Source: Desulfosediminicola ganghwensis (lineage in GTDB: Bacteria > Desulfobacterota > Desulfobulbia > Desulfobulbales > Desulfocapsaceae). From it: a stretch of DNA of 64,000 nt. A program made the translations under genes and the position numbers. Under the pieces are notes generated by a model. It ran no database searches. It saw only the letters and a program-made list of their open reading frames with translations, and was not told where the DNA came from. Positions 1 through 64,000 of the stretch are shown here, one piece after another. Each line of letters opens with the position of its first letter. The first letter of the stretch is position 1. The DNA is taken from contig NZ_CP050699.1 in NCBI RefSeq assembly GCF_005116675.2, positions 2,813,001 to 2,877,000 of the forward strand, given 5' to 3'.

Positions 1-63
1 TGGGATGGTGCCCTGCTGCCGCTCGTTGTCAGATTTTTTCAGTGCATCAAGGATATAAGACAT
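1..63 (-). CDS. gspB: GspB-family type II secretion protein, N-terminus only
   Basis: The first 21 codons of a leftward gene are visible; the rest lies outside the window. They read MSYILDALKKSDNERQQG, the typical N-terminus of GspB/ExeB proteins. ATG is at 63-61, six bases after the gspA stop, so the two are surely cotranscribed. In Aeromonas, ExeA and ExeB form an inner-membrane complex that helps the GspD secretin assemble through peptidoglycan. The gene is too short for the usual ORF cut-off. The family call rests on the N-terminal motif and the position after gspA. Confidence 0.8.
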   Translation of the reverse strand, partial: MSYILDALKKSDNERQQGTIP

Positions 64-69
64 ATTTTC

Positions 70-1419
70 TCACTGGTTGTCTGGCTGTCGTGAATTCTGA
101 ATTATGCTTGAGTGCTCCAGGGTGGGAAAGTGTTTCGGAGGAGATACCTGTACGCTGTTGGGGAGTCCTGGTTGGTATACATCGGTGTCAACAGGTGCAT
201 ATATTTCGGCTCTGGCTATCAGCACTCCCTGCTGTGCTTCCTGTTCTGCCGGTTGAACTGGTTTTGCAGCTTGTTGCCTGTCAGGAGTGACCTGCGCGTC
301 AATTTGTTCGTTGGGTTGCTCATCTGGAGGACTGTTGGACAGTGGCGCAGTCTGTATTACCGCGGGGTTCACTGCCTGATTAGCAGGCTCTGTATCTGCT
401 GCTTGTGCCGGTTTTTCCTCTGTTTCAGCTGCGCTTGCTGTTGCCTTGGCAGGCTCTTCAATCTCCTCGACATTTGCGGGCTGCGGTTCAACCGCGATCA
501 GCTCCTTAAAAAACGGTGAGAAGTAGAGCATTGTGAGCAGCAGGCAAAAGACAACCATGAGACCGGCAATAGTCGCTGGTTCCCGAAAAACACTTCGCTG
601 TCCGGTCTGCTGGGAAAAGACCTCTGAACCCGCCTTCCTGATAATATCGTAACTCACATGATCTTCGTTTTCCGCATACGCTCCGAGCAATGCACGGTCG
701 CAGAGCACATTTATCCGGCGGGGGATTCCCCCTGTAATTCTGGCTATGTACTTGATTGCTTTAGGTGAAAAGAGCCGTTTGTTTTTGCCGTCGGCTACAG
801 AGAGCCTGTGCAGAATATACGAGTGGACTTCTTCCGGGCTGAGCGGAGTGAGGTGATAGCGGCTGGTGACCCGTTGATTAAGCTGCGAGAGCTCCGGGCG
901 TTCCAGGATATCACGTAACTCGGGCTGACCGATGAGTACTATCTGCAGAAGTTTCTGGGTGTTTGTCTCAAGATTTGTGAGCAGACGCAGCTGTTCGAGC
1001 ACATCCATGTCGAGGTTTTGCGCCTCGTCAATGATAATGGCGGTGGTGCGCCCTTTGGCGTAAGCCGTTAGCAGATGGCGGTTGAGCACATCCACGTAGG
1101 TTTTCATCGAGCCAGCATCGCCTTCCAGGAGAATTCCCAGTTCCTCGCAGATAGTTCGAAGCAGCTCGCTTGCGGTGAGTTTGGGGTTGAGGATAATAGC
1201 TACATCGGTGTGTTCAGGCAGTTGAGTGAGCAGACATCGGCAGACGGTGGTTTTGCCGGTACCCACATCACCTGTGAGCAGGATGAAGCAGCCGTCGCTG
1301 TTGATACCGTAGAGGAGATGGGCCAGAGCTTCCCGGTGCAGCTCACTCATGAAGAGGTAGCGGGGATTTGGAGATATTGCAAAAGGCTTCTCTTCCAGAC
1401 CAAAGTAGCGGGTATACAT
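70..1419 (-). CDS. gspA: GspA/ExeA-type AAA ATPase of type II secretion
   Basis: 449-residue AAA ATPase. The start MYTRYFGLEEKPFAISPNP is the standard ExeA/GspA opening. Walker A (GDVGTGKTT) is at residues 50-58 and Walker B (IIIDEA) at about 128-133. A single membrane segment lies at about 282-304. It is followed by a long periplasmic tail rich in Ala, Glu, Gln and Pro. The peptidoglycan-binding domain found at the C-terminus of Aeromonas ExeA is not recognisable here. In that system ExeA uses ATP to help insert the secretin into the cell wall. The gene is divergent from gspF and sits directly ahead of gspB, which fits a role in the same secretion machine. Confidence 0.9.
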   Translation of the reverse strand: MYTRYFGLEEKPFAISPNPRYLFMSELHREALAHLLYGINSDGCFILLTGDVGTGKTTVCRCLLTQLPEHTDVAIILNPKLTASELLRTICEELGILLEGDAGSMKTYVDVLNRHLLTAYAKGRTTAIIIDEAQNLDMDVLEQLRLLTNLETNTQKLLQIVLIGQPELRDILERPELSQLNQRVTSRYHLTPLSPEEVHSYILHRLSVADGKNKRLFSPKAIKYIARITGGIPRRINVLCDRALLGAYAENEDHVSYDIIRKAGSEVFSQQTGQRSVFREPATIAGLMVVFCLLLTMLYFSPFFKELIAVEPQPANVEEIEEPAKATASAAETEEKPAQAADTEPANQAVNPAVIQTAPLSNSPPDEQPNEQIDAQVTPDRQQAAKPVQPAEQEAQQGVLIARAEIYAPVDTDVYQPGLPNSVQVSPPKHFPTLEHSSIIQNSRQPDNQ

Positions 1420-1572
1420 GTCTATGTTATGTAAAGGAAAATGTGAAATCCGCAGTCGCTATAATCGTGTACCGGTCGGCGGTGATCCAGACCAGAGTGC
1501 GGATTAAAACCAAGTAGATGGTTGCCAGTATATTGTAAAAACATCAAATTTTCCATCTCTCTTTCTTTTTTA

Positions 1573-1601
1573 TTGTAACTCTCGTCATAACCCCATAACA
1601 T
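1573..1601 (+). promoter_or_regulatory. possible sigma-70 promoter ahead of gspF
   Basis: TTGTAA at 1573-1578 and TAACAT at 1596-1601 are separated by 17 bases and lie about 57 bases before the gspF ATG. The -35 box is 4/6 and the -10 box 4/6, so this is only a weak candidate. The surrounding 240-base gspA-gspF gap must hold promoters for both directions. Confidence 0.3.
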
Positions 1602-1657
1602 GACCTTGAGGCCCATAGGATAAATTGAAATAGATCAGGAAAACAAAGAGCTAGTAA

Positions 1658-2881
1658 ATGCCGGTTTATGAGTATAAGGCACTCGACAGTGCCGGGAAGG
1701 ATGTCAAGGGTATCATAGACGCCGAAAGTGAAGCCCAGGCCCGCACAAAGCTGCGATCAGCCGGTACCTATCCCGTCTCGATTAAGCGAAGTAAGGGCCG
1801 CACCAGAGGGGCTGGCAGGAAAGGTTCCGGCATCGGCTTCTTCGAGCGGGTCCGTCCCGAAGAAGTGCTGGTGTTTACCAGGCAACTGGCGACTCTGGTA
1901 GGTGCCGGGATTCCCCTGGTTCCGGCACTGTCTTCCCTGATAGAGCAGACCAGCAATGCGGCGTTACAGAGGGTCATCGCGGAGATCCGCGAAAACGTCA
2001 ACGAGGGTTCGACCCTGACCAAGGCTCTCAGCAACCATCCAAAACTGTTCTCATCGATTTATGTCAATATGATCCGTGCCGGTGAAGCTTCAGGCTCTCT
2101 TGATGTGGTTTTGGAGAGGCTCGCCGAATTTGGTGAAAAGCAACAGGTCTTGCAGGCCAGATTGCAGGCGGCGCTGATATATCCGATTATCATGGCGGTA
2201 ATTGGCGCGGGTATTCTCTTTATTCTGGTAACCTATGTTGTTCCCAATGTGACCCAGGTGTTCAGTGAGATGGGCAAGGTGCTGCCATGGCCGACCCGGT
2301 TCCTCATCGACCTGAGTGGTTTTTTAAAGCTCTACTGGTGGCTGGTCCTTGGCGGCCTGGCCCTGCTTATTTACGGTTTTCGCTATCTGATAAGTTTGCC
2401 TTTCGGTCGTTCGGCCTGGGATTTGTTCAAACTGAAATTTCCGGTAATCGGGACTGTTGTGCGCAAGGTGCTGCTGGCCCGCTTTGCCTCTACCCTGGGC
2501 AGTCTGCTCAACAGCAGTGTAGAGTTGATGGCTTCAATGAACATCGTCAAGACGCTTATCGACAACGTCCATGTGGCGGCGGTTATTGAAGAGGCAATGG
2601 ATAACGTCGAGAAGGGCAACAGCATGACCGTTGCTCTATCGCAATCACAGTGGTTTCCCCCAATGTATGTCCAGATGATTGCGGTGGGGGAACAGAGCGG
2701 AAACCTGGAAGGGATGCTGGAAAAGGTGGCCGCATCGTATGAGCGTGAGGTTGAGACGGCGATACTCGGGATGACCTCGCTGATAGAGCCGATTATGATT
2801 GTCGGCATGGGGGTTGCGGTTGGATTTGTGGTGCTGTCAATTCTCCTGCCAATCTTTGAAATGAACCAGATGGTCGGTTGA
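1658..2881 (+). CDS. gspF: type II secretion inner-membrane protein GspF
   Basis: 407 residues, the normal length for GspF/PilC. The N-terminus MPVYEYKALDSAGK and the duplicated GspF domains (about 70-195 and 270-400) with motifs FTRQLATLVGAGIPL and MIAVGEQSGNLEGML are diagnostic. Three hydrophobic segments are visible at about 172-195, 222-245 and 378-400. GspF is the polytopic inner-membrane protein that contacts GspE and GspL in the assembly platform. It is the first gene of the rightward operon, separated from the other core gsp genes by one inserted gene (3049-5178). Confidence 0.95.
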   Translation: MPVYEYKALDSAGKDVKGIIDAESEAQARTKLRSAGTYPVSIKRSKGRTRGAGRKGSGIGFFERVRPEEVLVFTRQLATLVGAGIPLVPALSSLIEQTSNAALQRVIAEIRENVNEGSTLTKALSNHPKLFSSIYVNMIRAGEASGSLDVVLERLAEFGEKQQVLQARLQAALIYPIIMAVIGAGILFILVTYVVPNVTQVFSEMGKVLPWPTRFLIDLSGFLKLYWWLVLGGLALLIYGFRYLISLPFGRSAWDLFKLKFPVIGTVVRKVLLARFASTLGSLLNSSVELMASMNIVKTLIDNVHVAAVIEEAMDNVEKGNSMTVALSQSQWFPPMYVQMIAVGEQSGNLEGMLEKVAASYEREVETAILGMTSLIEPIMIVGMGVAVGFVVLSILLPIFEMNQMVG

Positions 2882-2980
2882 GCGTGGTGACTGGGGTCTC
2901 TGTTGTTCAATTCTGGTTTATTCCTGCCTGTATTACGTGATAAGCTTTTAGAAGAAATATTATTTGGAAAAATTTATTTT

Positions 2981-3004
2981 GACTGGCCGGTCGTTCGGCC
3001 AGTC
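2981..3004. repeat. 9-bp inverted repeat between gspF and the CFI-box gene
   Basis: GACTGGCCG (2981-2989) and CGGCCAGTC (2996-3004) are perfect complements around a 6-base loop. No T-run follows on either strand, so it is not a standard intrinsic terminator. It could shape the mRNA between gspF and the downstream gene or act as a weak attenuator. No other feature is visible in the 167-base gap. Confidence 0.5.
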
Positions 3005-3048
3005 GGAAGAGCATACATTTCAATGATACGTTACCTGGAGAGTTTCCT

Positions 3049-5178
3049 ATGAAGGATCTTGGCAGAGTGCGAGTTTCAGTGATTTGTTTTTCAGTGTTGG
3101 TATTGTTTGCCATCCATCTTTTTCCTGGGAATGCGTTTTCCGTAGATGCGCAGGACCTGCTTGGAGGAGGTGGCCTTATCCTTACGGATTTCAACAATGA
3201 TAATGATGCCGCATATGATATTGTGCAGCAGCCGGACGGTAAGCTGGTTGCGGTTGGTTTTGGCAACAACGGTGCCGTTCGAAATGTCGCTGTGGCCAGG
3301 TACCTGGAGAGCGGTGAACTCGATAGTAGTTTCAGTAACGACGGTCGAGCCACTTTCAGCGTTGGTAGTGGAGAGTCCGTTGGCCGGGCGGTTGCCTTGC
3401 AGGAAGATGGCGCAATTGTGGTGGCTGGCACCAGCACAAATGGCGACCAGGATCTCTTTGTCCTGCGCCTCACTCCGGATGGCGAACTTGATAATACTTT
3501 CGGTGCTTACGGAATAGAGACCCTGCCTGCACCCGGGAGCGATGAGTATGTCTATACCGTTACGGTGGCCGAAGATGGGTCGATTATTCTGGGAGGGGGC
3601 AGCATGCTGCCGAGCGAGCCGTTGGCCAGCCTGGTCATCAAGCTTGCCGGAGACGGTGACCTGCTGAGTGATTTTGGTGAAGACGGTAAAGCCCTTCTTG
3701 ACCGTGAGTATAACAATGTCATCTATTCCATCATTTTGCTTGGAGACGGCAGCATCCTTGCCACCGGTGCCAATACTGCCAACAACCGGTATGAGGCGAG
3801 CCTGGTTCAGTTCCAGGCAGACGGTTCACTGGACGATGGCTATGCCGAATCCGGGGAGTTGAGCTTTGTTTATGAGGACAACAACACCCGGATGTTTGAT
3901 CTACTGAGCCTCAGTGACGGCTCAGTTATCACCTTGGGCTTCACCTACACTAACAGTTTTCGGGAGCCGCTTATTGCCCGGGTATCGGCCGTGGGAGAGC
4001 TGGTGGAAAGTTTTGGTGATAATGGTTTTGTCCTGTCACCGCTCAGTGCAGACGGGCTCACAGGGATGGTAATACAACAGGATGACCTGCTGATTACCAC
4101 CAGTCTTACCACCGCACCGAATGGTGATGATCTCATCATTATCAAGGTTGAAGAAACACTCGAAGATGGCGTCGCGATCACGACCTCCTATCTTACCTTG
4201 AGTTCCACTGAATATGAGAGCGATACCCTTTCGACGGTACTCAGTGAGGAGGGCAATGTAATAGTTGCCGGGTTTGCCTCCAATGGTGAGAATGATGATC
4301 TGGCCCTGCAGGATTATGGTGCGGATCTCACAAACGATAATATCAGCGTTGGCGTAGGCGTCTCGGGTGAAGATTACACTATTACGACCTTTGCGGTTAC
4401 GGATGTTCAGCGAAACAGTGCCACCAGCGGAGGCTCCGTTGTCGCCTCAAGCAGTGAGGATGACTGTATCGAGACTACCTGCAGCAGTGAGTGTACGACC
4501 CTGGGGTCAAGTATCTGTAATAGCTGTTTAGAAGTGTGTGAGCCCCCGGCGGTTATTTTGCGGGGTGTCGCGTACGGTATCGCGCCGAACCCTTCCTACC
4601 GGGAATCTGGTGAAAGCGATGACGTGACAACGGATGATGAAGAAGAGGGTTCCGGTGTATTTCCAGCAAGCGATTCCAGCTGGAACTATGATACAGTTCG
4701 CACGGGACAGACGGAAGATGGCGCTGGTGTTGGAGAGTTTGGCAGTGATATGTATCCGATTACTCCGGGGCAGCGCTATTATGCACGAGCGTATGCGGTA
4801 CTGGAAGATGACACTGTTATCCATGGCAACCAGGTGTCTTTCAAAACAGATGACAGCTGTTTCATAGCAACTGCCGCGTATGGCTCGATAGATGAAGAAC
4901 ATGTTAAGGTCTTGAGAAGATTCAGGGATGAAGTGTTAAATTCTTATAAACCAGGTAGAAAGTTTATAGAAATCTATTATAATCTCTCGCCATCGATAGC
5001 AGACAGGATTGAACAGAATAATTTTTTGAAATCAGTAGTTCGTGTTGCGCTGATGCCGGTAATAGGTTTTTGTTATCTGGTATTGCAAGGCAGGTTGTGG
5101 CTGATTGGCTTGCTGCTTTGTGTGATAACAATAACTTTTATGGCGCTGGCTCGAAAGAGGGAAAGAAGGAGGATCTGA
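3049..5178 (+). CDS. delta-60 repeat protein with CFI-box C-terminal sorting-like domain
   Basis: 709 residues. A signal peptide (hydrophobic residues about 10-25, ending near NAFS) leads into repeats of the delta-60 type at about 45-420. These have recurrent QPDGKLVAVGF, ALQEDGAIVVAG and LLGDGSILATG units, which suggest a beta-propeller-like fold. A Cys-rich patch lies near 475-500. The C-terminal domain begins at residue 604 with CFIATAAYGS, followed by LRRFRDEVL, a hydrophobic segment and a basic tail (ARKRERRRI). That layout matches the CFI-box-CTERM domain. A GGAGAG site precedes ATG. It lies inside the gsp operon and its 3' end holds the gspG ribosome site, so it is probably a substrate or surface partner of this secretion system. 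Its exact function is unknown. Confidence 0.85.
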   Translation: MKDLGRVRVSVICFSVLVLFAIHLFPGNAFSVDAQDLLGGGGLILTDFNNDNDAAYDIVQQPDGKLVAVGFGNNGAVRNVAVARYLESGELDSSFSNDGRATFSVGSGESVGRAVALQEDGAIVVAGTSTNGDQDLFVLRLTPDGELDNTFGAYGIETLPAPGSDEYVYTVTVAEDGSIILGGGSMLPSEPLASLVIKLAGDGDLLSDFGEDGKALLDREYNNVIYSIILLGDGSILATGANTANNRYEASLVQFQADGSLDDGYAESGELSFVYEDNNTRMFDLLSLSDGSVITLGFTYTNSFREPLIARVSAVGELVESFGDNGFVLSPLSADGLTGMVIQQDDLLITTSLTTAPNGDDLIIIKVEETLEDGVAITTSYLTLSSTEYESDTLSTVLSEEGNVIVAGFASNGENDDLALQDYGADLTNDNISVGVGVSGEDYTITTFAVTDVQRNSATSGGSVVASSSEDDCIETTCSSECTTLGSSICNSCLEVCEPPAVILRGVAYGIAPNPSYRESGESDDVTTDDEEEGSGVFPASDSSWNYDTVRTGQTEDGAGVGEFGSDMYPITPGQRYYARAYAVLEDDTVIHGNQVSFKTDDSCFIATAAYGSIDEEHVKVLRRFRDEVLNSYKPGRKFIEIYYNLSPSIADRIEQNNFLKSVVRVALMPVIGFCYLVLQGRLWLIGLLLCVITITFMALARKRERRRI

Positions 5179-5183
5179 CCTTT

Positions 5184-5648
5184 ATGGATATGCAGGGTGA
5201 AAGACAGGAAAGGGGTTGCCGGACACAGGGAGGTTTTACCCTGATTGAGCTGTTGGTGGTTTTGGTTATTATTGGTATTCTGGCAGGTTATATTGGTCCC
5301 AAGATCATGGGACGCCCGGAAGAGGCCAAAAGAACCAAGGCCGGTTTGCAGATTCAGGCTATCGATACAGCGTTGAAACTGTATAGGCTTGATAATGGCG
5401 TCTACCCCTCTACTGAGCAGGGTCTGCAGGCTCTCGTCGAAGCTCCTCAAACGGGTAAACTGGCGCCGAAATGGCGTGAGGGTGGTTATATGGAGAAAAA
5501 CAAGGTGCCACTCGATCCCTGGGGTAACGAATTTGTTTACCTGAGTCCCGGCATCCATGGTGATTACGATCTGAGTGCATATGGCCCTGACGGTGAGGCA
5601 GGTGGAGAGGGCGAGAACGCTGATGTGAACAGCTGGGAGCTGGAGTAG
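5184..5648 (+). CDS. gspG: major pseudopilin GspG
   Basis: 154 residues from ATG at 5184; an AGGAGG site inside the preceding gene's last codons decides this start over an in-frame ATG at 5070. The prepilin motif GGFTLIELLVVLVIIGILAG has Gly before Phe and Glu at +5. The rest is the compact GspG fold, with YPSTEQGLQALV, DPWGNEFVYLSPG and a C-terminal loop YDLSAYGPDGE matching the calcium-binding end of the family. GspG polymerises into the periplasmic pseudopilus that pushes substrates through the secretin. The prepilin peptidase that would process it is not in this window. Confidence 0.95.
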   Translation: MDMQGERQERGCRTQGGFTLIELLVVLVIIGILAGYIGPKIMGRPEEAKRTKAGLQIQAIDTALKLYRLDNGVYPSTEQGLQALVEAPQTGKLAPKWREGGYMEKNKVPLDPWGNEFVYLSPGIHGDYDLSAYGPDGEAGGEGENADVNSWELE

Positions 5649-5660
5649 TTTCTGCGCTCT

Positions 5661-6224
5661 ATGTTTTACGTGTCGAGGGAGCGACAGCAACCCACTGGAA
5701 TGCGAGATAAGGTTACCGGTAAAACTTCAGGCATCTGCGGTTTTACCCTGCTTGAGCTGATAATTGTAATTTTCCTCATTGGCTTGTTGCTTGTGGTGAG
5801 TGTGCCTGCGCTCCGCGACAACCTCTTGAATGACCCCTTGCGTTCAGCTGGGCGCAAGCTGATTGGCTATGTCGGCGGTGTTCGAGAGCTGGTGGTTCGC
5901 CAGCAGAAACCATATCATATTTATATCGACCTGGATGAGAATCGTCTCTGGTATCTGCCGGAAGATCAGGCGGGTACGGACCAAGATGATCCGCCTGAGA
6001 AGGTGCAGCTGAATTTGCCCGGTGATGTTGAGCTACGCGATATCTGGGTACGTTCTTCCGGAAACATATCGAGGGGCGTCCATGAACTCTGGCTGAGCCG
6101 GCAGGGGTATGTGGACAAAACGGTTATCCGACTCGAAGATGGTGATGGCGAGACCCTGAGTTTTGTACTGCATCCGTTTCTGTCTGAAATTGAGATCCGG
6201 GAGGGATATTATGAGCCGCAGTAA
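5661..6224 (+). CDS. gspH: minor pseudopilin GspH
   Basis: 187 residues, with a prepilin-type motif CGFTLLELIIVIFLIGLLLV near residues 27-46 including Glu at +5. This is followed by a weakly conserved beta-rich domain with ISRGVHELWLSRQGYV. It sits in the normal position after gspG and overlaps gspI. An alternative ATG at 5700 would shorten the leader to a more usual length; neither start has a strong ribosome site. GspH is one of the four minor pseudopilins thought to form or prime the pseudopilus. Confidence 0.85.
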   Translation: MFYVSRERQQPTGMRDKVTGKTSGICGFTLLELIIVIFLIGLLLVVSVPALRDNLLNDPLRSAGRKLIGYVGGVRELVVRQQKPYHIYIDLDENRLWYLPEDQAGTDQDDPPEKVQLNLPGDVELRDIWVRSSGNISRGVHELWLSRQGYVDKTVIRLEDGDGETLSFVLHPFLSEIEIREGYYEPQ

Positions 6225-6657
6225 CAGCCGAGCCCGTCTGAGTTTCACCCCGTTCAGTGCATCATCGCATAATAGGGCTGGATTTACCCTGCTTGAAGTG
6301 ATGATCGCCCTGGCAATCATTGCCATCTCCCTGACCTCCCTTTTTGGTTCACAATCACGTTCCCTGTCACTGGCGGCAGAGGCAAAGTTTAATACCGCGG
6401 CCGCTTTTTTGGCCCAGGAAAAGCTTGCCGAGTATGAGGCTGGTCTTGCACCCTGGGTAAGCGATGAGGGCGACTTTGGCGATGCATTTCCCGGTTTTGC
6501 CTGGAGGAGTGAAGTACAGGATGCGGACCTGGGCAATGTAGGCGATTTCGGTAACCTCGAACCGCCGTTGCAACGGGTCGATCTCACCATCTCCTGGCAG
6601 GAGGGGCAGTTCTCCAGCACCGTGAGCTATTTCGGCAGGGAGAAGGAGCAACAATGA
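6211..6657 (+). CDS. gspI: minor pseudopilin GspI
   Basis: 148 residues from ATG at 6211, chosen because GGGAGGG lies just upstream (6200-6206) and the start overlaps the gspH stop. AGFTLLEVMIALAIIAISLT is a clear prepilin signal with Glu at +5. The body carries the GspI features AFLAQEKLAEYE, FAWRSEV and VDLTISWQEG. GspI is the hub of the GspI-J-K tip complex. It overlaps gspJ by four bases (ATGA), implying translational coupling. Confidence 0.92.
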   Translation: MSRSNSRARLSFTPFSASSHNRAGFTLLEVMIALAIIAISLTSLFGSQSRSLSLAAEAKFNTAAAFLAQEKLAEYEAGLAPWVSDEGDFGDAFPGFAWRSEVQDADLGNVGDFGNLEPPLQRVDLTISWQEGQFSSTVSYFGREKEQQ

Positions 6658-7367
6658 CCGCACCTACTCTCCGGTCTTCTTGCCGGGCAGGTTTCACCCT
6701 GCTTGAACTGCTGGTGTCCATTGCTATTTTTGCGGTGGTTATCTCTTCTGTCTACGGGGCATACAGGGCAACATTCCATACAATTAGCGGCACAGATAAA
6801 CAGGTGCTGCGGGCAGCGGCCGCAAGGGTAATTCTCGAACGTGTTACCGAGGACCTGGAAGCACTCTATACAGGGGAAGACGGATTTTTTGAGGCAGAAA
6901 ACAAAGAGCTGGGAGACGGTCGGGCCGATACCCTGAAGTTCATGTCGTCTGCTCACCTGGTTTTCACCAATGAGCAGATCCCTGCCGGTAAGACCAGCAT
7001 TGAATACAAAGTCCGTGAAGCAGCGACGGGCGGGTTTGAGCTCATCAGAATTGATACTCCTCAACTTCCAGGCCAGGAGGATTCAGTTGAAGACGATGCT
7101 GCTGGTGATGTTCTCGGCAAAGGTCTTCAGTCGTTTTCTTTGAGTTATTTTTCACAAACCGGTGAGCAGTCAGACGATTGGCAGAGCGGAGGGGAATCTG
7201 CAGCAGAAGCAGATGGTGGCGAATCCGCAGCCCTTGAGTTGCCGGTGCTTGTGCGGGTGGAGATCACCTTTCTGCCTGAGAGTGGGGATGGCCGAGCTGC
7301 ATTTTTTCGAACATCCATAGCGCTGCCTCAAGTGCACAAAGAGCAAGAGTCGCAGGAGGAGAGCTGA
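6654..7367 (+). CDS. gspJ: minor pseudopilin GspJ
   Basis: 237 residues, opening with AGFTLLELLVSIAIFAVVIS (Glu +5) near residue 13. The start overlaps the gspI stop by four bases. The C-terminal half has a Ser/Glu/Ala-rich, low-complexity insert (SGGESAAEADGGESAA) before the final strand VRVEITFLPESG. GspJ packs with GspI and GspK at the pseudopilus tip. The one-base overlap with gspK keeps the reading unit tight. Confidence 0.9.
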   Translation: MTAPTLRSSCRAGFTLLELLVSIAIFAVVISSVYGAYRATFHTISGTDKQVLRAAAARVILERVTEDLEALYTGEDGFFEAENKELGDGRADTLKFMSSAHLVFTNEQIPAGKTSIEYKVREAATGGFELIRIDTPQLPGQEDSVEDDAAGDVLGKGLQSFSLSYFSQTGEQSDDWQSGGESAAEADGGESAALELPVLVRVEITFLPESGDGRAAFFRTSIALPQVHKEQESQEES

Positions 7368-8374
7368 TGAGACAAACTCTCTTTCGACTCAACGACAGGG
7401 GGATGGCACTGTTGATCACTATCATGGTGATCAGTCTGTTGATTGGGGTGACAGTTCAGTTTAATAAAACAGTACGCCAGGACTACTTTGCCTCCCGCAC
7501 TCAGCTTGATGGTGAATACCTCAAAGGGGTTGCCCGTTCAGGCCTGTCAATCGGCATGGCTCTTTTAGAGGCGGACGGCCTTGAAAACAATTTCGATAGT
7601 GAGCTCGATTCCTGGGCGTCACTTGATGACGAAACCTTGAGTACCCTTTTTTCAGGAGGGACTCTGGCGCTGAATATAACGGATCACTCGGGGAGGCTGC
7701 AGATCAACAGTTTAGTGGCCCGGCCGGAAGGCGGTGGTGAAGAAAGTTCTGAAGAAACCAGAGAAATATTGAAGAGATTGCTCCTATCCGGTACATTTAG
7801 CAATATTGAGGAGCAACAGGTCGTTGAACTTATTGACGCCCTGGTAGACTGGCTCGATACCGATGAGAGGGAATCTGATTTCGGTGCTGAGGACAGTTAC
7901 TACCAGTCCCTTAGTCCTCCCTATGAGGCGGCCAACGGACCGATTTCCAGCATCGAGGAGTTGTTGCTGGTGAAGGGAGTAGACAGGGAGCTGCTTTTCG
8001 GGAATGATATAAGCCCCGGGCTTGCAGATTTTATCACTGTTTATGGGGACGACGGCAAGATCAATATCAATACTGCTCCCAGGCAATTGTTGCAGGCACT
8101 GCATCCCCAGATGTCTGAGGAGTTGGCCTTAACTCTGGAAGACTATCGTAGTCAGGAGCTGAACCGCGACAATCTGGAAAATGCAGACTGGTACAGGCAG
8201 GTTCCTGCCTGGCCCGGGGATATCGAATTGCCTGATGGGCTGCTGTCTACGAAAAGTGTTTGGTTCGAGCTGGAATCTCAAGGTGTTTTTCACGATCAGA
8301 GAAAGCGCATGAGCGCAGTGGTTGTCCGCGATCAAGACAGTAAAACAGTTCTTGTCAGCAAAAAGTCGCAGTAA
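7367..8374 (+). CDS. gspK: minor pseudopilin GspK (tip protein)
   Basis: 335 residues, the large pseudopilin. The leader peptide ends RG and is followed by MALLITIMVISLLIGVTVQF, which lacks Glu at +5, as is normal for GspK. The helix-hairpin-helix-like insert typical of GspK shows as IEELLLVKGVDRELLFG and GKININTAPRQLLQALHP. The C-terminus FELESQGVFHDQRKRMSAVV is also typical. GspK caps the pseudopilus and may meet the substrate. ATG overlaps the gspJ stop by one base. Confidence 0.93.
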   Translation: MRQTLFRLNDRGMALLITIMVISLLIGVTVQFNKTVRQDYFASRTQLDGEYLKGVARSGLSIGMALLEADGLENNFDSELDSWASLDDETLSTLFSGGTLALNITDHSGRLQINSLVARPEGGGEESSEETREILKRLLLSGTFSNIEEQQVVELIDALVDWLDTDERESDFGAEDSYYQSLSPPYEAANGPISSIEELLLVKGVDRELLFGNDISPGLADFITVYGDDGKININTAPRQLLQALHPQMSEELALTLEDYRSQELNRDNLENADWYRQVPAWPGDIELPDGLLSTKSVWFELESQGVFHDQRKRMSAVVVRDQDSKTVLVSKKSQ

Positions 8375-8426
8375 TGTCGAATGAATTAAGCAATAAATAC
8401 GAAGATATTAACAGGTATGGTGAAAA

Positions 8427-9905
8427 GTGGATAATCTGCTTGCCATAGATTTTCAAAGCGACTGGGCCACAGCCGTGCTGCTGGAGGTTGGGCAGAGGGC
8501 ACGCGTAGTCAGGAGTTATGGGGTCTGTTCGACAGTTGACCGGCCGCTTGAAGAGGTGGTTGCAGACCTGGTGCGCCAGACAGGTTATTCAACCGGAGAC
8601 TGCAGGGTTGGAATCGGGGCTGAGTTGTGTTCGTACCGTAACCTCAGTCTTCCTTTCACCGATAGACGTAAAGTCGCTAAAGTATTGCCGTTCGAGTTGG
8701 AAGAGATTTCGATTCAGGGCATAGCGGATCAACATTATGATGTGCTCTTAAACCCGGTCGGCAATGAGAAAACAGAGATCCTGGCTGCCATGGTTGAGTC
8801 CCGGATCATGGATGAATATCTGGCCGCACTGGCTTCCGCTGGTCTCGACCCCGAGTTGTTCGGAATTGGTGGTGTTGAAGTCGCTCTTCATCTTATCTCT
8901 ACCGGCGTTGAACGGGCGTTGCTGCTCGATATCGGGTTGCGTTGCGCCACCATGATCGCCATAGACGACTCACAGATAATCCTCATTCGGCCCATAGATT
9001 GTGATGCAGAGGCAATTGCTGGTCTCACCATGTCTGAACCCGGAGGTGTGGTTGTAAGTCAGCCTGAAAAGGTGGCTAAAATTGCCGACCATCTGTCTCC
9101 TGTATTGATGCAGACCCTCTATTCCATCGGTCGCTCATACTTTCTTGAAGGCGATGTAGCCTGTCGTGTAAATGGTGTGATTGGGCTTCTTCCTGATCTT
9201 TTCCAAAAGCTTGCCGACATCCTGCCTTTTGAGGTCACCGCCTATGACGCAGGCGATCAGCCTCTCTTGAAAATCGAGCCGCAAGCTACTCTTGCCTGGA
9301 ATCCCCCATTGATGAACCGTGTTCTGGCCTTGGCCACGATCAAGGGCAAAGGATCGGAAGGGATCAATTTTCGTACGGGGACTTTCAGGAGAAAATATGC
9401 TTTCAAGGATGTCCGCAAAAAGTTGTTGGCAGTGGCCATCCCGCTTTCAGTTGTGCTGGTGGGGTTTATCGGGTTTGCAATCTGGGAGATTTCTGAGCTG
9501 AAAGGCAGAAGAGAAGGTCTGCAGACTGAAATCACCCGTGTTTTTAATGAAACACTGCCTGAGGTCACCCGGGTGGTAAATCCTGTGCAGCAGCTTCAGG
9601 TGAAAATAGACGAAACCAGAAAGCTGTATAGTACAGGCCCTGATGGTACGCAGCGTCTGTCCACGCTTACCTTGCTTGCCGAATTGTCCCGGCTGATACC
9701 AGCCAACATGCAGATTCGTATAACCCGGCTTGTGGCTGATCTCGACGATGTGCGCATCAAGGCGGAAACCACGGACTTCAACACGGTTGATAATGTGAAG
9801 AAAGAGTTGGAAAAATCAGCCTATTTCAAATCTGTGACCATCAGTTCGGCAAACCTTGCTCCCCGGGGCGGAGAGGTGCGTTTCGAACTTAAACTGGAGT
9901 TGTGA
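8427..9905 (+). CDS. gspL: type II secretion protein GspL (PilM/PilN-like)
   Basis: 492 residues from GTG at 8427. The N-terminal two-thirds is an actin-like cytoplasmic domain (MDNLLAIDFQSDWATAVLLE, and LLLDIGLRCATMIAI near residue 170). A membrane segment lies at about 335-360 (LLAVAIPLSVVLVGFIGFAI), followed by a coiled coil and a ferredoxin-like periplasmic domain like PilN. GspL links the GspE ATPase to GspM and the pseudopilus. The length and layout suggest a PilM-PilN-like fused protein. It follows gspK after a 52-base gap and precedes gspM. Confidence 0.85.
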   Translation: MDNLLAIDFQSDWATAVLLEVGQRARVVRSYGVCSTVDRPLEEVVADLVRQTGYSTGDCRVGIGAELCSYRNLSLPFTDRRKVAKVLPFELEEISIQGIADQHYDVLLNPVGNEKTEILAAMVESRIMDEYLAALASAGLDPELFGIGGVEVALHLISTGVERALLLDIGLRCATMIAIDDSQIILIRPIDCDAEAIAGLTMSEPGGVVVSQPEKVAKIADHLSPVLMQTLYSIGRSYFLEGDVACRVNGVIGLLPDLFQKLADILPFEVTAYDAGDQPLLKIEPQATLAWNPPLMNRVLALATIKGKGSEGINFRTGTFRRKYAFKDVRKKLLAVAIPLSVVLVGFIGFAIWEISELKGRREGLQTEITRVFNETLPEVTRVVNPVQQLQVKIDETRKLYSTGPDGTQRLSTLTLLAELSRLIPANMQIRITRLVADLDDVRIKAETTDFNTVDNVKKELEKSAYFKSVTISSANLAPRGGEVRFELKLEL

Positions 9906-9912
9906 TAGAGTC

Positions 9913-10494
9913 ATGCCAGCAGCCAGATTCGGAAAACTGATGAACGCTATCAAGGACAAAGCCGGTATTGACCAGCTGTCCAGCCGGGAGAAACTTGCCT
10001 TGGCTTTGGGGGTCGTAGTCATTGTCAGCCTGGCCGTTTACCAGTTGGCAATATCGCCGTATCTGGAGTCTCGCGCCCGCCTTATTAATTCTATTGAGCG
10101 CAAGAAGCAGGAACTGGTGCAGATGCAGATGATGCAGCAGGAGTATTTGGAATTGCGAAAGGAGGAAGGTGGTATCAAGGCCAACCTGTCGAAGCGCCCG
10201 GCGAACTTTACTCTTTTTACCTTTATTGACCAGCAGGCAGAGCTATCCCAGGTGAAGGAGAAAATTAATTACATGAAGCCGTCGGTTATTGCCGGTGACG
10301 GCGAGCTTGACGAGTCCGTAGTTGAACTCAAGTTGCAGAGTGTGACACTTGAGCGACTGGTGGAATTTATTAAACAGACGGAGTCGGAGCAAAACGTCGT
10401 CTCCATCAGGCGCATTTCGATCCAGACAAGCGCCAGGGAAGAAGGTTATCTCGACGTTATACTGCAGATCGCGACGTTCGTGGAGGCGAGTTGA
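9913..10494 (+). CDS. gspM: type II secretion protein GspM
   Basis: 193 residues from ATG at 9913, a few bases after the gspL stop. The longer in-frame start at 9856 would lie inside gspL. There is a short cytoplasmic tail, one membrane helix (LALALGVVVIVSLAVYQLAI), a coiled coil (about 60-95), then a small ferredoxin-like periplasmic domain. The pattern SREKLALALG before the helix is typical of GspM. GspM partners GspL in the inner-membrane platform. Confidence 0.85.
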   Translation: MPAARFGKLMNAIKDKAGIDQLSSREKLALALGVVVIVSLAVYQLAISPYLESRARLINSIERKKQELVQMQMMQQEYLELRKEEGGIKANLSKRPANFTLFTFIDQQAELSQVKEKINYMKPSVIAGDGELDESVVELKLQSVTLERLVEFIKQTESEQNVVSIRRISIQTSAREEGYLDVILQIATFVEAS

Positions 10495-10496
10495 TA

Positions 10497-11399
10497 ATGG
10501 TACTCGGCAAAAGTTCCGGTTCCCGTCTGCTGTTTTATCTGATCTATGCGTTGTTGATTACCAGTGCGCTGCTGGTGGTGCGCTTTCCAACGGAGAAGTT
10601 TTTAAGGTATGCGGAGAAAAAGGTGGAGGCCGCTTTGCCTGGGAGCAAGGTGAAATTATCGACCATGTCGTATGCCTTCCCTTTAAGTGTCCACCTCGGA
10701 CGGGCGCAAATGTCGGGTCTTGACAACGATGAAGATATCCTGCTTCTTCAACAGGTTCAGATAACACCGAAATTGGACGGATTGGGTTTTTTCTACAATG
10801 TCTCCGGCTCCGTTTTAGGCGGCAGTTTTGCTACTGAGTTGAAAATCGCTCCCGCAGATAAACGTTACAGCTTGAAGAAGCTTGAGCTGACGGGCCTTGA
10901 TTTAAGCCGTTCAGCCCCCCTCGCCAGAATTTTCAGGCGGGACATTCAGGGCGTATTGAAATTCAGTGGAGAATACTCCAATTCTTTCGACGCCTCGGTT
11001 GGTAGTGGAACGGGCATGGCAGGTGAGGGGGTGCTGAGGATTACTAATGGAAGTTTTGCCCTGCGCCAATCTGTTTTAACCCTGAAAACCCTGGATTTTG
11101 ACTCGCTGGATACTGTCGTGATGATGCAGGATGGGGTTTTGACCCTGAATGAAGGTGTTTTGGAGGGCAAAGAACTGCAAGCAAATTTTACAGGTAACCT
11201 GGTTGTGGCAAACACTCCCCAAAGCTGGAAACTCGATCTTGCGGGAGGCATGGTGCCCAATAAGGACTTTCTTCAGGAGAAGCCGCAAATGGTCAGTGTC
11301 GTGAATCGGTTGCGGAAGCAATACAAAAAAAATGACCTGCCTTACACCGTCAGCGGTACGTTAGCCAACCCGAGTTTTCGTTTTGGAGGGACAAACTGA
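10497..11399 (+). CDS. gspN: type II secretion protein GspN
   Basis: 300 residues. ATG at 10497 is preferred to TTG at 10491 because GGAGG (10482-10486) is then ten bases away. A single N-terminal membrane anchor (LLFYLIYALLITSALLVVRF) is followed by a beta-rich, AsmA-like periplasmic domain with repeated LTLKTLDFDSL and LTLNEGVLEGKELQANF segments. This is the GspN type commonly found in deltaproteobacterial gsp operons. It is accessory, and its role in secretion is not well defined. It lies between gspM and gspC. Confidence 0.8.
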   Translation: MVLGKSSGSRLLFYLIYALLITSALLVVRFPTEKFLRYAEKKVEAALPGSKVKLSTMSYAFPLSVHLGRAQMSGLDNDEDILLLQQVQITPKLDGLGFFYNVSGSVLGGSFATELKIAPADKRYSLKKLELTGLDLSRSAPLARIFRRDIQGVLKFSGEYSNSFDASVGSGTGMAGEGVLRITNGSFALRQSVLTLKTLDFDSLDTVVMMQDGVLTLNEGVLEGKELQANFTGNLVVANTPQSWKLDLAGGMVPNKDFLQEKPQMVSVVNRLRKQYKKNDLPYTVSGTLANPSFRFGGTN

Positions 11400-11405
11400 T
11401 CAGCT

Positions 11406-12248
11406 ATGGCCTCCAGAATTTCGAATATATTGCCGTTTCTTATTATCACGCTGGTCTGTATGCTTGGCGTTGAGGGTGGGTATCTTGCTTTGGAGCGTTT
11501 TGTAATCGATCCGGTAATTATGCCAAAACCCGGGGGCAAAGAAGAGAGTGCTCAGCAGGTGCAGCCGTCCCGGCAACGATCCCGGGTCACCACCAAGGTC
11601 GACTATGGTGTGATAACCAGACGAAATCTCTTTGGGCCACCTCCACAGGCTGCTGGTTCTTCAGAGTTGGAAAATCCACCTGAGGAACTTGAAGCCACCA
11701 GCCTTGACGTAGTGCTTATGGGAACTGTTGGCGGCGATGAGGAGAGCAGGGCTATTATCTTGAATAAACGGGATCGCAAGCAGGAAATTTACAGCGTTGG
11801 CGACAATGTGCAGGGGGCGCTCATAAAAGAGATTTTAAGGGGCAAGGTTATCCTCAACCTTGACGGCAGGGATGAGATGCTCGATATGAGTGAAGCAGCC
11901 CAGTATGGACCCAAAGCCGGAAGCAGGCCGGTTTCCGTTAGCCCTGCAATTCGTACCAGGCGGGTAATTGAGACCCCGAGCCTGAACGGTGCCGATCAAT
12001 CGGGAGAGGTTGTGCCACGAACTCGGGTGGTCCGGCCAACCCGCAGGATAATCCGTCCCCAGCCGACAGATGAGCAGACCGGGGAGCCTGATGAAGAGGG
12101 TGAGGAAGTCGAAGGTATTGAAGATGTCGGTGAAGAGTTTGTTGAGGATCGTGTTGAAGAGGACGTTGAAGAGGACGTTGAAGAGGATGTTGTAGAGGAT
12201 GCTGTAGAGGAAAACGGAGTGGATGACACTACTCAGGATCAGTACTGA
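11406..12248 (+). CDS. gspC: type II secretion protein GspC with acidic C-terminal tail and no PDZ domain
   Basis: 280 residues. One N-terminal membrane helix is followed by DYGVITRRNLFGPP (near residue 70) and the homology region LDVVLMGTVGGDEESRAIIL to GRDEMLDM. This is the part of GspC that binds the N0 domain of the secretin. No PDZ domain follows. The last third is a low-complexity, Arg/Pro- then Glu/Asp/Val-rich tail encoded by a 12-base tandem repeat (12153-12212). GspC bridges inner membrane and outer-membrane secretin, and gspD is the next gene. Confidence 0.88.
   Translation: MASRISNILPFLIITLVCMLGVEGGYLALERFVIDPVIMPKPGGKEESAQQVQPSRQRSRVTTKVDYGVITRRNLFGPPPQAAGSSELENPPEELEATSLDVVLMGTVGGDEESRAIILNKRDRKQEIYSVGDNVQGALIKEILRGKVILNLDGRDEMLDMSEAAQYGPKAGSRPVSVSPAIRTRRVIETPSLNGADQSGEVVPRTRVVRPTRRIIRPQPTDEQTGEPDEEGEEVEGIEDVGEEFVEDRVEEDVEEDVEEDVVEDAVEENGVDDTTQDQY
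12153..12212 (+). repeat. 12-base tandem repeat in gspC
   Basis: Five consecutive copies of a 12-mer related to GTTGAAGAGGAC encode Val-Glu-Glu-Asp units in the GspC tail. The first two copies are identical, the third differs by one base and the last two by more. Because the unit is a multiple of three, slippage would change tail length without shifting the frame. Confidence 0.85.
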
Positions 12249-12368
12249 TAGCCTGAAGACGTGGTGAACTGTATATTTGTAGTGTGTTGTCATGTGTATA
12301 ATTGCCCGCGAGATATATCGAAGAGGGGCGGCAAAGGATAGAGCAAAATATATCAGAGGAAGAATTCC

Positions 12369-14669
12369 ATGGGTGGTAAAAGGGTACCTCTATCAATCAG
12401 GCATTGTATAGGCAAAGTGATAAGCTTTTCTGCAATCTTATCTTTGACGGTTGGCCTTTGCGGCCTGCCGGCCCTGGCAGAAAATGGGCAAACCGGTGAG
12501 CGGCTTTCGCAAGCCTCCGCCGGCACAATAGGTGACACCGACAGCAAGCGCTTTATTACTATTGATTTCGATAACGTCGATATTCGACTGTTTATCAAGT
12601 ATATAAGTGAGCTTACCGGTAAGAATTTCGTTGTTGATAAGGCTGTGCAGGGCAATGTGACAATCCTTTCACCAACCAAGATTTCTGAGGAAGAAGCCTA
12701 CCGGGTATTTGAATCTGTTCTGGAAGTGCATGGTTTTACAACTGTTCAGTCAGGTTCCGTGATCAAGATTCTGCCGGCAGCGGCGGCGCGCTCTAAAAAT
12801 GTTGAGACCATTCGCATGGGAATGAGCAGCCACCCCGAGGATAAGGTGGTGACCCAGCTGGTGCCCTTGAAAAACAGCTCGCCGGACGACATGAAAAAGG
12901 TGCTTACACCTTTACTCTCCAAGACTTCGGTGATGGTGTCCCATCCCCAGTCCGGCATGCTGATTATTACCGAGACCCTCTCCAACATACAGCGGCTCCT
13001 GGCAATTATCGAAACGCTTGATGTGGAGTTTACAGAAGAAGAGGTGGTTGTGATTCAACTGGAGAATGCGGCAGCGACTTCCGTCGCTCAAATTCTCAGT
13101 TCAATCTATCAGCGCAGCAGGACGGTCAAGGGCCGTACTGCTACAACCCAGGATGTGAAGGTGGTACCGTATGAGCGGGTGAATTCGCTGGTCATTTTCG
13201 CAGACAGGCAGGAGCTGCGCAGGCTTCGGAATATAGTTGCATTGCTCGATACCCCCGCTGAGCGCGGTGAGGGGAATATAAATGTCTATTACCTGCAGAA
13301 TGCGTACGCCACCGAGCTGGCGAAGGTTCTCACCGCACTTCCCACCGGCCAGACAGCTGAGACCGAAAAGGGTAAGGCGCCGACAATTTCCAAAGATGTG
13401 AAGATAACCGCGGATGAGGAAACCAACTCCCTTATCATCACCGCCAGCCGCGAAGAGTTCAATGTTCTGGAAGGGGTTATCAAAAAGCTCGATATACCGC
13501 GTCAGATGGTCTATCTGGAAGCGTTGATTCTGGAGGTGAACGCCGCAAAGGATTTCGAGGTTGGGGTTGAATGGGCCCTTGGAGGTAAATTCGCGGATGA
13601 CACCGGTGTTCTGGCGTCGGGTTTTTCCAGTAACTCTGAGAATCCATTTGGTACTCTTGGTGGGATAAATGGCGATGATCCAAGTCTAGGTGATGGCTTT
13701 ACTCTCGGTGTGATCAAGCAGGGAATTAAAATTGGTGGTGTAACTTTTCCCAATATCGGCGCAGTGTTAAATGCTTACAAGAGCGATGCCGATATCAATA
13801 TCATCTCCACCCCGCAGATACTGACCACAGACAATAAACAGGCTGCGATCAGTGTTGGTGAGAATGTACCGTACATCACCAGTCAGAATACCACAGATGC
13901 CCAGCAGGATTATACCCAGTACGAGTATCGTGATGTCGCCACCAAGATGACAATCACGCCCCGAATCAATCTTGCCGATACCATGCGTTTGGAGATTGAG
14001 ACGGAGATCACCAGACTCAAGGGTAGCAGTCTTGACCTGACTCCGACGACGTTTACCAGAACCGCCAGTACCACTGTGGTTGTGAACGACAGTGATACGG
14101 TGGTTATCGGCGGTATTATAGGTGAGGATTCAAACCTCACAGAAATAAAGGTGCCCCTGCTTGGTGATATTCCCGGATTGGGCTGGTTATTCAAGTCCCA
14201 GGCCACAAGCACCATCAGGACAAATATGTTTATCTTCATTACACCGAAGATTATTCGTAACCCTGCAGATATCGCCAGTGTAACATTGAAAAAGGAAGAC
14301 AAAATGGAAGAGGTCATGCCCGGAGCCAAGGAAACCATTTACCGGGTGCCGAACAAAAATCACGCGATGATTCTTACCGAGCGTGGTTTTGAATACCTTG
14401 TTCAGGAGCGCAACGTCGAGGCCCGCGAATATTTTGAAGAAGCGCTGGAATTAGACCCAGAGAATCCTTACACACTTCTGAATATAGGTGTAATTGAAGA
14501 GCGTGAGGGCAACTATCCAGCGGCGGCTCAATATTACCAGAAGGTGATTACCACCGGTACCACTGCCACTGCGCTTGAAGCCAGTGACTCGAGCAAGGAA
14601 GGGTTGTCGTTGGTGCAGATAGCCAGGGAAAACATAGAGCGTCTGCGCCAGACACAGAACCGCAGGTAG
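12369..14669 (+). CDS. gspD: type II secretion secretin GspD with C-terminal TPR domain
   Basis: 766 residues, preceded by AGAGGAAG. A signal peptide ends near PALAENG. The N0 domain (FITIDFDNVDIRLFIKYISE) starts near residue 57, followed by N1-N3 domains (about 130-375). The secretin pore domain extends to about 630, with VPLLGDIPGLGWLFKS diagnostic of the family. Beyond about 660 comes a stretch not found in ordinary GspD: TERGFEYLVQERNVEAREYF, ALELDPENPYTLLNIGV and EREGNYPAAAQYYQKV, a pair of TPR units. This occupies the place of the usual S-domain that binds a pilotin. GspD forms the outer-membrane channel. Confidence 0.95.
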   Translation: MGGKRVPLSIRHCIGKVISFSAILSLTVGLCGLPALAENGQTGERLSQASAGTIGDTDSKRFITIDFDNVDIRLFIKYISELTGKNFVVDKAVQGNVTILSPTKISEEEAYRVFESVLEVHGFTTVQSGSVIKILPAAAARSKNVETIRMGMSSHPEDKVVTQLVPLKNSSPDDMKKVLTPLLSKTSVMVSHPQSGMLIITETLSNIQRLLAIIETLDVEFTEEEVVVIQLENAAATSVAQILSSIYQRSRTVKGRTATTQDVKVVPYERVNSLVIFADRQELRRLRNIVALLDTPAERGEGNINVYYLQNAYATELAKVLTALPTGQTAETEKGKAPTISKDVKITADEETNSLIITASREEFNVLEGVIKKLDIPRQMVYLEALILEVNAAKDFEVGVEWALGGKFADDTGVLASGFSSNSENPFGTLGGINGDDPSLGDGFTLGVIKQGIKIGGVTFPNIGAVLNAYKSDADINIISTPQILTTDNKQAAISVGENVPYITSQNTTDAQQDYTQYEYRDVATKMTITPRINLADTMRLEIETEITRLKGSSLDLTPTTFTRTASTTVVVNDSDTVVIGGIIGEDSNLTEIKVPLLGDIPGLGWLFKSQATSTIRTNMFIFITPKIIRNPADIASVTLKKEDKMEEVMPGAKETIYRVPNKNHAMILTERGFEYLVQERNVEAREYFEEALELDPENPYTLLNIGVIEEREGNYPAAAQYYQKVITTGTTATALEASDSSKEGLSLVQIARENIERLRQTQNRR

Positions 14670-14718
14670 GCCAGCGTACTGTGACTGTTTTTAAGGTATT
14701 GATGAGCTACGGTACAAC

Positions 14719-16404
14719 ATGAAAAAACTTGGCGAAATTTTAAAAGAGACCTGTAACCTGACGGATAAGGCCATTGATGAGGCCATAGACGGGCGTACCG
14801 GTAACGAAAAGATTGGTGAGCTGCTGATCAGGAACAAGGAAGTTGACGAGCTTGACGTGCTGAAGGCGCTGGGCGATCAGTTGCAAATTGAGGTGAAACT
14901 GGCCCTGCCGCCGGAGATTCAGACAGAGTTCACCGAAAAAATCGGGATCAGTTTCCTTAAAAAATATAAAATTGTACCGATCGTTGTCGCCGACGATACC
15001 TTTATCGCTATAAACGATCCGACCAATTTTCAGCCGGTAGATGACTTGCGCCGGGTCTTAGGGTTAGGAAATGCACGAACCGTCATCTGTCCGTATCAGG
15101 CTATTGTCAGTGCCATTAATTATGCCTATGACATGACCCAGGATACGGCAGAAGAGGTTATGCAGGATATGGATGAGGAAGATCCGGAGCAGTTGTTCAG
15201 TGAGATTGAGGAGGTCGGCGATCTGCTGGATGATACCAGTGATTCTCCGGTAATTCGCCTGGTCAATTTCATGTTCGCCCAGGCCGTGCGGGACGGAGCC
15301 TCGGATATACACATCGAGCCGTACCAGAACAGCCTGAAGATACGACAACGGCTGGATGGTATTCTCTACGACATGTTCAGCCCGCCCAAGCATGTCCAGT
15401 CGACTCTGGTTTCCCGTGTGAAGATCATGGCTAAGCTTGATATTGCTGAAAAACGACTTCCCCAGGATGGTCGAATCGAGCTGAAAGTGGGCAACAAAGA
15501 GATCGATGTTCGTGTTTCGACCCTGCCCACTGCTTTTGGTGAACGGGTGGTGCTTCGTCTGCTTGATAAGTCCTCGGTGCTGATTTCAATGTCGGATCTC
15601 GGCATGCCGCAGGATCGACTGAAAAGCTTCCTTGAGCAGATTAAGGCGGCGAACGGCATAGTGTTAGTTACCGGTCCCACCGGTTCTGGTAAAACAACTA
15701 CTTTGTATGCTGCACTCACCTCCATCAATAACACGGATATTAATATAATTACCGTTGAAGATCCCATTGAATACCGGATCAGTGGTATCGGTCAGGTGCA
15801 GGTGAACCCTAAAATCAATCTCACTTTCGCTTCAGGTCTGCGGTCAATAGTCCGCCAGGATCCGGACGTTATTCTGGTGGGGGAGATCCGTGATACAGAG
15901 ACTGCCGAAATTGCAATCCAGTCGGCTCTTACCGGTCACCTGGTCTTTTCCACCCTGCATACCAATGATGCCCCGAGTGCTGTTACCCGTTTACGGGATA
16001 TGGGGATCGAACCTTTTCTGATCGCTTCATCAATCAATGCCATCCTGGCTCAACGTCTGGTTCGTGTGCTTTGTCAAAACTGTAAGGAGCCGTATACTCC
16101 CGATCAGGAGGAGTTAATGAAGATAGGTTTGGATATCGACAAATATCGGGATACGAAGATTTTTCGCAGCAAGGGGTGTGGCAAGTGTCACCATACCGGT
16201 TATAAGGGACGGCAGGGGATTTTTGAGTTATTGCTTATGAACAAGGACATGAAGAGCTGTGTTCTCACTACTTCAGACGCAAACGAAATCAGGCGACGGG
16301 CGATCGAAGAGAATGGCCTGGTTACGCTACGGCATGATGGTGCCCGAAAGGTATTGGAAGGCACGACGACCATTGAAGAAGTATACCGTGTCTGCCAGGA
16401 GTAG
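14719..16404 (+). CDS. gspE: type II secretion ATPase GspE
   Basis: 561 residues. The N1E/MshEN-like domain (about 1-150) is followed by the AAA secretion ATPase core. The core has Walker A GPTGSGKTTT at residue 319, Asp box VEDPIEYRISGIGQVQVN, Walker B RQDPDVILVGEIRD and His box LTGHLVFSTLHTNDA. A four-cysteine zinc site begins at residue 452 (CQNC, then CGKCHHTGYKGR). GspE powers pseudopilus growth from the cytoplasm. It is unusual that it is the last core gene here, after gspD, rather than next to gspF. Confidence 0.95.
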   Translation: MKKLGEILKETCNLTDKAIDEAIDGRTGNEKIGELLIRNKEVDELDVLKALGDQLQIEVKLALPPEIQTEFTEKIGISFLKKYKIVPIVVADDTFIAINDPTNFQPVDDLRRVLGLGNARTVICPYQAIVSAINYAYDMTQDTAEEVMQDMDEEDPEQLFSEIEEVGDLLDDTSDSPVIRLVNFMFAQAVRDGASDIHIEPYQNSLKIRQRLDGILYDMFSPPKHVQSTLVSRVKIMAKLDIAEKRLPQDGRIELKVGNKEIDVRVSTLPTAFGERVVLRLLDKSSVLISMSDLGMPQDRLKSFLEQIKAANGIVLVTGPTGSGKTTTLYAALTSINNTDINIITVEDPIEYRISGIGQVQVNPKINLTFASGLRSIVRQDPDVILVGEIRDTETAEIAIQSALTGHLVFSTLHTNDAPSAVTRLRDMGIEPFLIASSINAILAQRLVRVLCQNCKEPYTPDQEELMKIGLDIDKYRDTKIFRSKGCGKCHHTGYKGRQGIFELLLMNKDMKSCVLTTSDANEIRRRAIEENGLVTLRHDGARKVLEGTTTIEEVYRVCQE

Positions 16405-17079
16405 ATGTGTTGTTTGATGCAAAAGAAGTATGGCAGAGTTTTTCATGATATTGACAAGCCCCCTGATTTACCTCTGGAAACTGGCCGGAGTTCCGGCAAT
16501 CCGCAGGGGAAGGGGCTAAGCAAAACGCTTGATCTGCTGCTGGAAGTTCAGTCCACCAGTTCATTGCCTGATGCCAGCGACGATGGGCTGGCGAGAATTG
16601 TGGAGGATTATATCGCCACTCTGCTGATTGTATCCTGCGAGTTTAAATTCAAGCCTGTGGCCGGCGTCGAATATTCTTTGTACTTTACCAATAACAGGCT
16701 GCTCCTTTCCCTGATAACTCCCGAAGAAGGCGGCAGCCGGCTTTTTGATGAGTTTGTGGGACGCTGCAGTCTGAAACGTGACCTGTCCTGGTCGGTCCAC
16801 GGTGTGAATCCGGAACGTCTTTCCTTGATTTTCGATCCTGAGCTGTTGGTTGAACTTGAAAAGTCCCAGCATAAACAAAACCTGGATATTGGTCGTTTAC
16901 GATCCCTGCTTCAGGAAATAAGCAACTCTGAGAATTGGCGTTTTGACAGCCGATTGGGATATTATCAGAATGTTCTGTTGTTTCTTGTTCAGAAAACTCT
17001 GCGCCAAAGGTTGAACAGGTTGCGGGAGAGCGGCAGCCAGCTGGGGACGGAAGAACGTAATATGCTGCTTTCCCTGTAG
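16405..17079 (+). CDS. DUF2452-like protein at the end of the secretion operon
   Basis: 224 residues, starting on the base after the gspE stop with AGGAG three bases upstream; a second ATG lies at 16417. It has no signal peptide or membrane segment. The segment YSLYFTNNRLLLSLITPEEG and the following SLKRDLSWSVHG resemble the DUF2452/C1orf50 pattern (Y.LY, SIISP.EWG, L..DLSW), recalled from family knowledge and not verified by search. The C-terminus is a basic helix. Position suggests a cytoplasmic accessory of secretion, but no function is established. Confidence 0.75.
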   Translation: MCCLMQKKYGRVFHDIDKPPDLPLETGRSSGNPQGKGLSKTLDLLLEVQSTSSLPDASDDGLARIVEDYIATLLIVSCEFKFKPVAGVEYSLYFTNNRLLLSLITPEEGGSRLFDEFVGRCSLKRDLSWSVHGVNPERLSLIFDPELLVELEKSQHKQNLDIGRLRSLLQEISNSENWRFDSRLGYYQNVLLFLVQKTLRQRLNRLRESGSQLGTEERNMLLSL

Positions 17080-17089
17080 TTGCTCATGG

Positions 17090-17115
17090 CTCCTCATAAA
17101 TCTTAATTTGAGGAG
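17090..17115 (+). terminator. possible end of the gsp operon
   Basis: CTCCTC and GAGGAG with an inner AAAT/ATTT pairing can form a stem-loop eleven bases after the last gsp-linked stop. No T-run follows, so it is only a tentative terminator. The remaining bases up to 17299 are AT-rich and show no other gene. Confidence 0.3.
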
Positions 17116-17299
17116 GTAGACCTGAGGTGTGAGGGGGAAAGGTGACAGGCGTAAGACTTAAAGCTGAAAATCGTCTCTTTACAGCCCGATTGCCTGGTTA
17201 TTCTAGGGAGTGATTGGTCGACAATAGGTCACGTTTAACACTTCAATTCTTGAAGCCGGGTTTTGTTATTTAGAAGATATGTGTGGATAGGGTATTGGT

Positions 17300-17569
17300 A
17301 TGATAAGAAGTTTAGCATGGATTGAATTGTCGATATCAATAATCTTATTGGTTCTGACTATATGGCAAATATCTGGGTTATGTTCAGGTAGGCCTCTTGG
17401 CTATGATTGTGAAAGTTGGTTTATATTCGGAGTAAATATCTTTGGCCCCTTGGGGGTGCTTGCTTTTGTCTGCTCCATCTGGTCCTTACAAAAGAATTCA
17501 TTGATTCCACAATATTTTTTAATAGCCGGTTTTGCAGTGTTCATGATTTACTGGTTTTCACACATATAG
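17300..17569 (+). CDS. small three-helix membrane protein, unknown
   Basis: 89 residues with three hydrophobic segments: LSISIILLVLTIWQIS, FGVNIFGPLGVLAFVCSI and FLIAGFAVFMIYWF. The first loop carries two cysteines in CSGRPLGYDC. An AGGG stretch precedes ATG by about eight bases. I do not recognise the family. Base composition is more AT-rich than the flanking gsp and sucrose genes, and the gene stands alone between the gsp operon and a VOC gene, which may point to later acquisition. Confidence 0.6.
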   Translation: MIRSLAWIELSISIILLVLTIWQISGLCSGRPLGYDCESWFIFGVNIFGPLGVLAFVCSIWSLQKNSLIPQYFLIAGFAVFMIYWFSHI

Positions 17570-17630
17570 TGAACAAACACATACCAAAGCGTTAGAGAGG
17601 AGCGCGCAAAAGATAGGGGACCTTCAACTC

Positions 17631-17657
17631 CACGATATAACTTTGAGAGTTGGAAGG
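17631..17657. repeat. imperfect 10-bp inverted repeat before the VOC gene
   Basis: CCTTCAACTC (17631-17640) pairs with GAGTTGGAAGG (17647-17657), one base bulged. It lies about 35 bases before the ATG at 17693 and has no T-run, so it may be a leader hairpin or an operator. Confidence 0.4.
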
Positions 17658-17692
17658 TAGAGCTTGAGTGAAAGATTCAGGCAAGGAGGAGC

Positions 17693-18094
17693 ATGAAACT
17701 GCATACTATCCATCACGTTGCGATAATCTGCTCTGATTATCAGAAAACTAAACATTTTTACACCACTATCCTGGGGCTCGAAGCGGTTTCAGAGAATTAC
17801 CGGGCCCAGCGAAAATCATTCAAGCTTGATCTGGCTTTACCGAGCGGCGTTTTGCTGGAGATATTTTCTTTTCCCGAAGCACCAAGGCGACCGAGTTATC
17901 CGGAAGCATGCGGTCTCAGACATCTTGCCTTCGGGGTATCCGATCTCAATGCCGCAATGAGCCATCTTGAAGAGCATGGTGTCAAGGTAGAGCCTGTCAG
18001 AATAGATGAGCATACAGGCAAACGCTTTACCTTTTTTCCAGATCCGGACGGGCTGCCGCTGGAGCTGTATGAAGATGTCGATAGCGAGATCTGA
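17693..18094 (+). CDS. VOC (glyoxalase/dioxygenase) superfamily protein
   Basis: 133 residues behind a strong AAGGAGGAG site. The two beta-alpha-beta-beta-beta halves of the vicinal-oxygen-chelate fold are evident: IHHVAIICSDYQKTKHFYTT at the start, then LRHLAFGVSDLNAAMSHLEE near residue 80. Candidate metal ligands are His in IHHVAI, Glu in LLEIFSF, His in LRHLAF and Glu in LPLELYE. The FFPDPDGLPLELYE ending resembles the YaeR/GloA2 type. Substrate is unknown. It is a single gene ahead of sucrose synthase. Confidence 0.85.
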   Translation: MKLHTIHHVAIICSDYQKTKHFYTTILGLEAVSENYRAQRKSFKLDLALPSGVLLEIFSFPEAPRRPSYPEACGLRHLAFGVSDLNAAMSHLEEHGVKVEPVRIDEHTGKRFTFFPDPDGLPLELYEDVDSEI

Positions 18095-18207
18095 CCTTTC
18101 CATCTATTTCATCGTAATCTCCTTTAAAACATTGACGTTGCAGGAGAAGATCCGCCAAAATACTCCTTTTTGATCTCTTTTGATTCTGATACTCTTATGG
18201 GGAGACG

Positions 18208-20673
18208 ATGAACACGCTATTGAGACAATTTTCATCAGAATACCTGACTGAAAATGAGTCTCATTCAAGGAACAGTTCACAGGGGATCTACATGTTCGAT
18301 CAATTGCGTTTATTCTGTACTGATAATCGTGAGCAGATAACCGGCTTGTTTGAGAGATTCATGCGGCTGGATAAGATGTTTTTGCTCAAGAGTGAAATAT
18401 GGGATGAGTTCACCCTTTACTGCCAGGAGCACAAGCAGCAGCGTTTGCTGAAGTCTCCTATGGCAATAGCCCTCTCTAAGACTCAAGAGATTTCGGTTGA
18501 CGGCGAGTGGCTTTATATGGCTATTCGGCCCAGGGTGGCCCGCTGGCATTACCTGCGATATTGCTATCAGGATGGAGCGATTACTGAAGTGGATGTGGCT
18601 GAGTTTATGGCTTTTAAGGAAAAACTCATACAAGGGAAATATGTCGAGCAAATCCTGGAGTTTGATCTGGCACCATTTGAGCGTGACTTTCCCAAAATGA
18701 CCCAGAGTCGCTCGATCGGGCATGGGGTGGAATTCCTGAACAGAATTTTTTCCAGTCGGTTAAGTAGTGCATTAACCGGGGGCGACGAGCTGATTCTCTC
18801 CTTTCTCAGAGTTCATGGCTATAACGGTCAGCCTTTTATGATCAATGATCGCATCAAGACCGTTCGTGCATTACGTAACGCCTTGCTTGAGGGTGTTGAA
18901 TATCTGCAAAGTCAGAAAACAGAAACAGAGTGGCCCGAGATGTCGGAAGCGTTGCGAAATATTGGGTTTGAACCTGGCTGGGGTCGTACCAGGGGGCAGG
19001 TTGAAGTGGGTTTCTCAAGGCTTGCCGATCTTTTGGAAGCACCGGATCATCAGAACCTGGAGCGTTTTATTACCGCTGTTCCTATGATATTCAATATCGT
19101 GGTACTCTCGCCCCATGGCTTTTTCGGTCAGGAAAATGTTCTGGGGCTACCCGATACCGGGGGGCAGGTAGTCTATATTCTTGATCAGGTACGGGCGCTG
19201 GAAAAGGAGATGAAAGAGCGGATTTACAACCACGGCCTTGATATAAAACCGCAGATCATCATCCTAACCCGTCTGATACCAGAGGCTGGGGAGACCACGT
19301 GCAATGTGGTCGAGGAGCATGTTTACGGCACAGATAATGTGCAGATAGTCAGGGTGCCGTTTAGAAATGAACAGGGCGAGATATTGCCCAATTGGATTTC
19401 ACGTTTTGAGGTGTGGCCTTATCTGGAGAGATTTGCCGAGGAGGCGCGCCATGAGGTGCTATCGCGGCTGGGACGTAGACCGGATCTGATAATCGGCAAT
19501 TATTCAGATGGCAATCTGGTCTCCTATCTCATGGCAAAATCATTGGGTGTTACCAACTGTACCATCGCCCATGCCCTTGAGAAGACCAAATACCTGTTCT
19601 CCTCTTTGTATTGGAAGGAAATGGAAAAGCAGTATCACTTCTCGTGTCAATTCACGGCTGACATGATCGCCATGAACGCTGCCGATTTTATTATCACCTC
19701 AACATATCAGGAGATCGCGGGATCGAGTGATGTGGTAGGGCAGTATGAGAGTTATTCATCCTTTACCATGCCGGAATTACAGCGTGTGCTGCAGGGAATA
19801 GACGTGTTTGATCCCAAGTTCAATATCGTCTCACCGGGTGCAGACGAATATGTTTACTTCAGCTATGGTGATAAGGATCGACGATTTAGCGAGTATAGCA
19901 GCCAAATTCGGGAAATGATTTATGGACCGCCACATCCCGAGGGGCGTGGCTCGCTGGCGGAGCAGGAAAAACCTTTGATATTCTCCATGGCGAGACTGGA
20001 TCGTATTAAAAACCTCACAGGACTTGTTGAGTGGTATGGTCAGGACGAGGAACTGCGTAACAGGACCAACCTGATGATAATCGGTGGGGTGGTGAATCCC
20101 GATGAATCAGGTGATGAGGAAGAACGGGCACAGATCCAGCTCATGCATGAGCTGTTTGACCGATATGAGCTGGACAGTGAAGTGCGTTGGCTGGGGGTGA
20201 GGCTTGATAAAAGGGTCACTGGCGAGTTGTACCGCATGATTGCCGACGCAGGTGGTGTTTTTGTGCAGCCAGCCTATTTCGAGGCATTTGGTCTGACGGT
20301 GGTAGAGGCGATGGCTTCAGGCCTGCCCACGTTTGCAACCCAGTACGGTGGTCCGCTGGAAATAATCGAAAATGGAAACTCCGGTTTTCACATCGACCCC
20401 AACCATGGTGCGGTAACAAGAAAAATTCTGGTAGATTTTTTCAGGCGTTGCGAGGAAGATCCGGCCTACTGGCAGAAAATATCAGCTGGGGCCATAGAGA
20501 GGGTGAATGCCAGATATACCTGGACGTTGTATGCCAGACGCCTGCTTTCTCTCACCTGTATATACGGCTTTTGGAAATTTGCCACGAACCTGGAAAGGCA
20601 GGAGACCAATCGCTATCTGGAGATGTTGTACCACCTGCAGTTTAAGCGACTTGCTGAAGGGATAAAGCATTGA
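18208..20673 (+). CDS. sucrose synthase
   Basis: 821 residues, the usual sucrose-synthase length, preceded by GGGGAGA. The N-terminal regulatory region (about 1-280) leads into a GT4 domain. Motifs are SPHGFFGQENVLGLPDTGGQ near residue 310, IGNYSDGNLVSYLMAKSLGV, TIAHALEKTKYLFSSLYWKE and the C-terminal FVQPAYFEAFGLTVVEAMAS with its E-x7-E. The enzyme interconverts sucrose plus a nucleoside diphosphate with NDP-glucose plus fructose. It converges on a sucrose-phosphate synthase gene, so this cell probably both makes and re-mobilises sucrose. No fructokinase is adjacent. Confidence 0.93.
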   Translation: MNTLLRQFSSEYLTENESHSRNSSQGIYMFDQLRLFCTDNREQITGLFERFMRLDKMFLLKSEIWDEFTLYCQEHKQQRLLKSPMAIALSKTQEISVDGEWLYMAIRPRVARWHYLRYCYQDGAITEVDVAEFMAFKEKLIQGKYVEQILEFDLAPFERDFPKMTQSRSIGHGVEFLNRIFSSRLSSALTGGDELILSFLRVHGYNGQPFMINDRIKTVRALRNALLEGVEYLQSQKTETEWPEMSEALRNIGFEPGWGRTRGQVEVGFSRLADLLEAPDHQNLERFITAVPMIFNIVVLSPHGFFGQENVLGLPDTGGQVVYILDQVRALEKEMKERIYNHGLDIKPQIIILTRLIPEAGETTCNVVEEHVYGTDNVQIVRVPFRNEQGEILPNWISRFEVWPYLERFAEEARHEVLSRLGRRPDLIIGNYSDGNLVSYLMAKSLGVTNCTIAHALEKTKYLFSSLYWKEMEKQYHFSCQFTADMIAMNAADFIITSTYQEIAGSSDVVGQYESYSSFTMPELQRVLQGIDVFDPKFNIVSPGADEYVYFSYGDKDRRFSEYSSQIREMIYGPPHPEGRGSLAEQEKPLIFSMARLDRIKNLTGLVEWYGQDEELRNRTNLMIIGGVVNPDESGDEEERAQIQLMHELFDRYELDSEVRWLGVRLDKRVTGELYRMIADAGGVFVQPAYFEAFGLTVVEAMASGLPTFATQYGGPLEIIENGNSGFHIDPNHGAVTRKILVDFFRRCEEDPAYWQKISAGAIERVNARYTWTLYARRLLSLTCIYGFWKFATNLERQETNRYLEMLYHLQFKRLAEGIKH

Positions 20674-20745
20674 TTCTGCATTAGACGACAGTTTCCAGGG
20701 GAGAATGTTGTTTAGTGTGCCAATTGGCAGGCAATCGTTGAATAA

Positions 20746-20779
20746 AGTGAGGTGTGGCTTTTACACCTATCACCTCACT
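20746..20779. terminator. hairpin between convergent sucrose genes
   Basis: AGTGAGGTG (20746-20754) and CACCTCACT (20771-20779) are a perfect 9-bp inverted repeat. An alternative internal pairing AGGTGT/ACACCT overlaps it. It lies between the 3' ends of two convergent genes, where a bidirectional terminator is expected, but no clear T-run follows either arm. Confidence 0.45.
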
Positions 20780-20864
20780 CCTCAATAATTTGCTGGCTAG
20801 ACTGATTGAGAATTCATGCAAAATTCCAAAGCTATTTAGTAAAGGTCCTGTAATACGCCCGCTA

Positions 20865-23060
20865 TCATCCAATCAACCCATAATGCCACAACCCCTCGAT
20901 CACTCCGGCAGCATATTCTCCCTCGCTGAAATAGACCCGGGGGGAACGCTTCAGGAATTCCAGCTCTTCACTGTGGTTGCCGACAATAAGCCCACGGGTT
21001 TTACCCATCAGCATATCCGCGTCATTGCCCGAATCACCGGCAACCATCACGTATCGTGGTAAAAATTCATACTTATACTGCAGGTAGTTGACAGCTTTAC
21101 CCTTGGATGCCCGGTGTGGGAGAATGTCGAGAAACTGGTTGTGTGAGAAGATCACTTTGCATCGTAATTTCTGCTTTTTCAGTTCCGCATTCAAAATATC
21201 CAGTCTATTTTCCTCGTTGTTGAGGTAATAGCTGATCTTGTGGCTTCGCTGGCCCTCAGATTCCTGAAATATCAGCCATTCGAATTGTGCCAGGGTTTCC
21301 TTGATCTCCTCGGGTTTCCAGAGGTGAGATATATGCTGCTGCCAACCTTTATCCATTCTCAGGTCGGGTCCATAGTAAATCTCGGTGCCAACAGAGCAGA
21401 TCAGCACATCGGGCATGGGGATGTTGTATTCGGTCATTGCCTCCAGGGTTAACTCAAGACTGCGGCCGGTTGCCACGCCCCAGGCGAGTTTTCGATTGTT
21501 CTCTTGGAGGATATCGAGCAACTGGTACAGACTGTCGTTGTCTCCGACCAAAGTGTTATCTATGTCGGTGATCATTAGTTTTTTCAGCCCTAACAAGCGC
21601 TTACCAAAAGAAGGCCTCTTGCTGGCAAGTGGTCTGGCCTGACTATTGATTTTGCTCGCCTCCTGGCCATACTGATCTGGCAGAAATTTTAGATATTGCT
21701 CCATGGTGCTGTGGCAGTGTGCGATCCAGCTGTAATGTTTGCGAACACCATTGATGCCATTGTTGGAATATTTCTCCCAGCTTTCGGGATCGATCAAAAT
21801 AGCTTTAAGGCTTTTTACAATCTCCTCCGTTTTACTTACATCAACCAGGATGCCGCTCCTGCAGTTGGCAACAATATCCACGGGCCCGCCGTCATTGGTA
21901 GCGACAATGGGGAGTCCGCAGGCTGATGCTTCTATGATCGTTAGGCCGAAAGGTTCGACCAGGGCCGGATTGACGAATACCCCTTTGCTCTGGGCACACA
22001 TGCGATAAAGAGCAGGCACTTCTGTAGCAAAATCGTGTTTCTTGGGGATTGCCAGTTTGCCGTACAGATCATACCTGTCCATCTGCAACAGCATATCGGT
22101 CAGGACCGCTTTCTCATTTTCCTCCATGGAATTGATATCCTGACGAATACCTGCAAAGATCGCGATGTTCGCCAGAGCCTGCAGTTCTTGGTCGCTTCCG
22201 TAGGCATCTATCAGGCCGGTAATGTTTTTACGTTGATCTGGTCGGCACAGGGCAAGGATAAATGGCTTGTCCGGGTGGAGCCAGAATCTATGCAGCTCAT
22301 TGCGTAACGTTACCTTGGTTTGTTTAGCTTCCTCACTCAAGAGGTCGATATCGAGTTGCGAGTCGTAATACGGGTGGAAGGTATCAAGATCAATTCCCGG
22401 CGGGATTACAGTGTAAGAAGCAGTGGGGCCATTATCGTACAGGCCGTACTGTTTCTCAATTTCCTGCTGGGTAGAGGTGATGATCATGTCTGCCCGTTGT
22501 ATAACCTGTTCTTCAGTCTCTATCCTTCTCGTTATTTTATATTGTCGCTCAATCTCAGTCTTGCTGGTACCGCTGGAGAGCAGTTTGGCCAGCTTGTTGC
22601 GGCCCATGGAGTGACCGGTGAAAAAAAATGGTGTATCGAAAGCTGCTGAGAGTTGCATGGCGACATAACCTGCGTCGGCGTAATGTCCATGAAAGATGTC
22701 TGGCTGGCGATCCTGATTGTTAATGAATTTTATGGTCTTGTCGATGAACTCCTCAAGATGAGGCCAGAGCAGTTCCTTGCGCCTGTAACGTCTGCCACCG
22801 CATTGAATCCGCACAATACGTGCATTTTCGGAGAGGTGTTCTATCGGGGTGCAATAGTCTTCGGCAGTTGCTTTGTCACATACCAGCCGGGTAACCAGAT
22901 CTACTCTGGCAACTTGCTCGTGTCGTGCCAAGGCTTTTGTAAGTTCAACAACATATTTGGTTTGTCCACCAGTGTCTGCATCCCTGCCGAGCTCCAGTGA
23001 GTGGCCGCGGATGAGTCCGTGAACGCTTATCAGTTGCAGATAGAGTCCGTTAGTATTCAT
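20865..23060 (-). CDS. sucrose-phosphate synthase with C-terminal HAD domain
   Basis: 731 residues. The N-terminal GT4 half (about 1-465) has LISVHGLIRGHSLELGRDAD, DTGGQTKYVVELTKALARHE, DIFHGHYADAGYVAMQL and the donor-site motif FVNPALVEPFGLTIIEASAC. The C-terminal half starts LMITDIDNTLVGDND, the first HAD motif of sucrose-phosphate phosphatase, and continues to VAGDSGNDADML. The protein should join UDP-glucose and fructose-6-phosphate to sucrose-6-phosphate. The HAD domain keeps its aspartates, so it may also dephosphorylate the product. Such a bidomain enzyme plus sucrose synthase suggests sucrose as an osmolyte or reserve. Confidence 0.92.
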   Translation of the reverse strand: MNTNGLYLQLISVHGLIRGHSLELGRDADTGGQTKYVVELTKALARHEQVARVDLVTRLVCDKATAEDYCTPIEHLSENARIVRIQCGGRRYRRKELLWPHLEEFIDKTIKFINNQDRQPDIFHGHYADAGYVAMQLSAAFDTPFFFTGHSMGRNKLAKLLSSGTSKTEIERQYKITRRIETEEQVIQRADMIITSTQQEIEKQYGLYDNGPTASYTVIPPGIDLDTFHPYYDSQLDIDLLSEEAKQTKVTLRNELHRFWLHPDKPFILALCRPDQRKNITGLIDAYGSDQELQALANIAIFAGIRQDINSMEENEKAVLTDMLLQMDRYDLYGKLAIPKKHDFATEVPALYRMCAQSKGVFVNPALVEPFGLTIIEASACGLPIVATNDGGPVDIVANCRSGILVDVSKTEEIVKSLKAILIDPESWEKYSNNGINGVRKHYSWIAHCHSTMEQYLKFLPDQYGQEASKINSQARPLASKRPSFGKRLLGLKKLMITDIDNTLVGDNDSLYQLLDILQENNRKLAWGVATGRSLELTLEAMTEYNIPMPDVLICSVGTEIYYGPDLRMDKGWQQHISHLWKPEEIKETLAQFEWLIFQESEGQRSHKISYYLNNEENRLDILNAELKKQKLRCKVIFSHNQFLDILPHRASKGKAVNYLQYKYEFLPRYVMVAGDSGNDADMLMGKTRGLIVGNHSEELEFLKRSPRVYFSEGEYAAGVIEGLWHYGLIG

Positions 23061-23449
23061 AATCTCAGGGGGAATGTTGGTGAAGAACCGCGTATGGCAT
23101 GAATGAGGTCTCCCGAGGTTAGACGGCGAATGCTATTTTCGTTCAAATCAAAGCATCGAGGGGCAAGTATGTATGTGCGAAATTAAAAATTAATTCACAC
23201 TCTACTTGGCTACCTGTGTGCAATGTTTTCCTATCGATAAAGAAGAGTTAGAATAAAACCGCGTGCTCCGATAGGTTCCTGGCCGTTGAACAGGTCAAGT
23301 TAGTATTGCATGAATGAGTCAGGAATGCAACGTTCGCAGGGTTTTTTATGGCAAGTATTCGGATTGAATTGAAAAAAGGTTAGAACACGGTGGAATACTT
23401 AGCCGTAATTACTCAGCGGATGGGGAAGTTTCAGCAATGAAATCAGGGT
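23061..23449. other. 389-base gap upstream of sucrose-phosphate synthase
   Basis: No ORF with coding character is present. The stretch must hold the promoter of the leftward sucrose-phosphate synthase gene and the 3' end of the LysR transcript, but I cannot place a convincing promoter. It is AT-rich around 23170-23260. Confidence 0.5.
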
Positions 23450-24343
23450 CTATTCTTTACTCACCATAGTGAGTAAAGAATCGAGAAAGGCCTGGTAATG
23501 GTGGGGGAGGGTTCGTTTGCTGGCAGTTGCGATATAAAAGCTGCGGAGCATGGTAAGGCCGTGTATTTCTATTTCGCGGACAGTGCCTGCTTTCAGCTCA
23601 TCCTGTAGGGCATGCCTGGAGATGATTGAAACTCCCAGGTCTGCCTTTACCGCCTCTTTTACTGCTGTGCTGGAACCGAGCATTGCCACGATATCGAGCT
23701 GATCGGTGTTTATCTTCTGTTCTGCCAGAAAATTTTCGATATTTTTTCTGGTACCGGAGCCATGTTCACGGAAAATGAAGGGCAGCTCCAACAGATATTC
23801 CGGTGCTATCTTGTCGGGGATGTCTCTCTTAGCTGAGCAGACCAGGATGAGTTCATCCTGGGTAAATGGCAGGTAGGTAATTTTTCTGGCAGGAATCCTG
23901 GCTCCGACAATGCCGAGAAACAGGTCGTTAGCGAGTATAGCCTGAACAATTTTAGCAGAATCGTCAATACGAACCTCAAAAGAGATTCCAGGATATGTTT
24001 CCTTGAATGTGGAAGCTATCGAGGGCAATACGTACGCGCCGGGAATGGTGCTGGCGCCAATAATCAACTCGCCCGAGACTGTCTGGCCGGCCATGGCGAT
24101 TTCTTCTTCAAGCTTTTGCATATCCTGGAGAATGGCCAGAGCCCTTGGATAAAGAATTTCGGCTTCCCGGGTGGGCATGATTGAGCGACCCAGCCGGTCA
24201 AACAGCCTGCAATCCAAGTGCATTTCAAGATTGCGTATGTGTTCACTTACTGTCGGTTGGCTGGTGTGAAGCATTTCGGCCGCTTTGGTGAAGCTGCGAG
24301 TCTGATAAACCGAGGTAAATATGCGTAAGTGTCGTGTTTCGAT
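23450..24343 (-). CDS. LysR-family regulator with apparent ATC start
   Basis: 297 residues if read from 24343. The first ATG (24274) lies inside the helix-turn-helix. In-frame codons upstream encode ETRHLRIFTSVYQTRSF and TKAAE, which complete a normal LysR N-terminus. No ATG, GTG or TTG exists in that stretch before the TAA at 24376-24374. ATC at 24343-24341 stands exactly where Met is expected and has GAGGG seven bases upstream. The effector domain (about 90-297) is intact, with FIFREHGSGTR and GVSIISRHAL. It lies just downstream of cysK, so control of sulfur or selenium genes is plausible but unproven. Confidence 0.85.
   Translation of the reverse strand: METRHLRIFTSVYQTRSFTKAAEMLHTSQPTVSEHIRNLEMHLDCRLFDRLGRSIMPTREAEILYPRALAILQDMQKLEEEIAMAGQTVSGELIIGASTIPGAYVLPSIASTFKETYPGISFEVRIDDSAKIVQAILANDLFLGIVGARIPARKITYLPFTQDELILVCSAKRDIPDKIAPEYLLELPFIFREHGSGTRKNIENFLAEQKINTDQLDIVAMLGSSTAVKEAVKADLGVSIISRHALQDELKAGTVREIEIHGLTMLRSFYIATASKRTLPHHYQAFLDSLLTMVSKE
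23452..23481. repeat. 13-bp perfect inverted repeat at the end of the LysR gene
   Basis: ATTCTTTACTCAC and GTGAGTAAAGAAT flank a 4-base loop. The repeat covers the last codons of the LysR gene and abuts its stop. Only a short non-T sequence follows, so it would act as a transcript-end stabiliser or Rho-independent pause rather than a standard terminator. Confidence 0.6.
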
Positions 24344-24540
24344 TGTTCTACCCTCGCGAAGAAAATGAAATTCTTAAGCTAAACTGGACAAAAAGCATAA
24401 TACGATCATCGGGTTATTGCTACATAGTTTTCACCCTCATCTGCTGCTTTTATCCCAGGACGGGAAGACAAGAAAACTTCTGATCGACAGGCAAAGCTAA
24501 AGTGGCAGAGTGGTAGAGTAGATTTATGTGGCTAAGACTA

Positions 24541-24583
24541 TTAAAAAATAAAACCCGTTCCTGCTGGTTTAACCGGAACGGGT
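24541..24583 (-). terminator. intrinsic terminator of the cysE-cysK transcript
   Basis: On the minus strand, ACCCGTTCC and GGAACGGGT form a 9-bp stem (24553-24561 with 24575-24583), followed by TTTATTTTTTAA. It lies 19 bases after the cysK stop and closes the leftward met/cys gene block before the LysR gene. Confidence 0.85.
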
Positions 24584-24601
24584 CTGGTGGTCAGCCGAAG
24601 C

Positions 24602-25519
24602 CTAATCCTGAAGCAGAGGCGTGCTCAGATATCGTTCGCCGGTGTCGGGCAAAATAACAACGATTGTCTTACCCTCATTTCCCGATTCTCTCGCGATCTC
24701 CCTGGCCACATGGGCAGCAGCACCGCAGGAGATGCCACAAAGGATGCCTTCTTTTCGAGCCAGTTCCCTGGCCGTCTCAAAGGCTGCATCATTGCTTACT
24801 GTTCGGACTTCATCAATAATATCGGTATTTAGAATGTCGGGCACAAAGCCTGCACCGATGCCCTGTATTTTGTGGGGACCCGGCTTGCCGCCGGAGAGAA
24901 CCGGCGAATCCTCCGGCTCGACCGCTATCGATTTCAGGGCAGGGTTAAGTTCTTTAAGAACCTCTGAGCAACCGGTAATGGTTCCGCCTGTACCGACACC
25001 AGCCACGAAAATATCGATTTTACCATCGGTATCACGCCAGATTTCTTTGGCGGTGGTCCGGCGATGGATGGCTGGGTTTGCCGGGTTGGCGAACTGGTTT
25101 GGCATCCAGGAGTTTGGTGTCTTGGCCAGCAATTCCTCAGCTGTGGAGATGGCTCCTTTCATACCACCGGCAGCGGGGGTTAGTACCAGCTCTGCGCCCA
25201 GATGCTTCAGCAGTTTTCGTCGCTCGATGCTCATCGACTCGGGCATGGTAAGAATCAGTTTGATGTTCTTGGAAGCACAGACAAAGGCCAGCCCCAGGCC
25301 GGTATTACCGCTGGTAGGCTCGATGACCGTGGTGCCTTTGTCAATCAGGCCATCTTGCTCAGCAGCTTCAATCATTGACACTGCAATTCTGCATTTCACG
25401 CTGCCCAGGGGGTTGCGTGATTCCTGTTTACCATAGATAACAGCATTGCAGCCGGCAGAGAAATTATCCATTCTCAGCAGCGGGGTGTTGCCGATTGTAT
25501 CTGATATTGTGCTAACCAT
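24602..25519 (-). CDS. cysK: cysteine synthase A (O-acetylserine sulfhydrylase)
   Basis: 305 residues, the standard CysK length. The PLP lysine is in [14 protein letters not shown] near residue 42, the same SVKCR context as in E. coli Cys[19 protein letters not shown] binds the substrate carboxylate. [17 protein letters not shown] holds the PLP phosphate, and [11 protein letters not shown] is also present. The enzyme makes cysteine from O-acetylserine and sulfide. It lies 27 bases after cysE, its partner in the cysteine synthase complex, and is followed by a terminator. Confidence 0.95.
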
Positions 25520-25546
25520 ATGTAGTCACCTCGTTCCGGGGTTGGG

Positions 25547-26527
25547 TTATTTTTTGCCGTTTGAGTAGATAAGTTCCGGGCGTTTCAACAGAACCCTAGT
25601 GCCCGATTCAACGCTTTCGGTCAGCCAGATGTTACCGCCGATAACTGAACCTTTACCGATGATCGTATCTCCGCCCAGAATAGTCGTATTTGCATAAATT
25701 ATAACGTCATCTTCAATTGTAGGGTGGCGTTTTTTGTGGCGCAGCTTCTCTCCCGCATTACGCGGCAGGGAGAGCGCACCAAGAGTTACACCCTGATAGA
25801 TTCTGACATTGTTACCGATAACAGTGGTTTCACCGATGACCACGCCTGTACCGTGATCGATGAACAGACCTGGGCCGATGGTTGCTCCGGGATGAATATC
25901 GATGCCGGTGAGACTATGGGCATATTCCGTCATAATACGAGGAATAATTGGTACACCCAGCCTGAATAGTTCATGTGAAATTCGAAAAATGGAAATAGCC
26001 AGCAAGCCGGGATAGCTGAAAATCACCTCGTCGGGATTGTCGGTTGCAGGATCACCGGCCAGGGTTGAACGGATGTCCTGGGCGAGAAGAGAGGCGACAT
26101 CTGGCAGGGTTTCGATGAAATCAAGAGTCGTTTGGTGGCCCTGCTGCTCGCAGGCAGTGCAGGGCTGGCCGTGCCGGCGGCAGTCGTGCCGGATGGCCAT
26201 GGTAATCTGCTCAGAGAGGTTCTCGTAGAGATCAGTGGTTTCCTTACCGATATAGTATTCTATATTGGAGGCGTAGAGCTTGGCTTTGGTAAAGTAGCCG
26301 GGAAACAGGATTCTACGGGCCTGGTTGACAATATCGATAACCTGTTGGTGAGACGGGATGGAGACAGGGCTGATATGGTCATAACAATCTTTGGCCTGCC
26401 AGGAGCTGAGCAAACGTTTGACGACTGCAGGAACCTTGTTGTGCTTGCAGTTGCTTGAAACCTGAACATGATCGCAGGGAGCGGCCAGCGAGTCGCTCAC
26501 TGAGCTGATTTTGGTTTGAATAGGCAT
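25547..26527 (-). CDS. cysE: serine O-acetyltransferase (EpsC/SrpH type)
   Basis: 326 residues. The long N-terminal helical region contains a cysteine cluster CRRHGQPCTACEQQG at about residue 115, a feature I associate with the EpsC-type family. The left-handed beta-helix begins near residue 220 with GIDIHPGATIGPGLFIDHGT and ends at ILGGDTIIGKGSVIGGNIW. His in FIDHGTG is the expected catalytic residue. The enzyme acetylates serine from acetyl-CoA and supplies CysK, encoded just downstream. The true start could be a little later; the ATG at 26527 has no clear ribosome site. Confidence 0.93.
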   Translation of the reverse strand: MPIQTKISSVSDSLAAPCDHVQVSSNCKHNKVPAVVKRLLSSWQAKDCYDHISPVSIPSHQQVIDIVNQARRILFPGYFTKAKLYASNIEYYIGKETTDLYENLSEQITMAIRHDCRRHGQPCTACEQQGHQTTLDFIETLPDVASLLAQDIRSTLAGDPATDNPDEVIFSYPGLLAISIFRISHELFRLGVPIIPRIMTEYAHSLTGIDIHPGATIGPGLFIDHGTGVVIGETTVIGNNVRIYQGVTLGALSLPRNAGEKLRHKKRHPTIEDDVIIYANTTILGGDTIIGKGSVIGGNIWLTESVESGTRVLLKRPELIYSNGKK

Positions 26528-26635
26528 AATGTATTGAGCTGAATAAAAATGAACTATTGAACTGCTTGGTTAATATTTTTCCGGCGAAGCCCACGCTTAC
26601 AGTGTTTTTTCAGCTGTTGTGATGGGAACTCCGGG

Positions 26636-27262
26636 TTAATTGCTCTTTTCAATAATAAACACCCCGTAGGTGGCACGCAGGTTTGGCAGATATTTGACAA
26701 TTTGCCCACTGCTGCTGGCACTGTTGGTGTTGATCGCAATTTCGTCGACGATAGTATAACCGACATCTCGGGCGAAATTTCTGAAATCCCTCAAAGTTAT
26801 CACGCGGATGTTTGGCGTATCGTACCAGTGATAGGGGAGCTGGTCGTTCTTGGGTGCGACGCCTCCTGTCAGCAGCTGCCAGCGAATCGAGTAGTGGCTG
26901 AAGTTCGGAAAAGAGACGATTACCCTGCGCCCGATGCGTGAGAGTGAACAGAGCAGTCGGGCGGGTTCGAAAATCTGCTGCAGTGTCTGGCTGAGGATGA
27001 CATAGTCGAAACTGTTATCGGGGTAATCCTCCACCTCTTCATTGAGGTCGCCCTGCAAAACACTCAACCCCCGGGAAATGCAGTGGGCTGCGTTGTCCTT
27101 GTCCAACTCTATTCCGGTGCCTGTGATCTGTTTGTTGGCGGCAAGCCAGGCCAGCAGATCGCCCCTGCCGCAGCCGAGATCGAGCACCCGGCTGCCAGGT
27201 TCGATCCAGTTGGCAATAATCTGCAGGTCAAAACGAATTGATGAATTATCAGCTAATACCAT
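26636..27262 (-). CDS. metW: methionine biosynthesis protein MetW
   Basis: 208 residues with the methyltransferase-like SAM site VLDLGCGRGDLLAWLAANKQ near residue 27. The MetW signature follows: FDYVILSQTLQQIFEPARLL, VIVSFPNFSHYSIRWQLL and LPYHWYDTPNIRVITLRDF. MetW works with MetX, and in some bacteria the pair forms the functional homoserine O-acyltransferase. Its start overlaps the 3' end of metX by 14 bases, supporting coupled synthesis. Confidence 0.95.
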   Translation of the reverse strand: MVLADNSSIRFDLQIIANWIEPGSRVLDLGCGRGDLLAWLAANKQITGTGIELDKDNAAHCISRGLSVLQGDLNEEVEDYPDNSFDYVILSQTLQQIFEPARLLCSLSRIGRRVIVSFPNFSHYSIRWQLLTGGVAPKNDQLPYHWYDTPNIRVITLRDFRNFARDVGYTIVDEIAINTNSASSSGQIVKYLPNLRATYGVFIIEKSN

Positions 27263-28448
27263 TGAGAAAGCCTCGAATCAGATTGGTGAGCCGCTCATCA
27301 GGAATAAGAAACGCGTCATGGCCGCAATCGGCTTCGATTTCGCAAAAACTCACATCCTGGCCGTTTCGTTTTAATGCCTGGACCAGTTCCTTGGCCTGAT
27401 AGGTCGGATACAGCCAGTCTGAACTATATGATATGACAAGAAACTTCGATTCATAGCCATGCATTTTCCCCAGGCAGCCGTTCTCCGTCAACCTGTCCTT
27501 TAAGTCGAAATAATCGGCCGCTTTGGTGATATAGAGCATGGAGTTGGCATCAAAGCGGCGTACAAACTTACTGCCCTGGTACCGAAGATAGCTCTCTACC
27601 TGGAAATCGACCCCGAAGTCATATGAGAAGTCGTTTTTGTCCTGCAGTCTGCGGCCGAACTTGCGGCGCATGGCCTCGTCGGAGAGGTAGGTGACATGAC
27701 CCACCATCCGGGCCACGGCCAGGCCGAGATCGGGCTTTTCTCCCTCGTAGTATTCTCCCTGCTGCCAGTTCGGGTCGGCCATGATCGCCTGTCTGGCAAT
27801 TTCGTTAAAGGCTATGGCCAGTGCAGAGTGTCGCATGGTGGTGGCGATGGGCACGGCTGACCGGACCATCTCTGGGTAGCGTGCGCACCATTCCAGCACC
27901 TGCATGCCTCCAACGGAGCCACCGATAACAGAGAGCAGTTTGGGGATTTGAAGATGATCGATCAGTGCTTTCTGGGCTTCGACCATATCACCGATGGTGA
28001 CCATGGGGAAGTCCATACCGTATGGCTTACCGGTCTCGGGGTTAATGGAGCTCGGGCCGGTAGTACCCATGCAGCTGCCCAGAATGTTGGTGCAGATAAC
28101 GAAGTACCTGTTGGTGTCGATACCTTTGCCGGGGCCAACCATAAAATCCCACCAGCCGGCTTTTTCCTGCTCGGTATCGTCGCTGTGATAACCAGCCACG
28201 TGGGCATCACCGGTGAAGGCGTGGGTGATAAGGATGGCATTATCCTTATCCTCCGAGAGGGTCCCGTAGGTTTCGTAGGTAATGGTTATCGGTCCAAAGC
28301 TGGCACCACTCTCAAGCGTCATTCCTCCGGGCGGCTGGGCAAAGGTGAAGTGCTTTTTTTTCACCACCCCCACCGAACCGGCCGGGAATGGTGAGTTGTT
28401 ATCCAATCCAGCCACCTGCGGACTATCTGTTATCCTGGTATTCACCAC
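27249..28448 (-). CDS. metX: homoserine O-acetyltransferase MetX
   Basis: 399 residues in the alpha/beta-hydrolase fold. The nucleophile elbow is VIGGSVGGMQVLEW near residue 175, and the catalytic His is in DCGHDAFLIP near the C-terminus. GPITITYETYGTLSEDKDNA and LGSCMGTTGPSSINPETGKP are conserved family segments. It acylates homoserine (acetyl by annotation; succinyl cannot be excluded from sequence alone). Start is GTG at 28448, overlapping the metY stop by one base; a second GTG follows at 28445. Confidence 0.94.
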   Translation of the reverse strand: MVNTRITDSPQVAGLDNNSPFPAGSVGVVKKKHFTFAQPPGGMTLESGASFGPITITYETYGTLSEDKDNAILITHAFTGDAHVAGYHSDDTEQEKAGWWDFMVGPGKGIDTNRYFVICTNILGSCMGTTGPSSINPETGKPYGMDFPMVTIGDMVEAQKALIDHLQIPKLLSVIGGSVGGMQVLEWCARYPEMVRSAVPIATTMRHSALAIAFNEIARQAIMADPNWQQGEYYEGEKPDLGLAVARMVGHVTYLSDEAMRRKFGRRLQDKNDFSYDFGVDFQVESYLRYQGSKFVRRFDANSMLYITKAADYFDLKDRLTENGCLGKMHGYESKFLVISYSSDWLYPTYQAKELVQALKRNGQDVSFCEIEADCGHDAFLIPDERLTNLIRGFLNGIS

Positions 28449-29728
28449 TAGCTCCTTGCGGTGGCGATTGCCTGGTCGAGATCGGCGGTGATATCTTCGA
28501 TATGCTCGATGCCGATGGAAAGCCTGATCATACCGTCTGAGATACCGCCAGCCTCAAGTTGTTCGCTGGACAATTGCGAGTGGGTGGTTGAAGCAGGATG
28601 AACCGCCAGGGATTTGGCATCGCCAACGTTGGCAAGGTGCGAGAAAAGCTTGAGGCTGTCGATGAACTTCTGGCCAGCTTCCCGACCACCACGGATGGAA
28701 AAAGATACCATGCCGCCAAAGCCGTTTTTGAGATATTTTGCAGCGGTTGCATGGCCGGGTGAGCCTGGGAGGCCAGGGTAGTTTACCGATTCAACCTCTG
28801 GATGGTCCTGCAGGTGTCTGGCTACTGCCAGGGCATTTTCGGAATGCCGTTCCATGCGCAGGTGCAGGGTCTCGATTCCCTGCAAAAACAGCCAGCAGTT
28901 ATCCGGGCTGATGCAGGCACCGAGATTTCTGAGCGGCACCAGGCGCATTCTCAAAGCAAAAGCGATGGGGTTCATCTCGCCCAGGTCATGGGCATAACGC
29001 AGTCCATGGTAGGAGTGGTCAGGCTCGTTGTACAAGGTGAATTTCGGGTTGGTCCAGTCGAAGGTTCCAGCATCGATGACAATGCCGCCAAGGCCGGTGC
29101 CATGCCCTCCCAGCCACTTGGTCAGGGAGTGAATGACGATGTCGGCACCATGCTTGATCGGCTGGAACATGGTGGGCGGGGTAAAGGTAGAATCGACGAT
29201 GAGCGGCAGACCGGCATCGTGGGCAACTTTGGCTACCGCTTCGATATCGGTCATGTTCAGGCCGGGGTTACCGATGGTTTCACAATAGACTGCCCGGGTT
29301 TTATCGTTGATTGCCGCTTTAAAATTCTCCGGGTTGTTGGGGTTTACCATACGAACCGTAATGCCGAACTGGGGCAGTATCGAATCGAACTGAGAGAAGG
29401 TACCTCCATAGAGGTTATTGGCGGCAACAATCTCATCACCCTGTTCGCAGATATTGATAATAGCGTAAAAGATCGCCGAAGTGCCGGAGGCCAGGGCTAA
29501 TGCTGCAGCACCACCCTCCAGTTGGGTCATGCGCTGCTCCAGGATGTCCTGGGTCGGGTTGCCCAGTCGGGTGTAGATATTGCCAAGCTCTTTTAAGGCA
29601 AAAAGATTTGCAGCATGTTCAGTGGATTTGAACATATAGGCGCTGGTACGGTAAATAGGCACCGCCCTGGAGAGGGTATCCTGATCCACCTTGTGTCCTG
29701 CGTGTACGGCTAGTGTTTCCGGCTTCAT
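28448..29728 (-). CDS. metY: O-acetylhomoserine sulfhydrylase MetY
   Basis: 426 residues, PLP-dependent Cys/Met metabolism family. The PLP lysine is in IHSLTKWLGGHGTGLGG near residue 207. ETIGNPGLNMTDIEAVAKVA and the C-terminal VHPASTTHSQLSSEQLEAGG are typical. It makes homocysteine directly from O-acetylhomoserine and sulfide, so this organism uses direct sulfhydrylation. First gene of the metY-metX-metW block, with cysE-cysK 108 bases further on. Confidence 0.95.
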   Translation of the reverse strand: MKPETLAVHAGHKVDQDTLSRAVPIYRTSAYMFKSTEHAANLFALKELGNIYTRLGNPTQDILEQRMTQLEGGAAALALASGTSAIFYAIINICEQGDEIVAANNLYGGTFSQFDSILPQFGITVRMVNPNNPENFKAAINDKTRAVYCETIGNPGLNMTDIEAVAKVAHDAGLPLIVDSTFTPPTMFQPIKHGADIVIHSLTKWLGGHGTGLGGIVIDAGTFDWTNPKFTLYNEPDHSYHGLRYAHDLGEMNPIAFALRMRLVPLRNLGACISPDNCWLFLQGIETLHLRMERHSENALAVARHLQDHPEVESVNYPGLPGSPGHATAAKYLKNGFGGMVSFSIRGGREAGQKFIDSLKLFSHLANVGDAKSLAVHPASTTHSQLSSEQLEAGGISDGMIRLSIGIEHIEDITADLDQAIATARS

Positions 29729-29773
29729 ATATTTTCCTCTATAAGAGATTGGAGCGTGTTCAGGTGTTCAGTA

Positions 29774-29803
29774 TTGCCCCCTGATCTTTAAAAAAGGGGG
29801 CAA
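29774..29803. repeat. 8-bp inverted repeat ahead of metY
   Basis: TTGCCCCC (29774-29781) and GGGGGCAA (29796-29803) can pair around a 14-base AT-rich loop. On the minus strand it lies between the TPR gene and metY. It could terminate the former or form part of the metY leader. I do not recognise a SAM riboswitch here. Confidence 0.5.
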
Positions 29804-29843
29804 GTGTTGCAAACGAGGTTGCGCGAAAATTGAAGCCATCTGG

Positions 29844-30431
29844 CTAGTTTTGTGTGCTTCTCATTTGGTCTACCGTGTCCTTCAGTTTCTGTCCGTTTCG
29901 ACTTGCGAAATCAGGATTAATTTTAAGCAGTTCTTCCCAGCTGGCAAGGCCTCCTTCGATGTCTTCCAGATCATAGATGCGGACGATTCCCTCATTGAAT
30001 CTCGAAGGCTGATGTTGCGGGTTCATCACCTGGGCTTTATCAAACCACTCCACAGCTTTTTCGGGCTGTCCGGTACGGCGGTACATAACTCCCAGATCTG
30101 TAAGCAGGTCAGCGTCACCTTCATGATATTTCAGGGAGGTGAGATATGCGTCGATGGCTTTTTCGTTTTGCTCGGTATCAAAGTAAAGGTGACCGAGGGT
30201 TACCCAGCCCTGATAGTTTTCCGGATCGGCTTGTAATTCCTGCTCAAGCTTGTCGATGGCCTGACCCAGTTCCTGGTTCTGTTCGTGGACATGTGGATCT
30301 TTGGTAGTCGCGGTTTCATTGGAAACCGGGCCTGTTTTATACACAGTGAAGAGTACACCGCAGATGAAACCGACGATGAAGATAACCAGAAAAGTAATGA
30401 TGGGTTGCTGCTGTTTTTTTGCGTCTGTCAT
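29844..30431 (-). CDS. membrane-anchored TPR protein
   Basis: 195 residues. An N-terminal membrane anchor (ITFLVIFIVGFICGVLFTVY, about 11-30) is followed by an acidic linker and about three TPR units: QGWVTLGHLYFDTEQNEKA, ADLLTDLGVMYRRTGQPEKA and SWEELLKINPDFA. The domain would face the periplasm. Its partner is unknown. It is divergent from glgP and upstream of metY, separated by a hairpin. Confidence 0.8.
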   Translation of the reverse strand: MTDAKKQQQPIITFLVIFIVGFICGVLFTVYKTGPVSNETATTKDPHVHEQNQELGQAIDKLEQELQADPENYQGWVTLGHLYFDTEQNEKAIDAYLTSLKYHEGDADLLTDLGVMYRRTGQPEKAVEWFDKAQVMNPQHQPSRFNEGIVRIYDLEDIEGGLASWEELLKINPDFASRNGQKLKDTVDQMRSTQN

Positions 30432-30547
30432 ATTGCCTCAGCTAAAGGAAGAAAGGGTTTATGTAAAGTTGGTTATGATACGACAGGATTGGTGATCTGT
30501 ACATACCACAAAGTGACACCGGTATCAACAATTAGTGCCTAACACAC

Positions 30548-30576
30548 TTGAGGGCTGGACAGGTCTTGCCTAAAAA
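30548..30576 (+). promoter_or_regulatory. possible promoter of glycogen phosphorylase
   Basis: TTGAGG at 30548-30553, a 17-base spacer and TAAAAA at 30571-30576 lie about 94 bases before the glgP start in the divergent TPR-glgP gap. The match to sigma-70 consensus is moderate. Confidence 0.35.
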
Positions 30577-30669
30577 TGGCAGAGTGGAGAAGAAAGATAT
30601 GGGTAACGTAAAGGGGCATTACAACATGAAGCGCCGTCATAAAACGTGCAACCAGTTGAGGAGTCAACC

Positions 30670-33168
30670 ATGAAAGTGCATCAGAAGGTTGTATCAAAAT
30701 CCAAAGGAAGCGATTCTCGCAGTTCTGTACCCCATTTTGACACCAATGCCAGCGCCATTAAAGAAAATATAATACATCATCTGCTTAGTTTTCAGGGACG
30801 CGACCCGGAACGGTCGGGTGCTCCTGACATTTGCAGGGCGCTCTCGTATACTATGCGGGATATCCTGGTAGAAAAATGGATAGAAACCCAGAAGACATTC
30901 TATGCCAAGAGAAAAAAACGGGTCTATTACCTTTCGCTGGAGTTTCTGATTGGACGTTCCCTGATGAATTCCGTTATTAACCTCGGTATTGTCGAAGATG
31001 TGAAACAGGCCGTGGCCGATCTTGGTTATGATCTTACTGAGATTTGTGAAAACGAAGAGGATGCAGCTCTCGGCAACGGTGGCCTGGGGAGGTTGGCAGC
31101 CTGTTTTATGGACTCAATCGCTACCCTGAAAATTCCAGCCTATGGTTATGGCATCCGGTATGAGTATGGGCTCTTCAACCAGCAGCTTGTAAATGGCAAC
31201 CAGGTCGAGATGCCTGACAGTTGGCTGCGCTACGGCAGCTCATGGACCTTTGATAGGCCGATGCCGATTTTCCCGGTAAAGTTTTATGGTCATGTCACCA
31301 GCGAGGCGGATAAGCAGGGAAATTATCGGGCCAAATGGGTGGATACCACTGATGTGATGGCGTTGCCGTGCGACATGCTCATCCCCGGTTACAAGAATGA
31401 CCATGTAATAAATATGCGGCTGTGGACTGCCCGCGCCTCCCGGGAGCTTGACCTGAGCTATTTCGGAAGGGGCGATTACATCGGGGCGGTGGAGTCGAAG
31501 GTGAGCTCCGAGACAATCTCAAAAGTGCTCTACCCACCCGATCACAACCTGGCGGGGCAGGAGCTGCGTCTGAAGCAGCAGTACTTTTTTGTTGCCGCAA
31601 CTTTCCAGGACATCATGCGACGCTTCAAGAAGAAGCCGAAAAGTTTTGATATGTTTCCTGACAGGGTTGCTGTTCAGCTGAATGACACCCATCCTGCCAT
31701 TGCGATCCCGGAGCTGATGCGGCTGCTGCTTGATGAAGAAGGGCTTGGCTGGGAGAAGGCCTGGGACATCAGCACCAAGACATTTGCCTACACCAATCAT
31801 ACCCTGATGCCGGAAGCACTCGAAAAATGGACGGTGGAATTGCTAGGTAAGGTGCTGCCGCGACATCTGGAGATTATCTACGAGATTAACCTACGCTTCC
31901 TGGAGCAGGTGGCCCAGAAATTCCCCAAAAATGTTGAGATGCAGCGTCATTTTTCAATAATTGACGAGGGCCCGCCCAAACAGATTCGCATGGCTCATCT
32001 GGCCATAGTAGGCTCCCATTCGGTCAACGGAGTGGCGGAGTTACACACTAATCTCTTAAAGACCAGGATATTTAAAGAGTTTCATGAGCTTTATCCCGGT
32101 AAGTTTAACTCAAAGACAAATGGAATTACCCCGAGGCGCTGGCTGCTTCAGTCGAATCCGGAGCTGGCGGATCTTATCTCAACCAATATCGGCTTTGGCT
32201 GGATAACTGATCTCGACCAGCTTCGGAACCTCGAACCTCTTGCCGATAACGCCGGCTTTAGGCAGACCTGGCGTGAGATCAAGACAGCGAACAAGCGAAG
32301 GCTGGCAAAGTATATCAACGAACATACCGGTATTTCTGTGTCACCTGACTCGATGTTTGATGTGCAGGTCAAACGAATCCATGAATATAAACGCCAGTTG
32401 TTGAACGGCCTGCATCTGATACACCTCTATCACCACATATTGAAACAAGGTGACGAGGGGATAGCGCCAAGAACGGTGGTTTTTGCCGGCAAGGCAGCGC
32501 CTACCTATTGGCGGGCCAAGTTGATCATCAAGTTGATTTGTGAGATCGGTGAGGTTGTCAATAATGACCCACGGGTGAATGGTCGACTGAAAGTCGTGTT
32601 CCTGCCCAATTATAACGTTTCCCAGGCAGAGATAATCATGCCGGCTGCTGATCTCTCTGAGCAGATATCCACGGCTGGAACCGAGGCCTCAGGGACAGGA
32701 AATATGAAATTCTCACTGAACGGGGCGCTCACCATCGGCACCCTGGATGGGGCCAATATCGAGATTCGTGAAGAAGTAGGTGAAGAAAACTTTTTCCTTT
32801 TTGGCATGACCGCTGAACAGGCTGAGTTTGAACGACTGGCTCCAAGTCGCACCCCCAAGCAGGTTTGTGAGAATAGCCCTGAAATAACTGAGGTGATCGA
32901 CAGCATCGCTAAAGGAGCTTTCAGTAAAGGTGATAAGCAATTATTCAAACCGCTGGTCGATAGCCTGCTTGATCCCAATGACCAGTATCTTTTGATGCTT
33001 GATCTCGAATCGTATCTGGAATGCCAGCGGAAGGTTGGTGCAGCATTTATAGATGCCGATAACTGGACCCGGATGGCCATCCTCAATGTGGCCGGCATGG
33101 GGAAATTCTCTACGGATCGCACGATTCGACAGTATTCGGAAGAGATTTGGGGGATTCCGGTTGAGTGA
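30670..33168 (+). CDS. glgP: glycogen/maltodextrin phosphorylase
   Basis: 832 residues from ATG at 30670, preferred to GTG 30646 because GAGGAG lies six bases upstream. The PLP-site segment EASGTGNMKFSLNGALTIGT near residue 660 and the family motifs YYLSLEFLIGRSLMNSVINL, GNGGLGRLAACFMDSIATL and QLNDTHPAIAIPELMRLL are all present. It releases glucose-1-phosphate from glycogen. No other glycogen gene is adjacent, but the nearby sucrose genes use the same sugar-nucleotide pool. Confidence 0.95.
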   Translation: MKVHQKVVSKSKGSDSRSSVPHFDTNASAIKENIIHHLLSFQGRDPERSGAPDICRALSYTMRDILVEKWIETQKTFYAKRKKRVYYLSLEFLIGRSLMNSVINLGIVEDVKQAVADLGYDLTEICENEEDAALGNGGLGRLAACFMDSIATLKIPAYGYGIRYEYGLFNQQLVNGNQVEMPDSWLRYGSSWTFDRPMPIFPVKFYGHVTSEADKQGNYRAKWVDTTDVMALPCDMLIPGYKNDHVINMRLWTARASRELDLSYFGRGDYIGAVESKVSSETISKVLYPPDHNLAGQELRLKQQYFFVAATFQDIMRRFKKKPKSFDMFPDRVAVQLNDTHPAIAIPELMRLLLDEEGLGWEKAWDISTKTFAYTNHTLMPEALEKWTVELLGKVLPRHLEIIYEINLRFLEQVAQKFPKNVEMQRHFSIIDEGPPKQIRMAHLAIVGSHSVNGVAELHTNLLKTRIFKEFHELYPGKFNSKTNGITPRRWLLQSNPELADLISTNIGFGWITDLDQLRNLEPLADNAGFRQTWREIKTANKRRLAKYINEHTGISVSPDSMFDVQVKRIHEYKRQLLNGLHLIHLYHHILKQGDEGIAPRTVVFAGKAAPTYWRAKLIIKLICEIGEVVNNDPRVNGRLKVVFLPNYNVSQAEIIMPAADLSEQISTAGTEASGTGNMKFSLNGALTIGTLDGANIEIREEVGEENFFLFGMTAEQAEFERLAPSRTPKQVCENSPEITEVIDSIAKGAFSKGDKQLFKPLVDSLLDPNDQYLLMLDLESYLECQRKVGAAFIDADNWTRMAILNVAGMGKFSTDRTIRQYSEEIWGIPVE

Positions 33169-33354
33169 GATTTTGTTGATGAGTCAGGGGAGAGGTGATA
33201 GGGGGGGAATCAGGAGCTTGAATAGTGGGTCCGGTTGGCTGGTAACTCTCCCGGACGCCGAGGCGGATTCTGATTTGAGTGTTTAGGGGAGCGGAGCTCT
33301 TCCCATTCAGGTTTGCAGGACCTGCGTGATGGTTCCCCTGGTGTCAGAGAATAT

Positions 33355-33825
33355 CTATTGATCCACTCTTTCTTCCCCGGGTTCCTCCTGCGTCTCGCCG
33401 GGGAGTTTGTGGACAAAGAAATAGGTGAGACCGGTAGCAACCAGGACCAGTCCGGTGGCGAAAATATACATCGGTTCCAACTCATCATAATCAAGGATGA
33501 TTACTTTTCTGGCAATGGCCATCAGCGCGGTTGCCAGAACGATTTTGACGTGAATTACATCATCACGCAGATAGAGAATTATGTTCTGAAATATTTCGAT
33601 GGCAATCAACACCACCATGAATGCCCCAAAGGTGATCAGGATATCACCCATCGTCAGGATAAACCTGGGTTCGGCGGTGAATCGCTCGTATATGGTCCAG
33701 GCCACATCTATGACCCCGAAAATGATGACTATGATCATCAGGGCACTCAGCATTTTCAAGGACAGGTGAATGATCTGTTTGAGTCCCCAGAGGAAGCGGT
33801 CTTCCCGCTTTTTCACGAGTTTCAT
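33355..33825 (-). CDS. PsiE-like membrane protein
   Basis: 156 residues with four hydrophobic segments, among them LSALMIIVIIFGVIDVAWTI, FGAFMVVLIAIEIFQNIIL and MYIFATGLVLVATGLTYFFV. YLRDDVIHVKIVLATALMAI followed by ARKVIILDY fits the phosphate-starvation-inducible PsiE family, whose function is not known. It starts five bases after a universal-stress gene on the same strand, so the two probably respond to the same stress. Confidence 0.8.
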   Translation of the reverse strand: MKLVKKREDRFLWGLKQIIHLSLKMLSALMIIVIIFGVIDVAWTIYERFTAEPRFILTMGDILITFGAFMVVLIAIEIFQNIILYLRDDVIHVKIVLATALMAIARKVIILDYDELEPMYIFATGLVLVATGLTYFFVHKLPGETQEEPGEERVDQ

Positions 33826-33829
33826 CGCT

Positions 33830-34762
33830 TCAGTCGAGCGTCACAGGTGAGACAAAGCCGTCAGGTTTGACAGTCAGAGCACTGCAAGTGATAGAGTTGA
33901 GCAATTTTTCCGCTCTGTTGCCGATCAGAAAACCTGGTATGCCGGAGCGGCCCACCGAGCCCATCACGACAAGGTCTATCCTGAGGTTGGAAATGGCATT
34001 TTTGATAACATCGAGAAAAAGCCCTTCCAGTATATGAATCTGATCTTCCTTGCAATGTATTGTGTTCTTTTGGAGGAGTTGCAGAAGTTGCTCCCGACGT
34101 TCGGTGGAGATGTCACTTTTCATGGAGATAATTTCTTCAGGGGAAAGCTTGAAACGGGGACTACTCAACCACGATTCAAATTCGAGTCGCCAGCAATTCA
34201 CGTAGTGAGCTTCCCCCTGTTCCCGCTGGGCAAGAGAGTGAGTGAGTTCTATGATTTTCTGATTCAAAGCCTCGGTTTCAGGGTAGTTGGCTTCCAGGTC
34301 CACGGCTGCTAAAATTCGTTTGAAATCCCCGGCAGACTGTTTGATTACCCATACGGGGCAAGGGCATTTTCGCACCAGTCGCATGGTGAATTGGTCGATC
34401 CCTTTTTTTCGCGAGTCCTCTTTGATCACCAGATCGTGTTTATCACGTAGAACTTTTTGAATGACAGGTATGAATCCACTGGTGGGTGAAAGATCGAGTT
34501 CAACGTTGATATTGTCCCATAGTTCGCTGCTAAAATACTGGTTAAGATTTTTAGCATGATCCTCTTTAATCATTTCTTGAACTTTCTCATATTTGCCGGT
34601 CAGTTTTTTACTGAGTATATCGTAGTGGCCGACATCATCCAGCAGCAACGCGGTAACCCGTGCGTCGTTCAGGCGGGCAAGCGCAGCGACTTTTCCGGCA
34701 CTGGCACCTTTAGCCAGGCTCTTTTGATCAAGTACATAAAGGATGTTCTTGAATCGTTTCAT
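33830..34762 (-). CDS. tandem universal stress protein
   Basis: 310 residues holding two UspA folds. The second retains an ATP-binding-type motif GSVGRSGIPGFLIGNRAEKL near residue 270. The first starts KRFKNILYVLDQ and has AARLNDARVTAL-like helix alpha1 but a degenerate nucleotide loop, with KKGIDQFTMRLVRKCPCPVW at its end. Such tandem Usps are E. coli UspE-like. It heads a two-gene unit with the PsiE-like gene. Confidence 0.88.
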   Translation of the reverse strand: MKRFKNILYVLDQKSLAKGASAGKVAALARLNDARVTALLLDDVGHYDILSKKLTGKYEKVQEMIKEDHAKNLNQYFSSELWDNINVELDLSPTSGFIPVIQKVLRDKHDLVIKEDSRKKGIDQFTMRLVRKCPCPVWVIKQSAGDFKRILAAVDLEANYPETEALNQKIIELTHSLAQREQGEAHYVNCWRLEFESWLSSPRFKLSPEEIISMKSDISTERREQLLQLLQKNTIHCKEDQIHILEGLFLDVIKNAISNLRIDLVVMGSVGRSGIPGFLIGNRAEKLLNSITCSALTVKPDGFVSPVTLD

Positions 34763-35016
34763 AGTTTCGATCCTTTCGGTGGAGTTCTTCTGGTCAGATT
34801 TTCCCGGGTACCTGCCACATGGTTGTAACCATCATTATTTAATAATAGTTTTTGTTCTTCAAACATACAACAGGGAACCCGTATCAAAAAAAATAGTAAT
34901 GAATAGTGTGGTGGGGCTGGTCTATGGGATAGGAGAGCGAGGGGCAGGAAAAGATAAGGCGCTGGGCCTCTTGGGGCTCCGCTGAATGGCCAGGCCGGCA
35001 GTGAGGGCTGATGGAG
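34763..35016. other. gap between the Usp gene and tRNA-Cys 1
   Basis: No gene. ATGGTT and AACCAT form a short palindrome around 34819-34832, followed by AT-rich sequence reaching about 34900. This must contain the leftward usp promoter and possible operator. Confidence 0.4.
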
Positions 35017-35058
35017 AATAAAAAAAGGGATTACAGACCATTGTCTGTAATCCCTTTT
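35017..35058 (-). terminator. intrinsic terminator of tRNA-Cys copy 1
   Basis: On the minus strand a perfect 12-bp stem (GGGATTACAGAC with GTCTGTAATCCC, 35027-35054) with a 4-base loop is followed by TTTTTTTATTC. It lies eleven bases downstream of the tRNA 3' end. Confidence 0.92.
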
Positions 35059-35065
35059 CAAATTC

Positions 35066-35141
35066 TGGAGGCGGCGAGCGGAGTCGAACCGCTGAATAAT
35101 GGTTTTGCAGACCACTGCCTTAGCCACTTGGCTACGCCGCC
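35066..35141 (-). tRNA. tRNA-Cys (GCA), copy 1
   Basis: 76 bases including an encoded CCA. The acceptor stem GGCGGCG/CGCCGCC, anticodon loop CTGCAAA with anticodon GCA, T-arm GCGGTTCGACTCCGC and discriminator U73 (typical of tRNA-Cys) are all visible on the minus strand. It is identical to the copy at 35485-35560. It has its own promoter and terminator. Confidence 0.97.
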
Positions 35142-35157
35142 CAAATTGTGAGGCATC

Positions 35158-35185
35158 TTTATACCACGGTAATTTATTTTGACAA
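35158..35185 (-). promoter_or_regulatory. promoter of tRNA-Cys copy 1
   Basis: On the minus strand TTGTCA (35185-35180), a 16-base spacer and TATAAA (35163-35158) lie about 17 bases before the mature 5' end. The same elements with the same spacing precede copy 2. Confidence 0.8.
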
Positions 35186-35441
35186 GATTTTTTTGAAGGT
35201 GCTTTTCAGAAAGGGTATGTATGCCGTAACTTACCGCATGATTTGAAAACGACGGGTTCCCGGTCGCGCAGTCTTGGCTGATGATTGCCGGAATGGAGCA
35301 GCTAATTACAAAGCATACCAGATTCCTATTCACCTTGACCGGATAGGTATTATCATGTATCAAGTAGTCCACGCCCGTTTTCGCTCTTGAAAATGAGCTT
35401 GGGAAAGGTCTGTAAGCAGATTGTCCCAATTGCCGGAAACG

Positions 35442-35476
35442 AAAAAGGGGTTACAGATTGTATCTGTAACCCCTTT
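35442..35476 (-). terminator. intrinsic terminator of tRNA-Cys copy 2
   Basis: GGGGTTACAGAT (35447-35458) pairs perfectly with ATCTGTAACCCC (35462-35473), and TTTTTC follows on the minus strand. Compared with the copy 1 terminator, two stem positions differ with compensating changes on both arms. Confidence 0.9.
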
Positions 35477-35484
35477 AGAAATTC

Positions 35485-35560
35485 TGGAGGCGGCGAGCGG
35501 AGTCGAACCGCTGAATAATGGTTTTGCAGACCACTGCCTTAGCCACTTGGCTACGCCGCC
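35485..35560 (-). tRNA. tRNA-Cys (GCA), copy 2
   Basis: 76 bases, identical to copy 1 across the whole tRNA, with the same anticodon GCA, U73 and encoded CCA. It lies 344 bases from copy 1 and 59 bases from the rnc start codon, on the opposite strand. Confidence 0.97.
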
Positions 35561-35575
35561 TGAATTGTGAGGCAC

Positions 35576-35603
35576 TTTATACCACAGTTTTTGATTTTGA
35601 CAA
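35576..35603 (-). promoter_or_regulatory. promoter of tRNA-Cys copy 2
   Basis: On the minus strand TTGTCA (35603-35598), a 16-base spacer and TATAAA (35581-35576). The -35 box overlaps the rnc ribosome site on the other strand (AAGAGG 35602-35607), so the two genes share sequence. Confidence 0.8.
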
Positions 35604-35619
35604 GAGGTATTTTATCAGC

Positions 35620-36348
35620 ATGGAAATGAAAATTGACTCACTGGTCAAAGAAAATAAGGAATCGCTCAGTGAGTTCGAAAAAATAATGGAATATCGGTTT
35701 ACCGATCTGCGTTTGCTGCAGAAAGCGCTGGTTCATTCTTCGTATGCTTTTGAGCATGCGCAGGCCGGTAACAACAACGAGACCCTTGAGTTTCTGGGTG
35801 ATGCGGTGCTGGATCTGGTTGTCGGCCATATCCTCTTTAAACTCTATCCTAGCATGAGAGAGGGGGAGCTGACCAGACTTCGGGCAGCATTAGTGAACGA
35901 AAGTCATCTGGCCACCATGGCGCGGCAGATCGATCTGGGGCGGTTCCTGCTGCTTGGCAAGGGGGAGGATGCCTCCAATGGACGCAATAAATCATCAATT
36001 CTTTCATGTGCTTTCGAGGCGGTGATGGGGGCTGTTTTTGAAGATGCAGGCTATGAAACTGTAGACGAGATAGTCACCCGATTGTTTGTACCCACCATCG
36101 AGAGCAAAAAAGAAGAAATGCTTATCGCCGACTCCAAGAGCCGTCTTCAGGAGGTCCTCCAGGAGAAACATAATGAAGGTCCCACCTATAGGCTTGATAA
36201 GGAAGTCGGTCCTTCCCACCAGAAACTTTTCACCATCTCAGTGCTTTTTCGTGATCAGGTTCTCGGTTGCGGTGAAGCCCGCTCCAAAAAAGAAGCGGAG
36301 CAGCGTGCAGCTGCTACGGCTCTGGAAAAGCTCCAGGATGAGGAGTAG
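35620..36348 (+). CDS. rnc: ribonuclease III
   Basis: 242 residues from ATG 35620; longer in-frame starts would run into the tRNA-Cys gene. The RNase III domain has the signature NETLEFLGDAVLDLVVGHIL near residue 50 with Glu and Asp catalytic residues, and the second acidic site is at AFEAVMGAVFEDAGY. A double-stranded RNA-binding domain occupies about 170-240 (DSKSRLQEVLQEKHNEGPTY to SKKEAEQRAAATAL). It processes rRNA and structured RNA. The leader must overlap the antisense strand of tRNA-Cys copy 2. It heads a three-gene unit. Confidence 0.95.
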   Translation: MEMKIDSLVKENKESLSEFEKIMEYRFTDLRLLQKALVHSSYAFEHAQAGNNNETLEFLGDAVLDLVVGHILFKLYPSMREGELTRLRAALVNESHLATMARQIDLGRFLLLGKGEDASNGRNKSSILSCAFEAVMGAVFEDAGYETVDEIVTRLFVPTIESKKEEMLIADSKSRLQEVLQEKHNEGPTYRLDKEVGPSHQKLFTISVLFRDQVLGCGEARSKKEAEQRAAATALEKLQDEE

Positions 36349-36354
36349 CAAACC

Positions 36355-37389
36355 ATGGGGCTGGTAATCCCACTGTTCATCTCCCATCAAGGCTGCCCGC
36401 ATCAATGCCTGTTTTGTAATCAGTTTGCAATAACCGGCAACGGGGCGGGCAACAGGGAGGACGGAACCCCGGGGAACCAGCCCGAAGATGGGGATGATCC
36501 CATCACGGTGATAGAGACCTGGCTTGGACGCAGCCCCGGCTATGATGAGGTGCAGGTAGCGTACTATGGAGGATCTTTCACCTGCCTGGACCATGAAGAA
36601 CAGCACCGGCTGCTCACAGCAGTACAGCCATATCTGCAGGCAGGGCGGGTACACTCTATCCGGCTTTCTACCCGGCCCGATTGTATTTCACCGGATATTG
36701 CAACCTGGCTCGCCCATAGTGGCGTAAAAACCGTCGAACTGGGTGTACAGTCGCTCGACGATATGGTACTGAAGAGTGCGCGCCGGGGGCATAGCGCCCA
36801 GGATAGTATTACAGCTATGCAAATCCTGCGGGATGCAGGGCTGGAAGTGGGTGTACAGTTGTTGCCGGGCTTGCCCGGTGAGACAACCCGCTCTTTTTTG
36901 CGTGGTGTGCGTGAAGTTATTTCTTTCGCACCCGAGCTGGTGAGGCTCTATCCGACGGTGGTGGTCGAAAACTCAGGCCTGGCACAAATGTTTGGGCGGG
37001 GAGAATATCAGCCGCTCAGTTTGAATAAGGCGGTGGCGCTTACCAGAAGGGCCAAAGAGCTGTTTGATTCAGCGGGAATAACCGTTGCAAGAATTGGCTT
37101 GCAGCCTTCCGAGTCGCTAGGCCGGCAGGTGGTTGCGGGGCCGTATCATCCATCTTTCGGTGAGTTGGTGGCATCCCGCAATTGGTTGAAAAAAGTGCGA
37201 CACAGGCTGGCTTTTCTGGCTGACGGCAAGCATTTATATATACACATCTCTCACAGGGATATGTCTGCCCTGGTGGGAATGAAGAAAAGTAATGTACGGC
37301 GGCTGAAAGCTTTGGGATTCGGCGGCCGGTATACAATTATCCCGGAGAAATCGAGAGAGCGGGGAAGCATAGAATATGTTGTCAGTTAA
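36355..37389 (+). CDS. Elp3-like radical SAM protein
   Basis: 344 residues. The radical SAM cluster motif is CPHQCLFC near residue 14. VQVAYYGGSFTCLD, LSTRPDCISPDIATWLAHSG, VELGVQSLDDMVLKSARRGH and GLEVGVQLLPGLPGETTRSF match the Elp3/YhcC-like class. There is no acetyltransferase domain, so it is not a full Elp3. Its substrate, probably a nucleic acid or small molecule, is unknown. It lies six bases after rnc and overlaps the next gene by 14 bases. Confidence 0.85.
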   Translation: MGLVIPLFISHQGCPHQCLFCNQFAITGNGAGNREDGTPGNQPEDGDDPITVIETWLGRSPGYDEVQVAYYGGSFTCLDHEEQHRLLTAVQPYLQAGRVHSIRLSTRPDCISPDIATWLAHSGVKTVELGVQSLDDMVLKSARRGHSAQDSITAMQILRDAGLEVGVQLLPGLPGETTRSFLRGVREVISFAPELVRLYPTVVVENSGLAQMFGRGEYQPLSLNKAVALTRRAKELFDSAGITVARIGLQPSESLGRQVVAGPYHPSFGELVASRNWLKKVRHRLAFLADGKHLYIHISHRDMSALVGMKKSNVRRLKALGFGGRYTIIPEKSRERGSIEYVVS

Positions 37390-39355
37390 TCATCTGGATA
37401 TCCGTTATGGAGAAAAACATCTTTTTAAGGATATATCCGTCCAGGTCCATGAGGGAAACCGCATAGGCCTGGTTGGCGTAAACGGTGCCGGTAAGTCTAC
37501 CCTGCTGAAAGTCATGGGAGGCGTTTCGGCCACCGATGATGGTGTGGTGAACTGTTCGAAGAATTTTACCGTGGGCTATCTCCCCCAGGAATCCGATGCG
37601 TTGCTGAGTGGCAAGAGCCTTTATGAGGAGGCGCAGTCCGCTTTTGATTCGTTGCTGGAGTTGCAGAGCGAGCTTGAAATTCTCAACGAAAAGCTGGGCC
37701 ATGCAGAACCCTCTTCAGAAGAGTTTGAGCAGATCCTGACGCGGCAGGGCGATATTCAGCACCAGCTTGATGGTAGCGACATCTATACCATGAAGGCTAA
37801 AATCGAAAAGGTGCTGCTCGGGCTTGGTTTCAGGCAGGAAGATATGGACAAACCGGCCTCTTCCTTTTCCGGTGGCTGGTTGATGCGTTTAAAGCTTGCC
37901 AAAATGCTGCTTGAGGCTCCGTCGCTATTGCTTTTAGATGAGCCGACTAACCATCTCGATCTCGAGTCGCTTACCTGGGTAGAGGATTTTCTGCGTAACT
38001 ATAAAGGGGCAATGGTCGTGGTTTCCCATGATCGCACCTTTCTCGATAAAGCTACCACTGCCACCTGGGAGATCAGCTTTGGCCGGATTACCAACTATAA
38101 AGGCAATTACAGTTTTTATGTAACTGAAAAAGAAGAGCGATACAGGATAGAAAAGGCTGCCTACGATAACCAGCAGGCCAAGATCAAGCAGACCATGCGT
38201 TTCGTCGAGCGGTTTCGTGCCAAATCGAGCAAGGCCAGGCAGGCCCAGAGTAAGCTCAAGCAGTTGGAGAAGATGGACCTGATCGAGCTGGGCGATGATG
38301 AGTTGCAGATCAACTTTTCATTTCCTCCTGCGCCACCATCCGGCAGAGATGTGCTGCAGGTTGAGAATCTCTCTAAAAGCTACCAGGATAAACAGGTTTT
38401 TACCGACGCAAATATACAGTTGCATCGGGGTGATAAGGTTGCCGTAGTCGGCGTAAACGGTGCGGGTAAGTCTACCCTGCTGAGGATTCTGGCAGATCAG
38501 CTTGAGCGAGATGCGGGAGAGGTGCGGCTGGGTGCCAATGTGAAGTTGAGCTATTTTGGCCAGCATCAGGCGCAGGAACTTTCTCCGCAACTCTCGGCGC
38601 TCGACACCATGGCGCTCTCCGGGGAGGAGATGACGATAACCCGTATGCGCTCTTTGCTCGGTGCTTTTCTCTTTCGCGGGGAAGAGGTTGAAAAGAAGGT
38701 GGCGGTGCTCTCAGGTGGTGAAAAGAGCCGGCTGGCGCTGGCCAAGATGATTGCCACCCCGGCCAACCTGATGTTGCTTGATGAGCCTACCAACCATCTG
38801 GATATGAGTTCCCAGGAGATTCTGCAGGAGGCGATGGCCCAGTATGACGGCACCATTGTCGTGGTTTCCCATAACCGCTATTTTGTCGACAGCTTTGCCA
38901 ATAAGGTACTGGAGGTCAAAGATGGCCAGGTGAACCTCCACGAGGGCAATGTGGCCGAATATCTGCGTAAGATGGAGGAGCTTGCAGAACAGGAAAAGAG
39001 CAGGGAGTTGCCAAAAGCCGAACAGCAGAAAAAAGCGGACGATGAGGCTGATTCAGGGATAAGCCGCAAAGAGCGCAAAAAGCTTGAGGCGGAAAAACGC
39101 CAGAAGCGTAGCAAACTGGCAGGTAGTTACCTGAAAGAGGTTGCCGAGGCGGAAGAAAAAGTCGAACAGCTCGAAGAGGAAAAAGATGAGCTTGAAGCGC
39201 TGATGGCTGACCCCGACCTCTATTCCGACGAGAAGGCCTGGTCTGAGACCAGTGAAAAATATGAAGAATGCAAGCGTAGGCTTGAACGCTGGTACAGCCG
39301 TTGGGAGACCGCCCAGGAAGAAATCGACAAGATCGATGAGCAACTTGGGGGGTAA
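37376..39355 (+). CDS. ABC-F family ATPase (Uup-like)
   Basis: 659 residues with two ATPase domains and no membrane segment. The domains have Walker A GVNGAGKSTLL at about residues 34 and 360 and signatures FSGGWLMRLKLAKMLL and LSGGEKSRLALAKM, each followed by LLLLDEPTNHLD. The linker between domains is charged and helical. The C-terminal tail (about 540-659) is a Glu/Lys-rich coiled coil, as in Uup. ABC-F proteins act on ribosomes, and Uup also influences DNA branch intermediates. It overlaps the radical SAM gene. Confidence 0.9.
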   Translation: MLSVNHLDIRYGEKHLFKDISVQVHEGNRIGLVGVNGAGKSTLLKVMGGVSATDDGVVNCSKNFTVGYLPQESDALLSGKSLYEEAQSAFDSLLELQSELEILNEKLGHAEPSSEEFEQILTRQGDIQHQLDGSDIYTMKAKIEKVLLGLGFRQEDMDKPASSFSGGWLMRLKLAKMLLEAPSLLLLDEPTNHLDLESLTWVEDFLRNYKGAMVVVSHDRTFLDKATTATWEISFGRITNYKGNYSFYVTEKEERYRIEKAAYDNQQAKIKQTMRFVERFRAKSSKARQAQSKLKQLEKMDLIELGDDELQINFSFPPAPPSGRDVLQVENLSKSYQDKQVFTDANIQLHRGDKVAVVGVNGAGKSTLLRILADQLERDAGEVRLGANVKLSYFGQHQAQELSPQLSALDTMALSGEEMTITRMRSLLGAFLFRGEEVEKKVAVLSGGEKSRLALAKMIATPANLMLLDEPTNHLDMSSQEILQEAMAQYDGTIVVVSHNRYFVDSFANKVLEVKDGQVNLHEGNVAEYLRKMEELAEQEKSRELPKAEQQKKADDEADSGISRKERKKLEAEKRQKRSKLAGSYLKEVAEAEEKVEQLEEEKDELEALMADPDLYSDEKAWSETSEKYEECKRRLERWYSRWETAQEEIDKIDEQLGG

Positions 39356-39510
39356 CCAGGTTGCATGTCATAAAGTTTGATAAAACAGCTGGTAACCAGA
39401 TGACTGTTTGAGATCTGTCCGGGGTTTTCGGCAGTGAGATTGTCTCCGGTAATCCTTGACTACAGATATCACGATGTAGTATTTTCGGGTGACATTTGAC
39501 CGGAAAAAAC

Positions 39511-40056
39511 ATGAATAAATTTTTATCTCACTGCATAATACAGATCCTTATTATCGTCCTCGGTTTCATGGGTATTTCCCAGGCGTTACCGGGGCTTTGC
39601 GCAACAGATTGCTTGTGTTGCCAGGTTAAGGAGAATGTTACCATTCAGCCTGCCTGTTGTAGTGGTGAGGCTGGATTGCATGCAGCCCCTCAGCATGTCG
39701 CAAGCCATGGAGATCATGGTCATTCGTCCAGCCACCTGTCTGATAATGATGGACAGGTTCGGCACGCTGCCAATCAGGATGTGGCCCTCCACGGTCATGC
39801 CGGCACCATAGCAGTTGCAGATTGCGACTATGCAGAGATTTGCGCCAAACAAAAGGAGCCAGGTGTCTCTACGGTGCACCTGGCGACAACAGGTGGGCAG
39901 ACAGGTTCCGACATCGACTTTGCTCAAGTTGATTTTGTCGAAATGGCCTACAGCGTTGCCGATCTCTCTCCAGTACCCATTGAGTTGCCATCTTATCCGG
40001 CCCGGACTCATTCCCCCCCTCGTATCTACACCAAAAACTGCGTCTTTCTGATTTGA
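39511..40056 (+). CDS. Cys/His-rich exported protein, probable metal binding
   Basis: 181 residues from ATG 39511 (an upstream TTG at 39496 is less likely). A signal peptide ends near SQALPGLCA. The mature protein is unusual. A Cys cluster (CATDCLCCQV, then PACC) is followed by a His-rich stretch (HAAPQHVASHGDHGHSSSH and HAANQDVALHGHAG) with no recognisable domain. Cys and His in that mix suggest binding of Cu, Zn or Fe in the periplasm. It is followed by a DUF2318 protein and an ABC transporter. I do not recognise the family. Confidence 0.7.
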   Translation: MNKFLSHCIIQILIIVLGFMGISQALPGLCATDCLCCQVKENVTIQPACCSGEAGLHAAPQHVASHGDHGHSSSHLSDNDGQVRHAANQDVALHGHAGTIAVADCDYAEICAKQKEPGVSTVHLATTGGQTGSDIDFAQVDFVEMAYSVADLSPVPIELPSYPARTHSPPRIYTKNCVFLI

Positions 40057-40199
40057 TGCATTTTCTCTTTTTTCGGCTGATAATACGCTGAATTTTCGTG
40101 AAATATTGTAGCGCCATTATGCTTGCAGGTGGCGGCTGATATACGACATCTCTGCCCTGATGGTAATTTTTACGGGGCAGATGAAAAAGAGAGGAAATA

Positions 40200-40661
40200 A
40201 TGCAGAAAACACGTTCTATAATTTTTACCGGAGCTATCGTGATTGCCTGTCTGTTACTGGCCTTCAGCAGTCACGCATTTTTTAACGTCTTTGGCGGCAG
40301 TGGTAAGGTGACCGCAGTGGGTGGGGAAGTAATCCTGTCACTTGCCGAAGTCAGCGACGGCAAAGCCCACCATTTTTCATACGAACATGACAAAACTGAG
40401 ATTAAGTTTTTCGTAATGAAAAGCCCTGACGGGGTGATGCACGCGGCTTTCGATGCCTGCGATGTTTGCTACCCGGCGAAGAAGGGGTACAGCCAGGACG
40501 GCGATTTCATGGTTTGCAATAATTGTGGAATGCGCTTTCACAGCAGCCGTATAAACCATGAGCAGGGGGGCTGTAATCCTGCTCCCCTGAATCACGCGGT
40601 GAAGGGTAAAGATCTGGTAATCAAGGTTGCCGATCTGTTACCTGGCGCACGATTCTTTTAA
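40200..40661 (+). CDS. DUF2318 domain protein
   Basis: 153 residues. The N-terminal signal/anchor is IIFTGAIVIACLLLAFSSHA. The DUF2318 signature follows: FDACDVCYPAKKGYSQDGD, then MVCNNCGMRFHSSRINHEQG and GCNPAPL. The pattern CDVCY plus CNNCG plus GGCNP predicts metal or Fe-S binding in the periplasm. A DUF2318 protein is part of the P19-Ftr1 iron system of Campylobacter, which also has an FtsX-like ABC transporter. The gene next to this one encodes such a permease, but no Ftr1 or P19 is in the window. Confidence 0.88.
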   Translation: MQKTRSIIFTGAIVIACLLLAFSSHAFFNVFGGSGKVTAVGGEVILSLAEVSDGKAHHFSYEHDKTEIKFFVMKSPDGVMHAAFDACDVCYPAKKGYSQDGDFMVCNNCGMRFHSSRINHEQGGCNPAPLNHAVKGKDLVIKVADLLPGARFF

Positions 40662-40670
40662 GGGGGAACC

Positions 40671-41861
40671 ATGAATATCCTGACTATTCCCTTTCGCAAT
40701 CTTCGCAGAAGGCCATCGAAGGCCCTGTTGCTATTTCTGGTATTCACCCTTGGAGTTATGTCCATCGTTGCGCTGTATCAGGTATCCCGTGTGGTTGGTG
40801 TGAGCCTTGAAAAGAAGCTGATCGCCTATGGTGCAAACGTTATTGTTTCGCCGGCTACGGAGAAGCTCAGCGTCAGCTACGGCGGGTTTCACATGGGCGA
40901 TATGCTCTTTGATATCCAGAATCTGCCGGAGGAGGAGACTGTAGCGGCTATTCGCGGTATCCACATGAATGACCGCATCAGTGTGGTGGCGCCCAAGCTG
41001 GTGACTATGGCCAAAGTTCAAGATGTCGCGGTTGCCCTTGTTGGGGTGCAGTGGCAACAGGAGCGTGCTTTGAAAAGTTACTGGGCCACCTCCGGCAGCT
41101 TTCCTGAGATTGCCGGCGATTCCCTCGAACAAGCAGTTTCCAATGAAATCCTGTTGGGGAGCCGGGTAGCTGCAATGCTCAACCTGAACAACGGTGACTC
41201 GGTAAACATATTGGGGAGTGATTTCAAGGTAAGCGGGGTGCTCTACGAGACCGGAACAGATGATGATACCGTTCTTTTTATGGAGCTTGGTGCTTTGCAG
41301 GCTTTGCTTGAGACTCCAAACGCAACAAGCTTTATTGAGGTGGCGGCTCTTTGTGCCGGCTGCCCGATCGAAGAGATTGTCGATGAGTTGCGGGTAGCTT
41401 TGCCAGATACAGAAATCAAGGCGCTGCAGCATGTGGTCGATCAGCGCATGGCCTCTGTCCATTTTGTCCAGAATCTGGCCCTTTCCATCAGTCTTGTGAT
41501 CCTGATTACAGCTACAGCCATGGTCGGTCTGTCCATGATGTCTGCTGTCAATGAGCGCAAAAAAGATATCGGCATACTGCGCTCGCTCGGTTACGGCAAA
41601 TCGCAGATCTTTACCATCTTCTGCCTGGAGGCAGGCCTGATCGGGGCCATGGCCGGAGCCGTAGGCTATCTGGGGGGATTTGCGGCAAGCTTCAAGGTAC
41701 TCCAGTTACTGGCGATAGCCGAGGGAGGCACACCGGTATTCTCGGTAAGTCATTTGCTGCTGGCGATCACAGCCTTTGCAATGATTACAGTCATCGCCGC
41801 AATTTACCCGGCAGCCAAAGGGGCTTCTGTGGAGCCTTCAACCGCGCTTGTTGCCCTGTAG
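40671..41861 (+). CDS. FtsX/MacB-type ABC permease
   Basis: 396 residues, ten bases after the DUF2318 gene. An N-terminal membrane helix (ALLLFLVFTLGVMSIVALYQ) is followed by a large periplasmic domain (about 45-265) and three C-terminal helices (ISLVILITATAMVGLSMMSA, AGLIGAMAGAVGYLGGF and LLLAITAFAMITVIAAIYPA). NERKKDIGILRSLGYGKSQI is the coupling loop. This is a MacB-like mechanotransmission permease, not a classical importer. It is six bases before its ATPase gene. Role in iron or copper handling is inferred from neighbours. Confidence 0.88.
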   Translation: MNILTIPFRNLRRRPSKALLLFLVFTLGVMSIVALYQVSRVVGVSLEKKLIAYGANVIVSPATEKLSVSYGGFHMGDMLFDIQNLPEEETVAAIRGIHMNDRISVVAPKLVTMAKVQDVAVALVGVQWQQERALKSYWATSGSFPEIAGDSLEQAVSNEILLGSRVAAMLNLNNGDSVNILGSDFKVSGVLYETGTDDDTVLFMELGALQALLETPNATSFIEVAALCAGCPIEEIVDELRVALPDTEIKALQHVVDQRMASVHFVQNLALSISLVILITATAMVGLSMMSAVNERKKDIGILRSLGYGKSQIFTIFCLEAGLIGAMAGAVGYLGGFAASFKVLQLLAIAEGGTPVFSVSHLLLAITAFAMITVIAAIYPAAKGASVEPSTALVAL

Positions 41862-41867
41862 GAGGTT

Positions 41868-42551
41868 ATGGAAATGTTATACGCAAAGAATGTTTCAAAA
41901 AGTTTCGTGTCAGACGGCAATGCGGTACCGGTGCTGAAGAACGTCTCGGTGGCCATTGAAGAGGGTGAATTCGTCTCCATCGTCGGTCGTTCCGGTTCGG
42001 GTAAGACCACACTGCTCAATGTGCTCTCCACCCTGGTTCGATCCGATGAGGGTGAGTTGCGTTACCGGGCAGATAACCTCTCCGAGGTTTCGGAAGCTCA
42101 GTTAAATAGTCTGCGTCAGTCTGATTTCTCAGTCATTTTTCAGTTTCATCATCTGCTGCCGTATTTGACCGTACTTGAAAATGTTCTACTACCCTTCATG
42201 CAGTCGATGAAGCCGGTGGATAAGAAGACGGTCGCCAAGGCCAGGGAGTGTCTGGCGCGGGTGGGGCTACTTGATAAAGCAGAGCGACTCCCCGGTAACC
42301 TCTCAGGTGGTGAGCAGCAGCGGGTTGCAATAGCCAGGGCACTGGTCAAGGATTCCCGGGTTCTTTTTGCCGATGAACCGACCGGTAGCCTGGATAAGAC
42401 CACAGGTGAACAGATTATGACGTTGCTTAAAGAGCTGAATAGAGAGGGGTTGACCGTGGTCATGGTTACTCACGATCCTGCCTATGCACAGCTTGCCCAG
42501 CGCACTATCCGCATTGAGGATGGCGTAATCACCGGGGAGGATGAGGTCTAA
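41868..42551 (+). CDS. ABC transporter ATPase partnering the FtsX-type permease
   Basis: 227 residues. Walker A GRSGSGKTT is near residue 39, the signature [20 protein letters not shown] near 142, and Walker B VLFADEPTGSLDKTTG near 165. This is the LolD/MacB class of ATPases. It probably energises the permease encoded just upstream (six bases). The chain from 39511 to here has short gaps except between 40056 and 40200. Confidence 0.92.
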   Translation: MEMLYAKNVSKSFVSDGNAVPVLKNVSVAIEEGEFVSIVGRSGSGKTTLLNVLSTLVRSDEGELRYRADNLSEVSEAQLNSLRQSDFSVIFQFHHLLPYLTVLENVLLPFMQSMKPVDKKTVAKARECLARVGLLDKAERLPGNLSGGEQQRVAIARALVKDSRVLFADEPTGSLDKTTGEQIMTLLKELNREGLTVVMVTHDPAYAQLAQRTIRIEDGVITGEDEV

Positions 42552-42559
42552 AATGATAA

Positions 42560-42754
42560 GTCGCAAATGATTCTGGAGATACCTTTGACTCTTATATCGG
42601 CAGTAACGGTTTCGGTAGCGAATGGGTAGAGACACGTCTGATGGAGTTTTTCGGTATTCAACCTGGTGTGGTCCTGATCGAAAATAATGAGCTGGGCCAC
42701 ACCGGGCGGCCATTGGTGCTGAAGGCTGATTTTTCAACGATCATTGGCAGATAG
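42560..42754 (+). pseudogene. orphan 3' gene fragment, no start codon
   Basis: An open frame of 64 codons encodes DTFDSYIGSNGFGSEWVETR, then LMEFFGIQPGVVLIENNELG and HTGRPLVLKADFSTIIGR before TAG. It looks protein-coding, but it opens right after TAA (42557-42559) with no ATG, GTG or TTG before residue 27. It may be the end of a gene that lost its 5' part next to the ABC operon. I do not recognise the family. Confidence 0.45.
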
Positions 42755-42953
42755 TGATTGAATCCCAAGGTGTTGTATTTCTGCGTTCTTGGCTTCATCA
42801 GGTCTGCAGTTGTCCTGCAGGGTGGTCGTTCGTGGTTTGAAATAAGGCTCGGAATTCCTTACAACTGAATGTAGACTAGGCAAAGAAGGTCCCAGGTCCG
42901 AAATAATCATAATTGCTATTCTGGAACGTGTTAAAGGATATAGGAGAAGGGTG

Positions 42954-43703
42954 ATGAAGAAGTGGAAATGTACGGTGTGCGGCTATATTCACGAAGGAGA
43001 TACCCCACCGGAAGAATGCCCCCTGTGTAAAGCCAAGGCTGATAAATTCGAAGAAGTGGTGGAAGAGGGTACTGCGACACGACGCTGGAAGTGTCTCGTC
43101 TGTAACTATATCCACGAAGGTGACGCACCGCCTGATGAGTGCCCTATCTGCAAGGCAGGCCCGGACAAGTTTGTGGAAGTCGATGCGGAAGGCAATGAGA
43201 TTGAAGGCGGAGAAAAGCCAAAGGTGGCGCCGCCGGCGGCTCAACCTGCTAAAGCGCAAAAACCTTCGTTTTTGGTGCGGGTTGCGTTGAAACTCCACCT
43301 CCACCCCATTTCGGTACACATGCCGAACGGTATCCTGCCTGTGGCGGTGATATTTCTGGCCATTGCCATGTTTCTCGGCTTGCAGGTCTTTGAGGTGGCG
43401 GCATTCTACAATATGGTCTTCGTGCTGCTAACCATGCCGCTGGTGCTCACAACAGGCTACCTGGAGTGGAAGAACCGCTATAACGGTGCCAAGACTATCA
43501 TTTTTCTGATCAAGATATTTGCCTCAACCACAGTGACATTGTCGTTGACAGGGCTTGTGCTCTGGCGCTTTTTGATGCCGGATGTGGCTTCCGCAGATTC
43601 ACCATACAGGCTGATATATTTTGGCATCGCAGCGATCATGCTTGGTGCCACCGGTATTGCCGGTCACATTGGCGGCAAGCTGGTTTTTGGTACCAGGAAG
43701 TAG
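42954..43703 (+). CDS. double rubredoxin-like domain fused to a DUF2231-type membrane domain
   Basis: 249 residues, from ATG 42954 (AGGAG seven bases upstream). Two copies of a rubredoxin/rubrerythrin iron site follow each other: [20 protein letters not shown] with [11 protein letters not shown], then [20 protein letters not shown] with [11 protein letters not shown]. After a Pro/Ala linker comes [19 protein letters not shown] and four membrane segments, like DUF2231. The Cys4 sites should each bind one iron. It is probably a membrane electron-transfer or redox-sensing protein facing the cytoplasm with its rubredoxins; partners are unknown. A strong terminator follows. Confidence 0.85.
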
Positions 43704-43732
43704 AGAACTGATTCAGACTGACTGACACGAAT

Positions 43733-43776
43733 CGGCCCTGCTCCTCTCGACAAGAGGGGCAGGGCCGTTTGTATTT
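43733..43776 (+). terminator. strong intrinsic terminator after the rubredoxin fusion gene
   Basis: CGGCCCTGCTCCTCT and AGAGGGGCAGGGCCG form a 15-bp stem with a single G-T pair, then TTTGTATTT. The convergent minus-strand gene ends 16 bases further on, so it may stop both transcripts. Confidence 0.9.
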
Positions 43777-43791
43777 ATGGCTGGCAATGAA

Positions 43792-45057
43792 CTATAATTC
43801 GTCGCAAATTATCTCACCTGTCTTTCTGCCGGAAAGTAATGCCCACTGGATAGAGGGCAGACTCCTATATTCGCCGCAGATGCGTATTCTGGTATCGTAG
43901 CTGAGTGGCAGCTGGTACGGGTTGGCAGTTGGTGGTTCCTGGTTTGGCAGACCATAGGGAATATGCATTGTCCGCAGAAGTTGCCAGTGGTTAACCTCTG
44001 TGCCAAACCAACTTGCGAGTTGCTCTCTGATCTGGTTTTCGAGTTCTGGTGAAGTTTCATTTCTCAGGCTGACCACTGCAACCAGAGTTTCGTTGTTGGG
44101 GGCATAGTCCGGTGCAATGAGACTGGGGAAGGCGAGGTTGTTGACCGGGCCCTGGCCCTCACCGTTCAGTATGAGAAAAGGGATTTTGGAAGGCGGGCGC
44201 CATTCTCCTGCGTTAAAGTACAGGCAGGTTTCGCCAAGGGGCGAACGAGCCTGAGGCGCTGGTTCTGCTGGTTCAGAAACGGTTTTGAGTAACTCTTTGA
44301 CCATTGGCAAAGGAGTCGCCAGTACGATCATTCTTGCGTGCAGGGTTGTGCCGTATTGCAAGGTGACCGATCCATTCGTGATACTTGTCACCCGACTGAC
44401 GTAGCGGATGTTTTCCTGGGGCAGCTCAGCTGCCAACTGGGCGGCTATCTGGCCCATTCCTTTGGCGGGAACCGCCACATCGCCTGCTGCGAACATACGC
44501 ATGATATATTTCAACACCCGGCTGGAGGCCCGGATTTCCGGATCGAGGCATGCGCCTGCAAAAAAAGGTTGGAAAAACTGTTGGATGAATTGGTGTGAGA
44601 ACCCCCATTGCTCAAGAAAATCGATGGTGGGTTGCTCCTCTTCCTGAAAAATATCCGGCAGTGTGACCCCGCGAACAGCAATGGCCAGTTTAAGTACCAG
44701 ATATCTGTCTCTGACGCTGCCGATTGGGGAAGTTGCTGTGGCCAGCAACTGGCTCGGATGACGGCGTGGATCGGCGATGGTATGAAACCTGTCGTTGGCC
44801 CTGATTACTATCCCGGACGGATAGGAGCGGAGATCGAGTCGCTGGTAGTCAAGGGTCTTTTGCGCTTCCGGGTAAGCGGTTTGCAACACCTGGAAACCGC
44901 GGTCCAGTAGAAACCCCTGCTCCCTGTCAGTGCGAACCCTGCCGCCGGGTTGTTCTTCAGCTTCAAGTAAAATAAATGATTTTTTCCTCCGGTGTACGGC
45001 CCTGGCACAGGCGAGTCCTGCCAGGCCTGCGCCTACGATGATAACGTCGTACTCCAT
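43792..45057 (-). CDS. FAD-dependent amine oxidase/desaturase-like protein
   Basis: 421 residues. The dinucleotide site VIIVGAGLAGLACARAVHRR and EEQPGGRVRTD open the protein, as in protoporphyrinogen oxidase, phytoene desaturase and amine oxidases. GMGQIAAQLAAELPQENIRY is the usual conserved middle segment, and the C-terminus RICGEYRSLPSIQWALLSGR closes the FAD fold. Substrate is unknown. It is the last of three leftward genes: gltS, an ADP-ribosylglycohydrolase and this one, with a 47-base gap. Confidence 0.85.
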   Translation of the reverse strand: MEYDVIIVGAGLAGLACARAVHRRKKSFILLEAEEQPGGRVRTDREQGFLLDRGFQVLQTAYPEAQKTLDYQRLDLRSYPSGIVIRANDRFHTIADPRRHPSQLLATATSPIGSVRDRYLVLKLAIAVRGVTLPDIFQEEEQPTIDFLEQWGFSHQFIQQFFQPFFAGACLDPEIRASSRVLKYIMRMFAAGDVAVPAKGMGQIAAQLAAELPQENIRYVSRVTSITNGSVTLQYGTTLHARMIVLATPLPMVKELLKTVSEPAEPAPQARSPLGETCLYFNAGEWRPPSKIPFLILNGEGQGPVNNLAFPSLIAPDYAPNNETLVAVVSLRNETSPELENQIREQLASWFGTEVNHWQLLRTMHIPYGLPNQEPPTANPYQLPLSYDTRIRICGEYRSLPSIQWALLSGRKTGEIICDEL

Positions 45058-45104
45058 CTATGCGATCCTCTCTGCTGGTTCTGTATTCTCCGAACAATTC
45101 GATT

Positions 45105-46118
45105 TCAGTGATGTGATAGTGTTGGTTTGGTCTTCAGGCCGGAGATCCAGCGCTCTGGAAATCCCTCCATACCTTTTGCTGCTCCAAGGAATGCTCCGAG
45201 TACCGTTCCTCTCCCCACATTATCTCCACCAGCCATGGTGTTGGCAATAAGTCCCTGTTCTGGATCTTCACTATATTTTAGCGCCAGATAAATCGTTGCC
45301 GGCAGGGACTGATCCATATAGCAGGCGGAGGAGAAGTGACGTCTGATTACGGTATCATCAGGAAAATCGAGTAAATGTTTGTAATTATGACGGGCGATAC
45401 CTGAAGCCGATTTACTGCAGGAGCGATGAATCGCCTCGGGCAACGGCTCGCCCTTCAGGGTACTGATGAGAATGTTTGCAGTAATTTCGGCACCGGTCTC
45501 CATAATCGAGCCACGATGGGTAAGTTTGAGATGATCGAGGGCGGCAGGGCAGGCTCTTTCAGGTTCGTCGGCATAGTGGAGTAGAACAGGCAGCATCTGC
45601 GACAGGCCGCCAATATGGTGTTCGTCGGTTCTGCCGCAGGCAAGAGGGTGGACACCATGCCCATAGTTGATAAAGAAGTGACGGAGGTACTCCTCAACAT
45701 AGGTATCATTATGCGTGCCTGGAGTGATAAGGAAATCAATCAGCCGATTCAGCCATTTTTCAGCGGAATATTCAGGTTCCTGCTGTAGAAAATCAAACAA
45801 CTCGTGTGCTAATTTCAGGTTCAGGGTGTTTTCTCCAGCATCTAAAAACTGGTGGTAATGAATGCCGCGCCGACCCCAATATTGTGCCTGGTCATGGAGA
45901 ATATCCGCTTTGGAATTCGGGGGAGTGTATGAAGATCTCCAGAGGATAGAATCCGGATGCGGATTTTTAGGTGCGAGATAGTCATGAACCTGACCATAAT
46001 CCCTACAGAGGGCCTCGGTGTCATAATACCAGTGCACCGGCATGGCCAGGGCATCACCAATGAACATGCCATAGATGGCACCATCTAGCCTGTCATGAAA
46101 AGAGAGCTGTCTCTTCAT
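45105..46118 (-). CDS. ADP-ribosylglycohydrolase-family protein
   Basis: 337 residues from ATG 46118, chosen because AGGAA precedes it by a few bases. The N-terminal helix carries GAIYGMFIGDALAMPVHWYY and the C-terminal region AGGDNVGRGTVLGAFLGAAK, both hallmark DraG/ADPRH motifs that place metal-binding aspartates. The substrate could be ADP-ribosylated protein or a small ADP-ribosyl compound. It sits between gltS, whose end it overlaps only in an upstream extension, and the flavin oxidase. Confidence 0.88.
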   Translation of the reverse strand: MKRQLSFHDRLDGAIYGMFIGDALAMPVHWYYDTEALCRDYGQVHDYLAPKNPHPDSILWRSSYTPPNSKADILHDQAQYWGRRGIHYHQFLDAGENTLNLKLAHELFDFLQQEPEYSAEKWLNRLIDFLITPGTHNDTYVEEYLRHFFINYGHGVHPLACGRTDEHHIGGLSQMLPVLLHYADEPERACPAALDHLKLTHRGSIMETGAEITANILISTLKGEPLPEAIHRSCSKSASGIARHNYKHLLDFPDDTVIRRHFSSACYMDQSLPATIYLALKYSEDPEQGLIANTMAGGDNVGRGTVLGAFLGAAKGMEGFPERWISGLKTKPTLSHH

Positions 46119-46179
46119 AATAAAGTTCCTTTTGTACGCTCTGTCTTTCCCCGTCCAGTGCTCCGCATTGAGGCGCTGA

Positions 46180-47388
46180 CTAAAAGAAAACGGGTAGTCG
46201 CAGAAAGGCCTGAATAGTGAAAGCGTTGACAATATCGATGAAAAACGCTCCGACGAGTGGAACTATGAGTAAAGCCCGCACCGACGGCCCGTGTTTTTTT
46301 GCGACTGCATCCATGTTCGCTATGGCAACAGGAGTTGCCCCGAGGCCCATGCCAAAAAAACCACCGACAATCATTGCCGCATCGTAATCGCTGCCCATCA
46401 TCCTGAAGACAATGAAAAAGCCAAATAACATGGCGAACATCGCCTGAAAAATCATAGTGGTGAAGAGGAGGATGAATGAATCCGCCAGAGAAAGCAGATC
46501 CATACTCATCAGGCTCATGGCAAGAAAGAGTTGTAGGCATACTCCGCCGATGAGGTCGATTCCCTCATGGTTCAGGTCGATTTTAGTGGTATCGGCGAGG
46601 TTGGTCAGGAGCACTCCCACCATCATCGCAGTGAGAAAACCCGGCAGGCGGATATTGTATTCGAAGAGATAGCGGTTTACGGCATCACCGACACCCAGGC
46701 AGAGGGCCAGGCAGAAAATGGTGAAGATAATGTCGTCGATGGTTACCCTGTGGTGCGGTTTGCCGGTTTCGTCGGTTTGAATGGCAGCAGCCTCTTCAAG
46801 ATCGGCCTGGCTCGGTTGAAGGTTATGTCTCAGGATGAGCAGACCGGCAAGTGGGCCGCCGAACAGTCCTCCTAGAATCAACCCAAAGGTGGCGCAGGCG
46901 ATGCCGAATTCGGAGACTCCCCGTACACCGGTGCTCGCCATGATGTCGCCCCAGGCTACAGCTGTCCCGTGGCCACCGGCAAGAGCTATTGAGCCCCCGA
47001 AAAGGCCGAACACCGGATTATATCCCAGGCTTTTTGCCACCACCACCCCGATTCCATTCTGGAAAACAAGGAATATGCCGCAGGAGATGGTAAGGATCAG
47101 TAAAGCGAGACCGCCCCGCAGCAGGAATTTCAGTTTGGCGTTGAGGCCGATGGTAGAAAAGAAGATGAGCAGCAGCAGGTTTCGCAGATCGAGATTGAAA
47201 TCAAGCTCTACCACTTCATAAAGGGCTAAGATGGTGATAATGACACTGCAGATAATGCCGCCAGTGACAGATTCGGGGATGTTGTTTCGACGAAGAAATG
47301 GGAAGTGTTTGGTGAGAAATGTGCCAACATAGAGCACCAGAATCGCAAGAATCAGGATTTGTCGACCAGCAATCTCGTAGGTTGGCAT
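46180..47388 (-). CDS. gltS: sodium/glutamate symporter GltS
   Basis: 402 residues, about ten hydrophobic segments. GGSIALAGGHGTAVAWGDIM near residue 130 and the inverted-repeat counterpart GGFFGMGLGATPVAIANMD near 345 are the two hairpin loops of the GltS fold. FSTIGLNAKLKFLLRGG is also diagnostic. It carries glutamate with Na+. It is the first gene of a leftward three-gene block. Confidence 0.95.
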   Translation of the reverse strand: MPTYEIAGRQILILAILVLYVGTFLTKHFPFLRRNNIPESVTGGIICSVIITILALYEVVELDFNLDLRNLLLLIFFSTIGLNAKLKFLLRGGLALLILTISCGIFLVFQNGIGVVVAKSLGYNPVFGLFGGSIALAGGHGTAVAWGDIMASTGVRGVSEFGIACATFGLILGGLFGGPLAGLLILRHNLQPSQADLEEAAAIQTDETGKPHHRVTIDDIIFTIFCLALCLGVGDAVNRYLFEYNIRLPGFLTAMMVGVLLTNLADTTKIDLNHEGIDLIGGVCLQLFLAMSLMSMDLLSLADSFILLFTTMIFQAMFAMLFGFFIVFRMMGSDYDAAMIVGGFFGMGLGATPVAIANMDAVAKKHGPSVRALLIVPLVGAFFIDIVNAFTIQAFLRLPVFF

Positions 47389-47610
47389 GGCTCTTATCTG
47401 AGGTACATGTTAGCTGTAACGGTGATTGTTCAGGTATTGCATTCGCACATCCTCTACCCTAATGCAGAATTTCCGGAGGTGCAGGGGGGGATTAACTCTT
47501 GCGCGGTGTTTGGGTTATCAGGATTGTATCACAACCTGAAACTGATCAGAACGAAATCTGGGCAAGATGACCGGCTACTGGTGGGGATATTTGTCAGGCA
47601 TGGTGGGCTG

Positions 47611-47647
47611 GCAACAAAAAACCCCGGATACCTCTTGGCATCCGGGG
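47611..47647 (-). terminator. intrinsic terminator of the 61-residue gene
   Basis: CCCCGGAT and ATCCGGGG pair (47622-47629 with 47640-47647) and TTTTTTGTTGC follows on the minus strand. It lies 27 bases after the 61-residue gene. Confidence 0.88.
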
Positions 47648-47673
47648 ATTTGTTTATGTAAACTGGCCAGTGA

Positions 47674-47859
47674 CTACCAACTGTCACCAAGGACCAGGCT
47701 GGTATCCATGCATTGATTTTTTTGTTCTTCACTCAAACCGGCTTTGGGGTCAAATTTTTCCAGATCCTTGTGGTAGCAGGCATACTCCTTACCATCAACG
47801 TCCTGGATCCACTTCATGCTCTGGTACTCTCTTGAAATTATTTCGCCTCTCATGCTCAT
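47674..47859 (-). CDS. 61-residue protein, unknown
   Basis: A strong AGGAGG lies five bases before ATG and a terminator follows, so this is a real single-gene unit. It contains two cysteines (YACYHKDLEKFDP and NQCMDTSLVL) and reads MKWIQDVDGKEYACYH near residue 15. It has no signal peptide or membrane helix. I do not recognise the family. Confidence 0.8.
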   Translation of the reverse strand: MSMRGEIISREYQSMKWIQDVDGKEYACYHKDLEKFDPKAGLSEEQKNQCMDTSLVLGDSW

Positions 47860-48045
47860 AACGTCCTCCTTAAGTCAGACGGGGTGGTTTAGATTATCGT
47901 CGATCATTTCTTACCGACTTACTTAAACTCATTATCTTCGATTGCGGATAGGGTAGGTTTCAACAGGAACTTAATGTTGCCGATGTTGTCTACCTCGTTC
48001 CATGCTTGACAAATTAATTATGGCAAACAGGAAAACAATGGGTAC

Positions 48046-48093
48046 AAGAAGGCAGGACAATGATAGCTAAACCTATCATTGTCCTGCCTTCTT
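48046..48093. terminator. 21-bp perfect inverted repeat, likely terminator of the M20 gene
   Basis: AAGAAGGCAGGACAATGATAG (48046-48066) is matched exactly by its complement at 48073-48093 around loop CTAAAC. It lies 35 bases after the M20 peptidase stop on the minus strand. The T-tail is short (TTCTTG), so the stem itself is the notable part. Two-sided termination or RNA processing are both possible. Confidence 0.75.
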
Positions 48094-48127
48094 AACTGAG
48101 GGAATGGGCGATGGCAAGATTTGAGAA

Positions 48128-49279
48128 TTACTTTACTTCTTTATCAAATTCATGAAAGAAAGTATCAAGGCGGTCATAGAGTTGGTAGAGACTCGACAGG
48201 ACGATGTGTTCATTTTCCGTGTGCTGTGAGGTATTCCCTTCCGCGCCCACTATCACGCCGGGGATGCCGCGTTGTGATAGATAGCGCGCATCTGAGGCAC
48301 CATGTTCGAAGCCGACAATGGCGTTGTCGAAGTTGCGTACCAGGAGATCTATATTGGAAGAAGGACCTGTGGCAAACACTGGTTCTTTGGCGAGTATTTC
48401 AACCTTGGATTTGATAGATCTTTCTATGCTGGCAAGAATGGCATCCGGGTCATCATGTTCTGTGTAACGTATGTCGAGAAGCGCTTCGGCCCGGTCCGGC
48501 ACCACATTGATGGAGCCGTTACCCACAGTGAGATTGGACAACACCATGGTTTTATACCAGTGATCGCTGGGCTCGTCCTTGGCCTGTTCGAAAAAGATAG
48601 TTTGTAATTCCCTGTAATCCTGTACCAGATTGTCAAAGGCGTTCTCTCCAAGCCATGGCCGTGCTCCGTGTGAGGCTTTACCCGTTGCGGTTATTTTGAG
48701 CTGGAGTATACCCTTTTCTTTGTCGACGATAAGTTCCGGGCCACCGCCGTCGATAGCAATGCAGAAATCTGTGCTGATACTGTCTATGAGTGCGCCAACG
48801 CCATTGGCGCCGCCGGTTTCCTCATCACCAGAGAGCAAAAGACCAAATTGCATATCCTGTTGGTTGCCGCCCCCGCTTTTGATCACATTCAAATGTTCTC
48901 TGAAGAGTATCAGGGAGAGGGCTACGGCATATTTGTCATCAATTGAGCCCCTGCCAAAAAGGCAGCCATTTTCTATCCATGGTTCAAACAGTTCTGTGTT
49001 TTTCACCTCCACAACATCAAAGTGGCTCATCACCAACAGCGGCGCATTCCCTGGTTGAGGCAAAACAGATATGGAAGGCACATCATTGATGCTGTGTCGA
49101 TCAAAGTCGATATTGTTGGCCTTCAACCACTGGGAGATGAAATCTGCACACTGATGAATGTCATCTCTTCGTGAGGAGGTGGAAGGAATCCTGATAAGCT
49201 TTTTGGTAAGTTCAATCAATTCAAGATGGATCTGGTTTTCCGGCAGGGTTTTCACGCTATCTAACCTTTGCTGTTTCAT
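48128..49279 (-). CDS. M20-family metallopeptidase
   Basis: 383 residues from ATG 49279; starts at 49345 and 49324 are also open but none has a good ribosome site. The M20 motifs are present: LLVMSHFDVVEV with metal His and Asp, LFGRGSIDDKYAVAL with the bridging Asp, and LLSGDEETGGANGVGAL with the catalytic Glu. GKASHGARPWLGENAFDNL is the lid domain. It is related to ArgE, DapE and carboxypeptidase-like enzymes; the precise substrate cannot be read. A 21-bp inverted repeat follows. Confidence 0.9.
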   Translation of the reverse strand: MKQQRLDSVKTLPENQIHLELIELTKKLIRIPSTSSRRDDIHQCADFISQWLKANNIDFDRHSINDVPSISVLPQPGNAPLLVMSHFDVVEVKNTELFEPWIENGCLFGRGSIDDKYAVALSLILFREHLNVIKSGGGNQQDMQFGLLLSGDEETGGANGVGALIDSISTDFCIAIDGGGPELIVDKEKGILQLKITATGKASHGARPWLGENAFDNLVQDYRELQTIFFEQAKDEPSDHWYKTMVLSNLTVGNGSINVVPDRAEALLDIRYTEHDDPDAILASIERSIKSKVEILAKEPVFATGPSSNIDLLVRNFDNAIVGFEHGASDARYLSQRGIPGVIVGAEGNTSQHTENEHIVLSSLYQLYDRLDTFFHEFDKEVK

Positions 49280-49594
49280 GCAGCTGAAAATATGGGAAAT
49301 CACATAAAGCAGAGGTGTCACCATCTGCCTGGTAGATGATATCATTAAAAGGTGAAGAGCGAAGTAGTAATCAAAATCGTATGGGAATTCAAAGATAATT
49401 GGCCGGTAACAGTATTTTCCAATACCTGAATATCACAGGAATGGCCATGAAAGCAGGGAGGTAGTAGAGTAGTCATTTTCTTGATATCATATTCCTTATA
49501 CGCTAAAACAGATAGTTAACTGTTGGTTGCAGGGCAGGGTTGAGGGAAGGGTATAGCAGAGAACATCAAGCTTTTCAGAGGTCGTCTGAATATT

Positions 49595-50749
49595 ATGCGC
49601 ACCAGAATAAAATGGCTGATACTTCTTGTTTTGCTTACGCTTGTGGCTGGTGGAATCTGGTACAAGACACGGCCCAAGCCTATTGAGATACTGGTCGCGC
49701 CGGTTGAGCGCGGATTGGTCGCAAAGACTGTGGCTAACACAAGGGCCGGTACGGTCAAGGCGTGCCGCAGGGCGAAACTATCGCCTTCCATTGGGGGGCA
49801 GATCGCTTTGCTACCCATCAGGGAAGGAGATCAGGTCAAGGCCGGTGAACTCCTGCTGGAGATTTGGAATGAAGATCTCAAGGCACAACTGGCCCTCGCC
49901 GGCCGCGAGGTGGAGGTTGCTCAGGCCAATGCCAATGCTACCTGTTTCTCAGCAGGCGAAGCGAGAAGACAGGCCAACAGGGAAGAGCAGCTCTTCAGCA
50001 GAAAGGTTGGTTCTGAAGAAGAAGCCGACCGGGCGGTAACACTCGCCAAATCACTTGAGGCCCAGTGTAACGCAGCCAAAGCAACTGTGCTTCGCAGCAA
50101 GGCCAGTGTTGAAGTCGCCAGGGTCAACCTTTCCCGTACCCGCCTCATAGCCCCATTTGGCGGGGTTGTTGCCCAGATCGAGGGTGAGCTGAATGAATAC
50201 GTCACGCCATCTCCGGTGGGGGTGCAGACGCCACCGGCCGTGGACCTGATAGAAAACGACTGTTATTTTGTTTCGGCTCCTATTGATGAGGTTGATGCGG
50301 CTGGCGTGCGGGTTGGTATGGAGGTGCGTATCGGCCTGGATGCTTTTCGGGGCAGGAGTTTTGCCGGTAAAGTGCGGCGCATATCTCCTTATGTGCTTGA
50401 CCTGGAAAAACAGGCGAGAACCGTGGAGATAGAAGCAGCTTTTCTGAAGGAAAGTGATTTTGACGATTTGCTGGCCGGTTATAGTGCCGATGTGGAGATT
50501 ATTCTTGCCATCAGTGACAATACCCTGAAAATCCCCACCGAGGCCGTGATTGAGACCAATGGCGACAGGAAAGTTTTTGTATACCAGCCTGCCGGGGACA
50601 TTGTGAATGAGAGGGTGGTCACCACAGGGCTTGCCAACTGGGCCCAGACAGAAGTGACTTCCGGCCTTGGCGAGGATGAGTTCATCGTCGTCAATATAGA
50701 CAAACCAGGGTTGCAGGATGGTGTGTCGGTTACGGTGGTGAAAAAGTGA
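49595..50749 (+). CDS. MacA/HlyD-type periplasmic adaptor
   Basis: 384 residues. An N-terminal anchor (WLILLVLLTLVAGGIWYK) is followed by a split lipoyl half (SPSIGGQIALLPIREGDQVK near residue 65), a coiled coil (about 100-190), a second lipoyl half (LIAPFGGVVAQIEGELNEYV) and a beta-barrel domain. It should join an inner-membrane ABC transporter to an outer-membrane channel. Three ABC genes follow. No TolC-like gene is adjacent. Confidence 0.9.
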   Translation: MRTRIKWLILLVLLTLVAGGIWYKTRPKPIEILVAPVERGLVAKTVANTRAGTVKACRRAKLSPSIGGQIALLPIREGDQVKAGELLLEIWNEDLKAQLALAGREVEVAQANANATCFSAGEARRQANREEQLFSRKVGSEEEADRAVTLAKSLEAQCNAAKATVLRSKASVEVARVNLSRTRLIAPFGGVVAQIEGELNEYVTPSPVGVQTPPAVDLIENDCYFVSAPIDEVDAAGVRVGMEVRIGLDAFRGRSFAGKVRRISPYVLDLEKQARTVEIEAAFLKESDFDDLLAGYSADVEIILAISDNTLKIPTEAVIETNGDRKVFVYQPAGDIVNERVVTTGLANWAQTEVTSGLGEDEFIVVNIDKPGLQDGVSVTVVKK

Positions 50750-50765
50750 TGGGGGTGACCGGGCC

Positions 50766-51449
50766 ATGATTCAGCTTGAAAACATCAGCAAGGTGTTCAC
50801 CGTGGGGGATGAAAAGGTGCACGCTCTGCGTAATGTGGACCTGACCATCGAAACTGGCGAGTATGTGGCGATAATGGGGCCGTCCGGTTCTGGTAAATCA
50901 ACCATGCTCAATATGATCGGCCTGCTGGACCGGCCCGACAGTGGTGTATACAGCCTGGAAGGCCAGGATATGACGGCCCTGGATGACAGCCGGCAGGCGG
51001 AATTGCGACGGCATAAGATCGGTTTTATTTTCCAGTTTTTCCATCTGGTGCCGAGGATGACGGCAGCTGAAAATATCGAGTTGCCCATGATGCTGGCCGG
51101 CCTGGATACACGGGAGCGAAAGAAGCGTATGGAGAGATCGGTGGAAGCTTTCGGGCTTGCCGATAGAGCCGGCCATAGGCCGGATCAGCTCTCCGGTGGC
51201 CAGCGACAGCGAGTGGCCATTGCCCGTGCCACTATCATGCAGCCGCATATCCTGCTGGCGGATGAGCCCACCGGTAATCTCGATCGAGTCTCCGGAGGGG
51301 AGGTGATCAATATCCTCGAAGAGCTGAACAGTCAGAATATCACACTCCTGATGGTCACCCATGATCCGGAACTGGGCCGACGGGCCAGAAGGCAAATTCA
51401 TATGGTGGATGGTCAGATAGAGACCGACAACTCTTCTCCCACGGGTTAA
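50766..51449 (+). CDS. MacB-type ABC ATPase
   Basis: 227 residues with Walker [10 protein letters not shown] near residue 39, signature [20 protein letters not shown] near 140 and Walker [18 protein letters not shown]. It lies 17 bases after the adaptor gene and is separate from its permeases, unlike E. coli MacB where both domains are fused. Confidence 0.93.
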
Positions 51450-51470
51450 CCGAACGAGGTACGGTAAAGG

Positions 51471-52676
51471 GTGCACCTCTACGATATCATACGTTTTGCA
51501 TTCCGGGCTGCTTCCGGGTATCCGACCAGAACCCTGCTTATGCTGCTGGCCATGGCTATTGGCGTCAGTTCGGTGGTAGTGCTCTCAACCCTGGGAGACG
51601 GGGCAAAGCAGTATGTGCTCGACCAGTTTTCTTCTCTGGGGACAAACCTGGTCATCGTACTGCCCGGCCGCTCCGAGACCGTTGGCGGGCCGCCTCCGCT
51701 GCTTGGGGTCACGCCACGCGATCTCACGGTGGATGATGCCATGGCGCTGACCCGTTCTGCCAATATCCGTTATGTGGCGCCGGTGGTTTTCGGTTCCGCG
51801 CCTGTCTCCTACAGCGGGCTTCAGCGTGATACCCCCATACTCGGCTCTACCTCTCAGCTCTTTTTTATCCGCCAGCTCGAGATGGGCCGTGGCCGTTTTT
51901 TGCCGGAGGCTGAGGCTAATCGTGCAGCACCTGTCTGTGTTCTCGGTGACAGCACCAAAAAAGAATTGTTCGGCAACAAACCTGCAGTGGGTGAACGTAT
52001 TCGCATTGGTGATAATCGTTTCAGGGTTATCGGGGTATTGGCAGAACAGGGGGAATCGTTAGGTATTGATCTTGGCAATGTGGTGATGATCCCGGTTGCC
52101 TCGGCCCAGGCTCTCTTTGATACCACCTCTCTGTTTCGCATTATGGTGGAGGCAAATGACCGGGAAGCGATCGGCCGGGCCAGGGACACCATTGTCAGAA
52201 TCATGAAAGAGCGTCACGATGGGGAGGATGATGTCACGGTCATCACCCAGGATGCGGTGCTGGCGACTTTTGATCGAATTTTTACGGCTCTTACCCTGAC
52301 CGTCACCGGCATCGGGGCTATCTCAATTGCGGTGGCTGGTATTTTGATTATGAATGTGATGCTTATTGCCGTCAGCCAGCGGCGCTCCGAAGTTGGGCTC
52401 TTGAAAGCAATTGGCGCTCCGAACAGTGAGATCGTCATCCTCTTTCTGGCTGAGGCGGCAATACTCTCGTTTATCGGCGCTGTGGCCGGTTTGATTGTGG
52501 CCGCCGGTGCTGTCTGGCTGATTGAGTACATTCTGCCCCAGTTTCCTCTCTCCATCCCACCATGGTCTATCGCTGTAGCGGTTGCTGTGGCCTTTACCAC
52601 CGGCCTTATATTCGGCGTGCTGCCGGCGTTGCGGGCGGCGCATCTCGACCCGGTGCTGGCGCTCTCAAGGAGGTGA
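51471..52676 (+). CDS. MacB-type ABC permease 1
   Basis: 401 residues, GTG start at 51471. An N-terminal helix (TRTLLMLLAMAIGVSSVVVL), a large periplasmic domain (about 45-280) with GDSTKKELFGNKPAVGERI, then three helices. SQRRSEVGLLKAIGAPNSEI is the cytoplasmic coupling loop. A sister permease follows, so the transporter probably uses two different permease subunits. Confidence 0.92.
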   Translation: MHLYDIIRFAFRAASGYPTRTLLMLLAMAIGVSSVVVLSTLGDGAKQYVLDQFSSLGTNLVIVLPGRSETVGGPPPLLGVTPRDLTVDDAMALTRSANIRYVAPVVFGSAPVSYSGLQRDTPILGSTSQLFFIRQLEMGRGRFLPEAEANRAAPVCVLGDSTKKELFGNKPAVGERIRIGDNRFRVIGVLAEQGESLGIDLGNVVMIPVASAQALFDTTSLFRIMVEANDREAIGRARDTIVRIMKERHDGEDDVTVITQDAVLATFDRIFTALTLTVTGIGAISIAVAGILIMNVMLIAVSQRRSEVGLLKAIGAPNSEIVILFLAEAAILSFIGAVAGLIVAAGAVWLIEYILPQFPLSIPPWSIAVAVAVAFTTGLIFGVLPALRAAHLDPVLALSRR

Positions 52677-52678
52677 GC

Positions 52679-53878
52679 ATGCAACCGAGAGATATCCTCA
52701 AACTTTCTCTTACCTCATTGCTCGATCAGCGCCTGCGCAGCTTTCTCACTATTTTGGGCATAGCGGTGGGTATAGCCTCGGTAGTGCTGCTCACCTCCAT
52801 CGGTGAAGGCATACATCGTTTCACTCTTGCCGAATTCACCCAATTCGGCACCAACCTGATCGGTATCAACCCCGGTAAGGCAACAACTCTCGGTACTTCC
52901 GGTGCTGTTATAAACAATGTTCGGCCGCTCAGCATGGAGGATGAAGAGGCGTTGGCAAGGATACCGGGAGTGGTTGATACAGTCTCTGTCGTCCAGGGGA
53001 ACGGCGCGGTGAAATTTGGTAAACGCAGCCGTCGCACCACTATTTACGGGGTAGGCCCGGCAGCGACCAGGGTCTGGCAGTTACCAGTGGCACAGGGGCG
53101 ATTTTTACCAGCCGATGATAATCGGGCTCCCCGCTCTTTTGTGGTGCTTGGGGCTAAAGTAAAACGAGAGATTTTTAAAGATACGAATCCATTGGGGCAG
53201 CTGATCAGAATAGCAGGCGAACGCTATCGGGTAATCGGGGTAATGGAGACCAAAGGCCAGATGCTTGGCTTCGATCTTGATGATGCGGTGTATATCCCAA
53301 CCCAGCGGGCCATGTCGATGTTCAATCTGGAAAGCCTGGTCGAGATAGATCTGCTGTATAAGGCTGGTTTGCAATCGAGTACCATCGCTGAAAAGGCCAA
53401 AAAGGTTTTGATCAACCGCCACGGTACGGAAGATTTCACGATCACCACCCAGGAGCAGATGCTTGAAGTGCTTGGCTCTGTACTCGATATTCTCACTCTT
53501 GCTGTGGGCGGCCTCGGTGCAATCTCGCTCCTGGTGGGCGGGGTAGGGATAGTCACCATTATGACCATCGCAGTAAATGAACGTACCCCGGAAATAGGTT
53601 TGTTACGTGCCATCGGTGCCGAGCGTAAACAGATCCTGTTAATCTTTCTGGGAGAGGCGGTGGTATTGGCGGGGCTGGGGGGGCTGGCTGGCTTGATAAT
53701 GGGAACCGGGATAGCCTGGCTTCTTGAGTTTTTCATACCGGCACTACCCACTCATACACCTTGGATTTATGCCGTTTATGCCGAACTCCTGGCAGCGGTA
53801 ATTGGCTTGTTGGCAGGAATATTGCCTGCACGCAATGCTGCAGGGTTGAATCCCATTGAGGCCTTGAGGGCTGAGTGA
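52679..53878 (+). CDS. MacB-type ABC permease 2
   Basis: 399 residues from ATG 52679 behind AAGGAGG; the longer in-frame start at 52562 lies within permease 1. It shares the layout of permease 1: RLRSFLTILGIAVGIASVVL, TSIGEGIHRFTLAEFTQFGT, periplasmic domain, then VNERTPEIGLLRAIGAERKQ near residue 300. The two permeases are distinct, not duplicates. The adaptor, ATPase and two permeases probably form one export complex. Confidence 0.92.
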   Translation: MQPRDILKLSLTSLLDQRLRSFLTILGIAVGIASVVLLTSIGEGIHRFTLAEFTQFGTNLIGINPGKATTLGTSGAVINNVRPLSMEDEEALARIPGVVDTVSVVQGNGAVKFGKRSRRTTIYGVGPAATRVWQLPVAQGRFLPADDNRAPRSFVVLGAKVKREIFKDTNPLGQLIRIAGERYRVIGVMETKGQMLGFDLDDAVYIPTQRAMSMFNLESLVEIDLLYKAGLQSSTIAEKAKKVLINRHGTEDFTITTQEQMLEVLGSVLDILTLAVGGLGAISLLVGGVGIVTIMTIAVNERTPEIGLLRAIGAERKQILLIFLGEAVVLAGLGGLAGLIMGTGIAWLLEFFIPALPTHTPWIYAVYAELLAAVIGLLAGILPARNAAGLNPIEALRAE

Positions 53879-54102
53879 AAAAAAAGCAAAAGAGCACGTT
53901 AGCCGATGAATTCAACCGGAAGCAGGATAACTCAGGATAATCCGGTAAAGCTCGCCACTCATGTATCACAGGCCGATTGATGTTTGTTGACGACAATATT
54001 CAATAGACACCATTCGGCCTGTTACCACGTTTTAACCAGTGCAGATATTTAAGCTGCTGCATAGAGCGTTTTTCCGTTCGTGTTACAGGGAACTTATCCG
54101 CG

Positions 54103-55341
54103 TCAGTATAGTTCGAATTTGATGAGTTCTTTGTGCTCATGAACTATTTCGCTGCTCTTGCCGCTGATGAAATAGGTAACGGTGGTGGTAATTTCGACCT
54201 GTTCCACATCAGTGTCAAAGTTCATAAGAAATTGCTCTCTGGCTTTTTGCATAGGCTGTAAGGTCAGATCGATTATATCTTTTATCTGCCACGCCCCGTA
54301 ACGCATACGACTTTGCATATCGCGACCAATTTCAAAATAGGTTTTGCTGGCGGTGAAGAGTATTTCCTGGTCTGAAGATTGAGCTTGTGGGTTACGTGCG
54401 GTCACTTCCAGGACCACTTGGCCGGACCAGAGTCAGCCGTCCGGAACTCTGTGTCCTGTTTTGTTGTCTATAAAAACAGTGACCACGGCTGACGGGACCC
54501 AGAGCTTTTCGTCTTTAACACCTTCAAGTTTGCCAGGGAGATGCTGATATGGGGTTATCTCAACCTCCAGACCAATGCCCTGGCGAACTGTGTCAATATC
54601 GTGGCCTCCCGGAAAAAGATGGCCTTTCTCCAGGTGGCAGTCCTGACAGGTTTTACTGCCGCCGTTGGCGATATAACTGTTCTGGTAACTTCCAGAGAGT
54701 GTATTGCAGTTAATTGTTTCCCCATCTGATGCTTTATAGATCCCATGGCACTGCATACAGAATGCTGATTGCACCAGATCGTCAGATTTTAAGGTCTCGT
54801 GTGCACCGTCGGTTTCATCGCCTCTCGGACCATAGATCATGCCTTGCTCTGCCGGGCCGTTATACCCGCGTGCCACTTCAGTTGCTTTGATATTATGGCA
54901 GGCCAGGCAACCGACATTGAGTCGGGCGAGTTGCTCTTTGGCGGCTTTGCTGGCGGCGCTGTCTTTTTCCTTGAAGGCGGTGACAATCATCTCACCTATC
55001 TCAATTGCCAGCTTCTCGCTGGCAAAGTTGATGACTGGGGCGTGGCAGTCCAGACATTTGAGTAACTGTCCTTTGGTGAGTGGGGTCTCCCACTCTTTCT
55101 TGAGGCCGATCTCAATAAAATTGTGGATTCCCCCCAGTGAGGAAACAACAGATTTGGCATGCCACGAATCACTCCATTGGGCATGGACTTCCTCGTGACA
55201 TTCCATGCAGCTACTTTCATCAAACATTTCCAGCAACTCGTCAATTGTATCTGCCTCTTTGGGGCTGGCCTGAGCTCCTGCTCCAATTAGGAGCAGGAGG
55301 ATAAATATAGTCAGACTCGTCAGTTTGTGTGCGGTTCCCAT
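54103..55341 (-). CDS. five-haem cytochrome c with in-frame TGA, candidate selenoprotein
   Basis: Strong AAGGAGG ahead of ATG and a signal peptide (IFILLLLIGAGAQASP). Five CxxCH sites follow: CMECH, CLDCH, CLACH, CMQCH and CQDCH. The frame reaches NKTGHRVPDG and then TGA at 54435-54433, and stays open for another 109 codons of normal coding character (LWSGQVVLEVTARNPQ up to LIKFELY). No ribosome site or good start lies near the TGA. Read through, the protein is 412 residues with Sec at 303. A hairpin begins 16 bases after TGA (GTGGTC, 8-base loop, GACCGC). Its loop does not start with G, so it is not a textbook SECIS. Otherwise the gene carries a nonsense mutation. Function: periplasmic electron transfer. 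Confidence 0.7.
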
Positions 55342-55888
55342 GACTCCTCCTTATTGGTTAGAGTGGCAAATAAAAATATCGCAGGGGAAATCGTTCAATC
55401 TCCCGATTTATAAGGGGAGAAAATAACAGAAAGAGAGCAGTAGCCTTACTTGGTTGTAGCAGTTAACGAGTCTGTGTATTCGAAAGTATGTGTTATATCA
55501 AGTTGTTGCCAGGGTAATTCCAAAAAGGGGGAATGCGTCTGCTGTTTCGGTTTTTCTTACATCTACTTAAATTATACTACGCTCTTAGAGCGAGAATTAG
55601 AAGGGAGAGCTGGGAAGGGCAGGCATATGTGCTTGTCTATGGGACTCTCGGCTCCGAGTTGCCATGTTGCTGTCTGCTCATATTCAGAAGTGAAAAAAGC
55701 GGAAGTTCCACTTTGTTGTCACTCCATTCCAGAACTGTCCCTGGGTTATGGAATGTTTACCACTGAACTGGAAGGTAATAGAAGAAACATTTTGGGTAAA
55801 GTTGAAGCAAAAACGTTCTTATGGGAAGTTGTCATTCGCTCCTCCATAAAGAAAGTTTTGATCAGTTCATTATTGAAACACCGTTGAT

Positions 55889-56104
55889 TTAAATAGTTCC
55901 GGCGCAGTGATTTTCGTGGCCGTTCTGATCATCATCGCCTTTTGTGGTGAAATTTCTTTTCGTCAGCTGCACCCCGGAGAAGGGAGGGTGGGCCGGGTCA
56001 ATACCACTGTCCAGCACTGCCACCCCGATACCTTTGCCGGTGCAGGGTGTCTCAAAAGCTCCCACGGCACCGAGTCCCAAGGGGATGCTGCTGCTTTCAG
56101 TTTC
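55889..56104 (-). pseudogene. fragment of a subtilisin-family (S8) protease
   Basis: On the minus strand, SSSIPLGLGAVGAFETPC is followed by GKGIGVAVLDSGIDPAHPPF (catalytic Asp) and DQNGHENHCAGTI, which corresponds to the usual GHGTHCAGT around the catalytic His. The frame then ends at TAA and the Ser domain is missing. A TGA (56107-56105) lies just before the fragment and another (56182-56180) further upstream. The gene has lost both ends. Confidence 0.75.
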
Positions 56105-56548
56105 TCAAGAAGACCTGATCCTGACCAAGGCGATCATTTTTATTGGCATGGGCATAGTCAACGCACGGGTTCTGGGATCTCACCGTATGTCATTACGCTC
56201 TTTCAGGGAGGGTTCTGGCTGAAGATGTTCGATGTCATCGGCGGTTCGGCAGATACCCCAATTGTTGCTGCCCAACGGCCCAGATGTTCCAGAGTCGGTC
56301 CAATGATCTTGCTTGTACGAAGAATGACTGAGATGGTCAGATTTTTTCATATGTACTGCCAATGTGTTGTGCGGTATCAGGGCTGCGGGTCCATTCCTGG
56401 TGAGGCGTGCTTTGAGAGCACGTTGATGTTTGAAGATGATAAATTGCTGTAGTGTCAGTGTTATGGTGGCAAATCAAGGAGGAGGGATTCGGTAATTGCT
56501 ACTTCTTCCTCGGCTCACGAAAAGTACTACAGATGGGAAAAAGCTTTT

Positions 56549-56580
56549 GCATTACATTAAATAATTTTTTAATGTAATGC
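56549..56580. repeat. 13-bp perfect inverted repeat, AT-rich
   Basis: GCATTACATTAAA (56549-56561) and TTTAATGTAATGC (56568-56580) flank a 6-base loop, 44 bases before the lipoprotein start. It could be a terminator for leftward or rightward transcripts or an operator for the lipoprotein gene. Confidence 0.55.
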
Positions 56581-56623
56581 TTCACTGTAGTTATAACTTA
56601 CAAATTGTGGGGAATTGTTTGTC

Positions 56624-57103
56624 ATGACAACCTATCCTGGGAAAAAATTCTCATGCTGTCGGTTACGGGTTTGCCTTACTGCAGCAATCCTTCTGGTTGC
56701 CTTATTTACCTCAGGCTGTGCTTTGAATGCAGGTCGGGAGCAGGATCTACTTGTACCGATTGACCAGAGCACATTTCTCGACCCCAGAAGCGGTAAGCAC
56801 TGGATGTTGGAACGTTCAGGCAGGCTTAATAATCCTCATGAAGTACAGCAATATATTCAGGAATTCAGGTCTGGTGCAGGCGAAAGCTGGCGGCTGCCAA
56901 CTCAACAGGAGTTGTATGATCTCTTCGCCCGGTTCGATTTGAAGGAAAATGGAACTGTCCAGATCAAACTTGAAGGTAATTACTGGCTTACAGACGAAAC
57001 AGGTAATGTCCATGCTGGAACCTGGGAAATTGGTGATCAATGCGGTCCATCCCGTTCTTTCTTTACTCGAAAAGCGGGTTATGTCAGGGCGGTTCGCCCT
57101 TGA
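56624..57103 (+). CDS. lipoprotein with DUF1566/Lcl-like domain
   Basis: 159 residues from ATG 56624; TTG at 56615 is an alternative. The signal peptide ends with a lipobox TSGC (AAILLVALFTSGCALNAG). The mature part resembles the DUF1566 pattern, with FLDPRSGKHWMLERSGRLNN, ESWRLPTQQELYDLFARFD and the usual end GYVRAVRP. The family is common in surface proteins of unknown role. It probably forms a two-gene unit with the rhodanese gene 27 bases downstream. Confidence 0.8.
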   Translation: MTTYPGKKFSCCRLRVCLTAAILLVALFTSGCALNAGREQDLLVPIDQSTFLDPRSGKHWMLERSGRLNNPHEVQQYIQEFRSGAGESWRLPTQQELYDLFARFDLKENGTVQIKLEGNYWLTDETGNVHAGTWEIGDQCGPSRSFFTRKAGYVRAVRP

Positions 57104-57130
57104 ATATAAGTAATAATATTGGTGAGTATT

Positions 57131-57637
57131 ATGATGAAGAAGATGTTGTGTGCATGTACCCTTGGTTTGATGATTGCCACTTCTGCCACTGCGGTTTTTG
57201 CGTCTGAACAACCAACCCCTGCAGAATTGATCAAGAGTCGGATAGCCGAGGCAAAATCACAGATTAAATCTGTAGACAGTGCAACGCTGAAGACCTGGAT
57301 CGATACAGGTGAAAAAGAATTTGTTCTTCTTGATGTGCGTGAGCCAGGCGAGGTGACCGCCGGTCAGATTGAGGCGGATGAAACTCTAGCTATTCCCAGA
57401 GGTATGGTGGAATTCCAGTTTGCGCGAAAAGTTGCAGACCTTGAGAAAGATGTCGTCGTTTATTGCCTCAAGGGAAGCAGGGGGGCGCTGGCTACTGAGG
57501 CGCTTCAGAATCTTGGTTACAAGAATGTGCACAATCTCGAAGGCGGTTTGCTCGCATGGATTAATGCCGGTCACTCCGTCAGCAACTTCTTTGGTGAGTT
57601 TCAGATGAGCAATTTCGATTCAAATTTTGCCAAGTAG
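57131..57637 (+). CDS. periplasmic rhodanese-domain protein
   Basis: 168 residues from ATG 57131 (a second ATG is at 57134). A signal peptide (LCACTLGLMIATSATAVFAS) precedes a single rhodanese domain: EFVLLDVREPGEVTAGQIEA, then the active-site loop VVYCLKGSRGALATEALQ with the persulfide Cys, and LEGGLLAWINAG. It should handle sulfane sulfur or other thiols in the periplasm. A terminator follows. Confidence 0.9.
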   Translation: MMKKMLCACTLGLMIATSATAVFASEQPTPAELIKSRIAEAKSQIKSVDSATLKTWIDTGEKEFVLLDVREPGEVTAGQIEADETLAIPRGMVEFQFARKVADLEKDVVVYCLKGSRGALATEALQNLGYKNVHNLEGGLLAWINAGHSVSNFFGEFQMSNFDSNFAK

Positions 57638-57695
57638 TCAAAAGAAATAGCACCATTAAAGGTGGTGGTTCATCGTGCAACGCGGTGAACCGGAT

Positions 57696-57742
57696 AAGCC
57701 GTACAGCATGGGAATGAATCATATGCTGTGCGGCTTTTTTTA
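57696..57742 (+). terminator. intrinsic terminator after the rhodanese gene
   Basis: AAGCCG-T-ACAGCAT pairs with ATGCTGT-G-CGGCTT, followed by TTTTTT. A second small hairpin (GGTTCATCG with CGCGGTGAACC, from 57667) lies just ahead. The remaining gap to the cardiolipin synthase gene holds no other feature. Confidence 0.88.
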
Positions 57743-57946
57743 TATTAATTCCATCCATAACAGATCGGTTCAAGTACCATCAGCGGGTAAAGGAAATTGG
57801 TGGAAACTTCCCTTACTTGTTTCAGTTACCATATTTTTCAGCAATAAAGGACTTGGAAATCCGGACAGGATTCTGTTTACTGGCGTTTGTATCCCGCAAT
57901 CAAGGTGGTAAATCCTGATATTTCTCCAAGTCGCTCTCAGCTGATA

Positions 57947-59398
57947 ATGATAAAAAGAACACGAGATTTTCTTCGAAAAAGTACATACCTGTCACTCTTC
58001 TTTCTTTGCCTGCACATTGCAGGTCTGGTGTCATCTATTGATGCGGTGATGAGTGTGCGAACTTCCCAGGGAGCTATTGCCTGGGTTATTTCGCTGAACA
58101 CCTTTCCATCCATCTCCTTGCCCGCTTACTGGGTATTCGGGCGTAGTGAATTTAAGGGATATGTGATCTCCCGGCAGGCGGATGAGACAGCACTGTCAGC
58201 GGTTGCTGCAAAGGCGGCGGAAAACAAGTCCTATTTTGTATCCGGACTGGCAGACAGAAACCAGGCTTCCCGGGTGGCTGAGTCGCTTGCTGATCTTCCT
58301 CACCTTAAAGAAAACAGTACCGAGCTGTTGATAGATGGTGAGGCGACTTTTGAGTCTATTTTTGGAGGCATTGAAAAAGCGAGAGATTATGTGCTGGTCC
58401 AATTCTTTATTGTAAAAGATGACGAACTCGGCCGCCGCTTGCAGGATCTGCTGATAAAAAAGGCTCAGGAGGGAGTGCGGGTCTTTTTCCTGTATGACGA
58501 GGTCGGCAGTTATAAATTGCCGGAAGCCTATATTCAGGAATTACGTGACAATGGTGTTGCCGCGCACAACTTTCATTCCCGCAAAGGCCCGAAGAACCGT
58601 TTTCAGATCAACTTCAGAAATCACCGCAAAATTGTTGTCGCTGACGGCAAAACATGTTGGATCGGGGGACACAATGTGGGTGACGAGTACCTTGGAAATG
58701 GTGAAAAATTCAGCCATTGGCGCGATACCCATGTAAAGATTGAGGGGCCCGCCACTCTTGCGGCACAGCTCTCATTTATTGAAGACTGGCATTGGGCCAC
58801 AGATGAAGTTCTTGAACTGAACTGGAAGGCTGTACCAAGCACCGATGCGGATCAGAGGATTCTCATCATTCCCTCCGGACCTGCCGATAGATTCGAGACT
58901 GCCGGTCTGATGTTCACCCATGCCATCAATTCAGCCAGGGAAAGAATCTGGATTGCCAGTCCCTACTTTGTGCCGGACGAATCAATTATTGCAGCCCTGC
59001 AACTCGCTGGTATGCGTGGCGTCGATGTGCGCATCCTGATCCCGGACGAGCCCGACCATAAATTGGTTTATCTGGCCGCTTTTTCCTATTTTGAGCAGGC
59101 GGGAATGAGTGGGGTAAAGTTTTACCGTTACACCAAGGGTTTTATGCATCAGAAGACCATGCTGGTGGATAACGATCTCTCTACAGTAGGGACCGCCAAC
59201 TTTGATAACCGCTCATTTCGCCTCAACTTTGAGATCACAGCCATGATTACCGATCAGGATTTCAACAAGGAAGTCGAACAGATGTTTCTGGAGGATTTTG
59301 CCAACTCCAGACTGATGGAGCCAGATGAGGCGGCAGAGAAACCATTCTGGTTCAAGTTGTTGGTGCGGGTGGCACGCCTGACTTCGCCGATGCTGTAA
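57947..59398 (+). CDS. cardiolipin synthase
   Basis: 483 residues from ATG 57947; the TTG at 57887 would add an unlikely 20-residue leader. Two N-terminal membrane segments (YLSLFFLCLHIAGLVSSI and AIAWVISLNTFPSISLPAYW) precede two phospholipase-D domains. Their HKD motifs are HRKIVVADGKTCWIGGHNVG near 225 and HQKTMLVDNDLSTVGTANFD near 404. It makes cardiolipin from two phosphatidylglycerols. It converges on argA. Confidence 0.93.
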   Translation: MIKRTRDFLRKSTYLSLFFLCLHIAGLVSSIDAVMSVRTSQGAIAWVISLNTFPSISLPAYWVFGRSEFKGYVISRQADETALSAVAAKAAENKSYFVSGLADRNQASRVAESLADLPHLKENSTELLIDGEATFESIFGGIEKARDYVLVQFFIVKDDELGRRLQDLLIKKAQEGVRVFFLYDEVGSYKLPEAYIQELRDNGVAAHNFHSRKGPKNRFQINFRNHRKIVVADGKTCWIGGHNVGDEYLGNGEKFSHWRDTHVKIEGPATLAAQLSFIEDWHWATDEVLELNWKAVPSTDADQRILIIPSGPADRFETAGLMFTHAINSARERIWIASPYFVPDESIIAALQLAGMRGVDVRILIPDEPDHKLVYLAAFSYFEQAGMSGVKFYRYTKGFMHQKTMLVDNDLSTVGTANFDNRSFRLNFEITAMITDQDFNKEVEQMFLEDFANSRLMEPDEAAEKPFWFKLLVRVARLTSPML

Positions 59399-59441
59399 TC
59401 GGGAAGAGAGATCAATATGGCTCAGCTGGCAGAGCTTCCAA

Positions 59442-60761
59442 TTACAGTCGCTTTACCAATACTTTCGAGTTTCGCCTGTAGTTGTAGAGTGCTTTGCGGC
59501 TGGCAGGCAGGGTCTCGACATCGGATTCGGTGAAGCCTTGCTCAATAAACCAGTGGGCAGTCTGGGTGGTGAGGGTGTATATCTCAGAGAGGTTGAGTCT
59601 TTGGGCCTGCTTTTCAATATGGTCGAGCAGGGTCTTGGCTCGACCTCCCTGCTGGTATTCTTTTAACACGGCAACGCAGGCCAATTCTCCTGCATCGGCA
59701 TCGGGGAAAGGGTAGAGCGCTGCACAACCGATAATGAGGTTATCCTTTTTCAGGATAGTGAAATAGTCGATCTCATTTTCCAGTAATTCTCTGGAACGTT
59801 TTACCAGGACACCTTTTTTCTCGAGTGGGCTGATCAGGTTCAGAATGCCTGCCACATCTTCCAGTTTTGCCTGACGAAGCACTTCATAGGTGTCGCTGTG
59901 CACCATGGTGCCGGAGCCGTCCCTGGTAAAGAGTTCACGCAGCAGCGTGCCGTCTTCGCTGGAGGAGATGATATGGGCTCTGGCGACACCTCTGCGACAG
60001 GCCTTATAGCCGGCCCGCAGAGAAAAATATGTGTTGCTTGGAGCGTGCCGAGCCTCTTCTTCCAAAAATGTTTCACATTGGCTGAGTGTCAACTGTCTGT
60101 AGAGGGTGCCGTGGTTGTCGTAGATCGGCCCATCGTCGTTGAAGATGAGAATCTTATCGGCATCAATAGCGCTGGCAACGTTGACCCCAACTTCGGCGAA
60201 GGAGAGATTGAAAACCTCTCCTGTAATTGAAAAACCAAGGGGAGGCAGCAAGGCAATGCATTTATTGTCTAGAATTTCCAGGATGGCATGTTTATCAACG
60301 CTTCGTACCTTACCTGTCATCTGGTGGTCGACCCCGTCAAGCACCCCCTGCGGCTTGGCATTGATGAAGTTGCCGCTACGCAGTTTTATTTTGGCTCCAA
60401 ACATTGGTGAATTGGGTAAACCGCTGGAAAAGAGGGCTTCCAGCTGGCAGCGGGTTGAACCGATGGCCTTCAGGATGTGCGGCAGATGATTTCGTTCGGT
60501 GATTCTGGCGCCATGATGCAATTCTGAAGAGAGGCCGGCAGCGTTTAATTCTTCCTCAATCTGCAGGCGGGCTCCATGAACCACAACCAAACGGATTCCG
60601 AGTGAATGCAATATGGCAATATCGCTGATTATGTTGGCGATATTTGCCTGAGCCAGGCATTCGCCCGGGATCATCACGACAAATGTTTTACCCCTGTGGG
60701 AGTGAATATACGGGGAGACATGTCGAAACCACTGGAGAAAATGTGCGTTGCTGCTGTTCAC
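59442..60761 (-). CDS. argA: amino-acid N-acetyltransferase (N-acetylglutamate synthase)
   Basis: 439 residues. The N-terminal acetylglutamate-kinase-like domain (HRGKTFVVMIPGECLAQANI, LGIRLVVVHGARLQIEEEL) covers about 20-280. The C-terminal GNAT domain has LACVAVLKEYQQGGRAKTLL near residue 367 and THWFIEQGF-like YTLTTQTAHWFIEQGFTESD. This is the classical ArgA layout. It commits glutamate to arginine synthesis. No other arg gene is adjacent. Confidence 0.94.
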   Translation of the reverse strand: MNSSNAHFLQWFRHVSPYIHSHRGKTFVVMIPGECLAQANIANIISDIAILHSLGIRLVVVHGARLQIEEELNAAGLSSELHHGARITERNHLPHILKAIGSTRCQLEALFSSGLPNSPMFGAKIKLRSGNFINAKPQGVLDGVDHQMTGKVRSVDKHAILEILDNKCIALLPPLGFSITGEVFNLSFAEVGVNVASAIDADKILIFNDDGPIYDNHGTLYRQLTLSQCETFLEEEARHAPSNTYFSLRAGYKACRRGVARAHIISSSEDGTLLRELFTRDGSGTMVHSDTYEVLRQAKLEDVAGILNLISPLEKKGVLVKRSRELLENEIDYFTILKKDNLIIGCAALYPFPDADAGELACVAVLKEYQQGGRAKTLLDHIEKQAQRLNLSEIYTLTTQTAHWFIEQGFTESDVETLPASRKALYNYRRNSKVLVKRL

Positions 60762-60915
60762 GTTATAACTGTAATTGTTGAAATATAAGTGGATCTATTC
60801 CGCTGGTTACGGCGGGCAGAAAATGACCTGGAGAGACCAGGCGGGTATTGACGATTGGTTGATCCTATCCCTTTTCTTTCTCTATTTCAATTATTTCAGG
60901 AAATAGAGACCAAAG

Positions 60916-60950
60916 ATGACGTTTCGGGAGGCGAAACGGCCCGATGTCAT
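60916..60950. repeat. nested inverted repeats between acuB-like gene and argA
   Basis: CGTTTCG (60920-60926) and CGAAACG (60932-60938) form a perfect 7-bp stem, and an outer ATGAC/GTCAT pair is at 60916-60920 and 60946-60950. It lies 31 bases after the CBS-ACT gene stop on the minus strand, without a T-run. It could end that transcript or be part of the argA leader. Confidence 0.45.
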
Positions 60951-60980
60951 CGAACCGTTTCTGAGGTGTAGCCTGGGGGA

Positions 60981-61652
60981 TTACTCAGGAAGATACTGAG
61001 TAATATCTTTGGCATATCCGCTCTTTACTTTGAATCCTTTCTCCTGCAGCGCGATGATGGCTTTATTGCCATCTTTGGCGGCGACACGCATTACCAGCTG
61101 GGTTACGCCTGGATATTTCTTTTCAGGCCAACTCAAAAGGCTTTGAATATTAACCTTCTCGTCTCTCAGAATTGCAGATACCTCGGCGAGAACTCCCATA
61201 TTGTCTTTGACAAAGACACCAATGCGGGTGGAATCGTCACTCATGCCGACGGCATCGAGCAGCACCTCGATTACGTCGGTGCTGGTGATAATTCCGGCAA
61301 GTTCATCGTTTTCCATTACCGGCAACGCACTGATATTGTGCTGCTGCATGATGTAGGCAGCTCGCTCGATGGTGGTATCAACCGGGATGGTCACCACGGT
61401 CTTCACCATGATCATCTTCACCAGCACCTTCTGCAGCAAGTATGTTAACTCATGTGTAGAGAGGGATGTGGCCGGAGAAGCCCAGTTTTGTTTCAAATCC
61501 CGGTCAGACAAGATGCCGACCAGCTTACCGCTTTCATTGACAACCAGCAGATGCTCAATTTTCTTATTCTCCAGTATGTCTTTAGCTTCAACCAGGGTGG
61601 TATCAGGTGAGACGGTGACCAGATCGGTGTGCATTATTCTGCCAATGTACAT
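60981..61652 (-). CDS. CBS-ACT domain protein (AcuB-like)
   Basis: 223 residues. Two CBS domains (YIGRIMHTDLVTVSPDTTLV at the start and VKTVVTIPVDTTIERAAYIM near residue 84) are followed by an ACT domain (IGVFVKDNMGVLAEVSAILR near 143). CBS pairs bind adenine nucleotides and ACT domains bind amino acids, so this is probably a small-molecule sensor. Similar genes often lie next to indolepyruvate oxidoreductase or acyl-CoA synthetase genes, and here it is divergent from iorA. Confidence 0.9.
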   Translation of the reverse strand: MYIGRIMHTDLVTVSPDTTLVEAKDILENKKIEHLLVVNESGKLVGILSDRDLKQNWASPATSLSTHELTYLLQKVLVKMIMVKTVVTIPVDTTIERAAYIMQQHNISALPVMENDELAGIITSTDVIEVLLDAVGMSDDSTRIGVFVKDNMGVLAEVSAILRDEKVNIQSLLSWPEKKYPGVTQLVMRVAAKDGNKAIIALQEKGFKVKSGYAKDITQYLPE

Positions 61653-61772
61653 AGAGGTACTCCTCCAAAATATGTTTGAACTTCTTGATGTTACGAGACA
61701 TTGTCATTCAGAGGTGGATATTTGACAGCCCCCTGTAATCAAGGAGTTTTCCCAGCCTCTTTAATTTATTGA

Positions 61773-61800
61773 ATTATATGATAAACATTAGCCTTGTCAA
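61773..61800 (-). promoter_or_regulatory. consensus sigma-70 promoter for the CBS-ACT gene
   Basis: On the minus strand TTGACA (61800-61795), a 16-base spacer and TATAAT (61778-61773). Both hexamers match consensus 6/6. The start of transcription would be near 61766, giving a leader of about 114 bases. Confidence 0.85.
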
Positions 61801-62054
61801 AACAAACATTTAATCACTATGTCCGATGATGAATTTTCCGCCATATTTTGTTTATCAAAGTCGCGAGGGGGGTTGGCCTAATATTGTTCGGAAAAAAGGG
61901 TGATAAAGTTTACGAAAGTCTGAAAAATGCTTGCCTGCTGGCGGCCATTCGGAGTAGTTTGCAGGATTGCTTTATGGTACCAACCGGTTGAGGGAAAGGC
62001 GATGGCAGCTCATCGTCGGCACATTTCAACCTATTTCTATAATCAGGAGAGACT
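61801..62054. other. gap ahead of iorA
   Basis: No gene with coding character. It must hold the iorA promoter, but no clear box pair was found. AT-rich from 61801 to 61860. Confidence 0.4.
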
Positions 62055-63866
62055 GTGACAAAGATCAGCGAGAATTCACTCTGGATGTCCGGAAACGAAG
62101 CGATTGCTCTTGGCGCTGTAGAGGCAGGAGTAAAGGTTGCTTCAGGTTATCCCGGTACACCTTCCACGGAAATTATGGAAAACCTGTCGACCTACGACGG
62201 GGTATATACGGAATGGGCCCCGAACGAAAAAGTAGGTCTGGAGGTCGCCATAGGCGCGTCCTATGCGGGCGGCAGGGCGCTGGCCACCATGAAACACGTT
62301 GGCGTCAACGTGGCTGCTGATCCGCTTTTTACCGCTGCCTACACCGGTGTATGCGGTGGGTTGGTGCTGGTTACAGCCGATGACCCGGAAATGCACTCCT
62401 CCCAGAATGAGCAGGACAACCGTAACTACGCTTTTGCCGCGAAGTTGCCTATGCTGGAGCCATCCGACCCGGCAGAGGCCAAAGAGATGCTGAAAGTGGC
62501 CTACGATCTGAGCGAAGAGCTGGATACCCCGGTAATGCTTCGCATCACCACCCGTATCGCCCATGTAAAGGGAGTGGTACAAAAGGGTGAAATGGTCACT
62601 GGTAATCCGGCTTGCGGCATCAATAAGGTACCGCAGAAGATGGTCATGCTGCCTGCCATCGCCCGTGGCCGCAGGGTGTATGTTGAAGAGCGCATGAATA
62701 AATGTACGGAGCTTGCCGAAACCACAGAGCTGAACCGGATAGAAGAGGGCGATACCAGACGTGGTTTTATTACTTCAGGTGTATCCTATCTCTATGTGAA
62801 AGAGGCATTTCCGGAAGCGGCTGTATTAAAACTCGGTATGTGCTGGCCGTTGCCGGAACAGAAAATCCGTGAATTTGCCGACATGGTCGACGAACTGTAT
62901 GTGGTGGAAGAGCTTGATCCGTTTCTCGAAAACCATATTAAGGCGATGGGTATTGATTGCATTGGTAAAGAGCGTATCCCGAATCAGGGTGAGCTGAATA
63001 CCGCTATTGTGCGTGAGTCCATCGAGCAGAATAAACGGGATGATCTATTTGCCCCGGTTCAGTTGCCGATGCGACCGCCTAATATGTGCGCCGGTTGTCC
63101 GCACCGCGGCATATTCTTTAATCTCTCAAAACTCAATGTGTTTGTTTCCGGTGATATCGGCTGCTACACTCTCGGTTTTCTGCCGCCGTTATCTGCGATG
63201 GATTCCTGTGTCTGCATGGGTGCTTCCGTCACCGTGGCGCACGGCATGGTTAAGGCGCTTGGTGAAGGCAGTCACGACAAGGTTGTCTCGGTTATCGGCG
63301 ACTCCACCTTTATGCACTCAGGTGTCACCGGTCTGATCAACTCCGTTTATAACGAGAGCGCTGCCACCACTATCATTCTCGATAACCGCATCACCGCCAT
63401 GACCGGTCAGCAGAACAACCCGGCCAGTGGTCACTCCATCAAGGGCGAGGCTGCCCATGAGATCGATATTGAAGGACTGTGTCGATCCATCGGGGTGAAA
63501 CACATCTTTGTGGTCAATCCCCACGATGTACCGGAGAGTAAGAAGGTGCTGAAAGAGGCCATCGCCCTGGATGAGCCTTCGGTGGTGATCTCCAAAGCGC
63601 CTTGTGTACTCTTGCCGGAGATGAAGGAGAGAAAGCCGGTCTCCTATTTCACTCACCAGGAGAACTGTGTGGGCTGTATGGCCTGTATTCGCCTTGGTTG
63701 CCCGGCGATCAGCTGGACCGCCTTTGCTGAAGGTGAGGCAGAAGCCAAAGGGTTCAGGCCAAAGCAGAAAGGTGTCTCCCAAATCGATGAAATTCTCTGC
63801 AATGACTGTGGACAGTGTGCGTCTCTCTGCAAGTTTGAGGCTATCACCAGAAAGGAGGAAAGATAA
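62055..63866 (+). CDS. iorA: indolepyruvate ferredoxin oxidoreductase, alpha subunit
   Basis: 603 residues. A pyruvate-ferredoxin-oxidoreductase-like N-terminus (SGNEAIALGAVEAGVKVASG and GYPGTPSTEIMENL) is followed by the TPP-binding half with CAGCPHRGIFFNLSKLNVFV near 345, GDIGCYTLGFLPPLSAMDSC and GDSTFMHSGVTGLINSVYNE. Two ferredoxin-type motifs end it: CVGCMACIRLGCPAISW and CNDCGQCASLCKFEAI. The first of these departs from the standard CxxCxxCxxxCP spacing (CVGCMACIRLGCP fits CxxCxxCxxxxC), as in other IorA proteins. It oxidises aryl pyruvates with CoA and reduces ferredoxin. The stop overlaps iorB by one base. Confidence 0.95.
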   Translation: MTKISENSLWMSGNEAIALGAVEAGVKVASGYPGTPSTEIMENLSTYDGVYTEWAPNEKVGLEVAIGASYAGGRALATMKHVGVNVAADPLFTAAYTGVCGGLVLVTADDPEMHSSQNEQDNRNYAFAAKLPMLEPSDPAEAKEMLKVAYDLSEELDTPVMLRITTRIAHVKGVVQKGEMVTGNPACGINKVPQKMVMLPAIARGRRVYVEERMNKCTELAETTELNRIEEGDTRRGFITSGVSYLYVKEAFPEAAVLKLGMCWPLPEQKIREFADMVDELYVVEELDPFLENHIKAMGIDCIGKERIPNQGELNTAIVRESIEQNKRDDLFAPVQLPMRPPNMCAGCPHRGIFFNLSKLNVFVSGDIGCYTLGFLPPLSAMDSCVCMGASVTVAHGMVKALGEGSHDKVVSVIGDSTFMHSGVTGLINSVYNESAATTIILDNRITAMTGQQNNPASGHSIKGEAAHEIDIEGLCRSIGVKHIFVVNPHDVPESKKVLKEAIALDEPSVVISKAPCVLLPEMKERKPVSYFTHQENCVGCMACIRLGCPAISWTAFAEGEAEAKGFRPKQKGVSQIDEILCNDCGQCASLCKFEAITRKEER

Positions 63867-64000
63867 TGGAAGCAACAGGAAACATCCTCTTTTCAGGGGT
63901 AGGTGGGCAGGGCATTCTGCTGGCCAGTGAGATTACCGCACTCGGTCTGCTTGGTGCCGGATTTGATGTGAAAAAAAGTGAAGTACACGGCATGGCACAG
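63866..64000 (+). CDS. iorB: indolepyruvate ferredoxin oxidoreductase beta subunit, N-terminus
   Basis: The first 45 residues are visible, running off the window edge. The gene opens MEATGNILFSGVGGQGILLA and contains KKSEVHGMAQ, the standard start of the IorB/PFOR-gamma domain. ATG overlaps the iorA TAA by one base behind AAAGGAGGAA, so the two subunits are cotranslated. Confidence 0.93.
   Translation, partial: MEATGNILFSGVGGQGILLASEITALGLLGAGFDVKKSEVHGMAQ

Follow-up and report, generated by a model that had tools for sequence, protein, structure and literature searches.

An ExtKL-type pentahaem cytochrome c gene of Desulfosediminicola ganghwensis with an in-frame TGA codon that is very probably translated as selenocysteine

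The window analysed here is a stretch of 64,000 nucleotides from Desulfosediminicola ganghwensis, and a cytochrome gene on its minus strand raises the question of how a TGA codon inside an otherwise open reading frame is read. The frame begins with ATG at 55341 and continues for 109 open codons past codon 303 to a second TGA (54105–54103). The TGA at codon 303 is the sole break between 54103 and 55341, all five CxxCH haem motifs lie upstream of it, and its context is GHRVPDG-U-LWSGQVVLEV. A preliminary description made from the sequence had given the frame, the TGA coordinates, the five motifs and the context correctly, as the open reading frame and its translation confirm. The product is very probably a single periplasmic c-type cytochrome with five haems, belonging to the ExtKL/MccSep family and carrying selenocysteine (Sec) at TGA codon 303. 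The Sec reading is strongly supported because of the TGA/Cys column in relatives, a hairpin conserved at silent sites, the presence of selB, tRNA-Sec and selD, and the alignment with MccSep of the PDB. The features of the locus are given below; the 75-row alignment mentioned there leaves out L108, L128, L139, L160, L161 and L166, which have other stops or are truncated.

54103–55341, minus strand: gene of a secreted pentahaem c-type cytochrome of 412 residues, with probable Sec at codon 303, stop codon included (open reading frame and NF040886 match)
55345–55351, minus strand: AGGAGGA, resembling a ribosome-binding site, before the ATG (read by eye)
55267–55341, minus strand: probable signal peptide, residues 1–25 (from the look of the sequence only)
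55195–55209, minus strand: haem motif 1, CMECH, residues 45–49 (Cys, Cys and His invariant in 75/75 alignment rows)
55042–55056, minus strand: haem motif 2, CLDCH, residues 96–100 (translation and 75-row alignment)
54895–54909, minus strand: haem motif 3, CLACH, residues 145–149 (translation and 75-row alignment)
54745–54759, minus strand: haem motif 4, CMQCH, residues 195–199 (translation and 75-row alignment)
54634–54648, minus strand: haem motif 5, CQDCH, residues 232–236 (translation and 75-row alignment)
54706–54708, minus strand: Cys212, invariant and outside the haem motifs (75/75 rows; Cys also in 5ze8 and MccSep)
54451–54453, minus strand: His297 of GHRVPDG, invariant, candidate distal haem ligand (75/75 rows; kept in 5ze8)
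54433–54435, minus strand: TGA codon 303, very probably read as Sec (codons of relatives and MccSep alignment)
54398–54417, minus strand: SECIS-like hairpin within the coding frame, GUGGUC-C-U-GGA-A-G-(U)-GACCGC (fold and conservation)
54106–54600, minus strand: predicted beta-sandwich (Ig-like) C-terminal domain, residues 248–412, with Sec in its early part (predicted structure)

The full translation, with the TGA taken as a residue, matches NF040886 over residues 7–409 at 455.1 bits (cut-off 250), on both sides of the TGA, and the 109 residues after the TGA score 85 bits on this model by themselves. The curated name of NF040886 is ‘multiheme c-type cytochrome (seleno)protein ExtKL’, and Pfam contributes general multihaem models only. 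As expected of ExtKL, five CxxCH motifs precede the site in the window gene, and the position directly after GHxxPDG, where Sec or Cys is expected, is a TGA. The window gene is a new member of the known ExtKL family and does not found a new selenoprotein family. Its earlier billing as a candidate new selenoprotein is not supported in this respect: NF040886 already carries ‘(seleno)protein’ in its name, the family was proposed in 2007 and has an entry in a 2026 review, and the PDB holds MccSep together with a U325A mutant.

A search covering 97 genomes, that of the window and those of its relatives, gave thirty loci that were read; the 29 of them that were aligned, all but L034, fall into two clades. 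Members of the clade that resembles the window gene read GHRxPDG-U-LWSG and are 56–67% identical to the window protein, while the 20 rows of the second clade read GHxIPDG-U-PTPNR or PSPNR and are 29–36% identical to it. The second clade also belongs to NF040886 (534–588 bits in the five tested), and the window's own genome carries one gene of each clade. In a tree of 80 rows, the window gene lies inside a clade of 24 Sec rows with support of 100/100, and the Sec/Cys label requires two changes on this tree. A diverged relative, L100, has an in-frame TGA in the context PHRVPDS-U and scores 173 bits, under the NF040886 cut-off; the Sec family may therefore extend beyond the current model.

A scan of contigs yielded 323 relatives, of which the best 80 were taken as named loci from Desulfobulbales, Thermodesulfobacteria, Nitrospirota and others. 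L166 stops short before the site, and 79 named loci cover codon 303; among these (best 80 of 323), 69 have TGA, 10 have Cys and none has TAA or TAG, so that the column including the window consists of 70 TGA, seven TGC and three TGT. All 42 matches with E < 1e-39 in the 97 genomes, counting the window gene and its paralogue, contain an in-frame TGA; L016 contains two, the second being the terminal stop in the alignment. A phylum scan of 395 genomes, with at most four candidates scored per genome, returned 51 matches over the cut-off, comprising 44 with one TGA, six with no stop and one with a TAA. The seven without the single TGA are four genes with Cys at the site, two tandem copies with Ile or Val, and one gene cut by a contig end; among these Cys genes, L085 and L086 are apparently identical with L159 and L161 from the scan of named loci. 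Three metagenome-assembled genomes (MAGs) contain a Sec copy together with a Cys one (L150/L158, L151/L161 and L152/L159), and such Cys paralogues are natural comparisons for the Sec copies with which they share a genome. L083 and L084 include tandem copies with Ile or Val in place of Sec (GHSLPDS-I, GHAIPDS-V); the neighbouring second copy has Cys in L083, and in L084 the contig ends within it.

Downstream of the TGA, dN/dS is 0.00–0.15 in the six closest pairs, two of which are Cys–Cys pairs. The medians over 43 pairs are 0.25 downstream and 0.14 upstream, with the pairs of L126 (up to 1.25) appearing unreliable. Silent sites are saturated between the window gene and its relatives, and dN/dS was read in close pairs only. 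The 97-genome search also includes some fragmentary copies (e.g., G089:C8 and G053:C17). Two Desulfobulbaceae copies, L199 and L202, carry, in addition to the TGA, a TAA or TAG within the matched frame.

These observations bear on the possibility of a nonsense mutation or pseudogene, which the preliminary description had retained as the main rival. If the TGA were a recent, disabling change, the cytochrome would now be produced without its C-terminal part. Any one genome could carry such a change, selA was not found in this genome (where masked bases could hide it), and a few copies elsewhere are fragmentary or have further stops. Against this stand the TGA shared by all 42 long matches (97 genomes) and by 69 of 79 loci (best 80 of 323), the low downstream dN/dS of the six closest pairs, and silent-site selection on the hairpin described below. 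The hairpin and the relatives with the same TGA remove this explanation from its leading place; as a general account it fails because the TGA/Cys column is conserved, and for the window gene it is scarcely credible.

Bacterial SECIS elements have a G early in the loop and a usual spacing from the UGA. In the window gene, 15 spacer bases follow the TGA, after which the arms GUGGUC and GACCGC enclose CUGGAAGU; the position of this six-base stem had been described correctly, and the loop had been said to lack the early-loop G. In the best fold of the 20 bases, a C-G and a U-A pair also close within CUGGAAGU, giving eight pairs that close GGA with one bulged U, and the early-loop G is thus present because GGA is left as the loop. 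A putative SECIS hairpin is accordingly found just after the UGA, where one is expected in a bacterial selenoprotein.

The motif TGGA[ATG][GT][TC]GA[CT]CG occurs in 67 of 70 Sec rows, the window included, and in none of the 10 Cys rows; across phyla, most Sec forms have a hairpin whose silent sites hardly differ, and the Cys forms are without it. Among 196 scorable columns, the greatest excess codon uniformity falls at codons 309, 310, 311, 313 and 314, and in the rows having the residue, Val309 is always GTG (56/56) and Val310 always GTC (66/66). The residues VVL[DE]VTA after the Sec position drift in the Cys forms at both the silent and the amino-acid level. Their conservation is probably due in part to the overlapping RNA hairpin, judging from the aligned codons.

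Pairing was evaluated in an alignment of 67 rows, made up of 66 of the 69 Sec loci (duplicate blocks removed) and the window. Across the eight pairs, 90.5% of cells can pair, a value as high in 1 of 500 shuffles, and the innermost pair is open in 29 of the 67 rows. With 105 distinct rows and the window's own fold minus its innermost pair, 92.0% of the cells of the seven pairs can pair, and both partners vary in four of the pairs; neither value was reached in 500 shuffles. Clear compensatory cases are L061, L070 and L167, and 33 of the 105 rows cannot form the outermost pair. When the structure is slid in the 105-row test, cells altered in both partners number 10 and 13 in the −3 and +1 registers, vs. 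6 in the unshifted one, and the +3 register has nearly the unshifted covariation score (0.066 vs. 0.068); pairing drops sharply in every slid version, to 66% at most. Unconstrained RNAalifold on all 67 rows did not recover the expected helix, giving a different one at −0.33 kcal/mol; without L173, L174 and L179, which follow another register, it gave −4.7 and five pairs of the expected helix. A fold test with synonymous codons gave a modest p = 0.036 for the window, and p ≤ 0.05 in 7 of 15 chosen Sec rows and 0 of 9 Cys rows. Rfam searches of the hairpin stretch returned only matches below the gathering scores. In L054 and L059, members of the other clade with an in-frame TGA, this hairpin is lacking in the 20 bases folded; L059 resembles MccSep around the site. 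Members of this type may use a SECIS of another kind, and this would be consistent with the unsuccessful search in 2007.

The same region is relevant to a two-gene arrangement, in which the cytochrome would end at the TGA and a separate protein would start nearby, for example at the GTG at 54417. The names extK and extL, and the available text of the cable-bacteria paper (PMC11976967), treat the two parts as two genes, and a conserved operon was left open in the passages available of the 2007 study (PMC1914089). The Cys forms, in contrast, are each one continuous protein, all 70 rows with a stop have TGA there and none has TAA or TAG, the GTG at 54417 is the first codon of the conserved hairpin, and MccSep is deposited as a single chain across the site. 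By eye, no ribosome-binding site is seen upstream of this GTG, in line with the first reading of the locus. Two separate genes are therefore very improbable.

The genome encodes SelB (384.7 bits, cut-off 242.25), a tRNA-Sec (selC; 75.4, cut-off 47) and two SelD proteins (373.5 and 355.9 bits, cut-off 125). Both selD genes of the genome (L041 and L042) themselves contain an in-frame TGA. No match to selA (TIGR00474, PF03841) was obtained in the genome, the sequence of which has masked bases that could hide it, and SepSecS was not found there. Matches to selA at E 0.001 or better were obtained in 52 of 58 genomes, the window's not among them. Of the sel genes on which the preliminary description made its proposal depend, selB, selC and selD are thus present, and selA gave no match; an actual loss of selA was considered as a biological oddity, and no conclusion was drawn since masked bases could hide the gene.

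Reading of the UGA as a canonical residue such as Trp, or by a route other than SelB, would be compatible with the missing selA match (again, masked bases could hide the gene), and the organism is known here from sequence only. The TGA is, however, replaced by Cys and never by Trp or Arg (79 loci, best 80 of 323), a hairpin follows the UGA, selB, tRNA-Sec and selD are present, and the PDB homologue is named a selenoprotein. Such readthrough has very little probability. The proposal of a Sec-containing cytochrome has fared well overall: the alignment at the TGA column gives Cys or TGA in relatives with a conserved downstream frame, and hairpin, selB, selC and selD are in place. None of the outcomes named in advance as speaking against it (homologues ending at the same point, a genome lacking sel genes, an unconserved downstream frame) holds for the family.

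Solved relatives place the site in a structural context. PDB entries 9wt8, 9wta and 9wtb share one sequence, named ‘Multiheme cytochrome c selenoprotein (MccSep)’, with X at position 325, and entries 9wt9 and 9wtc share another, in which residue 325 is Ala, and are called ‘mutant (MccSep U325A)’ and ‘MccSep’. These sequences match the window protein at E 4e-43 (X at 325) and 2e-43 (Ala at 325), and position 325 aligns with codon 303, a correspondence drawn from sequences and entry names. The X is taken as Sec. A literature search found no paper on MccSep, and MccSep is absent from the fold library listing.

A structure model of the mature window protein, with Sec as Cys, was built from the 75-row alignment (mean pLDDT 92.3, pTM 0.88), the model from the single sequence being poor (pLDDT 38). 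Its best solved-fold match is the penta-haem c552 of Thermochromatium tepidum (PDB 5ze8; Foldseek 2.4e-14), with Z 23.1, 303 residues aligned and an rmsd of 3.1. The C-terminal part is predicted to be a beta-sandwich, with fold matches spanning model residues 223–387. Gene callers that stop at the TGA drop this Ig-like domain, seemingly the case for Geobacter extK/extL and for the cable-bacteria cytochrome.

In the window, the gene is not part of an ext operon: this was rejected, as the ORF list holds no other CxxCH ORF between 50000 and 60000, and the ExtS family reaches at most 32 bits in the whole genome (cut-off 100). Flanks were examined for 80 loci, most of them of the window clade, which is mostly stand-alone and outside the Geobacter ext cluster. 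A rhodanese-domain gene, below NCBIfam cut-offs, occupies 57119–57637 on the plus strand, starting 1.8 kb upstream on the opposite strand; Geobacter extH is also rhodanese-like. A gene that reads as membrane-fusion-like appears in the fetched flanks of five loci including the window, possibly by chance. All seven Nitrospirota Cys forms (L155, L156, L157, L162, L163, L164 and L165) are directly preceded by YeeE/YedE-like genes of one BLAST cluster, 20–39 bases away, with one overlapping by 16, and three tested cluster genes are Sulf_transp (PF04143). An operon linking the Nitrospirota Cys cytochrome to sulphur/selenium transport is possible. In Caldimicrobium, the Cys copy L158 is followed by a rhodanese-like gene. 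For the subfamily as a whole, a conserved operon was rejected, the sole adjacent recurrent partner seen in the flanks listed being the Sulf_transp-type gene of the seven Cys forms.

Beyond the CxxCH motifs, the Cys and His positions invariant in 75 of 75 rows are His61, His241, His297, Cys212 and the Sec/Cys position itself, which follows His297 by six residues; 63 of the 75 rows retain His181. With five haems and three invariant distal-type histidines, there would be room for other ligands. By analogy with the known bacterial pathway, SelB with Sec-tRNA would bind the hairpin and decode the UGA. After export and haem attachment, the five haems could pass electrons to or from Sec, which would lie near the haem ligated by His297, its probable distal ligand, and could react with a substrate or partner of the sulphur or selenium type in thiol-like redox chemistry. 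A redox or distal-ligand role for Sec is possible. Cys212 as the exclusive partner of Sec is weakened as a candidate, given that 5ze8 (Ala at the site) and the Ile/Val copies L083 and L084 keep Cys212. A more specific proposal is speculative and rather unlikely to hold in full: that throughout the mostly stand-alone subfamily of Desulfobulbales, Thermodesulfobacteria and Nitrospirota, including the sPHC cytochrome of cable bacteria, Sec contacts a haem, as sixth ligand or with a substrate in between, and moves electrons between the five-haem chain and sulphur/selenium compounds. Hints at the substrate come from the Sulf_transp-type and rhodanese-like neighbours of the Cys forms and from Geobacter, where extH is rhodanese-like and selenite/tellurite reduction suffers in an extI mutant, according to the passages available of PMC5877670, and a ΔextHIJKL mutant shows less Fe(III) citrate reduction in those of PMC6148476.

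The proposal of the family in 2007 is presumably the work of Fujita and others. In its available passages, the 2007 paper (PMC1914089) put the family forward on Geobacter sequences, detected no SECIS, expected the family to be without non-Sec relatives and kept a conserved operon as an alternative. Later sources, in the parts available, describe an anti-ExtKL antibody with a preliminary link to selenite reduction (Jahan, 2018; PMC5877670), the possibility that the TGA makes ExtK and ExtL one protein (PMC6148476, 2018), and listings of the family in 2022 (PMC9312934) and, with no motif given, in the 2026 review (PMC13188914). The 2026 review cites Zhang 2008 (PMC2398784) for ExtKL, a paper with no ‘cytochrome’ in its main text. 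The passages available of PMC8318568 contain nothing on Sec in an ExtKL-type protein; those of PMC10553843 report an ExtKL homologue expressed in syntrophic sulphate reducers, with nothing on Sec in the protein. As far as these passages go, the SECIS hairpin and the Cys relatives appear to be additional to the earlier papers. The sequences answer two points left by the 2007 paper: Cys relatives exist, and a SECIS hairpin is present in most members read.

Geobacter ExtKL (GSU2937–GSU2936; NF040886) shares with the window gene the five CxxCH motifs, the GHxxPDG-U site and the C-terminal beta-rich domain. Unlike Geobacter ExtKL, the window gene is not beside ext cytochrome genes, and its clade differs from the other ExtKL clade in having LWSG in place of PTPNR/PSPNR, in being ~20–35 residues shorter and in its identity of 29–36%. 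Geobacter ExtKL would belong to that other clade, as suggested by the size given in the available part of PMC5877670. MccSep has its Sec site aligned with that of the window protein (E 4e-43), and differs in belonging to the other clade, with GHSIPDG-X-PTPNR. The c552 of T. tepidum (5ze8) has the same overall fold and keeps the equivalents of His297 and Cys212, but it has Ala at the Sec position (PHAMPTG-A) and is 21% identical.

Another close known system is the sPHC of cable bacteria, a cytochrome that has been discussed as a possible component of their conductive fibres. In the passages available of the paper on strain RB (PMC11976967, EMBO Rep 2025), sPHC has a ‘two-gene structure’ and is a structural homologue of ExtKL and T. 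tepidum c552. It resembles the window protein as an ExtKL-type homologue, and the fold match of the window protein to c552 agrees with those passages; it differs, as published there, in being two genes and not one. The words ‘selenocysteine’ and ‘selenoprotein’ do not occur in the available main text of that paper, and a literature search on cable bacteria and selenocysteine found nothing related. Ca. Electrothrix aarhusensis (L117) carries a window-clade gene with the TGA and the hairpin, and four of the eight genomes of its genus carry the gene with the TGA and hairpin block; L117 and L186–L189 are the cable-bacteria members that have both. Going by these Ca. Electrothrix members, the sPHC gene pair of strain RB is probably one selenoprotein gene, as proposed here for the window gene.
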